The notes beneath the pieces are model-generated. The model was not told the DNA's origin. It worked only from the letters and a program-made list of their open reading frames with translations, and ran no database searches. 64,000 bases of DNA from positions 1 to 64,000 of the forward strand of contig JAJFIR010000051.1 in NCBI GenBank assembly GCA_021774795.1, read 5' to 3'. Below, piece by piece: positions 1-64,000 of the stretch. How positions within the stretch are numbered: the first letter of the stretch is position 1; each line of letters begins with the position of its first letter. The DNA is from Emcibacteraceae bacterium. GTDB taxonomy: Bacteria > Pseudomonadota > Alphaproteobacteria > Sphingomonadales > Emcibacteraceae. A program made the translations under genes and the position numbers.

Positions 1-113
1 GGTTGGTGAGCTTTATGAAGTATGATTTAGGATACTATGACGAAGAGAGCTGTAGACTGGAAAGTGCACATAACCCCTTTCGGGAAAAAGTGTTACCCAT
101 GTCTCCAGTATAA
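1..113 (+). CDS. IS481-like transposase, C-terminal fragment (cut by window start)
   Basis: Frame 3 is open from the window edge to a TAA at 111-113 and encodes about 36 residues ending in VLPMSPV, preceded by NPF and a YDLGYYDEE stretch. From memory, this ending is typical of integrase-core (DDE) transposases of the IS481-like group found in many alphaproteobacteria. The catalytic domain lies outside the window, so activity cannot be judged. The stop codon sits between two copies of a terminal repeat, consistent with the gene running almost to the end of its element. Family assignment is by recalled similarity only. Confidence 0.6.
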   Translation, partial: LVSFMKYDLGYYDEESCRLESAHNPFREKVLPMSPV

Positions 114-133
114 ACTGTAACCTATGTGTCCGG
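91..133. mobile_element. IS right end with two tandem terminal repeats
   Basis: Two copies of a 16-bp motif, TGTTACCCATGTCTCC at 91-106 and TGTAACCTATGTGTCC at 116-131, match at 13 of 16 positions and are 25 bp apart. The first overlaps the last codons of the transposase and the second is outside it. Repeated TGTnACCnATGT blocks of this kind resemble transposase-binding sites at the ends of integrase-core insertion sequences. The exact tip and target duplication cannot be placed because the other end is outside the window. Confidence 0.5.
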
Positions 134-150
134 TTAGGACCGGGAGGGAG

Positions 151-227
151 TGGTGGGCCTGGTAGGACTCGAACCTACGACCGAACCGTTATGAGCGGTT
201 TGCTCTAACCAACTGAGCTACAGGCCC
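151..227 (-). tRNA. tRNA-Ile(CAU), lysidine type (possibly tRNA-Met)
   Basis: The reverse complement folds as a canonical tRNA: 7-bp acceptor stem GGGCCTG/CAGGCCC, D-arm TAGCTCAGTTGGTTAGAGC, anticodon loop CTCATAA giving CAU, a T-arm with TTCGAGT loop, discriminator A and an encoded CCA (151-153). A CAU anticodon could be Met or the TilS-modified Ile that reads AUA. The GGGCC acceptor start and the location next to rpoD fit the alphaproteobacterial Ile2 gene. The insertion-sequence end lies directly beyond its 3' end. Confidence 0.85.
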
Positions 228-323
228 TCCGAAAAATCAAGAATGCTTAAGTAACAGATAATTTTAAAAGAATACAGAGAAGAATGACACCAATTTACAT
301 TTTTTTTGGTTCTCAATTACTAT

Positions 324-542
324 CTATAACCGATCTATTTCTTCTTTTAAATTATCACGCTTATCGGTAGCAATTCTTTCAAGAACTTTAATGCGTTCTT
401 CCAGCCGGTCGATACGGTCCAAATGCTTTGCTAAATCATTCCCACCGACTGCACCAACTTCTCTGGATTTCAGATATGCCATTATAATTTGTGCGACTAC
501 GCCAAGCGCAACGACACAAACAATCATTTCCCATAAACCCAT
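324..542 (-). CDS. PspB-like small membrane protein with coiled coil
   Basis: This 72-residue protein has one N-terminal transmembrane helix (about residues 4-24) followed by a charged, heptad-like segment (about 38-72) with the motif ERIKVLERIATD. That matches the layout and the RIxxLExI signature of phage-shock protein B, which in enterobacteria partners PspC and activates the envelope-stress response. No pspA, pspC or pspF is nearby, so a Psp pathway role is not shown. It lies 17 bp downstream of rpoD on the same strand and may be co-transcribed with it. It could be a generic alphaproteobacterial PspB-domain protein. Confidence 0.6.
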   Translation of the reverse strand: MGLWEMIVCVVALGVVAQIIMAYLKSREVGAVGGNDLAKHLDRIDRLEERIKVLERIATDKRDNLKEEIDRL

Positions 543-559
543 CAGAAAACCCCTTTTTT

Positions 560-2581
560 TTATTTGTCCAAGAAACTGCGAAGTTTTCTTGAGCGGCTAG
601 GATGTTTTAGCTTACGAAGAGCTTTTGCCTCAATTTGGCGAATACGTTCACGGGTCACAGAAAATTGCTGACCCACTTCTTCCAAGGTATGGTCCGTGTT
701 CATACCAATTCCAAAACGCATACGAAGAACCCTTTCTTCACGCGGTGTAAGTGAAGCAAGCACGCGTGTCGTCGTATCGCGCAAATTGGTCTGGATCGCA
801 CTATCCACCGGAAGAATAGCATTTTTATCTTCAATAAAATCACCCAAATGACTGTCTTCTTCATCGCCAATCGGGGTTTCTAATGAAATCGGTTCTTTTG
901 CTATTTTCATCACCTTACGCACTTTTTCAAGTGGCATAGAAAGACGTGCTGCAAGTTCTTCCGGTGTCGCTTCACGGCCTATTTCATGCATCATCTGACG
1001 GCCGGTGCGTACAAGTTTATTAATAGTTTCAATCATATGAACCGGGATACGTATGGTTCTCGCCTGATCGGCGATCGAACGGGTGATCGCTTGTCTGATC
1101 CACCAAGTGGCATATGTTGAAAACTTATATCCGCGGCGATATTCAAATTTATCCACCGCTTTCATAAGTCCAATATTACCTTCCTGAATGAGATCCAGGA
1201 ATTGTAACCCACGGTTTGTGTATTTTTTTGCGATTGAAATCACCAAACGGAGATTGGCTTCAACCATTTCTTTTTTGGCAATGCGTGCTTCTTTTTCGCC
1301 TTTTTGCACTTTATTCACGATAACACGGAACTCTGAAATATTCAGACCCACATCATTGGCAATTTCCGCAACTTGCGCCCGCATATTTCCAACAATTTCC
1401 ATTTCACTAATGGTAAACGCATTCCAGCCTTTGCCCTTGTCGGTGGACATGGTTTTGATCCAATCTGGCTCGAGTTCACGTCCCCAGTAATTGTCCAGAT
1501 ATGATTTTCGACTAACTTTATATCTTTCAGCCAAGCGAAGCATTTTCCCTTCAAGGCCCATAAGGCGTTTACTGGAAAAATATAATTGCTCAAGAAGTGC
1601 TTCAATACGGTTATTATTAAGTCTTAAATTATTAACCATCACAATCAGTTCGTCGCTTAATTTACGGTATCGGCGTTCTTGCGCAGGGGTAAGTTCGACA
1701 TTACCAATATTTGATTCGTGGCGCAATTCTTGCAGTTTTGCGAATTTTTTATGTAATTTGCGAATATCAGCGAAGATTTCCATAACACGTGGTTGAAGGG
1801 CTTCTTCCATAGTAGCAAGAGACATCGTAGCTCCATCATCATCGTCTTCGTCTTCTTCCTCTTCTTCAGTCGTTGCTGTTTCGCCTTCCTCGCCTTCTTC
1901 GCTACCTTCTTGGTTATTTTCATCAGCACCATCTTCAACTTTCGCTGCCGGCTCCAATTCTTCTGCGGGTGCTTCTTTTTCGGAAGTTTCCTCTTCGGTG
2001 GCTTTCTCTTCTTCTGTCTCCGTTTCCTGTGTTGGATCATTGCCATACATGGCATCCAGGTCAATAACATCACGCAATAGAATTTCGCCTTCTTCGAGCA
2101 TTTCGCCCCACGCCGCCAGCGCATTAAATGTAAGCGGACTATCGCATAGCCCGGAAATCATCGTTTCACGGCCCGCCTCTATTCTTTTAGCGATCGCAAT
2201 TTCACCTTCGCGCGACAGAAGTTCAACACTTCCCATTTCGCGTAAATACATGCGCACCGGGTCATCGGTACGGTCAGCAGGCGCCTTCGCAGCTGGTTTT
2301 TCTGCGACTACCGCTTTTTCTGCTTCCTTTTCAGGTGCCGCTTCTTCACCATCTGCATTATCTATGACGTTGATACCCATTTCAGATAGCATGGTCATAA
2401 CGTCCTCAATTTGTTCAGAAGACATCTGATCTTGCGGCAATGCTTTGTTCATTTCGTCGTAAGTAATATATCCACGCTGTTTGGCGTCAGCGATCATCTT
2501 TTTTACGGCATCCTGACTATTTATTACTGGTGTGTCTGCAATATCGCTATTTTTATCAGACTTAGTGGCTTTTTCTGCCAT
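560..2581 (-). CDS. rpoD: RNA polymerase primary sigma factor RpoD (sigma-70)
   Basis: This 673-aa protein directs RNA polymerase to housekeeping promoters. An N-terminal region 1.1-like segment (about 25-75) precedes region 1.2 ([11 protein letters not shown]). Regions 2.1-2.4 include [13 protein letters not shown] and [13 protein letters not shown] near residue 490. Region 3 follows, and region 4 ends with the helix-turn-helix [30 protein letters not shown] strongly acidic Glu/Asp-rich tract fills about residues 180-250 in the non-conserved region. It lies 58 bp downstream of dnaG on the same strand, the classic macromolecular-synthesis arrangement without rpsU, which is found elsewhere in the window (28.3 kb). 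Length and all core regions indicate an intact gene. Confidence 0.98.
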
Positions 2582-2639
2582 TTATAAACCTCGAATAATT
2601 TTTAAACGCATCAATTTTAAACGCATCAATAAGTGAACC

Positions 2640-4553
2640 TTAAGAATTTTCTTTTTCCCAAGATGCACCATAATTTCTAATGCTTGCAAAATGCTCTTCC
2701 TTCAGTGCTTGCAAGCGTGCAAAGTCTTCTTCAGATAGATCGGTAGATTCCAACAAAGCTATATCCTGCTCAAGCTTATTCAAATGAAAAGCTTCCAGCA
2801 GATGTAACCATGTTTCTTCCGTTTCTTCTTTCGAAGAATTTAGCCCAATAAACTTCTGAGCTGTCAACACGCCTTGCCTGAATATAATTTCTCTTGCCTG
2901 GCCCATCCCGTTTTTAATTAGGTGGTGTCTCAGGCTTTCCTTTTCAAGGTCCGAGTCGCGACTTGCTATACGTATTATTTCATTGCGGACCTTGTCAAGC
3001 TCAACCGATTCGAATTCGAAGGTTGCAAACAGCTCTTCATGGCGTAAAAGAAGCCATGGATGCTCTAAGACCGTGAGTATAATTAGCCTTTCGCGGTCTA
3101 AGGTAGAAGATTTTTGCGAACTGCCTATTGTCGTTTTTTTAAGATCGCCAATGCTTTTTTCGGATGCTTTTTGATTAAAGTCGTTTTTTTGAAATCGCGA
3201 GTTGCGACCTTTAGGTCGGTGATTCTCTTTTTCTTGGTAGAATTTATCCTGATGATGCAGATTTATTTCCGGCACGAAATCGTCGCCAAAAAGCTTTTGC
3301 AACTTCTTTTGAAAATCACTTTCATAGTAGCCACGAATTTTACCGTCTTTAATTTCCGATAAAATTCTCCCGATTTTCTGCTCAAGGCCAGCCCGTTGTT
3401 CCGGTGTATCAATATTTATTCCACCTATCAATTCGGACCACAATACTTGGGCAAGTGGTATACCCGCGTTAATCAGCTTTTCAAATGCTTGATGTCCTTG
3501 TCCATTAACAAAGCTATCTGGATCTTCTCCCTCCGGTAAATAGACAAACCGGAGAGAATGGCCCGGCTTTAATAAAGGTAATGAACGCTCAACCACACGA
3601 ATGGCCGCACGCTGTCCCGCTTTATCACCGTCAAAGCACATCAAAGGTTCCGGTGCCAATCGCCACATTTCCCGAATTTGATCTTCCGTTACGGCGGTGC
3701 CCAAAGGTGCAACCGCTTCCGGAAAGCCCGCTTGATCAAGAGCAATGACATCCATATAGCCTTCGGCGATAAGAAGGCGTCCTTTTTCAAACGCTGCTTT
3801 TCTCGCGCCGCTAAGATTATAGAGTAACCGACCTTTGTGAAAAAGCGGTGTTTCAGGTGAATTTAAATATTTCGCTTTTGCTTGTGGTGATAGCGCACGT
3901 CCTCCAAAAGCAACAACCCTGCCTTGTCGGTCCGTAATCGGAAACATTATGCGGTGACGAAAGCGGTCATAACTTTCCCCGCCACCTTCCGGCTTTATAA
4001 GCATTCCAGCCTTAACAAGCATAGGTTCTGTTATATCTGATCTGGCTAACATTGCTTGTTTTAACGATGTTTTACTGGGCGGTGCAAAACCCAATCTGAA
4101 TTTCTTAACTGTGTCTTTGCTCAACCCACGCTTTTGAATATAATTTCTACCTTCTGTACCTATTTGCGCTTTAAGCTGACTTTCAAACCAATGGGCCACC
4201 ACTTCCATCACATCAAACAATGTTTTTTTTACTTGTGAACGTTTTTTATCTTCTGGGGTATATTCAGGTATTTCAAGCCCCGCTTGAGCGGCAAGGCGTT
4301 CAATCGTTTCAGGAAATGACAGCCCTTCCGTCTCCAAAACAAAATTTATAACGTCACCGTGGGCTCCACAACCAAAACAATGATAAAACGCCTTGTCGTC
4401 ATTAACCGTGAAAGAAGGTGTTTTTTCATTATGAAACGGGCACAAACCAGAAAATTCTCTGCCTTTTCTTGTCAACCGAACTTTTCGGCCGACAATTTCA
4501 CTGGCCGGCAGTCGATTTCTTATTTCATCAAGAAAATCTGGCGTAAATCCCAT
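2640..4553 (-). CDS. dnaG: DNA primase DnaG
   Basis: DnaG (637 aa) synthesises RNA primers at the replication fork. The N-terminal CHC2 zinc finger is intact (Cys38, His41, Cys59, Cys62). The catalytic core carries the Toprim motifs EGYMDVIALDQAG (near 265) and CFDGDKAG (near 305), whose acidic residues bind Mg. The C-terminal 180 residues, after a low-complexity Lys/Asn/Gln linker near 440-485, form the helicase-binding domain. The gene lies between yqeY upstream (71-bp gap) and rpoD downstream on the same strand, so initiation of replication and transcription share an operon-like block. Confidence 0.98.
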   Translation of the reverse strand: MGFTPDFLDEIRNRLPASEIVGRKVRLTRKGREFSGLCPFHNEKTPSFTVNDDKAFYHCFGCGAHGDVINFVLETEGLSFPETIERLAAQAGLEIPEYTPEDKKRSQVKKTLFDVMEVVAHWFESQLKAQIGTEGRNYIQKRGLSKDTVKKFRLGFAPPSKTSLKQAMLARSDITEPMLVKAGMLIKPEGGGESYDRFRHRIMFPITDRQGRVVAFGGRALSPQAKAKYLNSPETPLFHKGRLLYNLSGARKAAFEKGRLLIAEGYMDVIALDQAGFPEAVAPLGTAVTEDQIREMWRLAPEPLMCFDGDKAGQRAAIRVVERSLPLLKPGHSLRFVYLPEGEDPDSFVNGQGHQAFEKLINAGIPLAQVLWSELIGGINIDTPEQRAGLEQKIGRILSEIKDGKIRGYYESDFQKKLQKLFGDDFVPEINLHHQDKFYQEKENHRPKGRNSRFQKNDFNQKASEKSIGDLKKTTIGSSQKSSTLDRERLIILTVLEHPWLLLRHEELFATFEFESVELDKVRNEIIRIASRDSDLEKESLRHHLIKNGMGQAREIIFRQGVLTAQKFIGLNSSKEETEETWLHLLEAFHLNKLEQDIALLESTDLSEEDFARLQALKEEHFASIRNYGASWEKENS

Positions 4554-4624
4554 AGCGATACTTTAAAAATTTAAAACGATTATTGCAAATTTTAAGATAA
4601 ATTATAGTCCAAGACAATATGTCT

Positions 4625-5077
4625 TTAAGACAATAAATCTTTGGCCATAGCACTAGCTTTAGAAAAATCCATTTGGCCAGAATACTCCCCCTTAAGAGTC
4701 GCCATAATTTTCCCAATATCCTTTAAGCCTGAAGCCGACGTTTTTTCAATAGTGGCTTTAACAGCGGCTTCAATTTCACCCGTGTCTAATTGACGAGGTA
4801 AAAATTCACTGATGATATCGATCTCGTCACGTTCCTGCTGCGCGAGTTCCGTCCGTCCGGCGTCATCATAGGCTTTAATGCTGTCATGCCTTTGTTTTAC
4901 CATCTTAGAAAGAATTTCTATAATCTCCGGATCACCAACTTTACTATCCGATTCGGTACGGACTGAGATATCCCTATCTTTTATCGCAGCCATGATAAGT
5001 CGAATGGTGCTAAGGCGACGTTTATCTTTGGATCGCATCGCATCTTTCATTGCATTATTAAGTTCGTCACGCAACAT
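4625..5077 (-). CDS. GatB/YqeY domain protein
   Basis: This 150-residue soluble protein begins MLRDELNNAMKDAMRSKDK and carries the family's central segments RLIMAAIKDRDI and ISEFLPRQL. The YqeY domain is homologous to the C-terminal tRNA-binding tail of GatB, the amidotransferase that makes Gln-tRNA and Asn-tRNA. The stand-alone protein's role is not established, although a tRNA-related function is often suggested. It sits immediately upstream of dnaG on the same strand, a conserved order in many alphaproteobacteria. Two hairpin-forming sequences lie in the 70-95 bp upstream of its start. Confidence 0.93.
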   Translation of the reverse strand: MLRDELNNAMKDAMRSKDKRRLSTIRLIMAAIKDRDISVRTESDSKVGDPEIIEILSKMVKQRHDSIKAYDDAGRTELAQQERDEIDIISEFLPRQLDTGEIEAAVKATIEKTSASGLKDIGKIMATLKGEYSGQMDFSKASAMAKDLLS

Positions 5078-5104
5078 ATTGTTTTATATCCTTATTTTAC
5101 AAAA

Positions 5105-5171
5105 ATGCCGACAAATGACATCTAATTGTCCGTCGGCTTTTTCTTTCAGGAAAGAGTGACTCTACCTGAAA
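5105..5171. promoter_or_regulatory. Two consecutive inverted repeats between yqeY and carA
   Basis: The first repeat is GCCGAC (5107-5112) with GTCGGC (5132-5137), flanked by A5 on the left and T5 on the right, so it resembles a terminator on either strand. The second is TTTCAGG (5144-5150) with CCTGAAA (5165-5171), enclosing a further dyad AGAGT-G-ACTCT (5153-5163). Both lie upstream of yqeY (minus) and carA (plus). They could form an attenuator in a long yqeY leader, an operator, or a transcription barrier between the divergent genes. No downstream plus-strand coding end explains a simple terminator. Confidence 0.5.
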
Positions 5172-5255
5172 ACATAAAATAATGCAATAGTAAATTATCT
5201 TACAACCCTTTGATTTAAAAGGTTTATTTTTATCCTCGAATCAACCGGTAATTAC

Positions 5256-5284
5256 TTGACGCGGCTAAGACGATTTATTATGGT
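5256..5284 (+). promoter_or_regulatory. Sigma-70 promoter candidate for carAB
   Basis: TTGACG at 5256-5261 and TATGGT at 5279-5284 are separated by exactly 17 bp, close to the consensus -35/-10 pair. The start site would be near 5291, leaving a leader of about 87 nt before the carA ATG. No leader peptide or clear riboswitch was recognised in that leader. Confidence 0.5.
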
Positions 5285-5377
5285 CCCGAGAATTTACGTA
5301 GTAATTTTACATTTAAACATGCACACTAATAGAAATAAGTCGCTCGTTTCCAACTCACTCTAAAAAGTCTTTACCAA

Positions 5378-6550
5378 ATGGCTGAAAAACAGAAGAACCA
5401 TACCAAACCTCACGACAAAATTACCGCTGTTTTAGTTCTCGCAGATGGATCAATTTATTGGGGATATGGGTTAGGTAAGGTAGGAACCGCTGTGGGCGAA
5501 GTTTGTTTCAATACTTCCATGACCGGGTATCAGGAAATCTTGACGGACCCGTCATACGCCGGTCAGATCATTAATTTCACATTTCCTCATATAGGGAATG
5601 TAGGCACAAATAACGATGATGAAGAAACAATGCAATCTGCTGTTCGCGGACTGGTTATTAGACAAGAGATAACTCAACCGTCAAATTTTAGATCGTCTGC
5701 TCATTTAAATGAATGGTGTATTAAGCAGAATTTGACCGGGATATCCGGTATCGATACGCGGCAACTTACGAGATATATTAGAGAAAGCGGCGCCCCTAAC
5801 GGCGTTATTTGCTTCGCGCCTTCGGGTGAATTTGACATCCTGGCACTGATTAAAAAAGCCAATGATTGGCCCGGGTTAGTAGGTATGGATCTCGCCATAG
5901 AGGTGAGTTGCCGCCAAGCATATGATTGGAACGAAACCCGGTGGTCTTTGCAAGATGGTTACGGCCAGTTAGTTGATCACAAAGCTCATGTCGTTGCGGT
6001 CGATTATGGCATTAAGCGCAATATTCTTAGATGTCTTTCTTCTGTAGGAGCGAAAGTCACCGTCGTACCCGCAGATGCATCTGAGGAAGAAATTTTATCG
6101 CATAACCCTGACGGTATATTCTTATCGAATGGCCCGGGAGACCCAGCGGCAACTGGGAAATATGCCATTCCCGTTATTCAGAAACTGTTGGAAACAAATA
6201 TACCGATCTTTGGAATATGTTTGGGCCATCAGATGTTAGCATTAGCCATCGGTGCCAAAACCACGAAAATGCATCAAGGGCATCGCGGCGCAAATCATCC
6301 GGTTATGGATTTTAATACAGATAAAGTGGAAATTACTTCTATGAACCATGGATTTATGGTTGATAAAGATACTCTGCCTGACCATGTTACCCTGAGCCAC
6401 ATTTCGCTATTTGATGAATCTTGCTGCGGGATTGAGTTAAAAAACAAACCTGCCTTTTCCGTGCAACATCACCCGGAAGCAAGCCCTGGCCCCCAAGACA
6501 GCCACTATCTTTTTGACCGCTTTATGGAGATGATTTTAGAACATGCCTAA
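5378..6550 (+). CDS. carA: Carbamoyl-phosphate synthase small (glutaminase) subunit
   Basis: CarA (390 aa) hydrolyses glutamine and channels ammonia to CarB for carbamoyl phosphate, feeding pyrimidine and arginine synthesis. The N-terminal domain includes [11 protein letters not shown] and the conserved [18 protein letters not shown] region. The C-terminal class I amidotransferase domain has the nucleophile motif [10 protein letters not shown] (Cys near 280) and the His-Glu pair in [11 protein letters not shown]. The start at 5378 leaves a normal family length. It overlaps carB by 8 bp, implying translational coupling. Confidence 0.97.
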
Positions 6551-9500
6551 ACGTACAGACATAAATTCGATCCTCATCATCGGCGCAGGCCCAATCATAA
6601 TTGGTCAAGCATGCGAATTTGATTATTCCGGCACACAAGCGTGTAAGGCATTAAAAGAAGAAGGTTACCGTGTAATATTGGTCAATAGCAATCCTGCTAC
6701 GATAATGACTGATCCTGATTTGGCTGATGCCACTTATGTTGAGCCGATTACCGCAGAAATGGTTGAAAAAATCATTATTAAAGAAAGGCCCGATGCAATT
6801 TTACCAACAATGGGCGGCCAAACAGGATTAAATACCGCGCTCGAGCTTGATAAATTAGGCGTTTTGGAAAAGTATAATGTCGAACTTATTGGTGCCAAAG
6901 TGGACGCCATAAATATGGCGGAAGATCGCCAATTGTTTAAGGACGCCATGGTCCGCCTGAATATCAATACCCCGCGAAGCCGTGTTGTAAATTCTCTGGA
7001 AGATGCGCTCGACGCGCTTGAATATATTCAATTACCCAGCATCGTTCGTCCAAGCTTCACTATGGGCGGCACTGGCGGCGGTGTTGCCTATAACAAAGAA
7101 GAATATATTCAAATCGTAAAGGGTGGCCTGGACGCATCACCAACAAATGAAATATTAGTCGAACAATCCGTCTTAGGCTGGAAAGAATTCGAAATGGAAG
7201 TTGTCCGCGACACGGCGGATAACTGTATCATCATTTGTTCCATCGAAAATTTTGATCCCATGGGCATTCATACCGGCGACAGTATCACCGTTGCACCGGC
7301 TTTGACACTCACCGATAAAGAATATCAAATCATGAGAAACGCCTCTATCGCCGTTTTACGGGAAATTGGCGTTGAAACCGGCGGCTCAAACGTTCAATTC
7401 GCGGTTAATCCTGAAGACGGCGAACTTATCATTATTGAAATGAATCCCAGAGTAAGCCGATCTTCTGCGCTTGCGTCAAAGGCAACCGGTTTTCCCATAG
7501 CAAAAGTCGCAGCGAAATTAGCGATAGGGTATACTCTTGATGAACTTCAAAATGAAATCACAGGAGTAACTCCTACATCGTTTGAGCCAACAATTGACTA
7601 TGTTGTTACCAAAATACCACGTTTTACATTTGAGAAATTTCCTGATTCTGCTCCTACTTTAACTACCGCAATGAAGTCAGTTGGCGAAGCTATGTCTATC
7701 GGGCGCAGCTTTCCTGAAAGTTTGCAAAAAGCATTACGGTCGATGGAAACCGACCTAACGGGGCTTAACGAAATTGATATCCCCGGGTATGATCCGGATG
7801 GCGGTGACATTAACGCAGTTAGAGCTGCACTCGCTATTCCGACTGCGGACCGCATATTAGTTATGGCGCAAGCATTAAGATTAGGCATATCGACAGAAGA
7901 AATACATACAATTGCCAAATACGACCCGTGGTTTATTGATCAGGTGAAAAGAATTACAGACGCCGAAGAAAATGTTCGCAAAAATGGAATACCAAAATAC
8001 AAAGCTGAACTACTAAATTTAAAATCACTCGGATTTTCGGATGTTAGGTTGGCTGAGCTTGCTGGGATTAAAGAACAAGACGTATGCAAAAAACGGCTCG
8101 AGCTGGATATTCGGCCCGTTTTTAAACGCATAGACACATGCGCAGCAGAATTTAATTCAACTACCCCTTATCTTTATTCCACATACGAACGTGATGCCGC
8201 TGATGTGGCAGAATGTGAAGCCGACCCGACGGAGGCAAAGAAAATCATTATTTTGGGCGGCGGCCCCAACCGCATCGGCCAGGGTATTGAATTTGATTAT
8301 TGCTGTTGCCAGGCGGCTTTCGCATTAAGTGAGCAGGGTTATGAGACCATAATGGTTAACTGCAACCCTGAAACGGTTTCAACCGATTACGACACATCAG
8401 ACCGGCTTTATTTTGAACCACTGACAGCAGAAAACGTAATTGATCTTATTCAAAAAGAGCAAAAAAACGGTGAAGTGATAGGTGTCATCGTTCAATTTGG
8501 CGGTCAGACCCCTCTTAAACTTTCCCACGCACTTGAAGCAGCAAATATACCCATACTCGGGACATCACCTGACTCAATTGATCTGGCTGAAGACAGAGAA
8601 CGTTTTAAAGATCTTGTCGACGAATTAAAATTAAGGCAACCTATGAATGGTTTGGCAACAACAACAGTAGAAGCCATACAAATTGCAGAAACAATTGATT
8701 ATCCAATATTGATCCGCCCTTCCTATGTATTAGGGGGGCGTGCTATGGAAATTGTTTATGATACCGTTTCGTTAGAACGCTATATGAAAGAAGCCGTGAG
8801 CGTTTCCTGGGATAGTCCCGTTTTAATTGATCGTTATTTGGGAGGAGCAACCGAGATTGATGTGGACGCCCTGTGTGACGGTAAAGATGTGCATATCGCA
8901 GCGATCATGCAGCATATTGAAGAAGCTGGTGTTCATTCGGGCGATAGCGCGTGCTCGCTTCCACCGTATTCTCTAAAAGACAACGTCATTGAAGATTTAG
9001 AATCTCAAACGAAAAAGTTGGCGTTAGCGTTAAATGTTAAAGGCCTGATGAATGTTCAATATGCTGTTAAAGACGACGTGGTTTACCTTATTGAAGTGAA
9101 CCCACGAGCCAGTCGCACGGTGCCCTTTGTCGCCAAAGCCATTGGTGCACCGGTAGCCAAGATCGCCGCCCGGCTTATGGCGGGTGAAAAACTCATAGAT
9201 TTTAACATTCCCAGTTATAAAACCAGTCACGTAGCGGTAAAGGAAGCTGTTTTACCTTTCAATCGCTTTCCGGGAGTTGATATTTTACTCGGTCCAGAAA
9301 TGCGTTCCACAGGCGAAGTAATTGGTCTTGATGATACTTTTGCCAAAGCATTTTTAAAATCTCAAATTGCGGCTGGCACCCATTTGCCACTTAAAGGGAA
9401 TGTTTTTATTTCTGTCAAAAACAAAGACAAAGTAAAAATGATTGAACCGGCAAAAGAACTTATTCAGATGGGCTATAACGTAATTGCAACTGGGGGAACG

Positions 9501-9785
9501 GCTGAATTTCTTAAATCTAACGATGTTGAAGTAACAAAAATTAACAAAGTACTTGAAGGGCGTCCCCATATAGTTGACGCTATCAAGAATGAGGAGATTG
9601 ACTTAATTTTCAATACAACCGAAGGTGCTCAATCAGTCAAAGACAGCTATGATCTAAGAAGAACGGCACTTATAGCCCATATTCCATATTATACGACAGC
9701 ACGCGGTGCTATTTCGGCCATGGAAGCGATAAAAGTCTTGAAATCTTCTTCACTTGAAGTTAAACCCCTTCAATCCTATGTGTAA
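6543..9785 (+). CDS. carB: Carbamoyl-phosphate synthase large subunit
   Basis: CarB (1080 aa) makes carbamoyl phosphate from ammonia, bicarbonate and two ATP. It has the expected internal duplication: the first half opens with [17 protein letters not shown] and the second with [17 protein letters not shown] near residue 570, each followed by an ATP-grasp domain. The C-terminal MGS-like allosteric domain starts near 945 and includes [13 protein letters not shown]. The ATG lies inside the carA 3' end (8-bp overlap). Length and halves are normal, and nothing suggests damage. greA follows 99 bp downstream on the same strand, the usual alphaproteobacterial order. Confidence 0.98.
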
Positions 9786-9884
9786 ATTATCGTATATTTA
9801 GTAAAATCACTGATTGGTATAATAAATTGGCATTTGAATAACATAATCAAATGCGCAGAAGTTTTTTAAGTAGAGAAAATTAAA

Positions 9885-10358
9885 ATGGTAGAAAAAGTTC
9901 CAATGACCTCCGGCGGGCATAAAAGCCTCGAGGTAGAGTTAAAAGGCTTAAAACACACTGATAGACCCGCTGTGATTAAAGCTATTGAGGAAGCCCGCGC
10001 CCATGGTGATCTGTCTGAAAATGCTGAATATCATGCTGCTAAAGAACAACAGGGTATGATTGAAGGTCGCATTCAGATTATTGAAGACCGTTTAAGCCGC
10101 GCAGAGATCATTGATCCAGCAGAACTTTCCGGTACCAAAGTCGTATTTGCGTCGACAGTCACAATTGCCGATGAAGATGATAAGGAATTTACATATCAAA
10201 TTGTTGGCGTTGATGAAGTCGATGTGGCTTCAGGAAAAATCTCCTTCAGCTCACCCATTGGCCATGCGTTAATAGGCCGCAACCTTGGCGACGAAGTAGA
10301 GGTAAAGACACCCGGCGGCGACACTTATTACGAAATTGTAAAAATAGAATTTATTTAA
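9885..10358 (+). CDS. greA: Transcription elongation factor GreA
   Basis: GreA (157 aa) rescues backtracked RNA polymerase by stimulating transcript cleavage. The N-terminal coiled coil contains the diagnostic [18 protein letters not shown] segment with the acidic tip residues. The C-terminal FKBP-like domain has [14 protein letters not shown]. The N-terminus [11 protein letters not shown] matches the family's usual beginning. It lies downstream of carB and converges with the PEP-mutase family gene, overlapping its 3' end by 4 bp. Confidence 0.97.
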
Positions 10359-11122
10359 AATTTCAATTCGGAACTGGCACGCTCTTTTAAAATGTCCATC
10401 AGTGATAGATAAGGGAATGGGCCGTGACTTATACGAGAGACACCAAGTTGCGCTAACTTGTGTACTGAGGGGGCACCCGGTTTCATCATAATATTAACCG
10501 GCAGCGATGATAATTCACATATTTCAGAGATCAAATTTTCGTCGATTAATCCTGGCACAAAAAACCCACTTGCACCGGCATCGGCATAAGCCTTCGCCCG
10601 GTCGCTCACTTTACCCATTAGAGATTCATGCGCATTCGCATCGGATGCTTTTAAGAAGTAATCCGTTCTCGCATTGATAAAAAACGGTATGCCTTGCTCC
10701 TCCGCTTTTTTTCTAATGGCGTTAATACGCTTACACTGATCTTCAATTTCATAAATATCACCTGTGCCTACAATTTGGTCTTCAAAATTAATGCCTACTG
10801 CACCAGCACCGATAATGCTTGAAACATTCTCCGCTACTTTCTCCGGTAGTGAATCATAACCACCCTCAAAATCAATGGTGACAGGAATATCCACAAAATC
10901 CACAATCCGGGCCGTAACCTGTGCCAGAACATCAAGAGGGATATTTTCACCGTCCGTGTACCCCCAAGCCGCAGCAACCGACCAGCTACCGGTGGCCAAA
11001 GCTTTTGCGCTGGCCTCCAGAACGGCATTTGCGCTACCTGCATCCCATATATTATATAATATTAGCGGATCACCCTTAACGTGAAGATCATTAAATAAAA
11101 GTGCTTTCTCTTTCTGATTCAT
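10355..11122 (-). CDS. Isocitrate lyase/PEP mutase superfamily enzyme
   Basis: This 255-aa protein has the PEP-mutase/isocitrate-lyase barrel signatures [15 protein letters not shown] and INARTDYFL, which supply the Mg-binding Asp/Glu residues. The isocitrate-lyase KKCGH loop is missing, so a true glyoxylate-cycle role is unlikely. Relatives split or form C-C or C-P bonds next to a carboxylate (oxaloacetate hydrolase, carboxyPEP mutase, methylisocitrate lyase). The substrate here is unknown. The Lrp/AsnC gene ends 36 bp upstream on the same strand, suggesting a regulator-enzyme pair. The 3' end overlaps greA by 4 bp. Confidence 0.85.
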
Positions 11123-11158
11123 CGATTTACCTTATGATTTTTAAAATTTAACTGATAT

Positions 11159-11650
11159 TTAGTCATCCCCTTTGAACCCTAACGAGAAGGGGATTCCTTG
11201 TTTGCTTTTTCCGCATCTGATACTCAATGATGTTTTTACATTGGCAACATTAGGAGCGGGAGTAAGATGGGTCGTCAGGAAAGTTTGAAAATGGCCCAAA
11301 TCGCGCGCGACAATTTTCAAAATAAAATCAATCTCACCGTTAAGCATATAAGCTTCCCTTACCATCGGCCATCCCCCTACAAGTTCTTCAAATGCTTGAA
11401 GATCACTTTCCGCTTGGCTATGCAGCCCTACCATAGCAAATACGACTAAATCATATCCGAGTTTAGTTGAGTTTAATTCTGCATGATATCCGTTGATAAA
11501 ACCTGCTTCCTCCAGTGCTTTTACCCGGCGAAGACAGGGGGGAGCCGTAATACCCACTCGTTCCGCTAGATTTACATTAGTAACCCGACCTTCTTCCTGT
11601 AAAACCTGAAGTATTTTTAAGTCGATTTCATCTAGCTTAAAATGTAGCAT
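11159..11650 (-). CDS. Lrp/AsnC family transcriptional regulator
   Basis: This protein of about 163 aa has an N-terminal winged helix-turn-helix (LDEIDLKILQVLQEEGRVTN followed by NLAERVGITAPPCLRRV) and a C-terminal RAM ligand-binding domain. Such proteins respond to amino acids or related acids. The frame extends 6 codons upstream to a GTG. I prefer the ATG at 11648-11650 because it gives the usual family N-terminus and has GGAATT in position as a ribosome site. It is immediately upstream of the PEP-mutase-family gene on the same strand and probably regulates it. Confidence 0.9.
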   Translation of the reverse strand: MLHFKLDEIDLKILQVLQEEGRVTNVNLAERVGITAPPCLRRVKALEEAGFINGYHAELNSTKLGYDLVVFAMVGLHSQAESDLQAFEELVGGWPMVREAYMLNGEIDFILKIVARDLGHFQTFLTTHLTPAPNVANVKTSLSIRCGKSKQGIPFSLGFKGDD

Positions 11651-11977
11651 ATACCAATTCCGAAACACTGTTGATTGTGATTAACAAAGTAATTTTCGAT
11701 TAGAAAACAATATAATGGCGTAATAATATATTATTTAAGCCATCAAATACATAATATTATTGAATAAGTCCTTTTGGGAAATAATTTACATTTTTTATCT
11801 TGTTAACCATAGCTTTCTCTGGATATACAAATCATAAAAGAGTATATTATCTTATGAAGGCTTTAAATGGGTTGGGCATACCATAAAAGAACTTAGATAC
11901 ATCTCTTTTATAATCTAGATTGATATCCATTTTCGACAGTTCGTGAAGTAGAGTATTTTTATAGGGATATTGGGCAA
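11651..11977. other. AT-rich intergenic region between lrp and the DUF2336 kinase
   Basis: These 327 bp separate divergent genes and carry no credible ORF. Several AT-rich dyads are visible, such as AATAATATATTATT, and the region presumably holds both promoters. I could not place an unambiguous -35/-10 pair. No RNA gene was recognised. Confidence 0.4.
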
Positions 11978-14095
11978 ATGGTGCAGATAAAAGCACAATT
12001 TGATGACAGAATTAGAAATTTACTGGCACTGGCAGAAGATAATTCTGTTGAAAGCCGGACTCTTTTGTTTTCCCACATTTGTGATTTATTCATCCAAAAG
12101 CGTCCGATGGAATCTGAAAATCAGGTTAAGATGTTAATTGATATTATTAACGAACTGGCTGCTGATATCGATATAGGGATTAGAAAAGAACTCCGTAATA
12201 TTCTGCTCAATATGGACGGCCCTCCGGAAGAATTGATAAAGTTGATTAGTGAAGATGTCATCGAGGTTTCCGGGAAGTTGCTGGAACAATCATTCGTTGA
12301 CGAAGAACAACTTCTCTATCTAATCAGATATGCGTCTGACGAGCATCGTGAGTTTATTAACCACCGGTTTGGATTAACGCCATTACTCAGGCGTGAACTT
12401 GAAGAGGCAAGTAAATTAGCGAAAAGCAGCCGATCAACCACGACAAACGACAACAAAAAGATAAGCCTTAACGATCTTGAAGAAGCCCAACAAAATTCTA
12501 CTATACTGAATGAAGATGCAACGGCAAATATTCTTGAATTATTAAAATCTAACAAAGAAACTCAATCCACAAACACTTCTCATGTTCATTTTGAAAAAAC
12601 AAAAGAATATGACAAGGAAGAAGCAAGCAATTCGCCCGATGAGCCAACACAGGATGACAGTAATGATAGTGGCGTTACTGATATTATTTTACCGAGTTTA
12701 ACGTCAAAAATTTTACAAGACGACAATGATGTAGAGGACGATGATCATAGTGAAGAAGACGTATTGGAGCTTGTAGAACCAGTGTCAGAAGAAGAAATCG
12801 TTGAAAAAGATGATCTACAGCCATCGGAAAGAACATTTCAGGCAATTACGAAAGGGAAAGAAGAATGGTTCTGGGAAATTGATCGTTACGGCAACATTAC
12901 TTATCTTTCAGATGATTCCAAAGATATATTTGCAACATCCACCCCCACCATGATCGGGGAAGATTTTCTTTGCCTGTGGATTCAAGAAGATGAAGAACCA
13001 GACGAAGCAAATAGCTTTATTGCCCTTTTTGAAAAAAGGCTGCCATTTAGAGATAGGCCGTTTTCAATAGAAGGCTCGGATGGTGAACTGCAAAAATGCC
13101 TGTTAAGTGCGATTGCAACATTTGATGTTGATACAGGCCGCTTTACAGGATTTAGAGGTAGTTCAAAACATGATAGCTCGAGCATGGAAGACTTAATTGA
13201 AAATGCACAGAGAAGACCTTTCACGTCCGAAGCAAAAGAACATGATGATATATATCAGCCAAAATTTTCAGATAGTCTAAATAAGAATAAACTTGGCACA
13301 CAAGATAACGAAAAAATATCCTCTAATGATGATGAGAACAATATTGATAATGAACTCAGCGAAGATGAACAAGAAGAAGTTGCGTCAGAACTTTTAAATA
13401 ATTTATCACATGAATTTCGCACACCGCTAAATGCTATAATCGGTTTTTCACAGATGATTGACAACGAAATGTGGGGTCCAGTTAGTGAAAAATATCGCAA
13501 GAATACCAAAGACATTATTGATGCAGCAAATCATTTAAAAGATGCTGTAAATAATATACTCGACTCTGCAAAAATCAATGCTGGTCTTATTGAGCCTTCA
13601 CCCGCGTCATTTTCATTAAAAGCTATTATTCAAGAATCACTTCAAAGCGTTGCGCCTATTCTTGAAACCAAGGATATATCGGTTTCCGGCGTTGAAGATA
13701 ATATCGATGTTATTTTATATAATGATAAATACTGTATTATTTTATGTCTTATCAAAATGATTACCTTCGGCACGCGCAATGCAGAAAGTGGCTCTAATCT
13801 AAAAATATCCGTGTTAGTTAATAGTAACGCAGAGGTACGAATAGAAATTCCGATCTTGAATCAAGATATCGGTGAAGAGCATGCTAAAAACTTATTCCTT
13901 AAAGTCCATGAACCGAATACTAAAGATGGTAACACGACCATAAAAAACAAAGAATTTGAAGGTAAAATCTCAACAGGTTTTGGATTGACGGTAGCTCAGG
14001 ACATCGCGCATTTGATCGGCGGAGAGTTATCTACACTTTCTGATAATGGCAAAATTACCCACATAGTGCTTACGATCTCGACCTTTCCAATCTAA
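11978..14095 (+). CDS. DUF2336-PAS-HisKA protein with degenerate kinase domain
   Basis: This 705-aa cytoplasmic protein starts with a DUF2336 helical-repeat domain (about 1-150). An acidic low-complexity linker (150-285) and a PAS domain (about 285-400) follow. The HisKA dimerisation helix carries the H-box NLSHEFRTPLN (His near 478). The ATPase half is eroded: no N-box Asn is evident where LCLIKMITFG stands, and no DxGxG motif is seen. Only a G2-like GFGLTVAQDIAHLIGG remains. It may therefore be a phosphatase, adaptor or pseudokinase. It lies immediately 5' of the Tad pilus genes on the same strand. No receiver domain or cognate regulator is present. Confidence 0.8.
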   Translation: MVQIKAQFDDRIRNLLALAEDNSVESRTLLFSHICDLFIQKRPMESENQVKMLIDIINELAADIDIGIRKELRNILLNMDGPPEELIKLISEDVIEVSGKLLEQSFVDEEQLLYLIRYASDEHREFINHRFGLTPLLRRELEEASKLAKSSRSTTTNDNKKISLNDLEEAQQNSTILNEDATANILELLKSNKETQSTNTSHVHFEKTKEYDKEEASNSPDEPTQDDSNDSGVTDIILPSLTSKILQDDNDVEDDDHSEEDVLELVEPVSEEEIVEKDDLQPSERTFQAITKGKEEWFWEIDRYGNITYLSDDSKDIFATSTPTMIGEDFLCLWIQEDEEPDEANSFIALFEKRLPFRDRPFSIEGSDGELQKCLLSAIATFDVDTGRFTGFRGSSKHDSSSMEDLIENAQRRPFTSEAKEHDDIYQPKFSDSLNKNKLGTQDNEKISSNDDENNIDNELSEDEQEEVASELLNNLSHEFRTPLNAIIGFSQMIDNEMWGPVSEKYRKNTKDIIDAANHLKDAVNNILDSAKINAGLIEPSPASFSLKAIIQESLQSVAPILETKDISVSGVEDNIDVILYNDKYCIILCLIKMITFGTRNAESGSNLKISVLVNSNAEVRIEIPILNQDIGEEHAKNLFLKVHEPNTKDGNTTIKNKEFEGKISTGFGLTVAQDIAHLIGGELSTLSDNGKITHIVLTISTFPI

Positions 14096-14359
14096 CATAA
14101 AGCCTTATTATATAGTCATAATTACTCAAATCAGCCGAATTTGACTTCAACTGACAGTTAATTGACCTTCGAATTGGTACCAATAATAGATAAATTTTTA
14201 CATAAATTTAATTTAAAGTTTTTGTTCTAAGTATTTGTTCTATAATGATTAAAAATGGTTTTTGTTAACCTTTTATTCATAATATCCCACCATACTGATT
14301 TCTGCAAACAAGATATTATTAATTTAATTCGGCATTAACATATAATAAATGGAGTAATA

Positions 14360-14533
14360 ATGATGACTAAATTATTTGCAAAATTACGTAAATCTGAAAA
14401 AGGTGCTACTGCCATCGAATACGGCCTAATCGCAGCACTTGTTGCTTTGGGTGCCATCACCGGTATGGGTCTTCTAGGTACAGCACTTGACACTAAATTT
14501 ACAACAGTATCAACTAAACTAGGTTCTAGCTAA
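14360..14533 (+). CDS. Flp/Fap type IVb pilin (major pilin candidate)
   Basis: This is a 57-residue prepilin, too short for length-filtered ORF calling. It has a short basic leader (KLRKSEKG) and the Flp processing motif, cleaved after Gly15 ahead of ATAIEYGLIAALVALG, with the Glu-Tyr pair characteristic of Flp pilins. The rest is a single hydrophobic helix and a small polar tail. GGAG at 14351-14354 is a good ribosome site. A hairpin terminator follows at 14564-14610, which would make this pilin transcript more abundant than the downstream assembly genes. Confidence 0.93.
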   Translation: MMTKLFAKLRKSEKGATAIEYGLIAALVALGAITGMGLLGTALDTKFTTVSTKLGSS

Positions 14534-14563
14534 TATAGCTTAACCTTCTTTGATAACTTTCTT

Positions 14564-14610
14564 AAAAAAGGTCTTGATTACATATTCAAATAATCAGGGC
14601 CTTTTTTATT
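14564..14610 (+). terminator. Hairpin terminator between the two pilin genes
   Basis: AAAAAAGGTCTTGATTA (14564-14580) pairs imperfectly with TAATCAGGGCCTTTTTT (14591-14607) around a 10-nt loop, ending in a T-run. It lies 30 bp after the first pilin stop and before the second pilin, so it probably acts as a partial terminator that sets the pilin-to-assembly-gene ratio. Confidence 0.75.
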
Positions 14611-14643
14611 TACCAGCCTCTAACTGAGCCAAAGGAGCACCAC

Positions 14644-14805
14644 ATGAAAATCTTGAAAAAAATCCTAGATAGTAAAAGCGGTGCTACAGCAATTGAATAT
14701 GGTTTTATTGCAGCAATCCTGGGGTTAGGTCTTACTGTCTCGTTAAGCGGTATCGCCGATTCACTAACGTCACTATTCACCACTGTATCCACGACGATGA
14801 ATTGA
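14644..14805 (+). CDS. Second Flp/Fap type IVb pilin
   Basis: This 53-residue prepilin has the leader MKILKKILDSKSG, cleavage expected before ATAIEYGFIAAILGLG, and the invariant Glu-Tyr. The ribosome site is AAAGGAG at 14631-14637. It differs from the first pilin in the C-terminal half (Ser/Thr-rich, ending TTMN) and so may be a minor or alternative subunit rather than a recent copy. It was also below the length cutoff of typical ORF lists. Confidence 0.92.
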   Translation: MKILKKILDSKSGATAIEYGFIAAILGLGLTVSLSGIADSLTSLFTTVSTTMN

Positions 14806-14969
14806 TTTCCTTCTAAAACCAACTTAAAATTGTTTTTATTTTGGATTGTCCCGTACCTAATCTCTTAAGCCGTTTTTCACAATTTTTATCAAAAATTTTC
14901 ACTTAATATTAACACCGTGCAAGATAGTGTGTTCTTAGAAAAACTATACAAATTTTCTGAGGAATAAAA

Positions 14970-15500
14970 TTGCTGGTAAATATCACACTTTTATTATTTG
15001 CGTCTCTGATGTTATGGGCGACAGTATCTGACATAAGGTATTATATTTTATCTAATAAATTGTGTCTGGTTGTCGCGCTTCTCTATCCCATATTTATTAC
15101 AACCTTATATATTAGCGGCACGCCTCTTGCGATTACATATATAGGATATTCAGTAGGAATTTCTCTTGTTATATTTTTAGCTTTAGTCGCTCTTTTTGCT
15201 CTCGGTCTTTTGGGTGGTGGAGACGTAAAATTTATCCCGGCAGTCATATTGTGGGCTGGTCCGGCACATTCTCTACAATTTCTTATAATCACTGCAATTA
15301 GTGGCGGTGTCATTTCAATGATTTATTTAAGTTTTTTTTACGTTAAATCGTTAAATGCAACTAAATCTTCAGAAAAAATAAACTTTTCTATGCCAATCTC
15401 GATGATATCAAAAAATGAGGAAAACAAGATTCCTTACGGAGTAGCAATATCTATCGGGGGATTCTATGTCGCCTTTGAATTGTATAATGCTCTGAATTAA
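14970..15500 (+). CDS. cpaA: Prepilin peptidase CpaA/TadV
   Basis: This 176-aa polytopic membrane aspartic protease trims the Flp leader peptides. The two catalytic aspartates are in SDIRYYILSN (near residue 21) and in the LGGGDVKF motif (near residue 84), matching the peptidase A24 family. No methylase domain is present, as usual for the short Tad version. Translation appears to start at TTG (14970), preceded by GAGGAA. It lies between the pilins and cpaB, the standard order. Confidence 0.92.
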   Translation: MLVNITLLLFASLMLWATVSDIRYYILSNKLCLVVALLYPIFITTLYISGTPLAITYIGYSVGISLVIFLALVALFALGLLGGGDVKFIPAVILWAGPAHSLQFLIITAISGGVISMIYLSFFYVKSLNATKSSEKINFSMPISMISKNEENKIPYGVAISIGGFYVAFELYNALN

Positions 15501-15523
15501 GGCCGCTTTAAGGATAATGAAAA

Positions 15524-16429
15524 ATGAACATTAATATAAAAAGTATAGTTCTCATCGGAATTGCATTAGCAGTAGCCGGTGTAACTGCATTTCTTGCCAG
15601 AAGCCTGGTAACAACCCCTGAGGCTGAGCAAACGGTCATCGTGCAGCAAGAAGTTTCGGAGGTTCAGATTCTGGTCTCTAACCGAGATATTACAACCGGA
15701 TCATTTCTTAAGAAAGAAGATTTGATTTGGCAATCTTGGCCTGATGATAATGTTAATGAACACTACTTCCAAAAACAAACTGATGCGCAAGCAGAAGAAC
15801 AAACGGCATCGATACTTGGTTCAGTCGCAAAAGCACCTATTGCCGCTGGTGAACCTTTTGTTGAAGGCCGCATCGTAAAACCGGGTTCGAGAGGATTTAT
15901 GGCCGCAGTATTAATGCCTGGGCATCGTGCAGTTTCAATAAATATTAATTCAAGAACCGGTCTTTCCGGGTTTATTTTTCCGGGTGATAATGTTGATATT
16001 CTGCTCACTCATGTCATAGAAGAGGAAGATGGTGATGAAGAAACATCAAGTGAAATCCAGGCAACCGAAACGGTTCTAAGGAATATCCGGGTGCTGGCTA
16101 TCGATACACAAATGTCTAACGATACCAATACGCCATCTGTCGGAAAAATTGCAACGTTTGAAGTGACCTCAAAACAGGCTGAGAAAATAGCCCTTATGTC
16201 CCGTATGGGAGAGCTTTCACTCGCCCTTAGAAGTTTGGCTTCCGAGAATGTTGATGGAACACCGGGAGCAGGGTCAGCAGGACGAAGCAATGTTACTTAT
16301 GCCAGTGAAGTAAGTGCTGTTGTCGCGGAACAAACCGGTATGAGTTCAGACGGTAGAAGGCAAATAGTCAAGATTGTTAGAGCAAGTGATACCGAAGATA
16401 TTATATTTAAAAATACAAATAATCGTTAA
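15524..16429 (+). CDS. cpaB: Tad pilus assembly protein CpaB/RcpC
   Basis: This 301-aa protein has one N-terminal membrane anchor (about 7-27), followed by a periplasmic SAF-domain region (VSNRDITTGSFLKKEDLIW, then APIAAGEPF) and a beta-rich C-terminal domain with GFIFPGDNVDILLTH. CpaB proteins are thought to act with the CpaC secretin in the outer-membrane part of the Flp system. It lies 23 bp after cpaA and 11 bp before cpaC, indicating one operon. An acidic insertion (EEEDGDEETSSE) occurs near residue 165. Confidence 0.92.
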   Translation: MNINIKSIVLIGIALAVAGVTAFLARSLVTTPEAEQTVIVQQEVSEVQILVSNRDITTGSFLKKEDLIWQSWPDDNVNEHYFQKQTDAQAEEQTASILGSVAKAPIAAGEPFVEGRIVKPGSRGFMAAVLMPGHRAVSININSRTGLSGFIFPGDNVDILLTHVIEEEDGDEETSSEIQATETVLRNIRVLAIDTQMSNDTNTPSVGKIATFEVTSKQAEKIALMSRMGELSLALRSLASENVDGTPGAGSAGRSNVTYASEVSAVVAEQTGMSSDGRRQIVKIVRASDTEDIIFKNTNNR

Positions 16430-16440
16430 AGGCACCAATA

Positions 16441-17877
16441 ATGTTTGAGATAAAAAAAATGAAAAATTACTCAACCGACAACAAGCTTAAAGCACTAATA
16501 TTATTAGTGCTTTCTTGTAGTTTGTCTTGCGCTACTCCTGCTTTCTCTCAAGTTAAAGAACAACTTACTCTTGAAGTGAGTAAAGGTACGTTGGTGCGGT
16601 TTGACAAGGCAGTTGATAATGTATTTATCGCGGACCCCAATATAGCCGATATTCAGGTTAAATCACCGACAATCGCCTATATATTTGGTAAAAGTCAGGG
16701 CCAGACAAGCATCTATGCAATTACCAATGACGACGAAGTAGTTTACGAAGGTGAAATATCAGTAAGTCACAATTTAGGCAACTTTGAAGCGGCACTCAAT
16801 ATGGTTATGCCTGATGCGCGAATTAAGGTCGAAACATACGAAGGCCTTATGATACTTAAAGGGCATGTTCAAAACCCGGAACAAGCTGAGGAAGCCCGTA
16901 AAATGGCGGCAGAATTCATTGGTGATGAAAGCACAATTATTAATAAATTAGCCATTGCCACGCCTGTGCAGGTAAACTTGCGCGTTCGCATTGCGGAAGT
17001 GGGCCGTGAAACAATGAAACAATTCGGTTTTAACTGGGAAAATATATTATCGACTTCCGGTGGTGCTACAATTGGCATGGTTCAAGGCAGGAATGTTTTT
17101 GACATTATCCCAAATGAATTCACCAATCCTGTGGAACCTTTGAAAAATTTCTTGACCGAAACAACCGGTTTGGCGGGTGGCCTTCCAATAGGCAACCTTG
17201 ACATAAATTTCTTAGTGGATGCGTTGGAAGAAGAAGGGGTAATTTCGGTTCTCGCGGAACCTAACCTAACCACACTTTCGGGGGAAGAAGCAAGTTTCTT
17301 AGCAGGTGGTGAATACCCAATTCCCGTGTTCAGAGATAGAGGTTTCAGCATTCAATATAAAGAATATGGCGTGGCGTTGAACTTTACACCTGTCGTGCTC
17401 GATAGTGGGCGCATTAACATCCATCTCAAGCCAGAAGTTAGTCAGTTAACATCTGCTGGTGCCATCGTGGTTGAAGGGTTAAATATTCCAGCATTAAGCA
17501 CCAGAAGGTTGGAAACAACGGTAGAACTTGGCAGTGGTCAAAGTTTTGCGGTCGCTGGACTAATTCAAAATAACGGTATTCATGATTTAACAAAGTTCCC
17601 TTGGCTTGCTGATATTCCCGTTATTGGCGCTCTATTCAGATCCAGCCAATTTAGACGGCAAGAATCCGAATTAGTGGTCATTATCACACCTTATATTGTT
17701 GAACCTAACAGCGACGACAAAATGAGATTGCCAACTGACAATTTCCGCTATCCCAGCGACAAAGAAAGATATTTAGACGGCCAGTCATACGTAAATTTAC
17801 CACCGGCCACAACAGAACCCGTTCAAGCAGCAAACGGCCAGAAGCTTAAAGGTGCTGCGGGCTTTATGTTAGAATAG
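16441..17877 (+). CDS. cpaC: Tad secretin CpaC/RcpA
   Basis: CpaC (478 aa) forms the outer-membrane channel for Flp pili. An N-terminal signal sequence (about residues 15-37, ending near PAFSQ) precedes the pilus-assembly N-domain (LTLEVSKGTLVRFDKAVDN) and a BON-like segment (about 110-175). The secretin core contains GEEASFLAGGEYPIPV and the closing segment ELVVIITPYIVEP. Two in-frame ATGs (residues 1 and 7) are possible starts. Length and domain order are normal. It is followed 9 bp later by cpaD. Confidence 0.95.
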   Translation: MFEIKKMKNYSTDNKLKALILLVLSCSLSCATPAFSQVKEQLTLEVSKGTLVRFDKAVDNVFIADPNIADIQVKSPTIAYIFGKSQGQTSIYAITNDDEVVYEGEISVSHNLGNFEAALNMVMPDARIKVETYEGLMILKGHVQNPEQAEEARKMAAEFIGDESTIINKLAIATPVQVNLRVRIAEVGRETMKQFGFNWENILSTSGGATIGMVQGRNVFDIIPNEFTNPVEPLKNFLTETTGLAGGLPIGNLDINFLVDALEEEGVISVLAEPNLTTLSGEEASFLAGGEYPIPVFRDRGFSIQYKEYGVALNFTPVVLDSGRINIHLKPEVSQLTSAGAIVVEGLNIPALSTRRLETTVELGSGQSFAVAGLIQNNGIHDLTKFPWLADIPVIGALFRSSQFRRQESELVVIITPYIVEPNSDDKMRLPTDNFRYPSDKERYLDGQSYVNLPPATTEPVQAANGQKLKGAAGFMLE

Positions 17878-17886
17878 GAAAGAAAA

Positions 17887-18591
17887 ATGAAAAACATGAA
17901 TAAGAAAAGAATCTCTATTGATGCATTTAAAATTGCTGCAAAAACCGCTTTAGTGAGTTTATCCTGTCTAGCATTTACAACTGGCTGTACGAGCAGTGGA
18001 TTGTCAAATTTCACAGGCGTAGAAGCACAAAACCGAAATATCGTAGAAATGGTGAGAGTACCATATAATATGAGTTTCAACGCAAATGAAGCATCATTAA
18101 GCGAAGCAGAAATTGTCAAACTTAACCAATTTCTTAGAACGTCCAATATCACTTACGGTGATGAGTTTAGCATGGACTTCCCACTGGAAAATGATGGAAG
18201 TCTGTCTGAGATAGACTCCAGAAGATTAATGTATATATCCTCGTTATTAAAAGACAGCGGATTACACATGTCTGAAGCTATTACGCCTTACGGTATGGAA
18301 CCAAAAAATAATACGGGGCGTTTGTTAGTTTCAAAGTATGTTGTCACACCGCCGGAATGTGGTGACTGGAGACAACCGGCAGACCCAAATTACGATAACG
18401 CACCGTTAAGTAATTTGGGGTGCGCAAGTCAAGCAAATTTAGGCCTTATGGTTGCAAACCCACGCGATCTTATCACAGGTCAAGAGGGTGGCAAACCAAA
18501 CGCTGAAAGGACAGCAAGAGCTGTCGAACGTTATCAATCCGCTACAGTTACCGTTGCGACGGAAACGTCAACCGGTGGCGAAAGTAATTAA
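17887..18591 (+). CDS. cpaD: Tad pilus lipoprotein CpaD
   Basis: This 234-aa protein has a signal peptide ending in a lipobox-like FTTGC, so Cys34 is the likely lipidated residue. The mature part contains the CpaD-family feature ECGDWRQP, followed by NLGCASQANLGLMVANPRDL. CpaD lipoproteins are associated with the secretin complex. Short gaps to cpaC (9 bp) and cpaE (17 bp) support one transcript. The family is weakly conserved, but the motifs and position make the call secure. Confidence 0.92.
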   Translation: MKNMNKKRISIDAFKIAAKTALVSLSCLAFTTGCTSSGLSNFTGVEAQNRNIVEMVRVPYNMSFNANEASLSEAEIVKLNQFLRTSNITYGDEFSMDFPLENDGSLSEIDSRRLMYISSLLKDSGLHMSEAITPYGMEPKNNTGRLLVSKYVVTPPECGDWRQPADPNYDNAPLSNLGCASQANLGLMVANPRDLITGQEGGKPNAERTARAVERYQSATVTVATETSTGGESN

Positions 18592-18608
18592 GAAATCAGA
18601 GGTTCTTC

Positions 18609-19853
18609 ATGAGTGCAGAAAGTTTATTAAAATCAGGTAGTAATGCAAACGGAGCACAGCATTTTGGTGCATATTTGTGTGATGATGAAACAACACAACA
18701 ACTTGTTCCGGTTCTCAACGAACGCGAATGGGATACGTCGCTTGTAAAAACGGGTGGTATTGAAAGTGCAATTCGTACTCTCTCAACCATTGGTTCACCG
18801 CAATATTTGCTGGTTGATCTGTCTAATTCTGCCGAGCCAGAAGAAGACATTAATGCCCTCGCAGAAGTATGTGAGCCGGGAACGATGGTAATTACAACCG
18901 GAACGGTCAACGATGTTACATTTTATAGAAATATGATTGCGTGTGGCGTACAAGATTATCTGGTTAAGCCCGTTACGACAGACCAGTTAAGGGAAGCATT
19001 TTTAGCGGCAGAGCACACTTTACGGACCCCCGTAGATAGCGTTGTCAACGAAGAAGATAATGACAAAGAAAAAATAATTTCCTTTATCGGCGTAAGGGGG
19101 GGCGTTGGAACAAGCACAATTGCAACAAATTGCGCTTGGATTTTAGCCCATGAAAAGAAGCAAAAAACTGCTTTCGTCGATCTGGATATGCATTTTGGTA
19201 CAGGTGCACTTTCATTTGATCTGGAACCGGGGCGCGGTTTAACGGATGCCTTAGAAAATCCAAGTCGGGTTGACGGACTTTTCATTGAAAGAGCAATGAT
19301 TAAGGAAAGTGATAATTTATCAATTCTAGGTTCAGAGGCTCCGTTAAATGATCCTGCCTATACTGACCCTGCGGCTTTGAATCACCTACTTATCGAAATG
19401 AAGAATAATTTCAAATGTGTGATATTGGATTTGCCACGCACGATTGTAGCTGATTATCCGATGTTGATAAGTGAAACCGACGAAGTAATCCTTGTCTCTG
19501 ATTTAAGTCTCGCGGCAACCCGTGATGTCGTTAGATTTATTTCTTACTGCAAATCTGTTGCACCACAAGTCAAAATAAGAATTTTACTTAACAAAGTGAG
19601 CGGACCGGGTCTTGTTGAAGTCAGCAAAAAAGATTTCGAAGCAACGATTGAACAACCAGTCGATTGGGAAATCCCGCTAGATTCAAAATTAATGATTCAA
19701 GTAGCCAGAAGTGGAAAGATATTATCACAGGCAGCGAAAAACAGTAAGGCTTCAAAAATTATGCATACAATATGCGATAATTTTTCAAGTTCTATCGGTG
19801 ATGCTGCCCAAGGAAATATTTGGGAAAAAATTGGATTGGCAAAGAGAGCGTGA
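18609..19853 (+). CDS. cpaE: Tad localisation ATPase CpaE/TadZ
   Basis: CpaE (414 aa) is a MinD/ParA-like protein that places the pilus machine at the cell pole. The first 135 residues form an atypical receiver-like domain, lacking a clean phospho-Asp triad but ending DYLVKPVTTDQL. The ATPase domain starts near 155. Its Walker A is deviant (GVRGGVGTST, 161-170): it has no Lys where KGGxGKS/T is expected, as in several TadZ proteins. It still has FVDLDMHFG and VILDLPR. It sits between cpaD and cpaF. Confidence 0.94.
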   Translation: MSAESLLKSGSNANGAQHFGAYLCDDETTQQLVPVLNEREWDTSLVKTGGIESAIRTLSTIGSPQYLLVDLSNSAEPEEDINALAEVCEPGTMVITTGTVNDVTFYRNMIACGVQDYLVKPVTTDQLREAFLAAEHTLRTPVDSVVNEEDNDKEKIISFIGVRGGVGTSTIATNCAWILAHEKKQKTAFVDLDMHFGTGALSFDLEPGRGLTDALENPSRVDGLFIERAMIKESDNLSILGSEAPLNDPAYTDPAALNHLLIEMKNNFKCVILDLPRTIVADYPMLISETDEVILVSDLSLAATRDVVRFISYCKSVAPQVKIRILLNKVSGPGLVEVSKKDFEATIEQPVDWEIPLDSKLMIQVARSGKILSQAAKNSKASKIMHTICDNFSSSIGDAAQGNIWEKIGLAKRA

Positions 19854-19898
19854 GAATTTTTAAAGTAATATTTATTTAACGAGTAAATTGAAATTAAC

Positions 19899-21632
19899 AT
19901 GAAACCTGCATTCGGACGTAAGTCAGCATCGAAACCAACTGCACCTGCTGGGACTGTGAAACCGCAGCCCAAGCCAGTGGTTTGTGCTAATGAATCGCAA
20001 GATTTGTATAACAAAAGAGCTTTAGACCAATCAGTTGATGCTAAATTTCTTAGTTCTGATGCAAATGTAGTAGATCAAGCTTACGAATATATCGAACCAG
20101 TTTTAACGGACAAAATATCACCAGAACAAGCGCGGGAACTATCACGAAGTGAAGCAGTGCAAATTGTTGAAGACGTCATTGCTGACATCGTTGAAAATAG
20201 AAAATTGAAAATTAATGACCTTGAGCAACGCGACCTCACAACTGCTTTACTCAATGATTTATTAGACATGGGCGCGTCAATAGAAATAGAATCAGCGGAA
20301 GAAAAAGAAGAGTCTGTTGTTAAAAAGAAAACTACCGCAAAAAAAGCCAAAGCAGATCAAGACCAGGTAGCAAGTAAAGAAAGCATTATTAATGCTAAAG
20401 ATCGCCTGCAGCCTCTCTTGCTTGAATATATTGATGCCGCTGCAGCCAACGAAATGGACCGCACAGATCTTGCTGATCAGGTAAGTGAGGCCGTTAATGA
20501 ACTTATGGCTCAGGAAAAGATTAACCTGAACTTGCGGGAGCAGCGCGAACTGGTCAATATGTTACTCAACGACATGTTGGGCCTAGGACCGCTGGAGCCA
20601 TTACTTGAAAGTGAAGAAATTACAGAAATAATGGTCAACGGGCCTGATCAGGTTTACATCGAAAAATCAGGTAAAATACAACTATCTGATGTCAATTTCC
20701 GTGACAATCAGCACTTAATGAATATCTGTACCAGGATCGTTAACGCCGTAGGCCGCCGTGTCGATGAAAGTACACCGATTTGTGATGCGAGACTGAAAGA
20801 TGGTAGTCGGGTCAATATAATTATTCCTCCGCTAGCCATTGACGGCGCTTCGATATCAATTCGTAAATTTGCGAAACAAAAAATTACACTGGATAAAATG
20901 ATCGATTTTGGAAGTATGTCTCATAAAATGGCTACTGTCTTAAAAATTTCATCAGCATGTCGTCTCAATATTCTTATTTCCGGTGGTACTGGATCGGGTA
21001 AAACAACAATGTTGAACGCGTTATCGCGTATGATCGATGTTGGTGAGCGCGTCGTAACAATTGAAGATACGGCTGAACTACAAATGCAACAGCCACACGT
21101 GGTTCGACTTGAAACCCGCCCTGCCAACTTAGAAGGCAAAGGTGAAATTTCAATGCGCGATCTGGTTAAAAACTCGCTGCGTATGCGCCCCGATCGAATT
21201 ATTCTTGGTGAGGTGCGCGGTGCGGAAGCCTTTGATGTGCTTCAGGCAATGAATACGGGTCACGATGGCTCCATGTGTACGCTTCATGCGAATAATCCGA
21301 GGGAAGCGTTGACCAGAATGGAAAATATGATCGGTATGGCAGATTTGAAATTACCGCAAAAAGCAGTAAGAGAACAGATTGCAGGAGCCGTTGACTTAAT
21401 CGTTCAGGTTTCCCGTATGAGAGACGGCGGAAGACGGTGTGCGTCTGTCACAGAAGTTATCGGTATGGAAGGTGATGTCATAACAACGCAAGAATTATTT
21501 CTTTATGAATTTACTGGCGAAGATGCCGAGGGAAATCTTGAAGGACAATTCCGTTCAACAGGTTTAAGACCAAATTTTATTGATAAAGCAAAATATTATG
21601 GCTTGGACCGCGCCTTAATGGAAGCGTTATAG
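19899..21632 (+). CDS. cpaF: Tad secretion ATPase CpaF/TadA with duplicated N-terminal domain
   Basis: CpaF is the hexameric ATPase powering Flp pilus assembly. The catalytic part is standard: Walker A GGTGSGKTT near 361, Walker B ILGEVRGAEAFD and the His-rich CTLHANNP. At 577 aa it is longer than the usual 450-500. The excess is explained by a repeated helical module: residues 62-127 (ending LLNDLLDMG) and 168-232 (ending LLNDMLGLG) align, joined by a Lys/Ala linker near 141-158. Only the second copy leads into the normal PLEPLL segment, so the first is the extra one. Confidence 0.95.
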   Translation: MKPAFGRKSASKPTAPAGTVKPQPKPVVCANESQDLYNKRALDQSVDAKFLSSDANVVDQAYEYIEPVLTDKISPEQARELSRSEAVQIVEDVIADIVENRKLKINDLEQRDLTTALLNDLLDMGASIEIESAEEKEESVVKKKTTAKKAKADQDQVASKESIINAKDRLQPLLLEYIDAAAANEMDRTDLADQVSEAVNELMAQEKINLNLREQRELVNMLLNDMLGLGPLEPLLESEEITEIMVNGPDQVYIEKSGKIQLSDVNFRDNQHLMNICTRIVNAVGRRVDESTPICDARLKDGSRVNIIIPPLAIDGASISIRKFAKQKITLDKMIDFGSMSHKMATVLKISSACRLNILISGGTGSGKTTMLNALSRMIDVGERVVTIEDTAELQMQQPHVVRLETRPANLEGKGEISMRDLVKNSLRMRPDRIILGEVRGAEAFDVLQAMNTGHDGSMCTLHANNPREALTRMENMIGMADLKLPQKAVREQIAGAVDLIVQVSRMRDGGRRCASVTEVIGMEGDVITTQELFLYEFTGEDAEGNLEGQFRSTGLRPNFIDKAKYYGLDRALMEAL

Positions 21633-21643
21633 GGAATAATGGA

Positions 21644-22621
21644 ATGATAGTAGACAATCCCACAATTTTGATGTTTGGCGTATTCGCAGGCGTAATCATT
21701 ATTTTCGCTACGGTCGCATTCGCAATCGGTATTTTTGGCTCCGCTAATAAGGTAACACAAGAAAGATTGTCAAAAATTAAAGGGCGCCATAATAAGGATG
21801 CCGCCATTCAGGAACAAAAAAAGGTGCTTTTTAAAAGAGAAGAAAAGTCAGTATTTGATGGACTGATTCCTAAACCCGCTGAGCTGCGTAAAAGATTAAA
21901 GAGAACCGGCAAGGAAATTACGTTCAAGAATTATATATTTACAAACGCAATTATAGCTTTCGTTGTAATGATTGTGATGATGGTGGCGACCAGTTTACCA
22001 TTCTTACCCTGTTTAATGGTAGGTATTGCCTTAGGTTTGTTTCTGCCAAATTTTTGGGTTAATTATACGATTAAAAGCAGACTAGGCAAATTTACTACTC
22101 AATTTCCTGAAGCAATTGATTTAATTGTACGTGGTCTAAAAGCCGGATTACCAATTACCGAATCTATTTATGCTGTTAGCCAGGAAATGGAAGCACCGAT
22201 TTCGACCGAGTTTAAAGCCATTACCGATGAAATGCGATTTGGTAAAACATTGGATGAAGCACTATGGCAAGCGTCCGAGAAATTAGACACGCCAGAGTTC
22301 AACTTTTTCGTGATCTGTATTTCAGTTCAGCAGGAAACAGGCGGTAACTTGGGTGAAACTCTGGGCAATCTGTCGGGTATCTTACGGGGCCGTGCTCAGC
22401 TAAAACTGAAGATTAAAGCGATGTCATCAGAAGGTCGGGCCAGTGCCATGATTATTGGTGCACTTCCTTTTGTTATGTGCGGCATAATATCAACTGTGAA
22501 CTACGAATATATGAGTGTTATGTTTACAGATCCCAGAGGCCAGATAGCGATGCTTGGCGCCGTTATATGGATGAGCATTGGCATGTTTATTATATCAAAA
22601 ATGATTAACTTCGAGACGTAA
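21644..22621 (+). CDS. tadB: Tad inner-membrane platform protein TadB/CpaG
   Basis: This 325-aa T2SSF-family membrane protein has an N-terminal helix (about 6-28), a pair of helices near 105-145 and a C-terminal pair. The cytoplasmic T2SSF domain contains FPEAIDLIVRGLKAGLPI and GGNLGETLGNLSG. With TadC it forms the inner-membrane base on which CpaF acts. It starts 11 bp after cpaF and ends 2 bp before tadC. Confidence 0.94.
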   Translation: MIVDNPTILMFGVFAGVIIIFATVAFAIGIFGSANKVTQERLSKIKGRHNKDAAIQEQKKVLFKREEKSVFDGLIPKPAELRKRLKRTGKEITFKNYIFTNAIIAFVVMIVMMVATSLPFLPCLMVGIALGLFLPNFWVNYTIKSRLGKFTTQFPEAIDLIVRGLKAGLPITESIYAVSQEMEAPISTEFKAITDEMRFGKTLDEALWQASEKLDTPEFNFFVICISVQQETGGNLGETLGNLSGILRGRAQLKLKIKAMSSEGRASAMIIGALPFVMCGIISTVNYEYMSVMFTDPRGQIAMLGAVIWMSIGMFIISKMINFET

Positions 22622-22623
22622 TT

Positions 22624-23601
22624 ATGGAACAATTTTTACCAGAAGGCATAAGTGGCGAAGACGTCATCACATTACTAGCAGCAACGTCTGCTTTTTTGGT
22701 GATAATGGCTATATGGAGCACCGGCATTATCAAGGATGGTATGGACGGACGCATAAAAGCCTTGCAAGATAGACGTCAAGATTTGAAGCGCGGTTATGTA
22801 GCTCCTGTCAAAAGGCGTTCGACTATTAAGGAATCAAAGCATGTGGGGTTCATGCATAACCTCGTTAGCAAATTAAACCTTTTGAAGAATGAACAAGCCG
22901 CCAAGTTTCAGTTAAAACTAACGCAAGCCGGGTACCGCAGTAAGGAAGCAATTATTGTGTTTCTGTTTTTTAAAACAGTGTTACCCGTTTTAATAGCGAT
23001 TATAGCGATCATTGTCATTTATGGCCTGGGAATGTTTGAGCTAACCAGTACAGAAAAGCTGTTAAGCGTTTTTGGTTCCGCTCTTGTTGCATCTTATGCG
23101 CCGGAAATTTATCTTTCAAACCACACAACTAAACGTAACCTTTTGATGACAAATTCACTTCCGGATATGCTTGATCTATTGGTTATTTGTGCTGAGGCTG
23201 GCTTGACGTTAGATGCAGCGTTGCAACGTGTGGTCAAAGAAATGGGGCAAACCAGCCCTGATCTATGCGACGAACTAAATTTGACAGCTATTGAGTTAGG
23301 GTTCTTACCAGAACGGAGGATAGCACTGCAAAACTTATCTAACCGTATCGCTCTTTCCGCGATAAAGGGTGTCACAGCAACATTAATTCAATCTGAAAAA
23401 TATGGTACGCCGCTGGCACAGTCATTAAGGGTCCTGTCCGACGAATTTCGTAATGAACGATTTATGAAAGCTGAAGAAAAAGCGGCTCGTCTGCCGGCCG
23501 TCATGACCGTGCCACTTATTATGTTCATTTTACCGACTTTATTTGTCGTTCTTATGGGACCGGCAGCATGTCAGATTAGTGATAAACTAATCAATAGCTG
23601 A
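22624..23601 (+). CDS. tadC: Tad inner-membrane platform protein TadC/CpaH
   Basis: This 325-aa T2SSF-family protein has LPDMLDLLVICAEAGLTLDA and a C-terminal helix in VPLIMFILPTLFVVLMGP. It pairs with TadB as the platform. It is the last recognisable tad gene here: no tadD, tadE, tadF or tadG follows, so the pseudopilin and accessory genes must be elsewhere or absent. A large inverted repeat follows the stop codon. Confidence 0.94.
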   Translation: MEQFLPEGISGEDVITLLAATSAFLVIMAIWSTGIIKDGMDGRIKALQDRRQDLKRGYVAPVKRRSTIKESKHVGFMHNLVSKLNLLKNEQAAKFQLKLTQAGYRSKEAIIVFLFFKTVLPVLIAIIAIIVIYGLGMFELTSTEKLLSVFGSALVASYAPEIYLSNHTTKRNLLMTNSLPDMLDLLVICAEAGLTLDAALQRVVKEMGQTSPDLCDELNLTAIELGFLPERRIALQNLSNRIALSAIKGVTATLIQSEKYGTPLAQSLRVLSDEFRNERFMKAEEKAARLPAVMTVPLIMFILPTLFVVLMGPAACQISDKLINS

Positions 23602-23636
23602 CGTTCAACGCATACCAATTAATAATAAACATCAAG

Positions 23637-23712
23637 ATCATCCTTGTCTGTTTCGCAAAAGTTAACAAAAAGTTAATTTTTAGTTGATTTAGCGAATCAG
23701 ATAGAGGATGAT
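23637..23712. repeat. Long imperfect inverted repeat after tadC
   Basis: The left arm ATCATCCTTGTCTGTTTCGC (23637-23656) and right arm 23692-23712 pair over about 20 bp. ATCATCCT with AGGATGAT and TTCGC with GCGAA are perfect; the middle is imperfect. The 35-nt loop is AT-rich and contains GTTAAC and AAGTTAA. The right arm is followed by ATTCATATGC rather than a T-run, so a simple intrinsic terminator is not obvious. It could stabilise the tad transcript 3' end or be an operator for the following kinase gene. Confidence 0.6.
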
Positions 23713-23774
23713 TCATATGCTGATTTGAAACCGCACTTGTTGTAAAAAATTGTTATGCGTATGGATGTGTAAAA

Positions 23775-24935
23775 ATGGAGTCTTCCATTACATTTTATGA
23801 AAAAGATACAGAATTAGATATATCCAGTCACCCAAGGTATATTGATGAGAATGGCCTTTTCAATGTTGTGTTTAATGAAGTAAGTGATTCCATAATACTC
23901 TTATCTATAGATCCTGAAGAAGGCATCCCGGTCATCAATGATATAAATTATCATTTTGAAATGGCCACCGGGCATACATTTCAGCAACTTAGAAACAAAC
24001 CACTCTTCGACTATTTTTATAAAAACTCCGAACAACATATTATCAATGACGCTTTAAAAAACCGCAAATCCGCATTCATCTATTGCGATTTTATTTGTGC
24101 CAATAAAAAAATACTAAGCATGAACTTGACGGTCAGGCCATACGATAATGACCTCGCGCCTTCTCGATTTATATGTGTACTCAGAGCCAAAAAAGACTTT
24201 GTTCAACAAAAGGATGAGGCTGCAAGGGACATTAAACAAAAATTACTTGCAGCAATGCATCATAATTTTAAAACGCCGCTTAACGGTATTTTGGGGTATT
24301 CCGAAGTCATTATGACTGAAATGCTCGGGCCGGTGGGTAAAAGTACGTATAAAGAATACGCTTCCGACATTCATGGCGCAGGCCAAGAACTCCTCGAGCT
24401 CATAGATAATCTTCTTGAACTCAAGGAATTGGAAACGACAGAATTTGATTTACATGAGGAAGATTTTGATCTCATCACTATATTGAAACAATGTACTGAC
24501 AAATTTAATAAGGTGGCGTTAAAAAAGAATGTTGTCATTGAAATTTCATATATATTAAATTTTCCCAAGATTTTCGGAGATAAAATAAGGATAAAAAAGT
24601 CCATTGAGTGTATTATCGATAATGCGATAAAATTTAGCCCGGAAAATGGGAAAATAAATGTAAAATTAATAACGGATTCCGCTGGAAATTGTGTCATCAG
24701 TTGTAAAGATAGAGGCAAAGGAATGACGCCACACGAAATTACCAAAGCGTTCAGTAATAATACCCAACTTGATAATATATATTCGGACCCCTGTACCGGT
24801 ATCGGATTTGGAATTTCATATGTTAAAAAACTAATGGAAAAACACGGTGGCAATCTTTCGATCCTGAGTGCACCCGGCGCAGGTACAACATTTAATTTAA
24901 ATCTTCCTAAAGATCGACTAAAGCACGGAGAATAA
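23775..24935 (+). CDS. PAS sensor histidine kinase
   Basis: This 386-aa cytoplasmic kinase has no membrane segment. A PAS-like domain (about 25-145) is followed by HisKA with H-box MHHNFKTPLNGILGYSEV (His near 163; NFK replaces the usual ELR). The HATPase domain is intact: N-box IIDNAIKFSP, G1 DRGKGM and G2 GIGFGISYVKK. It is downstream of the Tad operon on the same strand and has no adjacent response regulator. Together with the DUF2336 kinase at the other end it brackets the pilus genes, which suggests pilus or surface regulation. Confidence 0.88.
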   Translation: MESSITFYEKDTELDISSHPRYIDENGLFNVVFNEVSDSIILLSIDPEEGIPVINDINYHFEMATGHTFQQLRNKPLFDYFYKNSEQHIINDALKNRKSAFIYCDFICANKKILSMNLTVRPYDNDLAPSRFICVLRAKKDFVQQKDEAARDIKQKLLAAMHHNFKTPLNGILGYSEVIMTEMLGPVGKSTYKEYASDIHGAGQELLELIDNLLELKELETTEFDLHEEDFDLITILKQCTDKFNKVALKKNVVIEISYILNFPKIFGDKIRIKKSIECIIDNAIKFSPENGKINVKLITDSAGNCVISCKDRGKGMTPHEITKAFSNNTQLDNIYSDPCTGIGFGISYVKKLMEKHGGNLSILSAPGAGTTFNLNLPKDRLKHGE

Positions 24936-24954
24936 TGGAATTAAAGGATAGGCA

Positions 24955-25749
24955 ATGATTGTCAAACAACTATACGCAGACAATAGGCTTCGAAACTTCC
25001 ATTACTTAATCGCCTGTCCTGTCACAAAAGAAGCACTGGTAATTGATCCTTTGGATGTTGAACGTTGCCTCGATGCGGCAAATAAAAACGGTTTCAAGAT
25101 CACTCAGATATTAAATACCCACGAACATTGGGACCATATAGACGGTAATCATGAAATGCAGGAAAAAACGGGAGCGAAAATATTAGCCCACAAAGGGGCG
25201 ATGTCAACGATCCCCAATGTCGATTATGGTCTGGTCGCGGGGGATCAAATAAAAATTGGAACGTCCATTGCCTTAAAGGTACTAGACACGCCCGGACACA
25301 CGGACAGCCATATTTGTTTACTCTCTGAAGGGGCTAACGACAATTCTCTTTTTTGCGGCGACACACTGTTTAACGCCGGTGTTGGCCATTGTAAATTAGG
25401 GGGAAATCCGGACACGCTTTATAGCACTTTCTCGTCTCAACTGGCTTGCCTCTCTGATGATATTAAAATCTATCCCGGACATGATTATTTGATAAATAAT
25501 CTCCAATTCACGCTTGACCGCGAACCCGGCAACGAAGATGCTAAAACTTACTTGAAAAAATTCGAACATCAAGATCCACACGATGCTTTCGTAACGAAAA
25601 TGTGTGATGAAAGAAAGGTCAACAGTTTCATGCGCCTAAAAAACCCTGCGATAATAAAACAATTGCGTATGGTGTTTGAGGATTTTTCTCATGATCCCAG
25701 CGAAAAAGAAGTCTTTCTTGCTCTACGTAAATTGCGGGATAAATGGTAA
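24955..25749 (+). CDS. gloB: Metallo-beta-lactamase fold hydrolase, glyoxalase II-like
   Basis: This 264-aa protein has the binuclear metal motif THEHWDHIDGN (near residue 58) and further ligands in TPGHTDSH, FCGDTLF and YPGHDY, the set expected of hydroxyacylglutathione hydrolase. That enzyme finishes detoxification of methylglyoxal by cleaving S-lactoylglutathione. The C-terminal helical region (about 190-264) is present, but the usual glutathione-binding residues could not be confirmed, so a related persulfide dioxygenase or thioesterase role remains possible. It follows the kinase by 19 bp. Confidence 0.8.
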   Translation: MIVKQLYADNRLRNFHYLIACPVTKEALVIDPLDVERCLDAANKNGFKITQILNTHEHWDHIDGNHEMQEKTGAKILAHKGAMSTIPNVDYGLVAGDQIKIGTSIALKVLDTPGHTDSHICLLSEGANDNSLFCGDTLFNAGVGHCKLGGNPDTLYSTFSSQLACLSDDIKIYPGHDYLINNLQFTLDREPGNEDAKTYLKKFEHQDPHDAFVTKMCDERKVNSFMRLKNPAIIKQLRMVFEDFSHDPSEKEVFLALRKLRDKW

Positions 25750-25817
25750 AACTTGTTTCTGGAGAAAAATCCATTATTTATATCATAGCTTAAGTTATTA
25801 TACTCTAGGGAAAGATC

Positions 25818-26117
25818 ATGAGCCTCGACAATTACACGGCGTTAATCAGCGAAAAAACTGAAGAAGCAAGTGCACTAAATAAAAAGGTAAAGTTTGAACT
25901 CAACGACATTGGATTCATTTTTATTGATGCCACAGCAAACCCGCCTCGGGTGACCAATGAAGACAGCGACGCGGATGTAACGCTGATTTTATCCGGAGAA
26001 AATTTTGAAGGCTTAATTGATGGTTCACTTAACCCACAAATGGCATTTATGATGGGAAAATTGAAAATTGAAGGCGATATGGGACTGGCCCTAAAGCTAG
26101 CCAATATATTTAGTTGA
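25818..26117 (+). CDS. SCP2 sterol-binding domain protein
   Basis: This single-domain protein of 99 aa matches the SCP2 fold layout: a short N-terminal helix, beta strands with VKFELNDIGFIFIDA, then DADVTLILSGENFEGLIDG and the C-terminal AFMMGKLKIEGDMGLALKLANIF. SCP2 domains bind lipids or acyl groups in a hydrophobic pocket. Bacterial stand-alone versions are common in alphaproteobacteria, and their ligand is unknown. It lies alone between gloB and an uncharacterised gene. Confidence 0.88.
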   Translation: MSLDNYTALISEKTEEASALNKKVKFELNDIGFIFIDATANPPRVTNEDSDADVTLILSGENFEGLIDGSLNPQMAFMMGKLKIEGDMGLALKLANIFS

Positions 26118-26287
26118 TGGCACCAAAATATGTAAACAAAAACTTTTGACTTTTCATAAACAAAAAAAACCTATAGTTTCGCTGCAAAATTAATAACAAA
26201 TGCCAAATATTATAATGTGAGCTACACTGTTCCAAAAATTTATTGGGCATTATAGAATACTAACCTAGGAAAACAGAAAGCACCATC

Positions 26288-26962
26288 ATGGACCTTAATA
26301 AACTTGGATTACATATCCATGAAATTAGAAATCAATTTACCTATATTGAAGGTAATATTACCATATTAAACGACTCCATGGAAAGTAATGCCAGCACAGG
26401 TGCGTTTCTGGCACTCCAGGGTATAATGCATTCAGCGATGCAAATTTCCCGTCTTTTATGGGCACCGCGCAAAAAAGGCAAAGCGCGCGCAGAAGAATTA
26501 CGTAAATTCCTTGGGTTACCAGAAGAACATCCATTGAATAACCCGGACATCCAAACCCTATTTGATAACTGCGATGAAGCAAACACAGAATGGGTAAAAA
26601 ATACGACAGGCAAATATATTTTATATGATTACATTGGTGATCTGGGCAGTAGCCAACATAAAGATGTTGAAATTGATCAAATATTTCGCTCCTTCAATAC
26701 CAAAGATAAAATTTATGTGTATCGCGGCAAAGGTTTCGCCATGGATGCTATGCTAACTGTATTAAAAGATGTCAGCGACGCAATTAATAAGGCACATTAC
26801 CACTTGTTCCCTGATCAATGGAAAGACGTTGATGAAAATGGCGAACCGGTAAAAAATGATTCTGACGAAATAGCCGCTGCAAAGAAACCAGCAACCAAGA
26901 AGAAGCCTGCTGCGAAAAAGAAATCTGCGGTCAAAAAGAAACCTGCCGTCAAAAAAAAATAG
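26288..26962 (+). CDS. Uncharacterised protein with histone H1-like lysine/alanine tail
   Basis: This 224-aa protein is not assigned to a named family. The N-terminal 45 residues are helical and contain HEIRNQFTYIEGN, which resembles a histidine-kinase H-box or Spo0B-type dimerisation helix, but no ATPase domain follows. The middle (about 60-185) is soluble alpha/beta. The last 35 residues are repeats of K-P-A-x-K-K-K, like bacterial histone H1 mimics, suggesting nucleic-acid binding. A terminator follows at 26980-27009. The H-box resemblance is only an impression and may be coincidental. Confidence 0.65.
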   Translation: MDLNKLGLHIHEIRNQFTYIEGNITILNDSMESNASTGAFLALQGIMHSAMQISRLLWAPRKKGKARAEELRKFLGLPEEHPLNNPDIQTLFDNCDEANTEWVKNTTGKYILYDYIGDLGSSQHKDVEIDQIFRSFNTKDKIYVYRGKGFAMDAMLTVLKDVSDAINKAHYHLFPDQWKDVDENGEPVKNDSDEIAAAKKPATKKKPAAKKKSAVKKKPAVKKK

Positions 26963-26979
26963 TTATCTTATTATCTATA

Positions 26980-27009
26980 AAGCGGGACATTATAACCGCC
27001 CCGCTTTTT
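26980..27009 (+). terminator. Intrinsic terminator after the histone-tailed gene
   Basis: AAGCGGG (26980-26986) pairs with CCCGCTT (27000-27006) around a 13-nt loop and is followed by a T-run. The minus-strand gene ends inside it, so it may act for both convergent genes. Confidence 0.8.
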
Positions 27010-27304
27010 ATTTAAATGCGCCCATCGAAGTCATAATTGTCAGTCCCGCCCTCCCGATCAAAAACATAGAACTATATGCCATAATTAAATTCCAGTTTTC
27101 GACCTTATACTCACTTTTAACAATATCACCGAGCGATAATAGCAGCAAGATCAACCCTAAATATTGGGTCGTCGTTAAAAATATTTTCAGGTATTTTAAG
27201 ACACGTTTAGTTCGGTCACTGGTATATTTGACTGCCTTGATGCCGCGTTTTCGGTCTGCTACGCGCTGTCGTAGGGGTTTGCGACTATCGGGATTCGTTG
27301 CCAT
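27008..27304 (-). CDS. Small two-helix membrane protein
   Basis: This 98-aa protein is not recognised. A basic N-terminal third (RKPLRQRVADRKRG and similar) precedes two hydrophobic segments, about residues 45-62 (LTTTQYLGLILLLLSLGDI) and 72-95. The positive-inside rule puts the N-terminus in the cytoplasm. It is convergent with the histone-tailed gene and shares its terminator region. The 115 bp upstream toward 27420 separate it from a divergent 59-codon gene. Confidence 0.6.
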   Translation of the reverse strand: MATNPDSRKPLRQRVADRKRGIKAVKYTSDRTKRVLKYLKIFLTTTQYLGLILLLLSLGDIVKSEYKVENWNLIMAYSSMFLIGRAGLTIMTSMGAFK

Positions 27305-27419
27305 CGATATTTACTCTGTAATTTATGATCAACTAATATGAATGAATATTTAATCTTTCACCTTTCGAATTTTCCAAGTATAGGAAGTAAGCAATCAATA
27401 TTCAAATAGGATGTAATAA

Positions 27420-27599
27420 ATGTCAGCCTTTAAGGTAACTTTACAATCAAATTTAACTCATGGCACGTTTTATTGGGTAGCAAATGTAAATGCAGCAAGC
27501 GAAGAAGAAGCGGTCACCGCCGCTGAACATTTATTTATGGAGCAAATTGAAAGTGCGGGAGAATGGGACTTTTCAAATTATGAAGCTGAGAAATTATAA
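27420..27599 (+). CDS. Small protein of 59 residues, unknown
   Basis: An ATG at 27420 preceded by AGGA opens a 59-codon frame ending TAA at 27597-27599. The product begins MSAFKVTLQSNLTHGTFYW, continues with a segment AASEEEAVTAAEHLF and is acidic overall. The periodic beta-then-helix look, sensible codon use and ribosome site support a real gene. It was too short for a 60-codon cutoff. It converges on and overlaps the lipoprotein gene by 22 bp. No family is recognised. Confidence 0.6.
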   Translation: MSAFKVTLQSNLTHGTFYWVANVNAASEEEAVTAAEHLFMEQIESAGEWDFSNYEAEKL

Positions 27600-28225
27600 C
27601 GGTCCAGTTTAACTTCAGGATACCACGGCCCCAACCATACCTTTGCCGGTGGCGTTTCCGCTAATGCACCATTTTTATGGAACCAGGAATCAACCACATA
27701 GTGACCTTCCCCACCGACGGTTTTCTCTTTATTTACTTCATGTATGGTAGCGGTGCTGTGCGGATAACTAAGCTCGTTAAAATTTCGTCTTAATGGTGCG
27801 CCGAGACTATGCCACCGAAACAAACCGTCTTGACTTAGTAAATAAAGATATGTGGTACTATTAAACGCCTCGTCAATGCAGTCCATTTGGCCCCTGGTAT
27901 TAAAATTAATGACTTGGGCTTTTGCTTTGTCAAGTTCGGTCCCTGTTTTCGGCCCAATAAATTGCTCAATCATCGCGATTGCCTGAGCGATCCGAAAGCG
28001 TTCTTCTGCTGCTGATTTGGATGAATTCATAAATAAGGCACGTATTAATCTCCACTCGCCTTCCGTTAAACCTGTCTTTTGGTAATATTTACATCCATAT
28101 CCGTAACATACACCAAAACGTTGATGACTTTTAAGATCATCCGCATGGCCGATTAATTTTTCATTGGATGAAAAACCACATGCGGTTACCATAATTATCG
28201 ATATTATGAATAGGATTGGTCTCAT
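27578..28225 (-). CDS. Putative lipoprotein of about 215 residues
   Basis: The frame extends to 28270, but I place the start at the ATG 28223-28225, because it begins a clean signal peptide (MRPILFIISIIMVTACG) with a lipobox VTAC. The mature protein contains paired cysteines (VCYGYGCKYY), a region EERFRIAQAIAMIEQFIGP and a C-terminal VVDSWFHKNG. It resembles uncharacterised exported proteins seen in alphaproteobacteria, with no function I can name. Its 3' end overlaps the small ORF on the other strand, and rpsU lies upstream on the same strand. Confidence 0.7.
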   Translation of the reverse strand: MRPILFIISIIMVTACGFSSNEKLIGHADDLKSHQRFGVCYGYGCKYYQKTGLTEGEWRLIRALFMNSSKSAAEERFRIAQAIAMIEQFIGPKTGTELDKAKAQVINFNTRGQMDCIDEAFNSTTYLYLLSQDGLFRWHSLGAPLRRNFNELSYPHSTATIHEVNKEKTVGGEGHYVVDSWFHKNGALAETPPAKVWLGPWYPEVKLDRYNFSAS

Positions 28226-28251
28226 ATAATATTCTCGGTAACATATTAATA

Positions 28252-28290
28252 AAAAAAGGCCATCACTCAATATCAGAGGACGGCCTTTTG
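28252..28290 (-). terminator. Intrinsic terminator downstream of rpsU
   Basis: On the minus strand AAAAGGCCGTC pairs with GATGGCCTTTT, followed by a T7 run. It is placed between rpsU (ending at 28314) and the lipoprotein start, so it separates the two transcripts. Confidence 0.8.
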
Positions 28291-28313
28291 AATTCTAAAA
28301 TAACGTTTAAGCT

Positions 28314-28520
28314 TTAAACAGCACCGTCGCGTTCGAGACGCTTGCGATCAAGTTTCCGAGACCGACGAACAGCAGCAGCATTTTCACGGGCTTTCTTTTC
28401 AGAAGGCTTTTCATAAAAGCGTCGCATTTTCATTTCGCGGTACACTCCTTCGCGCTGAAGCTTCTTCTTCAGGGCACGTAAGGCTTGATCTACGTTATTA
28501 TCGCGGACAATAACCTGCAT
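28314..28520 (-). CDS. rpsU: 30S ribosomal protein S21
   Basis: This is the 68-residue small basic S21 protein, starting [20 protein letters not shown] and including [16 protein letters not shown]. The frame continues four codons further to a GTG at 28532, but the AGGAG ribosome site almost abuts that codon, so the ATG at 28518-28520 is preferred and gives the usual alphaproteobacterial N-terminus. It is divergent from the COQ9 gene, a neighbour pair common in alphaproteobacteria. It is not part of the dnaG-rpoD block, unlike in enterobacteria. Confidence 0.96.
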
Positions 28521-28698
28521 GGTTACAGTCACACTCCTTTCTAGTTTATGTCATATTCCAGAAACTTATGTTTCTAGGGAGACGCTTTCTAGCAGCTAGC
28601 TGCCATTAAGTGAAGCATTTTCTGATAATATTACTAATTAACTGCTAAATTCAGTAATTTAACTTTACCTTTCGTTAAACGGGCATCATATTTACACT

Positions 28699-29358
28699 AT
28701 GATAAAAAATAACACCGATAAAACACCTGATGAATTTCGCGATTCGCTTTTAGCGGCCGCATTAAACCATGTCGCTTTTGATGGTTGGTCAAAAGCGACA
28801 ATTAAGGCGGCAGCAAAGGACGTTGGTATCGATATTGGTATGGTCGCTCTGGCGTTTCCAGACGGTCACATTGGTATGATTAACCTTCATGCTCAAAACT
28901 GTGATCAAGCCATGCTTGACCGCGCCAGGAAAACAAAACTAAATAGTCTGAAAATCCGTGAGAAAATAACATCGCTTGTTAAGTTGCGAATAGAGGCAGA
29001 GTTACCACATAAAGAAGTTGCTCATAGGACAATATCGTTTCTAGTGTTGCCGACCAATTATTTCTCAGGCTTAAAAATAATGTACCGTACCGTAGATCTG
29101 ATGTGGAAAACTATTTCTGATCCATCAACGGATTTTAATTATTATACCAAACGCATGACGCTCGCCGCAGTTTATTCAAGTACATTTCTATATTGGCTCA
29201 ATGATACGAGTGAAGAAAATATTGAAACCTGGAACTTTTTGGACCGGCGGATCGAAAATGTGATGCAAATTGAAAAAATAAAAGCAAAATGCCGCGACAA
29301 GAATATTAACGTTTCTGATATTTGGAGAAAAATGGGAAGAATGCGCTACGGTGCTTAA
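28699..29358 (+). CDS. COQ9 family protein (ubiquinone biosynthesis)
   Basis: This 219-aa protein has a TetR-like N-terminal helical part (AALNHVAFDGWSKATIKAAA) and the characteristic COQ9 C-terminal block FNYYTKRMTLAAVYSSTFLYWL. Eukaryotic COQ9 binds lipids and delivers ubiquinone precursors to COQ7, and alphaproteobacterial homologues are presumed to act similarly. UbiX is also in this window (32.2 kb), but the two are not in one operon. The gene is divergent from rpsU and overlaps the purK 3' end by 4 bp. The call rests on motif resemblance and neighbourhood. Confidence 0.85.
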   Translation: MIKNNTDKTPDEFRDSLLAAALNHVAFDGWSKATIKAAAKDVGIDIGMVALAFPDGHIGMINLHAQNCDQAMLDRARKTKLNSLKIREKITSLVKLRIEAELPHKEVAHRTISFLVLPTNYFSGLKIMYRTVDLMWKTISDPSTDFNYYTKRMTLAAVYSSTFLYWLNDTSEENIETWNFLDRRIENVMQIEKIKAKCRDKNINVSDIWRKMGRMRYGA

Positions 29359-30434
29359 CTTTTCTTTTGGGAAAGTCTTGTCACGTGACCCATTTTTCGC
29401 CCGGCTCTAATTTCCTTTTTCCCGTAGTGATGAACTCTCGCCCCTTTCTCATTCAAAAGCATCTCATATTGCAAGATATCATCCCCTATCAAATTAGTCA
29501 TTTGGGCTTCACCTGAAAAACCCGTGTCTCCAAGAGGCAAACCACATATTGCTCTAATATGCTGTTCAAATTGACTTGAGGGGCAGGCCTCTATCGTCCA
29601 GTGTCCAGAATTGTGGACCCGTGGTGCGATTTCATTTACCCTTAACGTCGGCTTATCCTTGGAAACAAAAAATTCAACGGTTAGCACGCCGACATATTCA
29701 AGTTCACCGATGATTTTGCTTGCCTGCTTTATAGCCGCTTCCTTAATTTCATTTCCAATTCTTGCAGGCGCGGTCGAAACATCCAAAATATGATTTTTAT
29801 GTTTATTTTCCACCGGAACAAAACATTTAACCTCACCACCTTGGCCGCGAACGGCTATGACTGAGATTTCAATATCGAAATTAATGAAAGCTTCAACGAT
29901 AATCTGATCATTATTTAACGTTTGCCACGCCGTTTTAATATCATTTTTCGCATTAACAATTGACTGACCCTTTCCGTCATATCCAAAACGTCGTGTTTTA
30001 AGTACTGCAGGATAGGAAAGATCGTTTAAAGCGGAAATTGTATCCTCAATTGATGACACTCCGCGAAAAGGCGCAGTCGCTATACCCAAATCGTTTAGAA
30101 AATGTTTTTCAAGCAATCTATCTTGCGATACCTGAAGGACCTTTGAATTGGGAAAGACCGCGACCTTGGCGCATAAAAATTCAACAGAGGAGACAGGAAT
30201 ATTTTCAAACTCATAAGTCACAACGTCAACAGCATCTGCGAATGCTGCTAAAGATTTCTCGTCTGTATAATCAGAGTGAGTAACCTTTTGGGCTACTTGC
30301 TCTGCGGGATTATTCTTTTCCGGACAATAAATATGAGTTTTAAAGCCAAGTTGAGAGGCTGACAAAGCCATCATACGCCCAAGCTGACCACCGCCCAGCA
30401 CTCCTATCGTTGACCCTGGCGCAAGTGTTTTCAT
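29355..30434 (-). CDS. purK: 5-(carboxyamino)imidazole ribonucleotide synthase
   Basis: PurK (359 aa) is an ATP-grasp enzyme converting AIR, bicarbonate and ATP to N5-CAIR in purine synthesis. It opens with the nucleotide-binding GVLGGGQLGRMMALSA. The ATP-grasp segments include PAVLKTRRFGYDGKGQ and the metal-binding VNEIAPRVHNSGHWT. It begins 3 bp after the purE stop codon, so purE-purK form an operon whose products act in sequence. Confidence 0.97.
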   Translation of the reverse strand: MKTLAPGSTIGVLGGGQLGRMMALSASQLGFKTHIYCPEKNNPAEQVAQKVTHSDYTDEKSLAAFADAVDVVTYEFENIPVSSVEFLCAKVAVFPNSKVLQVSQDRLLEKHFLNDLGIATAPFRGVSSIEDTISALNDLSYPAVLKTRRFGYDGKGQSIVNAKNDIKTAWQTLNNDQIIVEAFINFDIEISVIAVRGQGGEVKCFVPVENKHKNHILDVSTAPARIGNEIKEAAIKQASKIIGELEYVGVLTVEFFVSKDKPTLRVNEIAPRVHNSGHWTIEACPSSQFEQHIRAICGLPLGDTGFSGEAQMTNLIGDDILQYEMLLNEKGARVHHYGKKEIRAGRKMGHVTRLSQKKS

Positions 30435-30437
30435 AAA

Positions 30438-30929
30438 TTAATCAGCTGGATTTTCATCAACGGCGGCTGTTTGGTCATCGCGCCATTTTTGTAACTCTAC
30501 CGCAACTTTATTATCTTCCAATGCGACGATTGAAGCGGCGAGAAGTCCTGCGTTCTTCGCACCCGACTGTCCAATAGCCAAAGTGCCAACAGGCACCCCA
30601 CCCGGCATTTGTACGATTGAAAGTAAACTGTCCATGCCTTTAAGTGCTTTACTTTCGATCGGCACACCGAGCACGGGCAAAATCGTCATCGCGGCGGCCA
30701 TTCCCGGTAAATGCGCGGCACCACCAGCGCCTGCAATAATAACTTTTAGGCCACGTTCTTTAGCAGAACCCGCGTAAGAATATAATCTGTCGGGCGTACG
30801 GTGCGCGGAAACGATCTGCGTTTCAAACTGGATACCAAGTTCTTCAAGTATACTCACCGCATTCTTCATAATATGCCAGTCAGATTGGCTTCCCATTATA
30901 ATTCCGACAACAGGGGATTTTTCGCTCAT
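30438..30929 (-). CDS. purE: N5-CAIR mutase PurE (class I)
   Basis: PurE (163 aa) isomerises N5-CAIR to CAIR. The signatures are [14 protein letters not shown] at the phosphate site, SAHRTPDRL carrying the catalytic His, and [11 protein letters not shown]. The presence of purK next to it confirms the bacterial class I type. The 228 bp upstream up to the GGDEF gene hold the divergent promoters. I saw no riboswitch resembling the purine aptamer. Confidence 0.97.
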
Positions 30930-31157
30930 AATTGGACCCTCAATAAAACATCTTGATCGGTGTAGCTAACTTAAAAAAACATGGATTATAGCGATCTATA
31001 TAAGATAGGCAAGGCTGCATTGATTAGCGATTTTATCTATTTAACATCTTAGTTTGTCATATATACCAATTATATGTATAATATGAGCCGGAACCACTAA
31101 ATGTTGAATCTATGATTTCCTTTAACATTTAAATAGCGTGTAAGGCAGTTTAATCAT

Positions 31158-31889
31158 ATGAAAATTCAAGGAACCAACAACGTCGGACGGGCGCAGCCCA
31201 TACGGCGAAAAACCATTGAGAAAACATCCTCCGCTACGGCGAGCGCCCCGGTGAGAAATATTAGTGACACTGCAAGTGTTCTTGGGATCCCTCAAACAGA
31301 AATGACACCAAAAGTACAAAAAGCCATCATGACTTTGATGGCTGAAGTAGATAACATGCGTCACGAGCTTGAAATAGCTCACAGACGTATATCTGAATTG
31401 GAGAAACTAGCCGATCAGGATAGTTTAATTGAAATCTCGAACCGCCGTGCTTTCGTAAGAGAGATGACCCGGATGATCTCCTATTCTGATCGTTACGGCA
31501 TCAATAGTTCACTAATTTTTTTAGATATGAATGATTTGAAGATTCTTAACGATACCCATGGTCATAAAGTAGGCGATCAAGCATTAATGCACGTCGCTAA
31601 AACCATGATTTCTAGTCTGCGTGATTCAGATATAGTCGGACGATTGGGCGGCGATGAATTTGGTATAATACTGCCGAAGGCAAGTGAAAAAAATGCAGAC
31701 GCAAAAGCCCAGCAAATTCTTGCAGCAATAGAAAAAAAACCTCTTATTCTGGATGGAAAGAAGATACAACTTAAATTTGCTTACGGAATTTACCCCCTTC
31801 ATTCCGGTTTAAGTCCCGATCAGGCACTGGATCATGCTGATAAGAAAATGTATTCTCATAAACAATCAATGAAAAATGACGTCCCTTAG
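31158..31889 (+). CDS. Diguanylate cyclase, GGDEF domain
   Basis: This 243-aa cytoplasmic protein has a basic disordered N-terminus (about 1-60), a short coiled coil (about 60-90) and a GGDEF domain. The domain has NRRAFVREMTRM, the metal-site FLDMNDLKILNDTHGH and an intact active site RLGGDEFGI, so it should make cyclic di-GMP. No membrane or sensory domain is visible. An RxxD inhibitory site was not identified before the active site. Its 3' end overlaps the DUF465 gene by 4 bp. Control of surface attachment, perhaps the Tad pili, is possible but not shown. Confidence 0.9.
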   Translation: MKIQGTNNVGRAQPIRRKTIEKTSSATASAPVRNISDTASVLGIPQTEMTPKVQKAIMTLMAEVDNMRHELEIAHRRISELEKLADQDSLIEISNRRAFVREMTRMISYSDRYGINSSLIFLDMNDLKILNDTHGHKVGDQALMHVAKTMISSLRDSDIVGRLGGDEFGIILPKASEKNADAKAQQILAAIEKKPLILDGKKIQLKFAYGIYPLHSGLSPDQALDHADKKMYSHKQSMKNDVP

Positions 31890-32089
31890 GCAATGATATC
31901 TGGCAACAATTCATCTTCCAATTTAACGATTTTGTCTCGTAGTATAAGCTTTTGTTTTTTCAATCGTTTTATCTGAAGCATATTTGAAGTTCCTGCACCA
32001 ATCAGAGCAGAGATAGAATCATCCAAATCACGATGTTGAACCCTTAATTGCTGGATTTTCTCCAATATATCTGTTTCATCCAAATTCAT
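31886..32089 (-). CDS. DUF465/YdcH family small coiled-coil protein
   Basis: This 67-residue protein is a helical hairpin: helix one includes EKIQQLRVQHRDLDDSI, and helix two is LQIKRLKKQKLILRDKIVKLED. The pattern LKKQKLxLRDKI is the DUF465/YdcH signature. The family is widespread in alphaproteobacteria and its function is unknown. A second, shorter member lies at 33130 on the other strand, on the far side of ubiX. ubiX is upstream on the same strand, 98 bp away. Confidence 0.85.
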   Translation of the reverse strand: MNLDETDILEKIQQLRVQHRDLDDSISALIGAGTSNMLQIKRLKKQKLILRDKIVKLEDELLPDIIA

Positions 32090-32187
32090 CTATAAATTAG
32101 CCTTCCTTGAATTGAAATTATAGCATAACTTCCTTTATTTTTCATAAGAAAGCTTAAAATAACTATTTTGCTGTAATTTTCGAAAAA

Positions 32188-32757
32188 TTAGGATTTCCAA
32201 CGCTGTAAGTTAGGAACTTCTATATCGAAGAGATCCAAAAGCCGACCTAGCGTCTGATCTATCATCTCTTCAATGCTTGTTGGATTACAGTAAAGAGCAG
32301 GGACCGGCGGAGAGATAATTGCTCCCATTTCAGTAAGCGAGGTCATTGTTCTCAAGTGCCCTAAATGAAGAGGGGCTTCCCTAACCATCAATACCAACTT
32401 GCGTCTCTCTTTTAGATTTACGTCAGCCGCTCTAGTCAACAAAGTTGACGTAACACCAGAATTTATCTCTGACATCGTTTTCACCGAGCAGGGAACGATC
32501 AACATTCCCATAGTTTTAAAGGAACCGCTTGCAATGGAAGCACCAATGTCGTCTACCTTATAAACAACATCCGCTAAGCCAGCCACATCGGAAATTTTGC
32601 AGCGGCTTTCGGTGCCGGCCGTGACAACAGCCGCCTTTGACATCACCAGATGACTTTCAACATCTATGTTTTTCAGTATTTCCAATAACCTGATACCATA
32701 ATTTATACCAGAAGCACCGCTTATTCCAATGATGAGTCGTTTTGCGTTATTTTCCAT
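32188..32757 (-). CDS. ubiX: Flavin prenyltransferase UbiX
   Basis: UbiX (189 aa) attaches a dimethylallyl group to FMN, making the prenyl-FMN cofactor for the UbiD decarboxylase in ubiquinone synthesis. The family motifs are IGISGASGINYGIRLLE at the start, PCSVKTMSEINSG for phosphate/FMN binding, and MVREAPLHLGHL with the conserved prenyl-site residues. No ubiD is present in the window. The length is standard. Confidence 0.95.
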   Translation of the reverse strand: MENNAKRLIIGISGASGINYGIRLLEILKNIDVESHLVMSKAAVVTAGTESRCKISDVAGLADVVYKVDDIGASIASGSFKTMGMLIVPCSVKTMSEINSGVTSTLLTRAADVNLKERRKLVLMVREAPLHLGHLRTMTSLTEMGAIISPPVPALYCNPTSIEEMIDQTLGRLLDLFDIEVPNLQRWKS

Positions 32758-33129
32758 ATATTCTCTTGACCTAGCTTATTGTCATGCCCGGGTTAAGCTT
32801 TCCTTGCACACATTCTATAACAAACAAACTTGGTTTTATATATAGTTTGATTAAAAATCGTAAAAATATGACCTTTTTCCTTGATGAAAATAGTGACAAT
32901 AAGCGAAAATTATGCTTTAATAATTGGTGGTGCTAGTTTCCACTTGGTATCGAACTTTACAGAGGATTTTAATGGGTATTAAACTTTTAACAAAAGCACA
33001 AAATACTATTCCTTTAGGCGATATCACTCCGCCACACTTTCTACAGATACACTTTTCACAGCGACCAATAACGAGTTGGTCTCGTCTTGAAATATTTTTC
33101 CCATCAACCATTAAATAGGAGACCTTAAT
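32758..33129. other. Intergenic region upstream of ubiX and the small DUF465 gene
   Basis: This 372-bp stretch has short open frames on both strands at about 32917-33135. The plus-strand one (from an ATG at 32972 with AGAGG before it, 48 codons) ends just before the next gene. The minus-strand one encodes a Cys-rich CEKCICRKCGG patch. Neither has a recognisable family or convincing codon use, and they overlap each other, so I call neither. It must contain the ubiX promoter on the minus strand. Confidence 0.35.
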
Positions 33130-33294
33130 ATGCATTCAGAAGCTCATATCAATGCACTTTCCAGAAAACATGCCGCATTAGACGAACAGATTCATCAAGA
33201 AGAAACACGCCCGGCACCCGATAGTACAGTTTTGCATGAGCTCAAAAGAGAAAAGTTATATATTAAGGACGAAATGGTAAGGTTAGAAAGCTGA
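33130..33294 (+). CDS. Second DUF465/YdcH-type small protein
   Basis: This 54-residue protein starts MHSEAHINALSRKHAALDEQ and ends with the YdcH-like helix LKREKLYIKDEMVRLES, giving the same helical-hairpin layout as the 67-residue protein at 31886. AGGAG at about 33117-33121 is a fair ribosome site. A terminator follows at 33312-33338. The gene is below the length cutoff of ordinary ORF lists. Function is unknown. Confidence 0.85.
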   Translation: MHSEAHINALSRKHAALDEQIHQEETRPAPDSTVLHELKREKLYIKDEMVRLES

Positions 33295-33311
33295 CCAAGT
33301 GAAAATAAAAA

Positions 33312-33338
33312 AAACCGCTCCTTTGAAGCGGGTTTTTT
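33312..33338 (+). terminator. Intrinsic terminator after the small DUF465 gene
   Basis: AACCGCT pairs with AGCGGGTT around a short CCTTTGA loop, with an A-run on the left and T6 on the right. The symmetry means it could also serve the convergent TrcR-like gene, which ends at 33370. Confidence 0.8.
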
Positions 33339-33369
33339 ATTGCAGTTAAAGTTCGACTAAATGTGGTTA

Positions 33370-33921
33370 TTAGGCCACAACTTCTTCCGCATCATTTTCT
33401 TTGCGGCGCGGTGCGGCCTTGCTTACCGCAGCGTCCAGCTCCATCTGCTTACATAAACCCAGTAAAACAGGGTCCACAGGCTTAATATTAGTCATGTTCC
33501 AATGAGACCTTTCCCTAATAGCCGTGATGGTCGGCTTGGTAGTTCCCACGATCTTGGAAATTTGCCCGTCCGTTAATTCCGGATGGTGACGCAACAGCCA
33601 TGCAATTGCATCCGGCTTATCTTGTCTTTTGGAAACCGGCGTGTATTTAGCACCGCCACTTCTGGTCTTTGCCGGCACTTCATCAACGATGATTTGTAAA
33701 TTCGCTTTCGAATCGTTTTGACATCGTTCAATTTCTTCCCATGTTAATTGCCCATTGGATACGGGATCCAAACCAACAATATTCACAGCAACTTGTTCGT
33801 CTGCTATTCCTTGTACTTCCAATTCGTGTAATCCGCAAAATTTTGCGATTTGTGAAAAACTTAAACTCGTATTATCCACAAGCCAAACACCCGTTGCCAG
33901 TGGCATCAAAGGCTCTGTCAT
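33370..33921 (-). CDS. DUF1013 cell-cycle regulator, TrcR type
   Basis: This 183-aa protein carries the DUF1013 layout: an N-terminal block PLATGVWLVDNTSLSFSQIA, a middle CQNDSKANLQI, then a DNA-binding-like segment PDAIAWLLRHHPELTDGQI followed by KIVGTTKPTITAIRERSHW. This alphaproteobacteria-specific family is annotated as a cell-cycle transcriptional regulator (TrcR). The C-terminal tail is Lys/Glu/Ala-rich. It stands alone between two convergent terminators. Target genes cannot be inferred. Confidence 0.85.
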   Translation of the reverse strand: MTEPLMPLATGVWLVDNTSLSFSQIAKFCGLHELEVQGIADEQVAVNIVGLDPVSNGQLTWEEIERCQNDSKANLQIIVDEVPAKTRSGGAKYTPVSKRQDKPDAIAWLLRHHPELTDGQISKIVGTTKPTITAIRERSHWNMTNIKPVDPVLLGLCKQMELDAAVSKAAPRRKENDAEEVVA

Positions 33922-33996
33922 AAGAACTCCTATTGTATAAAAATTATCGTTATTATTGAAATTATGGCCACAGCATAAACTGAGTTATACAAATTG

Positions 33997-34030
33997 AAAA
34001 GGCCTTGAAAAAAAACTTTTCAAGGCCTTG
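33997..34030 (-). terminator. Intrinsic terminator after the TonB-domain gene
   Basis: A long perfect stem, AAAAGGCCTTGAAAA with TTTTCAAGGCCTT, brackets a short A/T loop. It is 50 bp past the stop of the minus-strand TonB-C gene. Each strand has only a weak U-tract after the stem, but the stability of the hairpin makes it a likely transcript end. Confidence 0.65.
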
Positions 34031-34079
34031 ATTATAAACAGTAAAAATTAATTCTTATGTTTAAATTACTTTTTTTTAA

Positions 34080-34460
34080 TTACTGAAGTACCCAAGCTAG
34101 TGGAACAATCATAGTAAGCTGACTATCAGCAACGTCTGCTGGTGGTGCAGGTAGAGGGCTAGCACGCTTTAAAAGTTTAGGAACTTCTCTGTCCAGAAGT
34201 TCGTGACCCGTCGAACTTTGCAACGTATGCGCAACAATATTGCCTTCGCGGTCTATATTAATCTCAACTTTGGCGCGTCCTTCAAGTTCTTTACGTAACG
34301 CTGCGCGTGGATAAACCTGTTTTTTCGCAATCTTTTTGCTAACTTCTTTTTGCCAGCTCCCAATATCCTGTGCATTCGCTGATGAAATAACCCCAACAAA
34401 TGTTAATGATATTGCAACAATCACCGAACTAATGATTTTTACTAAACTCAACTTGCCCAT
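34080..34460 (-). CDS. Small exported TonB C-terminal domain protein
   Basis: This 126-aa protein has a cleavable-looking signal (about 1-30, ending VISSANAQD). A TonB C-terminal domain of about 80 residues follows, with YPRAALRKELEGRAKVEINID and a Pro-containing SPLPAPPADV stretch. It lacks the long Pro-rich spacer and permanent anchor of true TonB, and no exbB/exbD are nearby. It may be a periplasmic TonB-like adaptor. Such short secreted TonB-C proteins occur in alphaproteobacteria without known function. Confidence 0.8.
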   Translation of the reverse strand: MGKLSLVKIISSVIVAISLTFVGVISSANAQDIGSWQKEVSKKIAKKQVYPRAALRKELEGRAKVEINIDREGNIVAHTLQSSTGHELLDREVPKLLKRASPLPAPPADVADSQLTMIVPLAWVLQ

Positions 34461-34752
34461 TTTTAACTCCTAAATGTCTTCTAATACAATTTTTGTTTCT
34501 AATTTTTGTTAGAGACTTTCCAATGTCCTCAGGTTATTTTTCTTCACCCAGTGGAAAATCACTTCCGTAATAAAGGAATATAAAGAGAATTCGTAAACTG
34601 AAGATTAAAGTTAAAATTTTAACTATTTATTTTCACGCGATTTTGTTGACTTTTCAGTATAAAACGCCAATAATTTTAAAAAATGCTAATCAAAAAAATA
34701 TGAAGTTATTTTTATACCTCATTGTAAACAAAGAACTTTTAGGAACAAGCAC

Positions 34753-35346
34753 TTGAAAAATCAATTACTTAACATAATATTCACATTTTTTTTATTTTTT
34801 TTGAGTTTCCCTCCAACATTTGCGCAAAATGCGCTAAATGAAGCTGATATTGAAAATTATTTGGCAACTTTACCCCTTATTGCAGCTATTGTTAGTGAGG
34901 AAGATACTGTTCCTAACATAGAGGAAACTAATATTACTCAATCGGAAATATCACGAACCCCTATAACCGATTCTCTGGAATTTGCTAAACAGCAACCCAC
35001 TTATCCAAAATTTCTAGAAATAGTTGAAAACGCTAAGTTTACGTCGCCGTCACATTGGGCAGATGTTGGCGATAACATAATGATGGCCTACTCAGCATTT
35101 TATTTAAAAAGTCAGGAAACCACTAGTACCTCAAATATAGAAGCGATTACTAGAGACTTAGCGGAAAAGCTTGCAAACATAGAAAAGAACCAGTTCATCT
35201 CACCTGCTCAAAAGCAATTGTTAATCAAGAAAATTCAAAATTCTATGGCATTACTATCCGATCCAAATTATATTAATAGTGAAAATATATCAATCATTAG
35301 CCCTTATATAGATCGGCTCAATTCGTTGTTTAAGGATTATCAATGA
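34753..35346 (+). CDS. Exported protein of unknown function
   Basis: This 197-aa protein starts at TTG (34753) behind AGGAA and has a strong Phe-rich signal peptide (residues 1-24, ending PTFAQ). The mature part is mostly helical and acidic, with no recognised domain; it includes SPSHWADVGDNIMMAYSAFY and ends SLFKDYQ. Its stop overlaps the start of the DUF3126 gene (ATGA), so the two are translationally coupled. Upstream 34461-34752 is very AT-rich with no clear gene. Confidence 0.65.
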   Translation: MKNQLLNIIFTFFLFFLSFPPTFAQNALNEADIENYLATLPLIAAIVSEEDTVPNIEETNITQSEISRTPITDSLEFAKQQPTYPKFLEIVENAKFTSPSHWADVGDNIMMAYSAFYLKSQETTSTSNIEAITRDLAEKLANIEKNQFISPAQKQLLIKKIQNSMALLSDPNYINSENISIISPYIDRLNSLFKDYQ

Positions 35347-35576
35347 CACCTACTGAAATTTTACGTATTCGAAAATATCTAAATAATAAATTCGGCAACA
35401 ATAACTTTACTTTGGAAAACAGCCAAACCAAAGATGATAGTATGGAAGTTCATTATGATGGTGAATTTATTGGCATGATATATAAAGACGATGATGAAGG
35501 AGATATTTCGTACGCTTTTCAAATGGCCATTCTGGAAATGGACTTGCCCAGTGCTGCGGACGCATCGCTCATCTAA
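35343..35576 (+). CDS. DUF3126 family protein
   Basis: This 77-residue acidic protein has the DUF3126 pattern: MTPTEILRIRKYLNNKFGN, then DDSMEVHYDGEFIGMIYKDD and the closing SYAFQMAILEMDLP. The family is confined mainly to alphaproteobacteria and has no known role. The start overlaps the preceding stop codon by 4 bp (ATGA), suggesting co-expression with the exported protein. It converges on the CDF transporter gene, 7 bp away. Confidence 0.85.
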   Translation: MTPTEILRIRKYLNNKFGNNNFTLENSQTKDDSMEVHYDGEFIGMIYKDDDEGDISYAFQMAILEMDLPSAADASLI

Positions 35577-35583
35577 TCTTCTT

Positions 35584-36195
35584 TTAAGCCGTTTTAAGCT
35601 CAGACGAGGCCTGCCTTATTATCTGGAAACTGGCTATTGTTGATAGTGTCGCCATTAACATAGCCACTATGAAGTCTGGCCAACCACTGTCCATTGCAAA
35701 TACGCCAGATGCGGCAATTATAATAGCAACATTACCAATAGCGTCGTTTCTGGAACATAACCATATTGACTGCATATTGCTGTCGCCGCCCCGAAATTTA
35801 TAAAGCAATAGTGCACTGACGACGTTTGCTATTAAGGCTATAAGTCCAACTGTTCCCATTACACCGGCAAGTGGGACAATAGCTTCACTGGCATTCCAAA
35901 ATGTTCGCGCAAATATCCAAATGCCCAACACACCCATACTTAACCCTTTTAACATGGCCACCGAAGCACGCATACGCAAAGAGCTTCCAAGAACTAATAA
36001 AGTTACACCATACGTCATAGAATCTGCCAAGAAATCCAGCGCATCTGCTTGCAATGATACTGAGTTTGCAAAAAAGGCTGTACCGAATTCCACAATAAAC
36101 ATTAAAAGATTAATAACAAAAACAATCCACAATATATTGCGGAAACTTTTTACCTTCAAATCTTCTTCATGAATATCATGATCACAGCATGCCAT
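35584..36195 (-). CDS. Cation diffusion facilitator family transporter, short form
   Basis: This 203-aa membrane protein has about six predicted helices. Its second helix carries SLQADALDFLADSMTYG, matching the CDF metal-site helix (DxxxD). A matching helix near residue 140 has SIWLCSRNDAIGNVAIII. A His-containing N-terminus (CCDHDIHEED) may bind metal. The cytoplasmic C-terminal domain of typical CDF zinc/cobalt exporters is missing, so it is a membrane-only variant. The transported ion is not determinable. Confidence 0.8.
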   Translation of the reverse strand: MACCDHDIHEEDLKVKSFRNILWIVFVINLLMFIVEFGTAFFANSVSLQADALDFLADSMTYGVTLLVLGSSLRMRASVAMLKGLSMGVLGIWIFARTFWNASEAIVPLAGVMGTVGLIALIANVVSALLLYKFRGGDSNMQSIWLCSRNDAIGNVAIIIAASGVFAMDSGWPDFIVAMLMATLSTIASFQIIRQASSELKTA

Positions 36196-36303
36196 TAATG
36201 AACCTTAAACATATTTGGAATTAATTTCCATAATCACTAACAATAAAATATATTTTACTATATAGGTTTACATTTGACTATGACTTTTATTTAGAAAGGA
36301 TAA

Positions 36304-36981
36304 ATGCGCAAAATGCGTCAATTATATCATTATTGGTTTTGTCCTTTTTCCAGAAAAGTCAGAGTTGCTCTTCTTGAAAAGGGCATAGATTGCGAACTTA
36401 TTCTTGAACTACCATGGAAACGCAGGCAGGAATTTTTAATCCTTAATCCTACGGGTACTGTACCGGTAATGATTGATGAGGATGGACCCGCAATAGCGGG
36501 GGTTAATAGCATTACGGAATATCTCGAAGAAGTTTACAGCGAACCAAATTTTCTCGGAAGTGATCCTAAGGGCCGAGCGGAAGTAAGACGGCTTACGAAT
36601 TGGTTTGACGAAAAGTTTAATCAAGAAGTTACCAACCTGGTTATTACCGAGAAAGTAATGAAAAAATACCTCAAACGAGGAAACACCGAAGCATCTGTCA
36701 TTAGATATGCCAGCCAAAATATAAAACATCATTTACAATATATAGAGTATCTAACAGATAGGCGTAATTGGCTCGCAGGGGACAGTTTTTCTTATGCCGA
36801 TATTTCCGCAGCGGCCCATATCTCATGTGTAGATTATTTTGGTGATGTACCTTGGGATAATTTTCAAACAGCCCGCGATTGGTACGCACGTGTAAAGTCA
36901 AGACCAAGCATGCAAATCATCCTTAAAGATAAAATCGCCGGCCTAATTCCTGCAAATCATTATAGAGATTTGGATTTTTGA
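36304..36981 (+). CDS. Glutathione S-transferase family protein
   Basis: This 225-aa protein has a thioredoxin-like N-terminal domain with YHYWFCPFSRKVRVALLEKG (a C-P-F-S active-site-like motif) and the conserved NPTGTVPVMIDEDG preceding the cis-Pro site. A helical C-terminal domain includes YADISAAAHISCVDYFG. The family conjugates or reduces substrates with glutathione. The CPFS motif suggests a glutaredoxin-like beta/omega type. Two close ATGs (codons 1 and 4) are alternative starts. It lies 17 bp upstream of queG on the same strand. Confidence 0.9.
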   Translation: MRKMRQLYHYWFCPFSRKVRVALLEKGIDCELILELPWKRRQEFLILNPTGTVPVMIDEDGPAIAGVNSITEYLEEVYSEPNFLGSDPKGRAEVRRLTNWFDEKFNQEVTNLVITEKVMKKYLKRGNTEASVIRYASQNIKHHLQYIEYLTDRRNWLAGDSFSYADISAAAHISCVDYFGDVPWDNFQTARDWYARVKSRPSMQIILKDKIAGLIPANHYRDLDF

Positions 36982-36998
36982 ATTTAAGAAGACACTGA

Positions 36999-38123
36999 AT
37001 GACCCGCCCACATCAATCAACATCTGCAAAAAAGGAAATTGAGCTTCTGGCCGCAGAGGTTGGTTTTGATATTGTCCGCTTCACGGATCCGGCCGGACTG
37101 GAAAAGAACGCTTCGTATTTCACAGAATTCTTAGAAAAAGCACACCACGGTGAAATGGCGTGGATGGAGGAAAAAGCGACCAGGCGGATGTCACCCCTAA
37201 ACCTTTGGCGGGAGGTGAACTCAATCATTATGTTTGGGTTAAATTACGGACCAGATCATGATCCTCTGGAAACTTTAAACCATAAAAACAGTGGAAATAT
37301 TTCTGTTTATGCTTTGGGAAAAGATTATCACGACATTATTAAAAAACGCCTTAAACAAATCGCGCGAAAAATGCATCAGGACTACAATACCGAAGTCAAA
37401 GTATTTGTCGACACCGCGCCTGTTATGGAAAAACCTCTGGCGGAAAAGTCAGGCGTAGGGTGGCAAGGAAAACACACCAACCTGGTTAGCCGAGAGTTTG
37501 GATCCTGGCTTTTTCTAGGGAGCATTTTTACGACCCTTAAGATAGATATAGATGAACGGGAAGCTGATCACTGTGGTTCGTGTAACGCGTGCCTGAATAT
37601 ATGCCCAACCGAAGCCTTTCCCGCACCATATCAACTCGATGCGAGGCGCTGTATTTCCTATCTGACAATAGAGTATAAGGGCCATATTGCCATAGAGTTC
37701 AGAAAAGTCATGGGCAATCGAATATATGGATGTGATGATTGCTTATCTGTTTGCCCGTGGAATAAATATGCACAGATGACCCCCGAAACGTTATTTCATC
37801 CAAGAATTGAACTCAAAAATCCTGATCTAGGTGATTTGGCAACATTGGATGACGCAGCATTTAGGCAGGTTTTTTCAGGCTCCCCCGTTAAAAGAGTTGG
37901 GAGGGATTATTTCATAAGAAATGTAATGATCGCTATCGGCAACAGCCAAAACGAAGATTATATACCCCTTCTTATTGAAAAATTAGAGGAATCCAGCCCT
38001 TATATTCGCGCAATGGCCATTTGGGCGTTAAAGCGGCTAACCAACAACCAATATTTTGGTGAATTAAAAAAACAATTTGAACTTTTGGAAACGGATGAAA
38101 AAGTTAAAAAAGAATGGTATTAA
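36999..38123 (+). CDS. queG: Epoxyqueuosine reductase QueG
   Basis: QueG (374 aa) is a cobalamin-dependent iron-sulfur enzyme doing the last step of queuosine tRNA modification. Two 4Fe-4S ligand groups are present, CGSCNACLNICPTEAF near residue 190 and CDDCLSVCPWN near 245. They follow the catalytic-domain motif VFVDTAPVMEKPLAEKSG. A C-terminal HEAT-like segment (about 310-374) is present. It sits after the GST gene, an order seen in other alphaproteobacteria. Confidence 0.96.
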   Translation: MTRPHQSTSAKKEIELLAAEVGFDIVRFTDPAGLEKNASYFTEFLEKAHHGEMAWMEEKATRRMSPLNLWREVNSIIMFGLNYGPDHDPLETLNHKNSGNISVYALGKDYHDIIKKRLKQIARKMHQDYNTEVKVFVDTAPVMEKPLAEKSGVGWQGKHTNLVSREFGSWLFLGSIFTTLKIDIDEREADHCGSCNACLNICPTEAFPAPYQLDARRCISYLTIEYKGHIAIEFRKVMGNRIYGCDDCLSVCPWNKYAQMTPETLFHPRIELKNPDLGDLATLDDAAFRQVFSGSPVKRVGRDYFIRNVMIAIGNSQNEDYIPLLIEKLEESSPYIRAMAIWALKRLTNNQYFGELKKQFELLETDEKVKKEWY

Positions 38124-38921
38124 TTACTGAACTATAATTTCAATATTCTTCTTAACCAATTCCTGCCAATGGGTATTGGGGTATTTCTCATTGAGTTTCT
38201 CCCACTCACCAAGTGCTTTTTCATCATTATTTTGCATGCGGTAGTTAACACCGCTCTCAAAAAGCAAGTCTGGTTGATATGGTTCTATTGAAAGCCCCGC
38301 ATTGAGATCAAGTCTTGCTTTAAGATGCTGATTTGTTTTGCGGTATGCTTCGGCACGATATAAAAACGCATCCACCTTTTGTGAATTTATTTCCAATGCA
38401 CGCGTAAAATCGTCAATGGCATTTTCAGGGTCTTTTCGAAGCATTTGAACCAATCCGCGCTCGATAAAAATATCATATGCGTAAATTGATTTTTGATTCA
38501 TTCCGCTGATCGCGGCACTAAAAGCGGTATAGGCCCTATTAAGTTCGGATGTAGAGCTCCAGGCCAGTCCTGCTAGATAATTAAGTTGAACTCTTAACAA
38601 GATTTTATTGTTAAAAGCAAAGTCACTGGTTCCTTTTCCTGTGACCAAATCATCAATAATAGTTTCAAAAAGCATTGCCGCTTCTTTGAAATTTTCCCTA
38701 CTATAAAGGGCCAGGGCTTCACAGTGCTGTGATGCTATACCACCCCCTTCAATATACCAATTACGGGCTAAGGTAAGTGCGCTACGCGCATCTTCCTCTA
38801 CCAAAGCAATACATTTTTGATATTTCTCTATATGTTCAGAATTACCGATTTCAGTTTGAGCATATGCAAATGAAAAATGCATTCCCAGGAAGATAATAAT
38901 GGTCGAGAACCTTATGCTCAT
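38124..38921 (-). CDS. Exported tetratricopeptide-repeat protein
   Basis: This 265-aa protein has a signal peptide (about 1-21, ending FAYAQ) and mostly helical repeats in the mature part. The clearest TPR units are NAIDDFTRALEINSQKVDAF and the following AEAYRKTNQHLKARLDLNAG. It probably serves as a periplasmic scaffold, with no known partner. The stop is directly adjacent to the queG stop (convergent, 0-bp gap). Confidence 0.8.
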   Translation of the reverse strand: MSIRFSTIIIFLGMHFSFAYAQTEIGNSEHIEKYQKCIALVEEDARSALTLARNWYIEGGGIASQHCEALALYSRENFKEAAMLFETIIDDLVTGKGTSDFAFNNKILLRVQLNYLAGLAWSSTSELNRAYTAFSAAISGMNQKSIYAYDIFIERGLVQMLRKDPENAIDDFTRALEINSQKVDAFLYRAEAYRKTNQHLKARLDLNAGLSIEPYQPDLLFESGVNYRMQNNDEKALGEWEKLNEKYPNTHWQELVKKNIEIIVQ

Positions 38922-39000
38922 TATAGAAACCCGTTTTCGTTATAGAATTAGTGGAAATTATGTATAAATATATTCGCAGCAAATCACAAACTCAAAAACA

Positions 39001-39849
39001 ATGCGACATCATATGAATCTATTTTGCTTTGGACTCGGATACTGTGCCCAACATCTTGTAAATGCATTATCGACATCTTCATGGCAACATTCGGGCACAA
39101 GAAGATCGTCAGGTAAACTAGTTTTCAACGGACAATCACCATTGGAAAATGCGCAATTACATCTGGAGGACGTCACTCATTTACTTGTTTCAATACCGCC
39201 GAACGAAACAGGACAAGACCCGGTCCTTCTTCATCACACAGAAATTATTAAAAACATACCAAATCTAAAATGGGTCGGGTACTTATCTGCGACCAGCGTT
39301 TATGGTGATCATAACGGAGGGTGGGTTGACGAAAATACACGGCCTATGCCAAGCAGCAGCCGTGGAGAAAACAGATTAGAAGCGGAATTGAAGTGGAAGT
39401 CTTCAAACCTGCCCGTACACATATTCCGTCTTGGTGGTATTTATGGACCTGACCGAAATCAAATTATAGCGGTGCAAAATAATTCGGCCAAGAAGATAAT
39501 TAAACCCGGCCACGCTTTTTCCCGTGTCCATGTTGACGACATAGTCGGCGCTCTATTACAATCCGCAAAAAACCCAGCTCCGGGTGCTATATATAATATA
39601 GTGGATGATCATCCTACTTCCGCTGCGGAGGTGCTGGACTATATTTGTCACATCCTGAAAAAACCGCCCATAAAAGACACGCCGATAGATGATCCGTATA
39701 TCAGTCCCGCATTAAAGAGTTTTTACGGCGACAATAAGTGTGTGAGCAATAGCCAAACAAAAAGAGAGTTAGATTGGCAACTTAAATTTCCAAGCTACCG
39801 GGAAGGATATCAAGATATCTTAAGCAAGCTCAATCAAGGCCTGTTTTAA
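39001..39849 (+). CDS. SDR-type NAD(P)-dependent epimerase/reductase
   Basis: This 282-aa protein has a short nucleotide-binding start (FCFGLGYCAQHLV), then WVGYLSATSVYGDHNG with the Ser-Tyr pair and FRLGGIYGPDRN. It belongs to the extended or atypical SDR group resembling YeeZ/YbjS. The substrate is unknown. A second ATG at codon 5 (39013) starts nearer to the glycine motif. Its 3' end overlaps the convergent alpha/beta-hydrolase gene by 30 bp. Confidence 0.8.
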   Translation: MRHHMNLFCFGLGYCAQHLVNALSTSSWQHSGTRRSSGKLVFNGQSPLENAQLHLEDVTHLLVSIPPNETGQDPVLLHHTEIIKNIPNLKWVGYLSATSVYGDHNGGWVDENTRPMPSSSRGENRLEAELKWKSSNLPVHIFRLGGIYGPDRNQIIAVQNNSAKKIIKPGHAFSRVHVDDIVGALLQSAKNPAPGAIYNIVDDHPTSAAEVLDYICHILKKPPIKDTPIDDPYISPALKSFYGDNKCVSNSQTKRELDWQLKFPSYREGYQDILSKLNQGLF

Positions 39850-40557
39850 TCTTGATAAATCCTCGTCGCCAGACAAGCGATGGTCGCCATTTTTATTATA
39901 TCTTATTACCACATCGTCGCTGGTAAGTTTCTCTGCTATTCTCATTGATGTGGTTGACGGCACGTCATAATCTTTTAATCCGTGAAAAAGTCGCGCCGGA
40001 CACTTTAGGTCTATCACTTTATCAAGAATACAGTGCTTTTCACCTTCTTTAATAAGGTCATATGTCACTTTGTAGGGTTCATCACTATAATCCGATGGTT
40101 CGAGATAGACACCGTCTCTTTTTAAAGTTTCGCGCATCTCAGGTGAAAATTTATCCCACATTAGTTCTCTGGTAAAATCAGGCGCAGAAGCAATGCCAAT
40201 AAATGCCCGAATTCGTTCTTTGCGCTCTAAGCTAACCAGTAATCCGATCCATCCGCCCATGCTTGAGCCTACAATTATAAGTTCGCCGATGGCTATTTGA
40301 TCAATAATCGCGAGTGCATCTGCTTTCCATTTGCCAATGGTACCATCAACAAATTCTGTTGATGAACTCCCATGTCCGGAATAATCAAATCTAATGTAAG
40401 ACAGTCCAAGCTCGCTACAGACCTTCTCAAGATAAAGAGCCTTGGTCCCTTCCATGTCAGACATATACCCGCCACAAAAAATAACCGTCGGATTATCAGC
40501 CCGAGTATAGTGATAGGCAATTCTGCGATTTTCACAACTTTCTATAAACTTCAGCAT
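39820..40557 (-). CDS. Alpha/beta hydrolase
   Basis: This 245-aa soluble protein has the nucleophile elbow IVGSSMGGWIGLL (G-x-S-x-G) and an oxyanion region VIFCGGYMSDMEGTKA. Acid and His positions are in HGLKDYDVPSTTS and NKNGDHRLSGDEDL. It resembles short-chain esterases, thioesterases or palmitoyl-thioesterase-like (ABHD10) enzymes. The substrate is not inferable. It overlaps the SDR gene's 3' end by 30 bp and is divergent from thrS. Confidence 0.85.
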   Translation of the reverse strand: MLKFIESCENRRIAYHYTRADNPTVIFCGGYMSDMEGTKALYLEKVCSELGLSYIRFDYSGHGSSSTEFVDGTIGKWKADALAIIDQIAIGELIIVGSSMGGWIGLLVSLERKERIRAFIGIASAPDFTRELMWDKFSPEMRETLKRDGVYLEPSDYSDEPYKVTYDLIKEGEKHCILDKVIDLKCPARLFHGLKDYDVPSTTSMRIAEKLTSDDVVIRYNKNGDHRLSGDEDLSRLKQALIELA

Positions 40558-40710
40558 AACTCTTCATTAATCCTTTTTAATAACCAATCTAGCGATAATA
40601 TATAGGGATATCATTATTAAAACTGATTTTTTGCCGCTTGTTCACTTGACTTGAAGCTTAAAGGATATAAATTCCTCTTTTTACGATTGAATTCAGAAAA
40701 TGAGATACCA

Positions 40711-42645
40711 ATGAACGCCGAAAAAAAAGTTGCCCTTACTCTACCTGACGGCAGTGTCCGTGAATTTAATGGACCGGTGACTGGCATGACCTTGGCCAAT
40801 GATATCGGACCGGGCCTCGCAAAAGCTGCGATTATCATAGTGGTTGACGGTGAGCAATGGGATCTATCCCGTGAAATTATAAAAGATGCTCACGTTTCTA
40901 TCATTACAAAGCGGGATGAGGAAGCATTGGAAATATTGCGTCATGACGCCGCGCATATAATGGCAGAAGCAGTAAAGGAATTATATCCGGAAACTCAGGT
41001 AACAATCGGCCCCGCCATTGAAAACGGATTTTATTATGATTTCGCAAGAAAAGAACCGTTTACGCCAGGTGATTTAGAAGTCATCGAAGCACGAATGAGG
41101 CAAATTATTGAACGGGACGAAGAAATTATCAGGTCGGAAATGCCCCGCGACGAGGCGGTCGAGTTTTTTAAGTCGATGGGCGAAGAATATAAAGCAGAAA
41201 TTATTGCGAGCATTCCAGACGGTCAGCCAATTACTTTATATAGGCAAGGTGATTTTATTGATCTTTGCCGCGGCCCGCATCTGCCCTCTACCAAATATTT
41301 GGGTAGCGATACATTCAAATTATTGTCGATCGCCGGTGCTTATTGGCGCGGTGATAGCAATAATGAAATGCTGCAACGCATATATGGTACAGTATGGCGT
41401 GATCGCAAGGAACTTAAAGCATACCTTCTAAGGATAGAAGAGGCGGAAAAACGCGATCATCGCAAATTGGGCCGTGAAATGAGTTTATTTCATTTTCAGG
41501 AAGAAGCTGCCGGCATGCCGTTTTGGCATCCGAACGGATGGACCATTTATACCCAGCTCGAAGGCTATGTGCGGCGTAAACAAATCGAGTATGGCTATAA
41601 AGAAATAAACACACCCAAACTTGTAGACCGCAAACTTTGGGAAACTTCGGGTCATTGGGAAAAATTCCGTGAACATATGTACATAACGGAATCAGAGGAG
41701 CAGATATTCGCCCTTAAGCCGATGAACTGCCCGTGTCATGTTCAGGTGTTTAACCAGGGTATCGTGAGCTATCGCGATCTTCCTCTGCGTCTCGCGGAAT
41801 TTGGAAGCTGCCACCGATATGAACCTTCCGGTGCCCTACATGGTTTGATGCGCGTTCGATCATTCGTTCAGGACGACGGCCATATATTTTGTACGAAAGA
41901 GCAAATTACCGAAGAAACAGAAATATTCTGTAAAATGCTTCTGGATATTTATAAGGACTTTGGTTTTGAAAAAGTGAAGGTGAAGTTCTCTGATCGGCCT
42001 GACGTTCGTGCAGGGTCCGATGAAGTTTGGGATGAAGCCGAACGATGCCTCATCGATGCCGTGGAACATGTAGGGCTTGAATATAGTCTTAATCCCGGTG
42101 AAGGTGCTTTTTATGGACCAAAGCTTGAGTTCATACTTACCGATGCAATTGGCCGTGATTGGCAATGTGGCACGCATCAAGTTGATTTTGTTTTGCCGGA
42201 AAGATTGGATGCCAATTATATAGGAGCCGACAACGCAAAACACCGCCCTGTTATGTTACATCGTGCAATACTAGGATCATTTGAACGTTTCATCGGAATA
42301 TTGATCGAAAATTATGCAGGTCGTTTTCCAATGTGGCTGGCACCAACACAAGTTGTTGTGACCGGTATTTCCTCTGACCAAGACAGTTATGTTGAGCAAG
42401 TATATAAAAAGCTTATGGAAGCCGGACTTCGTGCGGAAATAGATTTGCGTAATGAGAAAATAAACTATAAAGTTCGTGAACATTCCCATGCTAAAGTACC
42501 GGCAATATTTGTTGCTGGTGGTCGGGAAGCCGAAAATAATAGCATTACCGTAAGAAGGCTGGGGTCAAAAAATCAGGAAACTCTTGATTTAAGTGACGCA
42601 ATTAATAAACTTGTGGCCGAGTCTATCGAACCAGATAAACAATAA
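40711..42645 (+). CDS. thrS: Threonyl-tRNA synthetase
   Basis: ThrRS (644 aa from this start) charges tRNA-Thr. It has an N-terminal TGS domain ([14 protein letters not shown]), an editing domain with [11 protein letters not shown], the class II core ([20 protein letters not shown], zinc ligand in MNCPCHV) and an anticodon-binding C-terminal domain. The frame is open upstream to 40651, but the ATG at 40711 fits the normal family N-terminus. infC follows 62 bp later, the usual thrS-infC linkage. Confidence 0.95.
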
Positions 42646-42707
42646 ATTAAGTATCAATAACGATAAAGAAACAGAAAAGGACAGTAAAAAAAACATGGAG
42701 AAATTAA

Positions 42708-43244
42708 ATAGCTAAGCGACCAATGCAAGGCCCCTCGTCAAAAAAAGGACCAAGGGTCAACGATGACATCTTAGAAAGTGAAGTAAGACTAATTGATGAA
42801 ACAGGTGAAAATCACGGCGCTGTTACAACAGAGAAAGCCATTGCTATGGCTAAAACAGCAGGGTTAGATCTTGTTGAAATATCACCAAATGCTACACCAC
42901 CAGTATGTAAAATACTAGATTACGGAAAATATAAATACGAGGCGCAGAAAAAAGCCAGCCTCGCCCGTAAAAAACAAAAAACCGTGGATGTAAAAGAAAT
43001 CAAGCTTCGCCCGGGCATCGAAAAGCATGACTATGATGTCAAAATGCGCTCCATAGATAAATTCCTTACAGCCGGCGACAAAGTGAAAGTTACGTTGCGT
43101 TACCGTGGCCGTGAAATGGCTCACCAGGAAATCGGCATGGATGTTCTAAACCGTGTTCGCGAGCAATTCGCAGAAGTAACTAAAATTGAACAAATGCCCA
43201 AAATGGAAGGGCGGCAAATGATTATGATTATAGCCCCAAAGTAA
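42708..43244 (+). CDS. infC: Translation initiation factor IF-3 (ATA start)
   Basis: IF-3 (178 aa from this start) prevents premature subunit joining and polices the start codon. The first ATG (42723) lacks a ribosome site. The in-frame ATA at 42708 has GGAG at 42697-42700 with 7-nt spacing and gives IAKRPMQ before GPRVNDD, like other alphaproteobacterial IF-3 N-termini. An in-frame TAA directly precedes the ATA. Non-AUG starts on infC let IF-3 repress its own translation. The N-domain ([20 protein letters not shown]) and C-domain ([15 protein letters not shown]) are complete. Confidence 0.93.
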
Positions 43245-43285
43245 CGCATTAATTTCATTAGAATGATTACAAATAAATCTATAAG

Positions 43286-43318
43286 AGCAGCCCTGTTTTA
43301 GGACTGCTTTTTTTTGTT
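43286..43318 (+). terminator. Intrinsic terminator after infC
   Basis: AGCAGCCCT pairs with AGGACTGCT across a TGTTTT-type loop and is followed by an eight-T tract. It ends the thrS-infC transcript, so rpmI-rplT, which usually follow infC, must be transcribed separately. Confidence 0.88.
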
Positions 43319-43370
43319 TTATCGAGTCGAATTAGTCAAAGAATTTTAAGTCACTGAAGCCACGTGCTTT

Positions 43371-43399
43371 TTGTTTTTTAAGTGAATTTGTGGTATGAT
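43371..43399 (+). promoter_or_regulatory. Sigma-70-like promoter for the putative small RNA
   Basis: TTGTTT at 43371-43376 and TATGAT at 43394-43399 are 17 bp apart, and a TGG precedes the -10 as in extended -10 promoters. The start would be near 43406. No protein-coding ORF on this strand follows, which points to an RNA gene. Confidence 0.6.
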
Positions 43400-43404
43400 A
43401 ACGC

Positions 43405-43518
43405 CAACAGTGCGCCCATTGGTAGCACTACATATTGCGCTGGAACGGGTCAGCTGAACTTAATAGCGCAATTGCAAGAAGAAACCCGTCGTACGTGGAG
43501 ACACTCGGCGGGTTTTTC
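43405..43518 (+). ncRNA. Putative small structured RNA, family not recognised
   Basis: About 114 nt lie between a good promoter and an intrinsic terminator, with no ORF. Visible stems are AGTGC/GCACT (43409-43413 with 43425-43429) and a perfect 8-bp stem ATTGCGCT/AGCGCAAT (43434-43441 with 43465-43472). ACGGGT in that loop (43445-43450) can pair with ACCCGT (43484-43489), forming a pseudoknot that competes with the terminator stem AACCCGTCG/CGGCGGGTT. It is not SRP RNA (no CCGGAAGG tetraloop motif) and not tRNA. 6S RNA or a lineage-specific sRNA remain possible. The terminator abuts the convergent csaA stop. Confidence 0.6.
43484..43518 (+). terminator. Terminator of the putative small RNA
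   Basis: AACCCGTCG (43483-43491) pairs with CGGCGGGTT (43505-43513, one G-U) around a 13-nt loop and ends in T5. On the other strand it can also terminate csaA, whose stop is at 43523. Confidence 0.8.
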
Positions 43519-43522
43519 TAAG

Positions 43523-43864
43523 TTAGACAAGCCTGGCCCCATTGGGCACTTCTCTTTCCGGTTGTGCTATAATCACAGCACCATTTTTATCGTAAAATCC
43601 GGTAAGCAGAAATTCAGATTTAATTGGTCCGATTTGCATCGGTGGAAAATTAACTACCGCCACAATTTGCTGACCAATTAAATCTTCCGGTTTATAATGA
43701 ACGGTGATTTGGGCACTGGATTTTTTAATCCCCAGATCACCCCCAAAATCCACCCAAACTTTATAGGCCGGTTTTCGAGCTTCGGGAAACTCTTCTGCTC
43801 TAACCACGGTGCCAATTTTTAGTTCTACTTTCGTAAAATCTTCCCACGAAATTGTATCTGTCAT
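43523..43864 (-). CDS. csaA: tRNA-binding protein CsaA
   Basis: This 113-aa single-domain OB-fold protein has EDFTKVELKIGTVVRAEEFP at the start and ends with GFYDKNGAVIIAQPEREVPN, matching the CsaA/EMAP II tRNA-binding domain. CsaA has been described as an export-related chaperone and as a tRNA binder. It lies 1 bp downstream of the TraB/GumN gene on the same strand, so they are probably co-transcribed. Confidence 0.93.
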   Translation of the reverse strand: MTDTISWEDFTKVELKIGTVVRAEEFPEARKPAYKVWVDFGGDLGIKKSSAQITVHYKPEDLIGQQIVAVVNFPPMQIGPIKSEFLLTGFYDKNGAVIIAQPEREVPNGARLV

Positions 43865-43865
43865 C

Positions 43866-44777
43866 CTATTGCACCCTCTTCACGTTATAACCCGCATCTC
43901 CCAGCAATCTAAGCACCCCGTCTTCACCGATAAAATGTGCGGTCCCGGCAACAATTAGTGTCGTTTGATCCTTATTCATTAACCCTTCTATGACAGGTAT
44001 CCAGTTACCATTGCGCTCAACCACCAGTTTGGCGAATATTTCCGGTTGTTCTTTCATAGGCTCCAAAAAAGTTTCTTCCATCTGATCGATATCTCCATTT
44101 GCCCACGAATTTACCATGTCAAGAGTAAGGCCTTTTATATCCCTTAATTGATCGAGCGTATCCGTGAGCATCTCTATCTGAATTTCAATTGGATGATCCC
44201 ACAATGTCTGCATTTGACTTTCCAGTGTTTCCAGCTCTGAAATACGAATATTTCTGTCAGTAGCAATTTTTTGAATAAACTTATCAACACCAGAACTGGG
44301 ATCCCAGCCTTCTTTAATGATGGCACTCACCGATAAAGCAATGGACGCAAACCACGGTTTGAAACTTGCAATTGACGTCGGAGGAATGCCAGATGCTGAT
44401 GCCCTCTCTACAAGGAATGAATATTCCTCTTCCGTTAGATGATTGCTAAGCAGGTCACCACCCGAAAGCATTCCGTTTTCAAGAGTTATTCTTTGTGCCT
44501 GCGCCTCTTTTTCCGGAGTCATATTAACTTCAAAAACCACTTCATCGGCTTTTGTTATGACTTCTTCTATAAGTCCGCCGTACCATTTCGTTTCCCGAGG
44601 CAGTAAATGAATTGAACCAAGAAAATATGTTTTTGAATTTTCTTTTTCAATAAGCCAAAGTGCCGGGGTTGCATTTAATTCTTCCTGTGCATTGGCCAAA
44701 ATCGGGTTGATCACAAAGAGAATTAGCAATAATGGGTGGGCTATTTTTTTAACAGAATAGAGCAATACTCTCATCAT
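43866..44777 (-). CDS. TraB/GumN family protein, exported
   Basis: This 303-aa protein has a signal peptide or anchor (about 1-30, ending NPILANAQ) and the TraB/GumN domain. The domain includes the first catalytic-like motif TYFLGSIHLLPRE, then EVVFEVNM, and the C-terminal LIVAGTAHFIGEDGVL with the second conserved His. The family is predicted to have metal-dependent hydrolase (Tiki-like protease) activity, based on Gx2H motifs. It is in an operon with csaA and divergent from rpmI. Confidence 0.88.
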   Translation of the reverse strand: MMRVLLYSVKKIAHPLLLILFVINPILANAQEELNATPALWLIEKENSKTYFLGSIHLLPRETKWYGGLIEEVITKADEVVFEVNMTPEKEAQAQRITLENGMLSGGDLLSNHLTEEEYSFLVERASASGIPPTSIASFKPWFASIALSVSAIIKEGWDPSSGVDKFIQKIATDRNIRISELETLESQMQTLWDHPIEIQIEMLTDTLDQLRDIKGLTLDMVNSWANGDIDQMEETFLEPMKEQPEIFAKLVVERNGNWIPVIEGLMNKDQTTLIVAGTAHFIGEDGVLRLLGDAGYNVKRVQ

Positions 44778-44902
44778 AATATGATTCTTTCAATATTAGT
44801 CTCGGGTTCGAAGACTAATTGTTAAAGTGGAATTAAAATATGTCAACTTAATGTAAAAAAAACCCTTAAATATCATGACATCACATTTCCGCTGAATTGC
44901 GC

Positions 44903-44931
44903 TTGCAATCCGCCGAAAACCGAGCTATACA
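44903..44931 (+). promoter_or_regulatory. Sigma-70-like promoter for rpmI-rplT
   Basis: TTGCAA at 44903-44908 and TATACA at 44926-44931 are 17 bp apart. This gives an expected start near 44938 and a leader of roughly 89 nt before rpmI. The separate promoter agrees with the terminator closing the thrS-infC transcript. Confidence 0.6.
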
Positions 44932-44936
44932 CCGAC

Positions 44937-45026
44937 CCTCAATGAGTGGTGCGGCTTGTAAGGGCATGCCTAACCATTCCAAAAGCTGGTTGATTGAGGT
45001 CAACATTTAATTTAAAGGAAAGCTAA
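44937..45026 (+). promoter_or_regulatory. Structured 5' leader of rpmI-rplT, likely L20 autoregulatory
   Basis: The leader closes with a perfect 7-bp stem CCTCAAT (44937-44943) / ATTGAGG (44992-44998), about 50 nt apart, enclosing a second stem GAGTGGT/ACCATTC and a small GGC/GCC hairpin. L20-binding leaders that repress rpmI-rplT are known in Firmicutes and Gammaproteobacteria. This one is inferred from structure and position only. The ribosome site AAAGGAAAG follows outside the stem. Confidence 0.5.
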
Positions 45027-45224
45027 ATGCCCAAAATGAAGACGAAAAGTGGCGTCAAAAAACGCTTCAAACTTACCGCCTCAGGCAAAGTTAAGTCAGG
45101 ACAAGCTGGTAAACAGCATGGAATGATCAAACGTTCAAACAAACAAATTCGCAATCAGCGCGGCACCACAGTTCTTTGTGATGCGGATGCGCGTATTGTG
45201 AAGAAATTTATGCCTTACGGTTAA
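45027..45224 (+). CDS. rpmI: 50S ribosomal protein L35
   Basis: This 65-residue basic protein begins [22 protein letters not shown] and ends IVKKFMPYG, fully matching L35. AAGGAAAG supplies the ribosome site. It is followed 12 bp later by rplT. It is separated from infC by about 1.8 kb carrying a small RNA and two minus-strand genes, an interrupted version of the usual infC-rpmI-rplT order. Confidence 0.98.
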
Positions 45225-45236
45225 TGGAGCAATAAG

Positions 45237-45593
45237 ATGGCACACGTAAAACGGGGCGTTACAACACACGCCCGTCACAAAAAAGTTCTCGATGCCGCTA
45301 AAGGTTATCGCGGTCGTCGTAAATCTACAATTCGCGTAGCAATGCAGGCTGTTGAAAAAGCAGGCCAATATGCGTACCGCGACCGGAAAGTGCGCAAACG
45401 CCAGTTCCGTGCTCTGTGGATACAGCGTATTAATGCTGCGGCGCGTCTTGAAGGATTAACATATTCACGATTTATGAACGGCCTCAAAGTTGCAGGCGTC
45501 GAACTTGACCGAAAAGTTCTGGCTGATTTAGCCGTTCGCGAACCAGAAGCATTTAAAGCCATTGCAGAGCAAGCTAAAGCTGCAACCGCTTAA
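45237..45593 (+). CDS. rplT: 50S ribosomal protein L20
   Basis: L20 (118 aa) is needed for early 50S assembly. It starts [18 protein letters not shown] and contains the conserved [15 protein letters not shown] and [21 protein letters not shown] segments. The length is standard. A strong terminator at 45626-45658 separates it from pheS. Confidence 0.98.
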
Positions 45594-45625
45594 ATACTTT
45601 CTTGAGAGTTCAAAAATCAAGTTTG

Positions 45626-45658
45626 AGGAGCCTGCCGCTTGGCAGTAGGCTCCTTTTT
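45626..45658 (+). terminator. Intrinsic terminator between rplT and pheS
   Basis: AGGAGCCTGCC pairs with GGCAGTAGGCTCCT around GCTT (a one-nucleotide asymmetry), followed by T5. It ends rpmI-rplT. No Phe-rich leader peptide was seen between it and pheS, so classical phe attenuation is not supported. Confidence 0.88.
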
Positions 45659-45708
45659 CTTTATGTTCTTTTTATAATTATTTAATTAAAAATATTTGGG
45701 TACAAAAG

Positions 45709-46800
45709 ATGCAAGACCTCCAGACACTGGAAAAGGAAATCAGCGCGAATATCGAAGCTGCGGTTGATATTGATAGCCTAGAAGATATTCGCATTAGCGA
45801 GCTTGGAAAAAAAGGACGAGTGAGCCTTTTGATGCGTGAACTTGGCACTATGACACCGGAAGAAAAGAAGGCATTCGGACCAAAACTCAATGCGCTTAAA
45901 AACGGCCTGAACAACGCAATCCAAGATAGGAAAAATATTCTGGAAGCAGAAATTCTTAATATTAAGCTCCTGTCCGAGAGCCTCGATATCAGTCTATCCT
46001 CTGCCACTGAAGATGCAGGCAGCATTCATCCAATTTCACAGGTAATGGATGAAGTAACTGAGATTTTTACCGAAATGGGCTTCAGTGTTGCTGAAGGTCC
46101 GGAAATAGAAAACGACTTTTATAATTTCACCGCACTCAATATCCCGGAGGAACACCCTGCGAGGCAGATGCATGATACTTTCTATTTTCCAAAAGACGAA
46201 GAGGGCAATCGAAAAGTATTAAGAACCCACACATCACCCATGCAAATACGCACAATGATGGAAGGCGAACCGCCTTACCGCATTATCGCGCCGGGCCGTA
46301 CTTACCGAAATGATAGCGACGCAACCCATACTCCCATGTTTCATCAGGTCGAGGCACTTGTCATTGATAAAAGCATCCATATGGGCCATTTAAAGTGGTG
46401 TATAGAAGAATTCTCCCGAAAGTTTTTTGAAATCGACGATGTGAAAATCCGCTTTAGGCCGAGTTATTTTCCATTTACCGAACCGTCGGCTGAAGTAGAT
46501 ATTGGATGCTCGTTTAAAAACGGCGAAGTTCTTATTGGTGAAGGCGATGACTGGCTTGAAATAATGGGTTGTGGTATGGTCAACGAAAAAGTTCTTGAAA
46601 ATGTCAACCTTGATCCAAAAGAATATCAAGGTTTTGCGTTCGGCATGGGACTTGACCGTATTTCGATGTTAAAATGGGGCATACCAGATTTACGTGATTT
46701 CTTTGCGGCAGATTTACGTTGGCTGAAACATTATGGCTTCCAGGCACTGGATATTCCTTCCTTAAGTACAAGGTCCTCTACCATTAAAGGGAGTAAATAA
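45709..46800 (+). CDS. pheS: Phenylalanyl-tRNA synthetase alpha subunit
   Basis: PheS (363 aa) is the catalytic subunit of the alpha2-beta2 PheRS. An N-terminal coiled coil (about 1-90) binds tRNA. The class II core has HPISQVMDEVTEIFTEMGF, the ATP-site IIAPGRTYRNDSDATHTPMF and the motif 3 region FGMGLDRISMLKWG. It ends 1 bp before pheT, a standard pheST operon. Confidence 0.97.
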   Translation: MQDLQTLEKEISANIEAAVDIDSLEDIRISELGKKGRVSLLMRELGTMTPEEKKAFGPKLNALKNGLNNAIQDRKNILEAEILNIKLLSESLDISLSSATEDAGSIHPISQVMDEVTEIFTEMGFSVAEGPEIENDFYNFTALNIPEEHPARQMHDTFYFPKDEEGNRKVLRTHTSPMQIRTMMEGEPPYRIIAPGRTYRNDSDATHTPMFHQVEALVIDKSIHMGHLKWCIEEFSRKFFEIDDVKIRFRPSYFPFTEPSAEVDIGCSFKNGEVLIGEGDDWLEIMGCGMVNEKVLENVNLDPKEYQGFAFGMGLDRISMLKWGIPDLRDFFAADLRWLKHYGFQALDIPSLSTRSSTIKGSK

Positions 46801-46801
46801 A

Positions 46802-49192
46802 ATGAAATTTACTTTATCCTGGTTAAAAACTTATCTAGATACAGATGCAGATTTAGGAACGATTTCGCAAACGCTCACTGCAATTGGCCTTGAGGTGGAA
46901 GAAATTATCGATCCAACCGAAGATTTAAAACCATTTGTGATTGCCCGCATTGAAGAAGCGGTTCAACATCCCAATGCGGACAGTCTACGTGTTTGCACTG
47001 TCAATAACGGAACTGAAACCATTCAGGTAGTTTGCGGTGCTCATAATGCAAAAACCGGCCTGGTCGGCGCATTTGCCCCAAGCGGATGTACCATCCCAAC
47101 AAACGGCCTTAAATTAAAATCAACAGAAATCAGAGGCGTAGCTTCCAACGGGATGATGTGTTCGGAACGTGAGCTTGGCCTGGGCGATGATCACGACGGA
47201 ATTATAGAACTCCCTACGGACGCACCAATTGGTGCAAGTTTTGCTGAATATGTCGGTGCAAATGATCCGACAATTGAGATCGCCATCACACCCAACCATC
47301 AAGATGCGCTTGGTGTATATGGCATTGCACGTGATCTTGCTGCTGCGGGTATCGGAACCCTTATCGAGCCTGATACTTCCAGGGTAAAAGGAAATTTTGA
47401 AAGCCCCATTCGGGTTAATATTGAAAGCAAAGACGCCTGTCCTGTTTTCGCCGGGCGCTATATTCGCGGCGTCAAAAATGGACCCAGTCCTCAATGGATG
47501 CAGCGACGCCTGACGTCACTGGGGATGAAGCCAATATCAGCTTTAGTTGATATTACAAACTTTCTGACCCATGATTATGCGCGCCCCCTTCACGTTTTTG
47601 ATGCGGATAACATCACCGGTGACCTTACCGTACGTTTATCAAAAAGTGGTGAAAAGCTGGTTGCTTTGGATGATAAGGAATATACATTCGATGACGAGGT
47701 TTGTGTCATCGCTGATGATACCGGCATCAACTCTATCGGTGGTGTTATGGGTGGTGCGGGGAGCGGTACTTATCAAACAACGACAAACGTATTTTTGGAA
47801 TGCGCGTGGTTCGACCCCATTAGAACGGCAATGACAGGCCGCAAACATGGTATCGAAAGCGACGCTCGGTATCGCTTTGAACGCGGTGTTGACCCCGCAA
47901 CTGTGCTTGACGGCATTGAAATGGCAACTCGCCTCATTATTGAAATGTGTGGCGGAGAACCCAGTGAAGTGGTACTGGCAGGCGATGTCCCAAACATCAG
48001 TAAAGTAATAACAATACGGCCGGAACGCGTACGCGAACTGGGCGGTGTAGAAATTGATAAAAAAGAAATAATTATTATATTGGAACGCCTCGGCTTCACG
48101 GTTGTTGATAACGGAAAAACATTGGACGTTACCTCGCCTTCCTGGCGCTGTGACGTTGATAGAGAACCCGACCTTGTTGAAGAAGTTCTTCGCATTCACG
48201 GTTATGATAAAATTATAGTTGAGCCTCTACCTGTTTCCAGCCGTGATATCGTAACAGGATTGAGCCCCATGCAAAGACGGATGCGTATGGCCAAAAGGTC
48301 GGCTGCGGCAAATGGCCTGCGTGAAGTGGTAACATGGTCGTTCATCGCGAGCGAGCATGCTAAACTGTTTGGTGATTTATCGCCAAGTCTGATACTTGAT
48401 AACCCGGTCAGTGCCGAACTTGACGCCATGAGACCGAATTTATTACCAAACCTGATTACCGCCGCCGGACGCAATGGTGACCGTGGGTTTAAGAATGTAG
48501 CACTTTTTGAAGCTGGCAACCAATTCGCAAATGATACGCCAGAAGGGCAATCATATGTAGTTGCCGGCATTCGTCGTGGTCAAAACCATGATAGGCATTG
48601 GCAAAAAAACTCAAAAGATGTTGATTTTTTTGATGCAAAATCGGATGCCTCAGCTATTTTAACATCACTTAATGTCAATGTTTCCGGTGCACAAGTTGTT
48701 GCCGAAGCACCGTCATGGTACCATCCGGGGCGCAGCGGAGTACTCAGGCTGGGACCAAAGAATATTATGGCATTTTTCGGTGAAATTCACCCACTCGTCC
48801 TTAAAAAGCTGGATGTTAAAGGCCCGATTGTCGGGTTTGAAATATTGCTCGGTAATATACCACTTCCGAGGTCAAAATCCGGCAATAGTCGAGGGCCCTT
48901 AAAAGCCTCAGATTTTCAATCAGTGGAGCGTGATTTCGCTTTTGTTGTTGACGAAAACGTGCTGGCAGAAAACATCGTCAAAGCGGTGAATAGTGTTGAT
49001 AAAAACCTTATCGACAAAATCTGTATTTTTGATATCTACAAGGGTACTGGCATGGCTGATAATAAAAAATCTGTCGCTATCAATGTTAAGCTACAGCCCA
49101 ATGACAGGACAATGACCGATGAAGAAATTGACACATTTAGCACTAAAGTTATTGATATTGTTGCAAAAAAAACCGGCGGTATATTAAGATAA
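46802..49192 (+). CDS. pheT: Phenylalanyl-tRNA synthetase beta subunit
   Basis: PheT (796 aa) carries editing and tRNA-recognition modules. An N-terminal OB-fold EMAP-like domain (about 39-150) contains HPNADSLRVCTVN. B3/B4 editing, B5 (about 400-470) and a core-like domain follow. The C-terminal anticodon-binding FDX-ACB domain includes SVERDFAFVVDENV. The length is typical of the bacterial family. The ATG overlaps no upstream coding but follows pheS by 1 bp. Confidence 0.97.
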   Translation: MKFTLSWLKTYLDTDADLGTISQTLTAIGLEVEEIIDPTEDLKPFVIARIEEAVQHPNADSLRVCTVNNGTETIQVVCGAHNAKTGLVGAFAPSGCTIPTNGLKLKSTEIRGVASNGMMCSERELGLGDDHDGIIELPTDAPIGASFAEYVGANDPTIEIAITPNHQDALGVYGIARDLAAAGIGTLIEPDTSRVKGNFESPIRVNIESKDACPVFAGRYIRGVKNGPSPQWMQRRLTSLGMKPISALVDITNFLTHDYARPLHVFDADNITGDLTVRLSKSGEKLVALDDKEYTFDDEVCVIADDTGINSIGGVMGGAGSGTYQTTTNVFLECAWFDPIRTAMTGRKHGIESDARYRFERGVDPATVLDGIEMATRLIIEMCGGEPSEVVLAGDVPNISKVITIRPERVRELGGVEIDKKEIIIILERLGFTVVDNGKTLDVTSPSWRCDVDREPDLVEEVLRIHGYDKIIVEPLPVSSRDIVTGLSPMQRRMRMAKRSAAANGLREVVTWSFIASEHAKLFGDLSPSLILDNPVSAELDAMRPNLLPNLITAAGRNGDRGFKNVALFEAGNQFANDTPEGQSYVVAGIRRGQNHDRHWQKNSKDVDFFDAKSDASAILTSLNVNVSGAQVVAEAPSWYHPGRSGVLRLGPKNIMAFFGEIHPLVLKKLDVKGPIVGFEILLGNIPLPRSKSGNSRGPLKASDFQSVERDFAFVVDENVLAENIVKAVNSVDKNLIDKICIFDIYKGTGMADNKKSVAINVKLQPNDRTMTDEEIDTFSTKVIDIVAKKTGGILR

Positions 49193-49289
49193 GTTAAAAC
49201 CTACCCGATTATGAAATATTAACCATATTTAAAGAACACCTAATTATAATGTTCCTCTATGTCTAACATATAGGGGACCGACTGTAATT

Positions 49290-50267
49290 ATGGCTAGTAG
49301 TGAAAGTACCGTTAAAGTATCTGTAAAATGGCGCCTGAAGGCTTGGTGGGAAGGGTATGACCTTGACGACGTCAGAGCAAGATTAGATCAAGGCACCGAA
49401 GAAACCCAACCAGCCGACGAAACGCCCATCCCCCCTCTACCACCGGAAACAGTTGAAGGAGACGCGCCCGAGGCTATGGTGTGGGATGATCAACGTCTGG
49501 CGACAACACAACTGATATGGGGCGAAGGCTATTGCGGCCCGGGTGGTCCCGAATATGTTACTAGTATGTCAAAACTATTAGGAATGTCTTCCAAAATGAG
49601 TGTTGCGGTTATTGGCGCCGGACTTGGCGGGCCTTCGCGGGTTTTAGCAGACGAATTCGGTGCCTGGATAACAGGATATGAGGAATCCGAACAACTGGCA
49701 ACCAAGGGCATGGGACTTTCCAAGAAGGCGGGACTTGAAGGCAAAGCACCCATTCAACATTACGATCCAAGTAGCGACGCGCCATTTGAGCGAACATTTG
49801 ACCGGGCATATTCTAAAGAAGCCCTTTATACTGTAGAAGATAAGCCAAAGTTACTTAAAAATATCTACGATCAATTAAAAGAAAGTGGGTTGTTTCTCAT
49901 TAATGACTATACATTGAGCAATGTTGATGCTCTTGCTAATAAAGATGTGCAAAAATGGCTACGTCAGGAACCGTTTCAGCCGTATCCAATTCCCAATGAT
50001 ACTATGGAAAATTTACTAACAGATTGTGGATATGTGCTGCGCGTCAACGAAGATATCACAGACGCCTATATCGAAATGATTGCAAAAAGTTGGGCTGGTG
50101 TTGCGGAAGTTATCGAAGCACTTACCAAACATGAAGAAGATCAGTCTGAAACTATCCAGCGTCTCATAAAAGAAGCTGAATTCTGGATGTTGAGGTCAAA
50201 AATAATGCAAGAAGGGCTTGTTCGAGCATGGCGTTTTCTTGCTTATAAGCCGGCTGAAGTAAAATAA
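49290..50267 (+). CDS. Class I SAM-dependent methyltransferase
   Basis: This 325-aa cytoplasmic protein has a Pro/Glu-rich segment near 40-60. Its Rossmann fold has motif I VAVIGAGLGGPSR (near residue 110), then an acidic ESE at the end of strand 2 and FDRAYSKEALYTVEDKPK at post-motif. It resembles the phosphoethanolamine/UbiE-like group of methyltransferases. The acceptor is unknown. It lies between pheT and lepA on the same strand with gaps of 97 and 94 bp, so linkage to translation is only positional. Confidence 0.85.
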   Translation: MASSESTVKVSVKWRLKAWWEGYDLDDVRARLDQGTEETQPADETPIPPLPPETVEGDAPEAMVWDDQRLATTQLIWGEGYCGPGGPEYVTSMSKLLGMSSKMSVAVIGAGLGGPSRVLADEFGAWITGYEESEQLATKGMGLSKKAGLEGKAPIQHYDPSSDAPFERTFDRAYSKEALYTVEDKPKLLKNIYDQLKESGLFLINDYTLSNVDALANKDVQKWLRQEPFQPYPIPNDTMENLLTDCGYVLRVNEDITDAYIEMIAKSWAGVAEVIEALTKHEEDQSETIQRLIKEAEFWMLRSKIMQEGLVRAWRFLAYKPAEVK

Positions 50268-50361
50268 ATTCTTCGTGCATAAATTATTACATATCATTGC
50301 TTGAAAAATAATCAATACATATGCTTGTATGTTTGGGGTAACTAGTGATAAAAGCCCCTTC

Positions 50362-52167
50362 ATGACAGACTTGGCGCATATCAGAAATTTTTCTATCGTT
50401 GCTCATATTGATCACGGGAAATCCACGCTCGCTGACCGTATGATACAATTTTGCGGCGGCCTAAGTGATCGGGATATGAAAGAACAAGTGCTGGACAATA
50501 TGGATATCGAACGCGAGCGCGGGATTACCATAAAAGCACAAACCGTTCGCCTTAAATATACGGCTAAGAACGGTGAAAACTATATTTTAAATCTAATGGA
50601 TACACCTGGACATGTTGATTTTGCCTACGAAGTCAGCCGCTGCCTCTATGCCTGCGAAGGCTCCATACTGGTTGTCGATGCCAGTCAAGGTGTTGAAGCA
50701 CAAACGCTGGCAAATGTTTATCAAGCCATTGATAATAATCATGAGATCGTACCGGTGCTTAATAAGATAGACTTACCCGCCGCCGAGCCAGAACAAGTCC
50801 GTGCACAAATCGAAGATGTGATAGGCATTGATGCATCTGGCGCGATTAGCGTTTCAGCCAAAACAGGTGTCGGTATAGAAGATTTATTGGAAAGCCTTGT
50901 TGAAATTCTACCCCCACCTACAGGCGATGAAGAAGCACCCCTTAAAGCATTACTGGTCGATAGCTGGTATGATACTTATCTTGGCGTTATGGTTTTGGTG
51001 CGGGTTATCGACGGCACGCTTAAAAAAGGCATGCGCGTCAAAATGATGGCAGCAGATACGGAGCATCTCGTTGATAGAGTAGGCGTGTTTGAGCCCAATG
51101 AGAACCTTGTCGATGAACTTGGCCCGGGCGAGATCGGCTTCTTTACGGCATCTATCAAAGAGGTATCACAAACCCATGTTGGTGATACAGTTACTGAATT
51201 TAAGAATGAAACAGCCGAAATGCTACCGGGGTTTAAGCCGGTTCAAAGTGTCGTGTTTTGCGGATTGTTTCCTGCCGACGCGGCTGATTTCGAAGTTTTA
51301 CGCGAAAGCATGCATAAATTAAGGCTTAATGACGCTAGCTTTGAATTTGAGACGGAAACATCGACGGCACTCGGATATGGTTTTCGATGTGGCTTTTTAG
51401 GAATGCTGCATCTTGAAATAATTCAAGAGCGTCTTATCCGTGAATTTGATTTGGATATTATAACAACATCACCCAGTGTGATTTATAAAATCCATCACAA
51501 CAAAGGCCACGTTCAAGAAATTCACAACCCCGCCGATATGCCCGACGCCGTTTATATTGACCATATGGAAGAGCCCTGGATTAAAGCCACTATACTGGTA
51601 CCCGATGATTATTTAGGAGCCGTTCTCACCCTTTGTCAGGAGAAACGAGGCGAACAGATTGATTTAACTTATGCCGGCAATAGAGCAATGGTGGTCTATA
51701 AACTACCTCTTAACGAAGTAGTATATGATTTTTATGATAAACTTAAATCCATCAGTCGTGGTTATGCCAGCTTTGATTATCAAATGGACGGATACCGAGA
51801 AGGTGATCTTGTTAAGTTATCCATCCTTGTGAATAACGAGCCTGTAGACGCCCTCAGCATGATGGTCCACCGCGGACAAGCGGAATATAGGGGGCGTGCG
51901 CTGTGTGAACGTCTTAAAGGTCTTATTCCCCGTGCTTTATTTAAAATCCCAATCCAAGCTGCCATTGGCGGTAAAGTTATTGCCAGAGAAACTATTAGTG
52001 CCATGCGCAAAGATGTAACCGCGAAATGTTACGGTGGTGATATCAGCCGCAAACGTAAACTTCTCGAGAAGCAGAAAAAAGGCAAGAAGAAAATGCGTCT
52101 TTACGGTAATGTTGAAATCCCGCACGAAGCTTTCATCGCCGCTTTAAAAATGGGCGATGATAAGTAG
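50362..52167 (+). CDS. lepA: Elongation factor 4 (LepA)
   Basis: LepA (601 aa) is a translational GTPase that can back-translocate ribosomes. The G domain has G1 [13 protein letters not shown]2/G3 regions ([20 protein letters not shown]) and G4 NKID. The EF-G-like domains follow, and the LepA-specific C-terminal domain ends in [16 protein letters not shown]. The frame is open to an ATG at 50329. I prefer 50362, which gives the usual [10 protein letters not shown] start. Neither start has a clear ribosome site. Confidence 0.95.
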
Positions 52168-52182
52168 TTATATCTAGCACAA

Positions 52183-52213
52183 AAAAACCCGATTGAAGAT
52201 ATCAACCGGGTTA
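52183..52213 (-). terminator. Terminator between lepA and rpmF, oriented for rpmF
   Basis: AACCCGAT (52188-52195) and ACCGGGTT form the stem. On the minus strand it is followed by a seven-T run, so it best terminates rpmF, but it may also stop lepA transcripts. Confidence 0.8.
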
Positions 52214-52235
52214 GATTAACAGGTTTTAATACCGA

Positions 52236-52421
52236 TTAAAAACTATCGTTTGGCTCAAGGATCTGACGTCCACGGTACTTACCAGTGCTAAGGTCAATAT
52301 GATGGCGACGACGAAGTTCACCGCTTTCCTGATCTTCCACATATGTATCCACACTAAGACTGTCATGGGCCCGACGATTACCACGACGATGTGGTGATAC
52401 TTTTCTTTTTGGAACTGCCAT
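52236..52421 (-). CDS. rpmF: 50S ribosomal protein L32
   Basis: This 61-residue protein begins [20 protein letters not shown] and carries [18 protein letters not shown]. This is the alphaproteobacterial L32 type, without the zinc-binding cysteines of some homologues. Neither plsX nor fabH follows; they are usual downstream partners in many bacteria. A terminator lies just past the stop. Confidence 0.97.
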
Positions 52422-52559
52422 ATTCTTATCCTAATTTCTATAAAGACCGCTATTGTTGGATCTTGAATCTCAAAAACAGTGTGTTATCGTTAAACTTGAC
52501 CATAATGTCAAGTGTTTCTTGGCTGAAATGACTTTAATTGCATAGAAATAATGCCGTCT

Positions 52560-52865
52560 TTAATATAATCGATTTCGTGACATGATAATCAGGGCTAATC
52601 CGAGAAACAAAAAAATAAGTGCCGCCGGAATATTTAAAAGCGGCGTTAATATATCCTGCCAAAATCCCGACAAGTAACTCTTCTCCATTTTTTCACTAAG
52701 CTGCCCTATTTGATCAGAACTGAATAGTTCGAATATTTCCGGGACGGTAATCCAACTAGATGCTCTGCCTTCCAAAATTCTAAGGCCTTCGGCACCTAAA
52801 ACCATAATCATCAGGCCCATAAAAATATACCCACATATTCTGCCAATGATCATAAAGCACTCCAT
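52560..52865 (-). CDS. Small two-helix membrane protein of unknown function
   Basis: This 101-aa protein has an N-terminal hydrophobic helix (about 5-27, GRICGYIFMGLMIMVLGAEG), an amphipathic middle with WITVPEIFELFSSDQIGQ, and a second helix (about 75-95). The loop faces one side, likely the periplasm. No family was recognised. It stands alone between rpmF and tRNA-Ser. Confidence 0.6.
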   Translation of the reverse strand: MECFMIIGRICGYIFMGLMIMVLGAEGLRILEGRASSWITVPEIFELFSSDQIGQLSEKMEKSYLSGFWQDILTPLLNIPAALIFLFLGLALIIMSRNRLY

Positions 52866-52960
52866 ACTGGTTCTATTTAAGTTAACGCGACTTCATGGCT
52901 ATTAATAGGCAGAAAATTTAAAAAGCGGCATAATTTTGATCAAGAGTGCCATTTCTCTAC

Positions 52961-52988
52961 TTGCGTCGGTGACAAAGAAGGCTATATT
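52961..52988 (+). promoter_or_regulatory. Promoter for tRNA-Ser
   Basis: TTGCGT at 52961-52966 and TATATT at 52983-52988 are 16 bp apart, placing transcription start a few bases before 53000, about 15 bp ahead of the tRNA. Confidence 0.55.
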
Positions 52989-53010
52989 GCGCCTGCTAGA
53001 TCATCAATCA

Positions 53011-53098
53011 GGAGAGGTGGCCGAGTGGTTTAAGGCGCACGCTTGGAAAGCGTGTAAAGCGCAAGCTTTCGAGGGTTCGAATCCCTTCCTCTCCGCCA
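53011..53098 (+). tRNA. tRNA-Ser(GGA)
   Basis: A type II tRNA with a 7-bp acceptor stem GGAGAGG/CCTCTCC, anticodon stem CACGC/GCGTG, loop TTGGAAA (anticodon GGA), a long variable arm, T-loop TTCGAAT and encoded CCA at 53096-53098. It reads UCC/UCU serine codons. Confidence 0.97.
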
Positions 53099-53217
53099 TT
53101 TTTGAAGGCAGCCTCTTATCATATAACAATTTCATTCCATCAATTTTAGTTTAGAGTAAAGTGTTGCGTTGACCGGTTGAGATCACCATCATAAGCAATT
53201 ATTTTTATTTATTAACT

Positions 53218-53958
53218 TTATTCATTGACTACGGGAATAGAATTATCAATCACTTTTATGCGTTGATACAAATAACCTATTCCAATAAGTGCAGTGCCCA
53301 GTCCCATGAAGGATAAGGCACGGGCGAGACCTTCCAATGTGCTCATATCAATTATAAATACTTTAAGGACGACGATGGCAAGCATACCTAGGCCGGCCAT
53401 TCTTATTTTGTCTATTCTCACGTAAAGTCCGAGTGTTAAAATAACAACTGCATAAAGCAACCAGAATAAGGAGTACATATACCCTTCCCAATCGGAAATT
53501 GGATCACTATATCCGCCGTTCGGATAATAAGCATGATGAATTTCCACTGAAATCCAGAACCAAAAAACAACGAAAGCAAAAATTCCATATATCTTTAAAC
53601 TTCTTTTTCGCCCGGCGCAGTACGCCATATAAGCTTTCGCAGCGTAAAGACATGCTGGGATTAAGAACTGTAAAAATTGTAGGTTGAAAATTATCAGCGG
53701 CCCGATATCAACCTTTTGAAAAAATACATTACTGGCAAACCCGCCGCCAATTAACAATGCGATTAAAGTTATAGCGCTCATCAGGCGCCTTATACCCCTA
53801 ATCAAATTATCATTATTTTTAATTTCCCACCACATAAGAACTGTCGTTGCAATAGACCAATTCAACGTTTGAAGCGCAAATTCCAGATCCGTCGGCTCTG
53901 CGGATAGATTATGTTGCTCGCTGAATAGAACCCTGATTTCCAGTGTAATAAAACTCAT
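53218..53958 (-). CDS. DUF2339 membrane protein, 3' segment (frameshifted from 53909-55948)
   Basis: This 246-aa frame holds the C-terminal part of a DUF2339 protein: several helices and the family's closing motif FIIDMSTLEGLARALSFMGL, followed by GYLYQRI. It is open upstream of its first ATG as far as the 8-G tract at 53975-53982. Deleting one G there joins it to the 5' frame at codon 656, giving a protein of about 909 residues, the normal family length. It is unlikely to be translated independently. Confidence 0.8.
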   Translation of the reverse strand: MSFITLEIRVLFSEQHNLSAEPTDLEFALQTLNWSIATTVLMWWEIKNNDNLIRGIRRLMSAITLIALLIGGGFASNVFFQKVDIGPLIIFNLQFLQFLIPACLYAAKAYMAYCAGRKRSLKIYGIFAFVVFWFWISVEIHHAYYPNGGYSDPISDWEGYMYSLFWLLYAVVILTLGLYVRIDKIRMAGLGMLAIVVLKVFIIDMSTLEGLARALSFMGLGTALIGIGYLYQRIKVIDNSIPVVNE

Positions 53959-55948
53959 AAATAATATGATTGATCCCCCCCCGCAACACGCTGATTAGGC
54001 GATCTTTTTCTCTCTTATCGTCAAATATTTTAGCGGCATAAGCAAACAGAACAGCACTTAACCCGTAAGCAACAAACAGCCAATTAAATATTGGCATTGA
54101 TCCAGCACGGTAATCAAATATTGCAGGATTAAGGAATAGTCGTATCAAAACGATCGATGAGATAATAAGTGCCAAGTGCCTTAATCCGTTCACTTGTGTT
54201 TTTTGCCAGATAAATCCAAGCGCGACAATTTCTATAGCGAAAGCAGAACTTAACCATTCATCACGTAGCACCATTGCAAGCGAAAGGGCAACAGCGGTCG
54301 TCGCCCCGGCAGCGTAAGTGGCGATAAGTTCTGTTATCTGCCCTTTTCCATGCTTATGAATATAAGCAACGCCATAAGTAAATAAGACCGCCAATACGAG
54401 CGAAACACTCGCAAAGGCAATGCTTGTGTCAAAATCTTTTATGCGCCAATAGGCTATGATCAATATCGATAATGGTAATAAATTCCCAAAAGACGCCCAG
54501 AGAGATTTTCTAAACAACCCCGGTAGACGAATAAAAATAGCAAGTGCAATAACCGCACCATAAGCAAACGACGCCGTAATAAAAGTTTGTGCTCCCGGCG
54601 GCGCAATTGGCGACCACAGGAACATTCTTCGCTGGGCATCAGATAATAGTGTTTCAATCTCAAATAAGTCAAGGACATGCCAGGTTAGAAACAGAAATAT
54701 AATGCCAAATATAGCGAACAATCCACCAACATCATTCTCCGCTGATTTGTGAACGGCGTATGCCTGACTTATCAGACCAATCGATATAAGAACAAAGCCG
54801 GCCGCGCTATAATGATCAAGCCTAACGATGCTAACCAGTAAAACTATCGATAATAGGGACACCACATCAGACATCAGACTTACATAATGGGTCGGACGTA
54901 ACGCGGCTAGGGTTGGTTTTGACGATCTATCCGGACTAGCCCCACTTAAGAACATCGAATTGAATGCATTTAAAATTAATAAATAAAGAGCGACCGGAAT
55001 GATGTCGCCGATTTTCCAATTTGTAAAAATCCAAAATAACCCCCAAAGCATCGCTAAAAATAATGCTACCCCTACGACATCAACCCACGCCTTTTTACGG
55101 CTGACCCATAAGCTTGGCGCAATGATTAAAAGCAGGTAAGGGAATAAGACCCATGCATTCCCAGATCCCGTGGAAACTAGTGCGGGGACGATTAATCCAG
55201 CTATGATCCCAAGATAGGCGAAAAAACGACCTTGGTATATAGCGAGCACACTAGATGATAATGATAAACCCGCAATCGCTGCAAATGCGACGAGCGCAGG
55301 AATAAACTGATATAACGCGTATGAGGAATAAATTGCGGCGAAAGCGGTGAATAATCCCGCCGCCGAAATAGCACTAGGTACATAGTCCGGATAATCACTT
55401 AGCCATTTTACCTTGGCGCGCCTTTGACGTAAGCCTTCGCCCGCTACTGTCATAACCAACCCGATAATAGTGCCCATGATTACACGAACACCCGGGCTCA
55501 TAAGCCCAGCGTCGATTGAATATTTCACTAGAAAAGCACCCCCGAGCGCAAAAGCGCCACCGCCAACCCAAATCATCCAACGTGATGATAAATCTTTCTC
55601 AACAGTTTTAAAATTGCTGTTCGACGCTAAAGTCGCATGTTGCACAGGTTCCGAGGTCGTTTTTGCGGCTTCCTCTTCCGATCTTGTTTCCCATGGTTTC
55701 AAGATATCAATCCGCGAAAGTTCTTGTTCTTCTGCCGTAACCTCTTTTATTTCGTGCTCTGTCGCTTCACTATTTGTTAATTCAGGTAGCGACACTTCTC
55801 CCCTCATTAGGGCAGCAAAATCTGTTTCCAATTTATTAAATTTATTTATTAACCAATTTTGCTGATCAGTTATTTTTTTAAGTGCTGAGCGTTGAGCATA
55901 AATATAAAACCCAATAACAATAAAGATTATCAGTAGAATGCCACCCAT
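53909..55948 (-). CDS. DUF2339 membrane protein, 5' segment
   Basis: This 679-aa frame has one N-terminal helix, an acidic coiled region (about 25-105), then a WVGGGAFALGGAFLVKYSIDAG segment and some 20 transmembrane helices. The family is uncharacterised; it is a very large polytopic inner-membrane protein. The last 23 residues, after the G-run (codon 656), are out of the family frame and end in GNQGSIQRAT. The gene is therefore frameshifted, truncated or possibly phase-variable. Confidence 0.8.
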   Translation of the reverse strand: MGGILLIIFIVIGFYIYAQRSALKKITDQQNWLINKFNKLETDFAALMRGEVSLPELTNSEATEHEIKEVTAEEQELSRIDILKPWETRSEEEAAKTTSEPVQHATLASNSNFKTVEKDLSSRWMIWVGGGAFALGGAFLVKYSIDAGLMSPGVRVIMGTIIGLVMTVAGEGLRQRRAKVKWLSDYPDYVPSAISAAGLFTAFAAIYSSYALYQFIPALVAFAAIAGLSLSSSVLAIYQGRFFAYLGIIAGLIVPALVSTGSGNAWVLFPYLLLIIAPSLWVSRKKAWVDVVGVALFLAMLWGLFWIFTNWKIGDIIPVALYLLILNAFNSMFLSGASPDRSSKPTLAALRPTHYVSLMSDVVSLLSIVLLVSIVRLDHYSAAGFVLISIGLISQAYAVHKSAENDVGGLFAIFGIIFLFLTWHVLDLFEIETLLSDAQRRMFLWSPIAPPGAQTFITASFAYGAVIALAIFIRLPGLFRKSLWASFGNLLPLSILIIAYWRIKDFDTSIAFASVSLVLAVLFTYGVAYIHKHGKGQITELIATYAAGATTAVALSLAMVLRDEWLSSAFAIEIVALGFIWQKTQVNGLRHLALIISSIVLIRLFLNPAIFDYRAGSMPIFNWLFVAYGLSAVLFAYAAKIFDDKREKDRLISVLRGGINHIIYEFYYTGNQGSIQRAT
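53975..53982 (-). repeat. Homopolymer tract of eight G (minus strand) at the DUF2339 frameshift
   Basis: Eight consecutive C on the plus strand. Seven would restore the DUF2339 reading frame. Such tracts are classic slippage sites and also classic places for sequencing or assembly error. Confidence 0.9.
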
Positions 55949-56090
55949 GTTTATCTCCCCACATCATCAAAATAATTATACTGCATGCTAATATTTCATA
56001 ACACTTGTGGGTTTGGTAGGCAAGCTAACTGCATGAAACATATGTAATTTCGAGGAACGTTAGTATAAGCAAAAGTTATTAGCTGCGCGC

Positions 56091-56155
56091 TTTCGGTCGG
56101 ATGATCATGACATGTTTAGACGTTGTGTTCGGCGGCGATGCCTTTTCCAGTGGCC
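56091..56155 (-). pseudogene. Relic of the lpdA 3' end
   Basis: Plus-strand 56091-56155 aligns without gaps to 63912-63976 inside the real lpdA, with 54 of 65 identical bases by hand count. Read on the minus strand it gives LEKGIAAEHNV, an in-frame stop, then TCHDHPTES, against [22 protein letters not shown] in lpdA. It is therefore a decayed copy, not a functional gene. It lies 7.8 kb from the intact 3' end, in the same orientation. Confidence 0.8.
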
Positions 56156-56380
56156 CGTTCCAGACCAGGGTTATCTTACCAGTCGGGAAGGGATATTGAC
56201 GACGAAGGAATGGATTGATTTGAATTATTAAAATAAGCACCCTCGATTGCGTAGCATATTTGTTGCAATATCTTTGTTTGAGCCAATAACTAAATAACTT
56301 CCTTTGTTTTCTTCAAAAAATATTCGAATAAAGAATTTTTTACATTGAAATGCCGGGTTTTAGATGTTAGCACGTATTAC

Positions 56381-56415
56381 ATTTATATAACTTGTAAAAC
56401 ACAAGTCATATAAAT
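56381..56415. promoter_or_regulatory. 35-bp inverted repeat upstream of the exported methyltransferase gene
   Basis: ATTTATATAACTTGT (56381-56395) and ACAAGTCATATAAAT (56401-56415) pair at 14 of 15 positions around a 5-nt centre. It lies 74 bp before the next gene's ATG and looks like an operator for a dimeric regulator. An intrinsic terminator is less likely because the stem is AT-rich and no coding region ends nearby. Confidence 0.55.
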
Positions 56416-56488
56416 AATTTTTATTGGACATTTTTACATAAAGAGCTCGTTCGTCAACGGCCCTCAACAAAATAAAGGAAAATCTACT

Positions 56489-57247
56489 ATGAAAACAAAT
56501 ATTCTAAAAACGACTATAGTTTGTGCAGCAATGGGGCTGTCCTCGTTCGGTCCAGCTCAGGCGCAAAGCATCGATACTGTCATTAAATCTGCGATAGAAA
56601 ACCCAGCGCGTGCAGAAGCAAACAGTTCACGTGACGCGGCACGGATGCCGGGCCAGGTGATTAAATTTATGGGTGTAATGCCTGGCGATACTGTCCTTGA
56701 TATGGTCTCAAACGGTGGTTTTTATGCGGAAATTCTAGCCGGTGTTGTTGGCGATGAAGGGCGCGTTCTTGCGCATATGTTCCCGGGTAACGGTATGGAC
56801 CCAGACGATGCTTATTCTGCAACAATTCGCACGGCTGATCATATGCAGAATGTCGTTCCGATTTATGCGACTTTTAATAGCCTCGATCTGAAGGAAAATA
56901 CACTTGATTATGTGTTTTTAATTCAGAACTTCCATGATTTTCATTTCGATCGTTTTGATGTTGATCTTGAGCGCATTCTGGCAATGTACCGCAAAGCATT
57001 AAAGCCCGGTGGCGTTATGGCGGTTATCGACCATCAAGCAGAAATGGGCGCGCCAGCAACCACCGGAACTACGGTTCACCGTATTGATGCCGCGGTTGTT
57101 AAAAGTGAAATGGCTGCCGCTGGTTTTAAACTAGACGGCGAGCTTGATATTCTTAAGAACAATACGGATGATCCGACGAAACCGGTTTTTGATCCATCGG
57201 TCCGCGGTAAAACAAGCCGTTTTATTCTTAAATTCAGTAACCCGTAA
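56489..57247 (+). CDS. Exported methyltransferase-like protein (COG4798 type)
   Basis: This 252-aa protein has a signal peptide (about 1-25, ending PAQAQ) and a class I methyltransferase-like fold: DTVLDMVSNGGFYAEILA in place of the usual glycine-rich motif I, then GRVLAHMFPGN, and LKPGGVMAVIDHQAE later. The SAM-binding GxGxG is reduced to a single Gly-Gly, and periplasmic location is odd for a SAM enzyme. Its actual activity is uncertain. Homologues of this type (exported, COG4798) are known in proteobacteria without clear function. Confidence 0.75.
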   Translation: MKTNILKTTIVCAAMGLSSFGPAQAQSIDTVIKSAIENPARAEANSSRDAARMPGQVIKFMGVMPGDTVLDMVSNGGFYAEILAGVVGDEGRVLAHMFPGNGMDPDDAYSATIRTADHMQNVVPIYATFNSLDLKENTLDYVFLIQNFHDFHFDRFDVDLERILAMYRKALKPGGVMAVIDHQAEMGAPATTGTTVHRIDAAVVKSEMAAAGFKLDGELDILKNNTDDPTKPVFDPSVRGKTSRFILKFSNP

Positions 57248-57409
57248 GACAAACTGAAACATTAAAGAATATGAGAATTTCTGCTTATTTTCGTTAATCC
57301 TTTGCGAAACTCCCGAGCAGAGATCTGGCGGATGATCATTCTCCCCTCCGTGATCATCCGCTTTTCTTTACGACAGAACCGATTGTATCTACCTTTATGT
57401 GAGAAAAAA

Positions 57410-58816
57410 ATGGCTCTAAAGAGAACATCACCACGCATTGACCTAACCGTCGGGCCAGTCCATAGCCATCTCATTAGAATGGCCTTACCAATGATTCTAG
57501 GCCTTACTGCCAGTATGTCTTTCTCATTTGTAGACTTATACTTTATTGGCCAGTTAGGCGATGAAGGCCTAGCCGCAATGGGATTTGCGACACGCGTGAT
57601 TATGATTATTTTTTCAGCAACTATAGGGCTTAGCGCGGGAATATCATCTGTATTGGCGAGAGCAGCAGGGCACAATGATCAGCAAGAAATTAAAAATATA
57701 GCAACCAATACTTTTCTTTTAACTTTTTTACTTTCAATATTTTTCACCGTCGGTGGCTTACTTACATTGGACCCGTTGTTTCTTTTGATGGGAGCTGACG
57801 AGGAAACATTACCTTTAATTCGTGAATATATGACGATTTGGTATTTTTCGCCCTTCGTGATGATGTTGCCGATGACCGGTGGTGCGGTTATGCGCGCGTT
57901 GGGGGATACCTTATTTCAAGGAAAAGTAATGATATTTGCTGCATTATGTAATGCAATTCTTGATTATCTGCTGATCTTCGGTCATATGGGCTTACCTGAA
58001 CTCGGTATTGCCGGGGCCGCGTGGGCATCTCTCATTACACAATCTATATCTTTCGCTGTTATTTTCTATTCACTTTATTGTCGTTATCATGTCATTTGCT
58101 TTCAGAAAGAAACTCTTCGTAATTTCGTCGATTCAGTAAAAAAAATACTGCATGTCGGCCTGCCCGCAACGGGAACAAATATGATCATTCCCATTGTTTC
58201 TGCCGTCATAATTTCAATCATAGCGCGCTTCGGTAATAGCGCTGTGGCTGCGACCAATGTCGCAACGACAATCGAATTTCTGGCATTGGTTCCATTTTTC
58301 GCCCTTTCAGCAGTTATCGGGCCATTTATAGGACAGAATTTAGGAGCCCAAAAATATGCGAGAATGGATGAATGTATCAAAAAGTCTACGATATTTTGCT
58401 TAATATGGGGCATTTTACTGACGTTTACATTAATGCTATTCGCCCAGCCGATTGCCAACATGTTCTCAGCCGATCAGGAAATAATTAAATATACCGTTTC
58501 CTATTTATGTGTGGTTCCCGCTTCTTATGGATTATATGGTCTTGTGATGAGCGTAAACGCCGTTTTCAATAGTATTGCAAGACCAATGCCCGGTGTGGTT
58601 ATTTCCACCTTAAGAGTATTTCTTCTGCAATTGCCTTTAGTGTATATCGCATCAAGACATTATGACCTGGAAGTGGCCTTTGTGTTGATCAGTATTTCCA
58701 ATATGATTGCAGGAATTATAGGATATATCTGGCTAACAAGGACCGCCTCCGGATTAATACCTCCTGCTATGAAAATACTAGTCACCGATGGTAATGCCGT
58801 CGTTCGAGACAACTAA
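57410..58816 (+). CDS. MATE family multidrug/cation antiporter
   Basis: This 468-aa, 12-helix inner-membrane exporter has two similar halves: the first starts IRMALPMILGLTASMSFSFV and the second KILHVGLPATGTNMIIPIVS. It carries typical MATE loops DLYFIGQLGDEGLAAMG and GPFIGQNLGAQKYARM. It exports drugs or cationic compounds with Na+ or H+. The frame is open to an ATG at 57302, but 57410 gives a normal N-terminus and has GAG upstream. It precedes the arsM cluster by 268 bp and may not be co-transcribed with it. Confidence 0.92.
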   Translation: MALKRTSPRIDLTVGPVHSHLIRMALPMILGLTASMSFSFVDLYFIGQLGDEGLAAMGFATRVIMIIFSATIGLSAGISSVLARAAGHNDQQEIKNIATNTFLLTFLLSIFFTVGGLLTLDPLFLLMGADEETLPLIREYMTIWYFSPFVMMLPMTGGAVMRALGDTLFQGKVMIFAALCNAILDYLLIFGHMGLPELGIAGAAWASLITQSISFAVIFYSLYCRYHVICFQKETLRNFVDSVKKILHVGLPATGTNMIIPIVSAVIISIIARFGNSAVAATNVATTIEFLALVPFFALSAVIGPFIGQNLGAQKYARMDECIKKSTIFCLIWGILLTFTLMLFAQPIANMFSADQEIIKYTVSYLCVVPASYGLYGLVMSVNAVFNSIARPMPGVVISTLRVFLLQLPLVYIASRHYDLEVAFVLISISNMIAGIIGYIWLTRTASGLIPPAMKILVTDGNAVVRDN

Positions 58817-59034
58817 GTTATATACAGGAAAAAATGGTTGCGCGCGGAGACAGGTTTTAACCCACACTTTAATAATAAGAACTAACCTTCTTAGTTGGTT
58901 GAATTATCTAAAGTATTTTTTTCTATTCATTATTGGATTACGTAAAATGTACTGCCAAAAATATCAAATTAACTTTAAAATAATCTGTAACGTCTGCCTT
59001 CCTCGTTCGTCTTTATGTTAATGGTTATTTTTAT

Positions 59035-59068
59035 CTTTTAAAAACCTTTCCCTTTTAAAAATCTTTCC
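59035..59068 (+). repeat. Tandem 17-bp repeat directly before arsM
   Basis: CTTTTAAAAACCTTTCC (59035-59051) and CTTTTAAAAATCTTTCC (59052-59068) are adjacent, 16 of 17 identical, and end just before the ribosome site AAGGAA of the next gene. They could be operator half-sites or a slippage duplication in the leader. Confidence 0.75.
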
Positions 59069-59084
59069 AAGGAATATATTATTT

Positions 59085-60134
59085 ATGCACGACATTGTTC
59101 AAAACTATTACGGTAAAGAGTTGCATAATTCAAATGATCTGAAAACCAGCGCGTGTTGTGACGTATCATCTGTCCCAGAGTGGTTAAAAGGCTTGCTAAA
59201 AAATATCCATCCGGAAGTGCTCTCTCGTTATTATGGATGTGGTTTGGTTTGCCCGCCTTTGTTAGAAGGTCGGCGGGTCTTGGATTTGGGCAGCGGCACT
59301 GGTCGCGATGTCTATGCTTTAGCTCAATTGGTTGGTCCTACGGGTAAGGTCGTCGGAGTGGATATGACTGATGAACAGTTGGCCGTTGCCCAGGATCACC
59401 AGGAATTTCATTCTGATGCCTTTGGTTATGATAACGTGCAATTTTTGAAAGGATACATCGAGAAGCTTGATGAGTTGGATTTAGAACCGGAAAGTTTTGA
59501 TGTGATTGTATCAAACTGTGTGATCAACCTTTCGCCTGATAAAGAAGCCGTACTCAAGGGTATCGAGCGTCTTTTAAAGCCCGGTGGAGAATTTTATTTT
59601 TCTGATGTTTATGCAGATCATCGTATTCCCGACGCAGTAAAAAATGATCCTGTCCTTTACGGAGAATGTTTGGGTGGAGCACTTTACTGGAATGACTTTG
59701 TTACCCTAAGTAAATCATGCGGCTTTGCTGATCCACGCCTTGTAGAGGACCGCCCCCTTGACATTACTGACCCGCAACTATCACAAAAAGTGGGCACTCT
59801 AAATTTCTATTCTGCAACATACCGCCTTTTTAAACTGAATAAATTGGAGAGCGATTGCGAAGATTATGGCCAAGCTGTGATTTATAAAGGTACCATTGCG
59901 GATCATGAACATCATTTTATCTTGGATAAGCACCACAATATTGAAACCGGTCGTGTCTTTCCGGTTTGCGGCAACACATGGCTCATGCTGCAAGACACAA
60001 GATTTAAAGAACATTTCACGTTCATCGGCGACTTCTCAAAACATTTCGGTATTTTTGAAGGATGCGGAACCAGCCTGCCATTTAATTCTGCAACTGATAC
60101 TGCGGATACCATTGAAACAGACGCATGTTGTTAG
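59085..60134 (+). CDS. arsM: Arsenite S-adenosylmethionine methyltransferase
   Basis: ArsM (349 aa) methylates As(III) successively using SAM. Motif I is VLDLGSGTGRD (65-75), followed by GVDMTDEQLA. The conserved arsenic-binding cysteines are in SNCVINLSPDK (Cys145) and GECLGGALYW (Cys195), with the 50-residue spacing of known ArsM enzymes. Additional Cys pairs are near the N-terminus (Cys24-Cys25, Cys52/Cys56) and at the very C-terminus (ACC). The ArsM C-terminal region follows to residue 349. It is 16 bp upstream of the PiT transporter. Confidence 0.9.
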   Translation: MHDIVQNYYGKELHNSNDLKTSACCDVSSVPEWLKGLLKNIHPEVLSRYYGCGLVCPPLLEGRRVLDLGSGTGRDVYALAQLVGPTGKVVGVDMTDEQLAVAQDHQEFHSDAFGYDNVQFLKGYIEKLDELDLEPESFDVIVSNCVINLSPDKEAVLKGIERLLKPGGEFYFSDVYADHRIPDAVKNDPVLYGECLGGALYWNDFVTLSKSCGFADPRLVEDRPLDITDPQLSQKVGTLNFYSATYRLFKLNKLESDCEDYGQAVIYKGTIADHEHHFILDKHHNIETGRVFPVCGNTWLMLQDTRFKEHFTFIGDFSKHFGIFEGCGTSLPFNSATDTADTIETDACC

Positions 60135-60150
60135 ACTGCAAATTTATTGA

Positions 60151-61290
60151 GTGGATATGATGAGTAATGAGTTATTAACTGTTATCGTTGCGGGTATTGC
60201 AATTTCTTGGGCCAATGGGTCTAATGACGTGTCCAAAGGCATTGCAACATTGGTTGGTGCAGGAGTGGCAAATTATAAAGGCGCACTTCTATGGGGCACT
60301 TTCTTTACTGCCGTTGGTGCCATTACGGGCACCTTTTTTGCACAGGCGATGGTCGCTACTTTTGGCGGCAAGCTTTTAACCGTCGCAGCCACACCTGATA
60401 TGGCGGTCGCGGTTGCCACCATTGGCGGTGCTGCCGGGTGGGTTTTACTTGCGACACGCACGGGATTACCGGTTTCCACAACCCATGCTATCGTTGGCTC
60501 AACTCTAGGTGTGGTTCTCGTGGCGTTTGGCGCGGATGGTATTGCTTGGAATCCGCTTTTACTCAAAGTTGCACTACCCTTGCTTCTAAGTCCGATCGCA
60601 GCCCTTGCCGCCACCATGGCACTTAGAAAGATATGGAATTATTGGCAGAACAGAAAAAAGGCAACCGGTGATTGCATATGTGTTGGGCAAAGCTCTGAAC
60701 TCTCTATGACACCGGGAAGTTCTGCGGCGACTATGTACCAGCAATCAGAATTATTGGTCACTATATGTGACACAGAATCTAACCAAGCAGTTGCGACAAG
60801 TGCTGTAATTACGGTAGATAAACTGCATTGGATCAGTGCCGGTCTTACGAGCTTTGCCCGCGGGATGAATGACGCGCCAAAACTTGCGGGCCTGATGCTA
60901 GCCGCTGCTTTGCTTTCTGGTGGCGCCATTACGCTTACCAACCAAACAGCTTTTATCGTCGTTGCGGTCGCCATGACGGCCGGTGGGTTGATGGCAGGAC
61001 TTAGAGTAACAAAGGTTCTCGCCGAGAAAGTAACGGTTATGAACCACCGTGAAGGTTTTGCGGCAAATCTGGTAACAAGTTCCCTTGTTACCAGTGGTGC
61101 TATCTTCGGTCTACCAATGTCAACCACTCATGTATCTTCTTCAGCTTTGTTTGGAATTGGCGCTGTTGGCGCAAAGGGTAACCTTAATATCAGTATGGTG
61201 AAAAAGCTTTTAGCGGCATGGGTTATTACCTTGCCGGGTTCTTCGTTTATCGGAATTACCCTATTTTGGTTGGCTGGACTAGTACAATAA
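60151..61290 (+). CDS. PiT-family inorganic phosphate transporter
   Basis: This 379-aa membrane protein has the two PiT signatures, WANGSNDVSKGIATLVG near residue 20 and SFARGMNDAPKLAG near 240, plus the matching STTHAIVG and STTHVSSSALFG motifs. A hydrophilic central loop (about 165-225) divides the halves. PiT carriers move metal-phosphate with H+ or Na+ and can also carry arsenate. Lying between arsM and the radical-SAM gene with tight spacing, it could supply or clear arsenate or phosphate for this pathway. That role is inferred. Confidence 0.88.
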   Translation: MDMMSNELLTVIVAGIAISWANGSNDVSKGIATLVGAGVANYKGALLWGTFFTAVGAITGTFFAQAMVATFGGKLLTVAATPDMAVAVATIGGAAGWVLLATRTGLPVSTTHAIVGSTLGVVLVAFGADGIAWNPLLLKVALPLLLSPIAALAATMALRKIWNYWQNRKKATGDCICVGQSSELSMTPGSSAATMYQQSELLVTICDTESNQAVATSAVITVDKLHWISAGLTSFARGMNDAPKLAGLMLAAALLSGGAITLTNQTAFIVVAVAMTAGGLMAGLRVTKVLAEKVTVMNHREGFAANLVTSSLVTSGAIFGLPMSTTHVSSSALFGIGAVGAKGNLNISMVKKLLAAWVITLPGSSFIGITLFWLAGLVQ

Positions 61291-61354
61291 GCAGGCATAA
61301 TAATGTAATTAAAGAAATGGCTTTCCGGTTATTTCAAACTGAGAAAGAAGAAGC

Positions 61355-62305
61355 ATGACGGAACAATTTAAATCGAATAGTTTTGCTGGTCCGCAACAAA
61401 ACCCTAAGAGTGAAGGATGGTACAAAACTCCTCTTGGTGACGAACGAGGGTACATTGATGCCTATACGTTAAAAGAACTTTGGTTTCATACGGGTACCGC
61501 CTGTAACTTGGCGTGTGATTTTTGTCTTGAAGGATCAAAACCCGGCGATACCCGCCTTGGCTTAGTCAAATTACATGACGTAGAACCCTATATTAAAGAA
61601 GCTTTAACCCTAGGCGTTGAACAATTTTCATTCACTGGCGGTGAGCCCTTTTTGGCGAAAGACTTTGTGAAAATCATAACCCTGGCGTCCGCACATCGGC
61701 CGTGTTTGGTGTTAACCAACGCCACTGAACCATTGCAGCGCAGGATAAAAAAACTGATGCCTTTGCTTAAAAGTAAACACGCTGTTTCTTTCAGAGTTAG
61801 CCTTGATCATTATGATGAACTGGCGCACGATCTAGGGCGCGGCGAAGGTAACTTTGCCAAAGCACTTGTCGGGTTAAAAATGCTCTATAACATGGGGTTT
61901 AATGTCTCTGTCGCGCGTCATATTTTACCGAATGAAGATGATGATGTGACAGGGAAAGCTTTTAAGGAGCTTTTTAAAGAGAACGGATTACCCGAAGATC
62001 TTCATATGGTGGCTTTTCCGGATTTTGCATTGCCGGGTTCTCTGCCCGATGTTCCTTACATCACAACGAATTGTATGACTGAATTTCAAAATCAGCAGAA
62101 CCGTGAACAATTCATGTGCGCTTTTTCAAAAATGATAGTGAAAAAAGGCGGCAAAATTAAGATATACGCCTGTACCCTTGTTGATGACGATGATGAATAT
62201 GATCTCGGATCTTCATTGCAAGCCAGTATGAATGAACGCATTAGTATGAAACATCACCGTTGTTATAGTTGTTTTGCCTATGGTTCATCATGTAGCGAAC
62301 TTTAA
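61355..62305 (+). CDS. Radical SAM protein of the arsM cluster
   Basis: This 316-aa protein has the radical-SAM cluster motif CNLACDFC (C50, C54, C57), FTGGEPF (about 93-99) and SLDHYDELAHDLGRGEG. The C-terminal third holds further Cys residues, including HRCYSCFAYGSSCSEL at the end, which may bind a second cluster as in SPASM-type proteins. It is not evidently ArsS or ArsL by motifs I know. It follows the PiT gene by 64 bp. Co-occurrence with ArsM suggests adding an adenosyl-derived or other group to a methylated arsenical, but this is untested. Confidence 0.8.
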   Translation: MTEQFKSNSFAGPQQNPKSEGWYKTPLGDERGYIDAYTLKELWFHTGTACNLACDFCLEGSKPGDTRLGLVKLHDVEPYIKEALTLGVEQFSFTGGEPFLAKDFVKIITLASAHRPCLVLTNATEPLQRRIKKLMPLLKSKHAVSFRVSLDHYDELAHDLGRGEGNFAKALVGLKMLYNMGFNVSVARHILPNEDDDVTGKAFKELFKENGLPEDLHMVAFPDFALPGSLPDVPYITTNCMTEFQNQQNREQFMCAFSKMIVKKGGKIKIYACTLVDDDDEYDLGSSLQASMNERISMKHHRCYSCFAYGSSCSEL

Positions 62306-62561
62306 AGTTAATCATAATCAAATTTACTGATTAGTCTGGATGCGAACCCGGCAGAAAATGTCGAGAATACAAAATCCACTGAAAGCGTATGGATCGCCGG
62401 CAACCAAGTGCCGCAGCAGCATTACTTATTGGAAGGAGAATGTCTACTTTCGACGGTGATCGCAAGCAGACATTCAAATATTTTCGTCAAATTACATGTT
62501 CTTAAACGGTTAGAATAAGTTGAATGATCAATCAGTCAGATGTCATAATATCTGTCTGAGC
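62306..62561. other. Intergenic region with a short start-less open frame
   Basis: Between the radical-SAM gene and the minus-strand secreted protein. A frame without start at about 62318-62518 could encode some 60 residues (SNLLISLDANP, then VWIAGNQVPQQHYLL) and may be a gene remnant, but I recognise no family. No clear terminator was seen. Confidence 0.35.
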
Positions 62562-62948
62562 TCACATAGGTGGTGCAATAAGTGTCCCCAATGGAGCCAT
62601 CGGTTGCAGCGGGATATATTCAGCCGTAACCATACCTCTACGACCTAAAGGAAGTGAACCGATCGCTGTCTTGGCTTCCTCAACGCTTTTGGCATTTAAA
62701 ATAAACACGACCCCGCCGCCGTCGCCACGAAAATACCACTGGGAGATCATACCGCCAAGATGTAATTTTACCGTCTCCCTAACTTCCTCTTGCATAACTT
62801 CCCCAAAGTTCTCGGGTCGTTGAACATCAGCCTTCATCTTCACCAGTACCATTATGTTAGTAGTTGGCAATCCTTGAGACGGGGCTTGTGCAAAAACCTG
62901 GGTTGTAGTGAAAGCCATAAGCATGGCCGCAAATATTATTTTTTTCAT
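62562..62948 (-). CDS. Small secreted YciI/muconolactone-isomerase-like protein
   Basis: This 128-aa protein has a signal peptide (1-20, ending TQVFAQ) and one ferredoxin-like alpha/beta domain: NIMVLVKMKADVQRP, VVFILNAKSVEEAKTAIGSLP and AEYIPLQPM. The fold pattern resembles muconolactone isomerase, YciI or DUF3303 dimers. The secreted location is unusual for those enzymes. It is divergent from a TetR gene across a palindromic operator, so it is probably controlled by that regulator. Confidence 0.75.
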   Translation of the reverse strand: MKKIIFAAMLMAFTTTQVFAQAPSQGLPTTNIMVLVKMKADVQRPENFGEVMQEEVRETVKLHLGGMISQWYFRGDGGGVVFILNAKSVEEAKTAIGSLPLGRRGMVTAEYIPLQPMAPLGTLIAPPM

Positions 62949-63010
62949 AGTACTTTCCTAGAGTGTTAAATTGGTTGAATTGTTTCTCAAGGGTAGAGCA
63001 ATAAAACGAA

Positions 63011-63052
63011 AAATCAACAATAAAAGAACGATCGGTCTTTTATTGTTGATTT
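63011..63052. promoter_or_regulatory. 42-bp near-perfect palindrome in the TetR divergent promoter
   Basis: Two 17-bp arms (63011-63027, AAATCAACAATAAAAGA, and 63036-63052) are exact reverse complements. The 8-bp centre ACGATCGG is itself palindromic except at its ends. It lies between the TetR gene and the divergent secreted-protein gene. Centre plus flanks (AGAACGATCGGTCT) resemble TetR-family operators. A -10 TATAAT at 63068-63073 follows it on the plus strand, so binding would block the tetR promoter. Confidence 0.85.
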
Positions 63053-63110
63053 CTATATTAATATTTATATAATACAGGTAGATTCAATAGTTAGAATAAG
63101 GAGCAGGAAA

Positions 63111-63701
63111 ATGCCCGCAGGTAGGCCCCGCAAAGTTGCACCAGAAGAGGCGTTAGAAAAAGCAATGAAGCTTTTTTGGCGTAAAGGATATGATGCCACA
63201 TCAATTTCTGACTTAGTTGAGGAAACAGGAATGGTGAAAGCCAGCCTCTACAAAGTTTTTAGAGATAAAAAAGGGCTCTATGAACAAGCCCTGGGCCATT
63301 ACAATGACAATTTAAGTGTGCCTTGGATTAATGGATTATTACAGTCGAAGTCTTCTGTAAAAGAGACAATCAAGCGCTATTTGACTGATATTGCCAATGC
63401 GTCATTAAACGCGGAAAGACCCTCAGGATGCTTCATGGTCAACACGAGCGTGGAATGCGCATCTACCGCACCCGATCTTGGAAATCTCAGTAGCGGTTAT
63501 CATGACATCAGGCGGCAAGCATTTTTAAAGTATTTTCAAGACGCAATTCAAAAAGGTAAAATCGAAGCCCGCTATACACCAGAAGAATTAGCTGAGTTTT
63601 TCTCTGACCAAACAATTTTACTCGCCAGCTTAGCAAAAGCGGGAGCCGACAGAAAGCGCTATGACACCTATGTCAAAATGGCTATGGAAATACTAGATTA
63701 G
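63111..63701 (+). CDS. TetR family transcriptional regulator
   Basis: This 196-aa protein has the TetR N-terminal helix-turn-helix (GRPRKVAPEEALEKAMKLFW, then YDATSISDLVEETGMVKASLY) and an all-helical ligand domain ending in TYVKMAMEIL. The pattern of the N-terminus resembles AcuR/NemR-like regulators that sense reactive or small-molecule electrophiles. Cys103 and Cys112 (GCFMVNTSVECAST) could be sensors. It is divergent from the secreted YciI-like gene. The ribosome site AAGGAG precedes the ATG. Confidence 0.92.
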   Translation: MPAGRPRKVAPEEALEKAMKLFWRKGYDATSISDLVEETGMVKASLYKVFRDKKGLYEQALGHYNDNLSVPWINGLLQSKSSVKETIKRYLTDIANASLNAERPSGCFMVNTSVECASTAPDLGNLSSGYHDIRRQAFLKYFQDAIQKGKIEARYTPEELAEFFSDQTILLASLAKAGADRKRYDTYVKMAMEILD

Positions 63702-63803
63702 TGGACGGCCAGTTTGGGTGATAATCTCTGGTGGTCAACGCACCACTTTAGATCACCGTGGTTAAGAGGCGGTTAGAAATTACATCTCTAATTTGATACA
63801 TAG

Positions 63804-63829
63804 CAAAAAAGGCAACCAATAAAGCCGCC
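63804..63829 (-). terminator. Terminator-like hairpin downstream of lpdA
   Basis: On the minus strand GGCGGC pairs with GTTGCC (with G-U pairs) and is followed by T6, placed about 27 bp past the lpdA stop. A longer pairing, AGAGGCGG at 63754-63761 with CCGCCTCT at 63825-63832, competes with it. Confidence 0.6.
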
Positions 63830-63855
63830 TCTAAATCGAATATTAAATCCAACCC

Positions 63856-64000
63856 TTACATATGGATCGGTAACCCGTCGGCGGCCATGGCCGCCTCTTT
63901 CACCGCTTCCGTTTCGGTTGGATGGGCGTGACATGTGTAGGCGATGTCTTCGGCGGTGATGCCTTTTTCAATGGCCAGTGTCAATTCAGCGATCATATTA
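63856..64000 (-). CDS. lpdA: Dihydrolipoyl dehydrogenase, C-terminal end (partial)
   Basis: The last 47 codons and stop are inside the window; the 5' part lies beyond its right edge. The peptide contains [17 protein letters not shown], the family's C-terminal segment with the His-Pro catalytic base region (CHAHPT) of the interface domain, and ends LPIHM. Lpd reoxidises lipoamide in the pyruvate and 2-oxoglutarate dehydrogenase complexes. A decayed copy of this same 3' end is at 56091-56155. Confidence 0.93.

Follow-up and report, generated by a model that had tools for sequence, protein, structure and literature searches.

We describe three adjacent genes in the window (the whole 64,000-nt stretch of DNA analysed) that, judged from sequence comparison, would encode a cut-down arsenosugar-type pathway, a reading to which we give a probability of roughly 70%. 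In it, ArsM would make dimethylarsenite and a radical SAM protein (rSAM) would add a 5′-deoxyadenosyl group to the arsenic. According to PMC12159101, arsenic is adenosylated in oxo-arsenosugar synthesis by the radical SAM enzyme ArsS. This ArsS-type pathway is already known; the rSAM family has no name in current annotation. Our observations comprise open reading frames, homology, gene context, co-occurrence and the exclusion of ArsS, and from these we infer substrate, product and order of steps.

Organization of the locus

The three open reading frames between positions 59085 and 62305 all lie on the plus strand, are separated by 16 and 64 bp, agree in their coordinates with the preliminary description of this DNA and are intact (Table 1). 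The carrier frame starts with GTG at 60151 and has in-frame ATGs at 60157 and 60160. Base composition gives no sign of a recent foreign origin, the GC3 values of the arsM, PiT and rSAM genes (0.394, 0.429 and 0.382) lying inside the interval of 0.315–0.430 spanned by all window frames of at least 200 aa (39, these three included). Scanning for promoter and terminator consensus sequences returned 12 and 8 sites, compared with means of 7.2 (s.d. 3.0) and 4.2 (s.d. 2.3) in shuffled sequences, an excess too weak to define a transcript.

Table 1. Positions of the three genes and of the cysteine motifs of rSAM in the window
Feature	Position	Strand	Details
arsM, As(III) S-adenosylmethionine methyltransferase	59085..60134	+	349 aa; Cys 24, 52, 145, 195; C-terminal CC
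PiT-family (PHO4) carrier	60151..61290	+	379 aa; PF01384
ArsS-like radical SAM protein ('window-type rSAM'), unnamed family	61355..62305	+	316 aa; PF04055
CX3CX2C motif (C50, C54, C57), radical SAM [4Fe-4S] cluster	61502..61525	+	Conserved in alignments
rSAM C-terminal cysteines C255, C273, C303, C306, C313	62117..62293	+	Predicted auxiliary-cluster (twitch/SPASM-like) part; aligns with ArsS C-terminus

The identification of the first gene as arsM by its diagnostic cysteines is borne out by alignment of all four with those of 5evj ('Arsenite methyltransferase'), the nearest solved chain (E 1e-100). The protein shares 75–82% identity with ArsM proteins from ten genomes of the same family and scores below the curated NCBIfam ArsM cut-off (best model NF008823, 179 of 263 bits). 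The second gene had been described as an anion carrier placed beside arsM and rSAM. Its PiT family membership holds (PF01384, E 1.1e-59), but a part in the pathway does not: PiT lies near rSAM at 1 of 80 loci in a wide neighbourhood set and at 5 of 12 same-family loci, a distribution on which we rejected it as an arsenosugar gene. In three of the 12, VTT comes after ArsM or ArsC with no PiT, and contig ends cut the remaining four. The protein is probably an arsenate/phosphate carrier confined to one lineage, an optional extra and not a core part.

Relation of the radical SAM protein to ArsS

The rSAM protein matches PF04055 (E 6e-18) and has the CX3CX2C motif at residues 50–57, whose cysteines are invariant in 40 aligned sequences and also in a set of 16 that includes the second clade of the family. 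Nine of its ten cysteines are invariant across the 40 sequences and the tenth (C117) is nearly so. The alignment confirms the C-terminal cysteine cluster that had been noticed in the single sequence, six further conserved cysteines (C240, C255, C273, C303, C306 and C313) lying in this part of the protein. Among the 25 listed of 46 NCBIfam models matched, rSAM falls below the cut-off of every one. The best score, 105 bits over residues 41–216 only, belongs to the Rv1681 family radical SAM model (NF049973), which we rejected as the true family because its cut-off of 380 was not reached. The sole Rv1681 member in our tree sits on a long branch outside ArsS and the two window-type clades, A and B, and the gene neighbours of that family differ from those of rSAM.

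In the structure model of rSAM (pLDDT 90.5), the nearest folds by VIA are BlsE (Z 20.2, 3.3 Å, 245 residues aligned) and SkfB (Z 19.3, 3.1 Å, 234 aligned), and the matches to BlsE, SkfB, SuiB and anSME extend into the C-terminal part. With BlsE and SkfB, rSAM would have in common only the predicted radical SAM plus auxiliary-domain fold, their substrates being unrelated. No ArsS was among the fold matches listed; an ArsS alignment searched against solved structures found only YydG and SkfB chains at E≤1e-5. None of five pattern matches in IMG/VR was a relative.

By profile comparison, rSAM is distantly homologous to ArsS, which acts in arsenosugar synthesis as the adenosyl-arsenical synthase. 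The preliminary description held that rSAM does not match ArsS, which is correct for the curated model (TIGR04167, 57.9 bits over residues 37–185 against a cut-off of 300) but not for a deeper relation: profile–profile alignment (hhalign) of 40 window-type rSAMs with 12 ArsS proteins gave a probability of 97.5 (E 7e-12, 261 columns, 21% identity), with the C-terminal cysteines of the two aligned. Both proteins have the CX3CX2C core, a length of about 300 aa and an aligned C-terminal MC..C..CxxC..SSC pattern, although the spacing of the pattern ending in CxxC..SSC differs in rSAM. The first motif cysteine is residue 50 in rSAM and residue 32 in the ArsS compared (L196); C240 is conserved in addition in rSAM, and C87 and C117 of ArsS have no cysteine opposite them. 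Window-type rSAMs form a branch of the tree separate from ArsS. Because the outgroup branch and the branch to ArsS are very long, the latter with 9.3 changes per column, the tree leaves unordered how close clades A and B stand to each other and to ArsS. One sequence labelled clade A (L177) grouped with clade B.

Gene neighbourhoods of rSAM and ArsS

The wide neighbourhood set consists of the best 80 of at least 579 named rSAM loci. Unbiased clustering of the surrounding open reading frames (≥90 aa) ranked glycosyltransferases (42), VTT/FAD-oxidoreductase (39) and ArsM (28) as the commonest families after rSAM itself. Panel mapping found the TIGR04282 and TIGR04283 glycosyltransferases (GT4282 and GT4283) at 42 and 41 loci, FADox at 43, VTT at 38 and ArsM at 29; FADox and sigma lack specificity as panel genes, FADox also matching an apparent lipoamide dehydrogenase gene that lies downstream of the window. 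Chance is an unlikely explanation for arsM and rSAM being neighbours, because many genomes have rSAM next to this set of genes. Whether it occurs mainly without arsM, the point on which the preliminary description let its proposal turn, has a mixed answer: arsM was seen within 10 kb, or as far as the contig ran, at 29 loci and not at 51, some on short contigs, yet other pathway genes persist. No shared neighbour was found at 11 of the 80 loci, save FADox at one. In the same-family clade A loci, GT4282 adjoins rSAM in 12 of 12 and MTAP lies directly beside it in nine, the remaining three ending at or inside the rSAM gene, while 13 of the 17 clade B loci read had no panel gene near rSAM.

ArsS and window-type rSAM have gene neighbours in common, and TIGR04282 accompanies both. 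Around 20 ArsS loci, our own selection out of 84 matches, we found GT4282 (10), ArsM (9), FADox (9), GT4283 (8), VTT (7), MTAP (3), SSS (2) and MPE (2). The position of MTAP beside rSAM and near ArsS points to a 5′-substituted adenosine as the product of rSAM. The ArsS-type context of ArsM, TIGR04282 and TIGR04283 holds for the window-type family, though not at every locus, and at the window locus itself only ArsM is close.

The full cluster is found in same-family relatives and a cut-down version in the window genome, where ArsC, VTT, FADox, sigma, GT4282, MTAP and GT4283 are missing at the locus. Panel search of the window found no arsC, as had been stated; the same genome carries an arsR-arsI-arsC-acr3 run, with an arsenate reductase homologue, on contig C31, GT4282 and GT4283, both over cut-off, together on C6, and MTAP homologues on C39 and C42, of which that on C39 may be a housekeeping enzyme. 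We propose that ArsM methylates As(III) to dimethylarsenite and that rSAM would then cleave a second SAM and join its 5′-deoxyadenosyl group to the arsenic, giving 5′-deoxy-5′-dimethylarsinoyl-adenosine. In complete relatives, an MTAP-like phosphorylase would remove adenine and the two glycosyltransferases would build the sugar product, 'arsenosugar' in their names being an NCBI label and a candidate function in these organisms. The window genome may supply the transferases, MTAP homologues and arsenate reductase homologue from the other contigs.

Distribution among genomes

Across 397 Pseudomonadota genomes, ArsS was present in 83, window-type rSAM in 43 and both in none, and the marker glycosyltransferase TIGR04282 was present in 80 of the 83, in 43 of the 43 and in 14 of the 271 others. 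Only ArsS matches over the cut-off were counted, because TIGR04167 at E≤0.001 gave matches in 96 of 99 genomes and in each of the 14 controls; over the cut-off, 0 of the 99 relatives had ArsS. The window-type family replaces ArsS at the genome level and seems to be a stand-in for it. Together with its frequent place among the genes that surround ArsS, this upholds, in its arsenosugar form, the organoarsenical logic first read from ArsM and a radical SAM enzyme side by side. The 35 clade B genomes all come from the same class as the window, in which we found no ArsS, and lineage may therefore account for much of the exclusion; with clade A taken by itself (8 of the 397), arithmetic from the tallies puts zero overlap with ArsS at about 1 in 7 by chance. 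Clade A hosts include Gamma-, Beta- and Alphaproteobacteria, Hydrogenedentota, Fibrobacterota and others, and those of clade B are mainly Alphaproteobacteria.

Window-type ArsM is absent at E≤1e-60 from 17 of 40 rSAM genomes within the 99 relatives, three of the 17 being only 62–83% complete. Because ArsM is not always present, the rSAM substrate is one that we infer.

Discussion

The patchy occurrence of ArsM speaks in favour of a reading, unlikely in our view, in which rSAM uses another 5′-deoxyadenosyl acceptor, ArsM is recruited only in some cases and the glycosyltransferases carry a misleading 'arsenosugar' label. ArsM of any kind was missing at E≤1e-25 from 13 of 15 named rSAM genomes, namely 7 of the 9 Marinobacter-type genomes run (found in 2) and 6 of 6 others, and at 15 of the 80 loci we saw VTT, FADox, SSS and MPE with no ArsM, GT, MTAP or ArsC nearby. 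However, the same ArsM-free layout of SSS, MPE, VTT and FADox surrounds a true ArsS (L262), and another true ArsS locus (L264) combines SSS, VTT and FADox with both GTs. TIGR04282, moreover, is in every window-type genome, and ArsM, where found, mostly adjoins rSAM and runs in the same direction (immediately upstream of it and on its strand, with a gap of at most 310 nt, at 23 of 29 loci, or 23 of the 80). Hosts poor in ArsM might take up methylated arsenic.

The missing middle and tail genes could mean that the window cluster is a relic whose sugar product is no longer made, but the three intact frames, the two transferases together on C6 and the encoded MTAP and ArsC homologues make this improbable. 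Less probable again is arsinothricin-type chemistry, in which an ArsL-like enzyme would transfer a 3-amino-3-carboxypropyl (ACP) group to As(III). ArsM directly beside a radical SAM gene recalls arsQML, yet BgArsL, as described in PMC8552651, is a 428-aa protein of ACP transfer with three conserved cysteines only, whereas rSAM, at 316 aa, has six more in its C-terminal part and aligns with ArsS, and the MTAP and sugar-transferase genes near it are in keeping with an adenosyl product. That SkfB and SuiB are among the nearest folds would suit a peptide maturase (a RiPP-type SPASM protein) near arsM by accident, to which we give hardly any weight, as the gene context is common to ArsS and the top neighbour clusters include no small-protein family that lacks an explanation (the first 45 listed, in which precursors shorter than 90 aa could be missed).

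Arsenic in marine food webs is dominated by arsenosugars and arsenolipids, whose bacterial makers are poorly mapped. We regard it as an even question whether the window-type family (clades A and B) is a second C–As bond-forming radical SAM family, interchangeable with ArsS. If it is, arsenosugar-type synthesis would be widespread among marine and nitrifying heterotrophs and lithotrophs, overlooked by surveys resting on the ArsS model. Some hosts, Marinobacter for one, would then use imported methylarsenicals without ArsM, and the ArsM-free gene sets of Marinobacter type raise the question of the substrate used. Should rSAM replace ArsS, the candidate bacterial producers would increase by about half (43 beside 83 in the genome sample used), and TIGR04282 together with either radical SAM protein may serve as a marker for mapping the pathway.

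An arsM-PiT-rSAM block with ArsS-like features

The arsM, PiT and radical SAM (rSAM) genes lie where the preliminary description had placed them, each intact. Among solved proteins, the window ArsM is closest to 5evj (E 1e-100), with other arsenic methyltransferases next; it does not reach the NCBIfam ArsM cut-offs, but the diagnostic cysteines noticed earlier are borne out, with C24, C52, C145 and C195 corresponding to cysteines of 5evj.

Features with coordinates in the window and at compared loci
Feature	Location	Strand	Observation
arsM	59085-60134	+	intact ORF
PiT	60151-61290	+	intact ORF; PF01384 match
rSAM	61355-62305	+	intact ORF; PF04055 match
Methyltransferase-like protein	56489-57247		upstream of block; small; weak Methyltransf_11 match; start resembles signal peptide (by eye)
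128-aa ORF	62562-62948	-	just 3' of block; no Pfam match; start resembles signal peptide (by eye)
rSAM homologue, Marinobacter adhaerens pHP-187	L032:12001-12886		unannotated; matched as two pieces; likely a broken copy
VTT membrane domain + FAD oxidoreductase, Nitrosomonas	L129:10934-13102		beside rSAM; apparently a single 722-aa ORF
316-aa protein, unnamed family	L142:12677-13627		no Pfam or NCBIfam match at limits used

Among the 25 NCBIfam models shown of 46 matching rSAM, none exceeded its cut-off; the top model, Rv1681 (105 bits against 380), and the third by E-value, ArsS TIGR04167, the known arsenosugar radical SAM (57.9 bits against 300), matched the core only. The earlier view that rSAM falls outside the ArsS motifs holds for this cut-off, but not at profile level: an alignment of 40 window-type rSAMs matched 12 canonical ArsS proteins over near full length (probability 97.5, E 7e-12, 21% identity), with window C255/C273/C303/C306/C313 aligned to ArsS C235/C250/C286/C289/C297. 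BLASTP of one single sequence against another detected the core alone (24%, E 2e-7). The predicted structure is confident (pLDDT 90.5, pTM 0.88), and its closest solved fold is BlsE (Z 20.2, 3.3 Å, 245 residues), with SkfB (Z 19.3, 3.1 Å, 234 residues) and SuiB (Z 18.4, 3.4 Å, 238 residues) also similar; all three are radical SAM proteins with auxiliary domains, and the common fold is uninformative on substrate.

Distribution of window-type rSAM

Window-type rSAM, found in 40 of 99 related genomes (E<=1e-20), divides into clade A (57–78% identical) and clade B (33–39%). Scanning GTDB contigs yielded at least 579 relatives, the best 80 including Marinobacter, Nitrosomonas, Methylotenera, Oceanospirillales, Hydrogenedentota and Fibrobacteria. 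Of the 58 rows in a tree, 28 carry the clade A label, and 27 of these, with the window among them, group in one branch (support 99/99). ArsS rows make up a separate branch (100/100), and a third (98/88) consists of clade B with a single Elusimicrobia row. We found no paper on this family in the open-access literature, a search outside which most subscription papers lay.

Actinobacterial relatives of the rSAM core sit on plasmids of Miltoncostaea oceani (L034) and Mycolicibacterium vanbaalenii (L282), both accompanied by a PhnD/SsuA-type binding protein and an acyl-CoA dehydrogenase. The former neighbourhood also holds DUF2064 and selA/selB/selD; the latter protein is a true Rv1681-family member.

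Gene neighbourhoods resemble those of ArsS

Unbiased clustering of all ORFs of at least 90 aa around the best 80 of at least 579 loci ranked the glycosyltransferase family first (42 loci, 72 members), followed by a VTT/FAD-oxidoreductase family (39 loci) and ArsM (28). A gene panel at these 80 loci gave FADox (FAD oxidoreductase) 43, GT4282 and GT4283 (TIGR04282 and TIGR04283 glycosyltransferases) 42 and 41, VTT 38, ArsM 29, sigma 22, SSS 17, MPE 17, MTAP (nucleoside phosphorylase) 7, DUF547 6, ArsC 4 and PiT 1; FADox and sigma are unspecific, FADox also matching an apparent lipoamide dehydrogenase gene just beyond the window. GT4282, GT4283, ArsM, MTAP or ArsC was present at 54 of the 80; of the other 26, 15 show the Marinobacter-type set of VTT, FADox, SSS and MPE, and the last 11, some on short contigs, have FADox at most. 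Among the layouts are GT4282-GT4283-ArsM-rSAM-VTT-FADox in Nitrosomonas and Methylotenera, and GT4282-rSAM-MTAP-GT4283 in Motiliproteus and Neptuniibacter.

Around ArsS, at 20 loci hand-chosen from 84 matches in 83 genomes, the panel gave GT4282 10, ArsM 9 (7 of them weak, 117–154 bits), FADox 9, GT4283 8, VTT 7, MTAP 3, SSS 2 and MPE 2, with no panel gene at one. The two radical SAM families share neighbours; ArsS-SSS-MPE-VTT-FADox at L262 is the twin of the Marinobacter VTT-FADox-rSAM-SSS-MPE. The family of the 316-aa protein at L142 recurs at 17 of the best 80 rSAM loci and two of the 20 ArsS loci (L259, L262), and is perhaps a member of the same pathway.

At clade B loci (L051–L067, n=17), other panel genes occur in four and rSAM is the only one in 13, which provides a background for the panel and limits how far clade B can be read. 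Clade B rSAM often lies beside unrelated genes that by eye resemble metZ-type, apaG and folE. On Roseomonas haemaphysalidis plasmid p546-1 (L033), the surroundings of a clade B rSAM include a TIGR04282 transferase, DUF547, another rSAM and an ABC transporter of the phosphonate type, perhaps an alternative transport solution for the same pathway.

Co-occurrence across genomes

Among 397 Pseudomonadota genomes (ArsS over cut-off, window-type rSAM E<=1e-25, TIGR04282 E<=1e-15), 83 carry ArsS, 43 window-type rSAM and none both. TIGR04282 is found in 80 of 83, in 43 of 43 and in 14 of 271 others; its association with window-type rSAM among non-ArsS genomes (Fisher p 4e-41) and the mutual exclusion (p 3e-5) are both inflated by kinship. 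The 43, split by E-value, comprise 8 clade A (including the window) and 35 clade B genomes, the latter all from the window's class, where no sampled genome has ArsS; with n=8, the zero overlap for clade A is by itself not striking. Across the 99 relatives, TIGR04282 is present in 38 of 40 rSAM genomes (absent from G006 and G066) and 4 of 59 others (G001, G009, G043, G058), and rSAM in 23 of 24 genomes with window-type ArsM, the exception (G027) being 69% complete. The 14 TIGR04282-only genomes (G114, G147, G183, G188, G238, G261, G267, G277, G293, G314, G344, G419, G439 and G468) possibly hold a further rSAM family or cluster remnants.

The window genome and its relatives

Same-family genomes carry the full cluster; an example is ArsM-ArsC-PiT-VTT-FADox-sigma-GT4282-rSAM-MTAP-GT4283 in G019, whose transferases score slightly below the cut-offs of the NCBIfam 'arsenosugar biosynthesis glycosyltransferase' models (TIGR04282 116/134 bits, TIGR04283 178/182). 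GT4282 adjoins rSAM at all 12 same-family clade A loci; ArsM is reached at six, contig ends cutting off the other six. The panel search of the window found nothing beyond ArsM, PiT and rSAM. Elsewhere in its genome, contig C6 carries TIGR04282 and TIGR04283 together, each over cut-off, C39 and C42 carry MTAP homologues (44% and 34%), and C31 carries arsR-arsI/cadI-arsC-acr3, all over cut-offs except arsC.

Clade B rSAM is present in 8 of 12 genus mates and another ArsM-like methyltransferase in 7 of 10 tested (G004–G008, G010, G012); G002 has rSAM without this methyltransferase, whereas G001, G009 and, under identical thresholds, the window genome have neither clade B rSAM nor this methyltransferase. 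The two such methyltransferases read, L274 (G012) and L276 (same-family G015), both have the four cysteines; L274 scores highest with the arsinothricin-type ArsM model (390/500 bits). The glycosyltransferase pair is common to the window genome and its genus mates, and the ArsM-rSAM pair appears as if swapped.

A candidate arsenosugar-type pathway

In the pathway we propose, ArsM would produce DMA(III), a role as DMA supplier for arsenosugars named in the title of a work cited in PMC8787705. rSAM would then join 5'-deoxyadenosyl to arsenic, as PMC12159101 has a radical SAM enzyme do in oxo-arsenosugar synthesis. By chemical reasoning, the nucleoside would resemble methylthioadenosine with dimethylarsenic replacing methylthio, and an MTAP-like phosphorylase may release adenine; MTAP is near rSAM at 7 of the best 80 of at least 579 loci and directly adjoins it at 9 of 12 same-family loci. 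Two glycosyltransferases would complete the sugar.

The neighbourhoods around the best 80 loci speak for this reading through GT4282 and ArsM, and against it in that ArsM is often absent. In the SSS-MPE layout, ArsM lies within 10 kb at 2 of 17 loci (L135, L149), and of nine genomes searched among the other 15 (L134, L138, L140, L141, L142, L144, L147, L150, L152), only those of L138 and L150 encode it (E<=1e-25); at that threshold the genomes of L102, L110, L114, L116, L122 and L159 have none. Either such hosts use imported methylarsenicals, or the rSAM acceptor is something other than a methylarsenical. For the transferases, 'arsenosugar' is a database name.

Of the arsM-PiT-rSAM pathway first suggested, the ArsM/rSAM part stands, as a candidate of the arsenosugar type, and PiT is a local extra (1 of the best 80 loci). 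Homology and gene context point to the putative substrate and product, and make rSAM a comparatively well supported candidate for an ArsS-like radical SAM enzyme of arsenosugar-type clusters.
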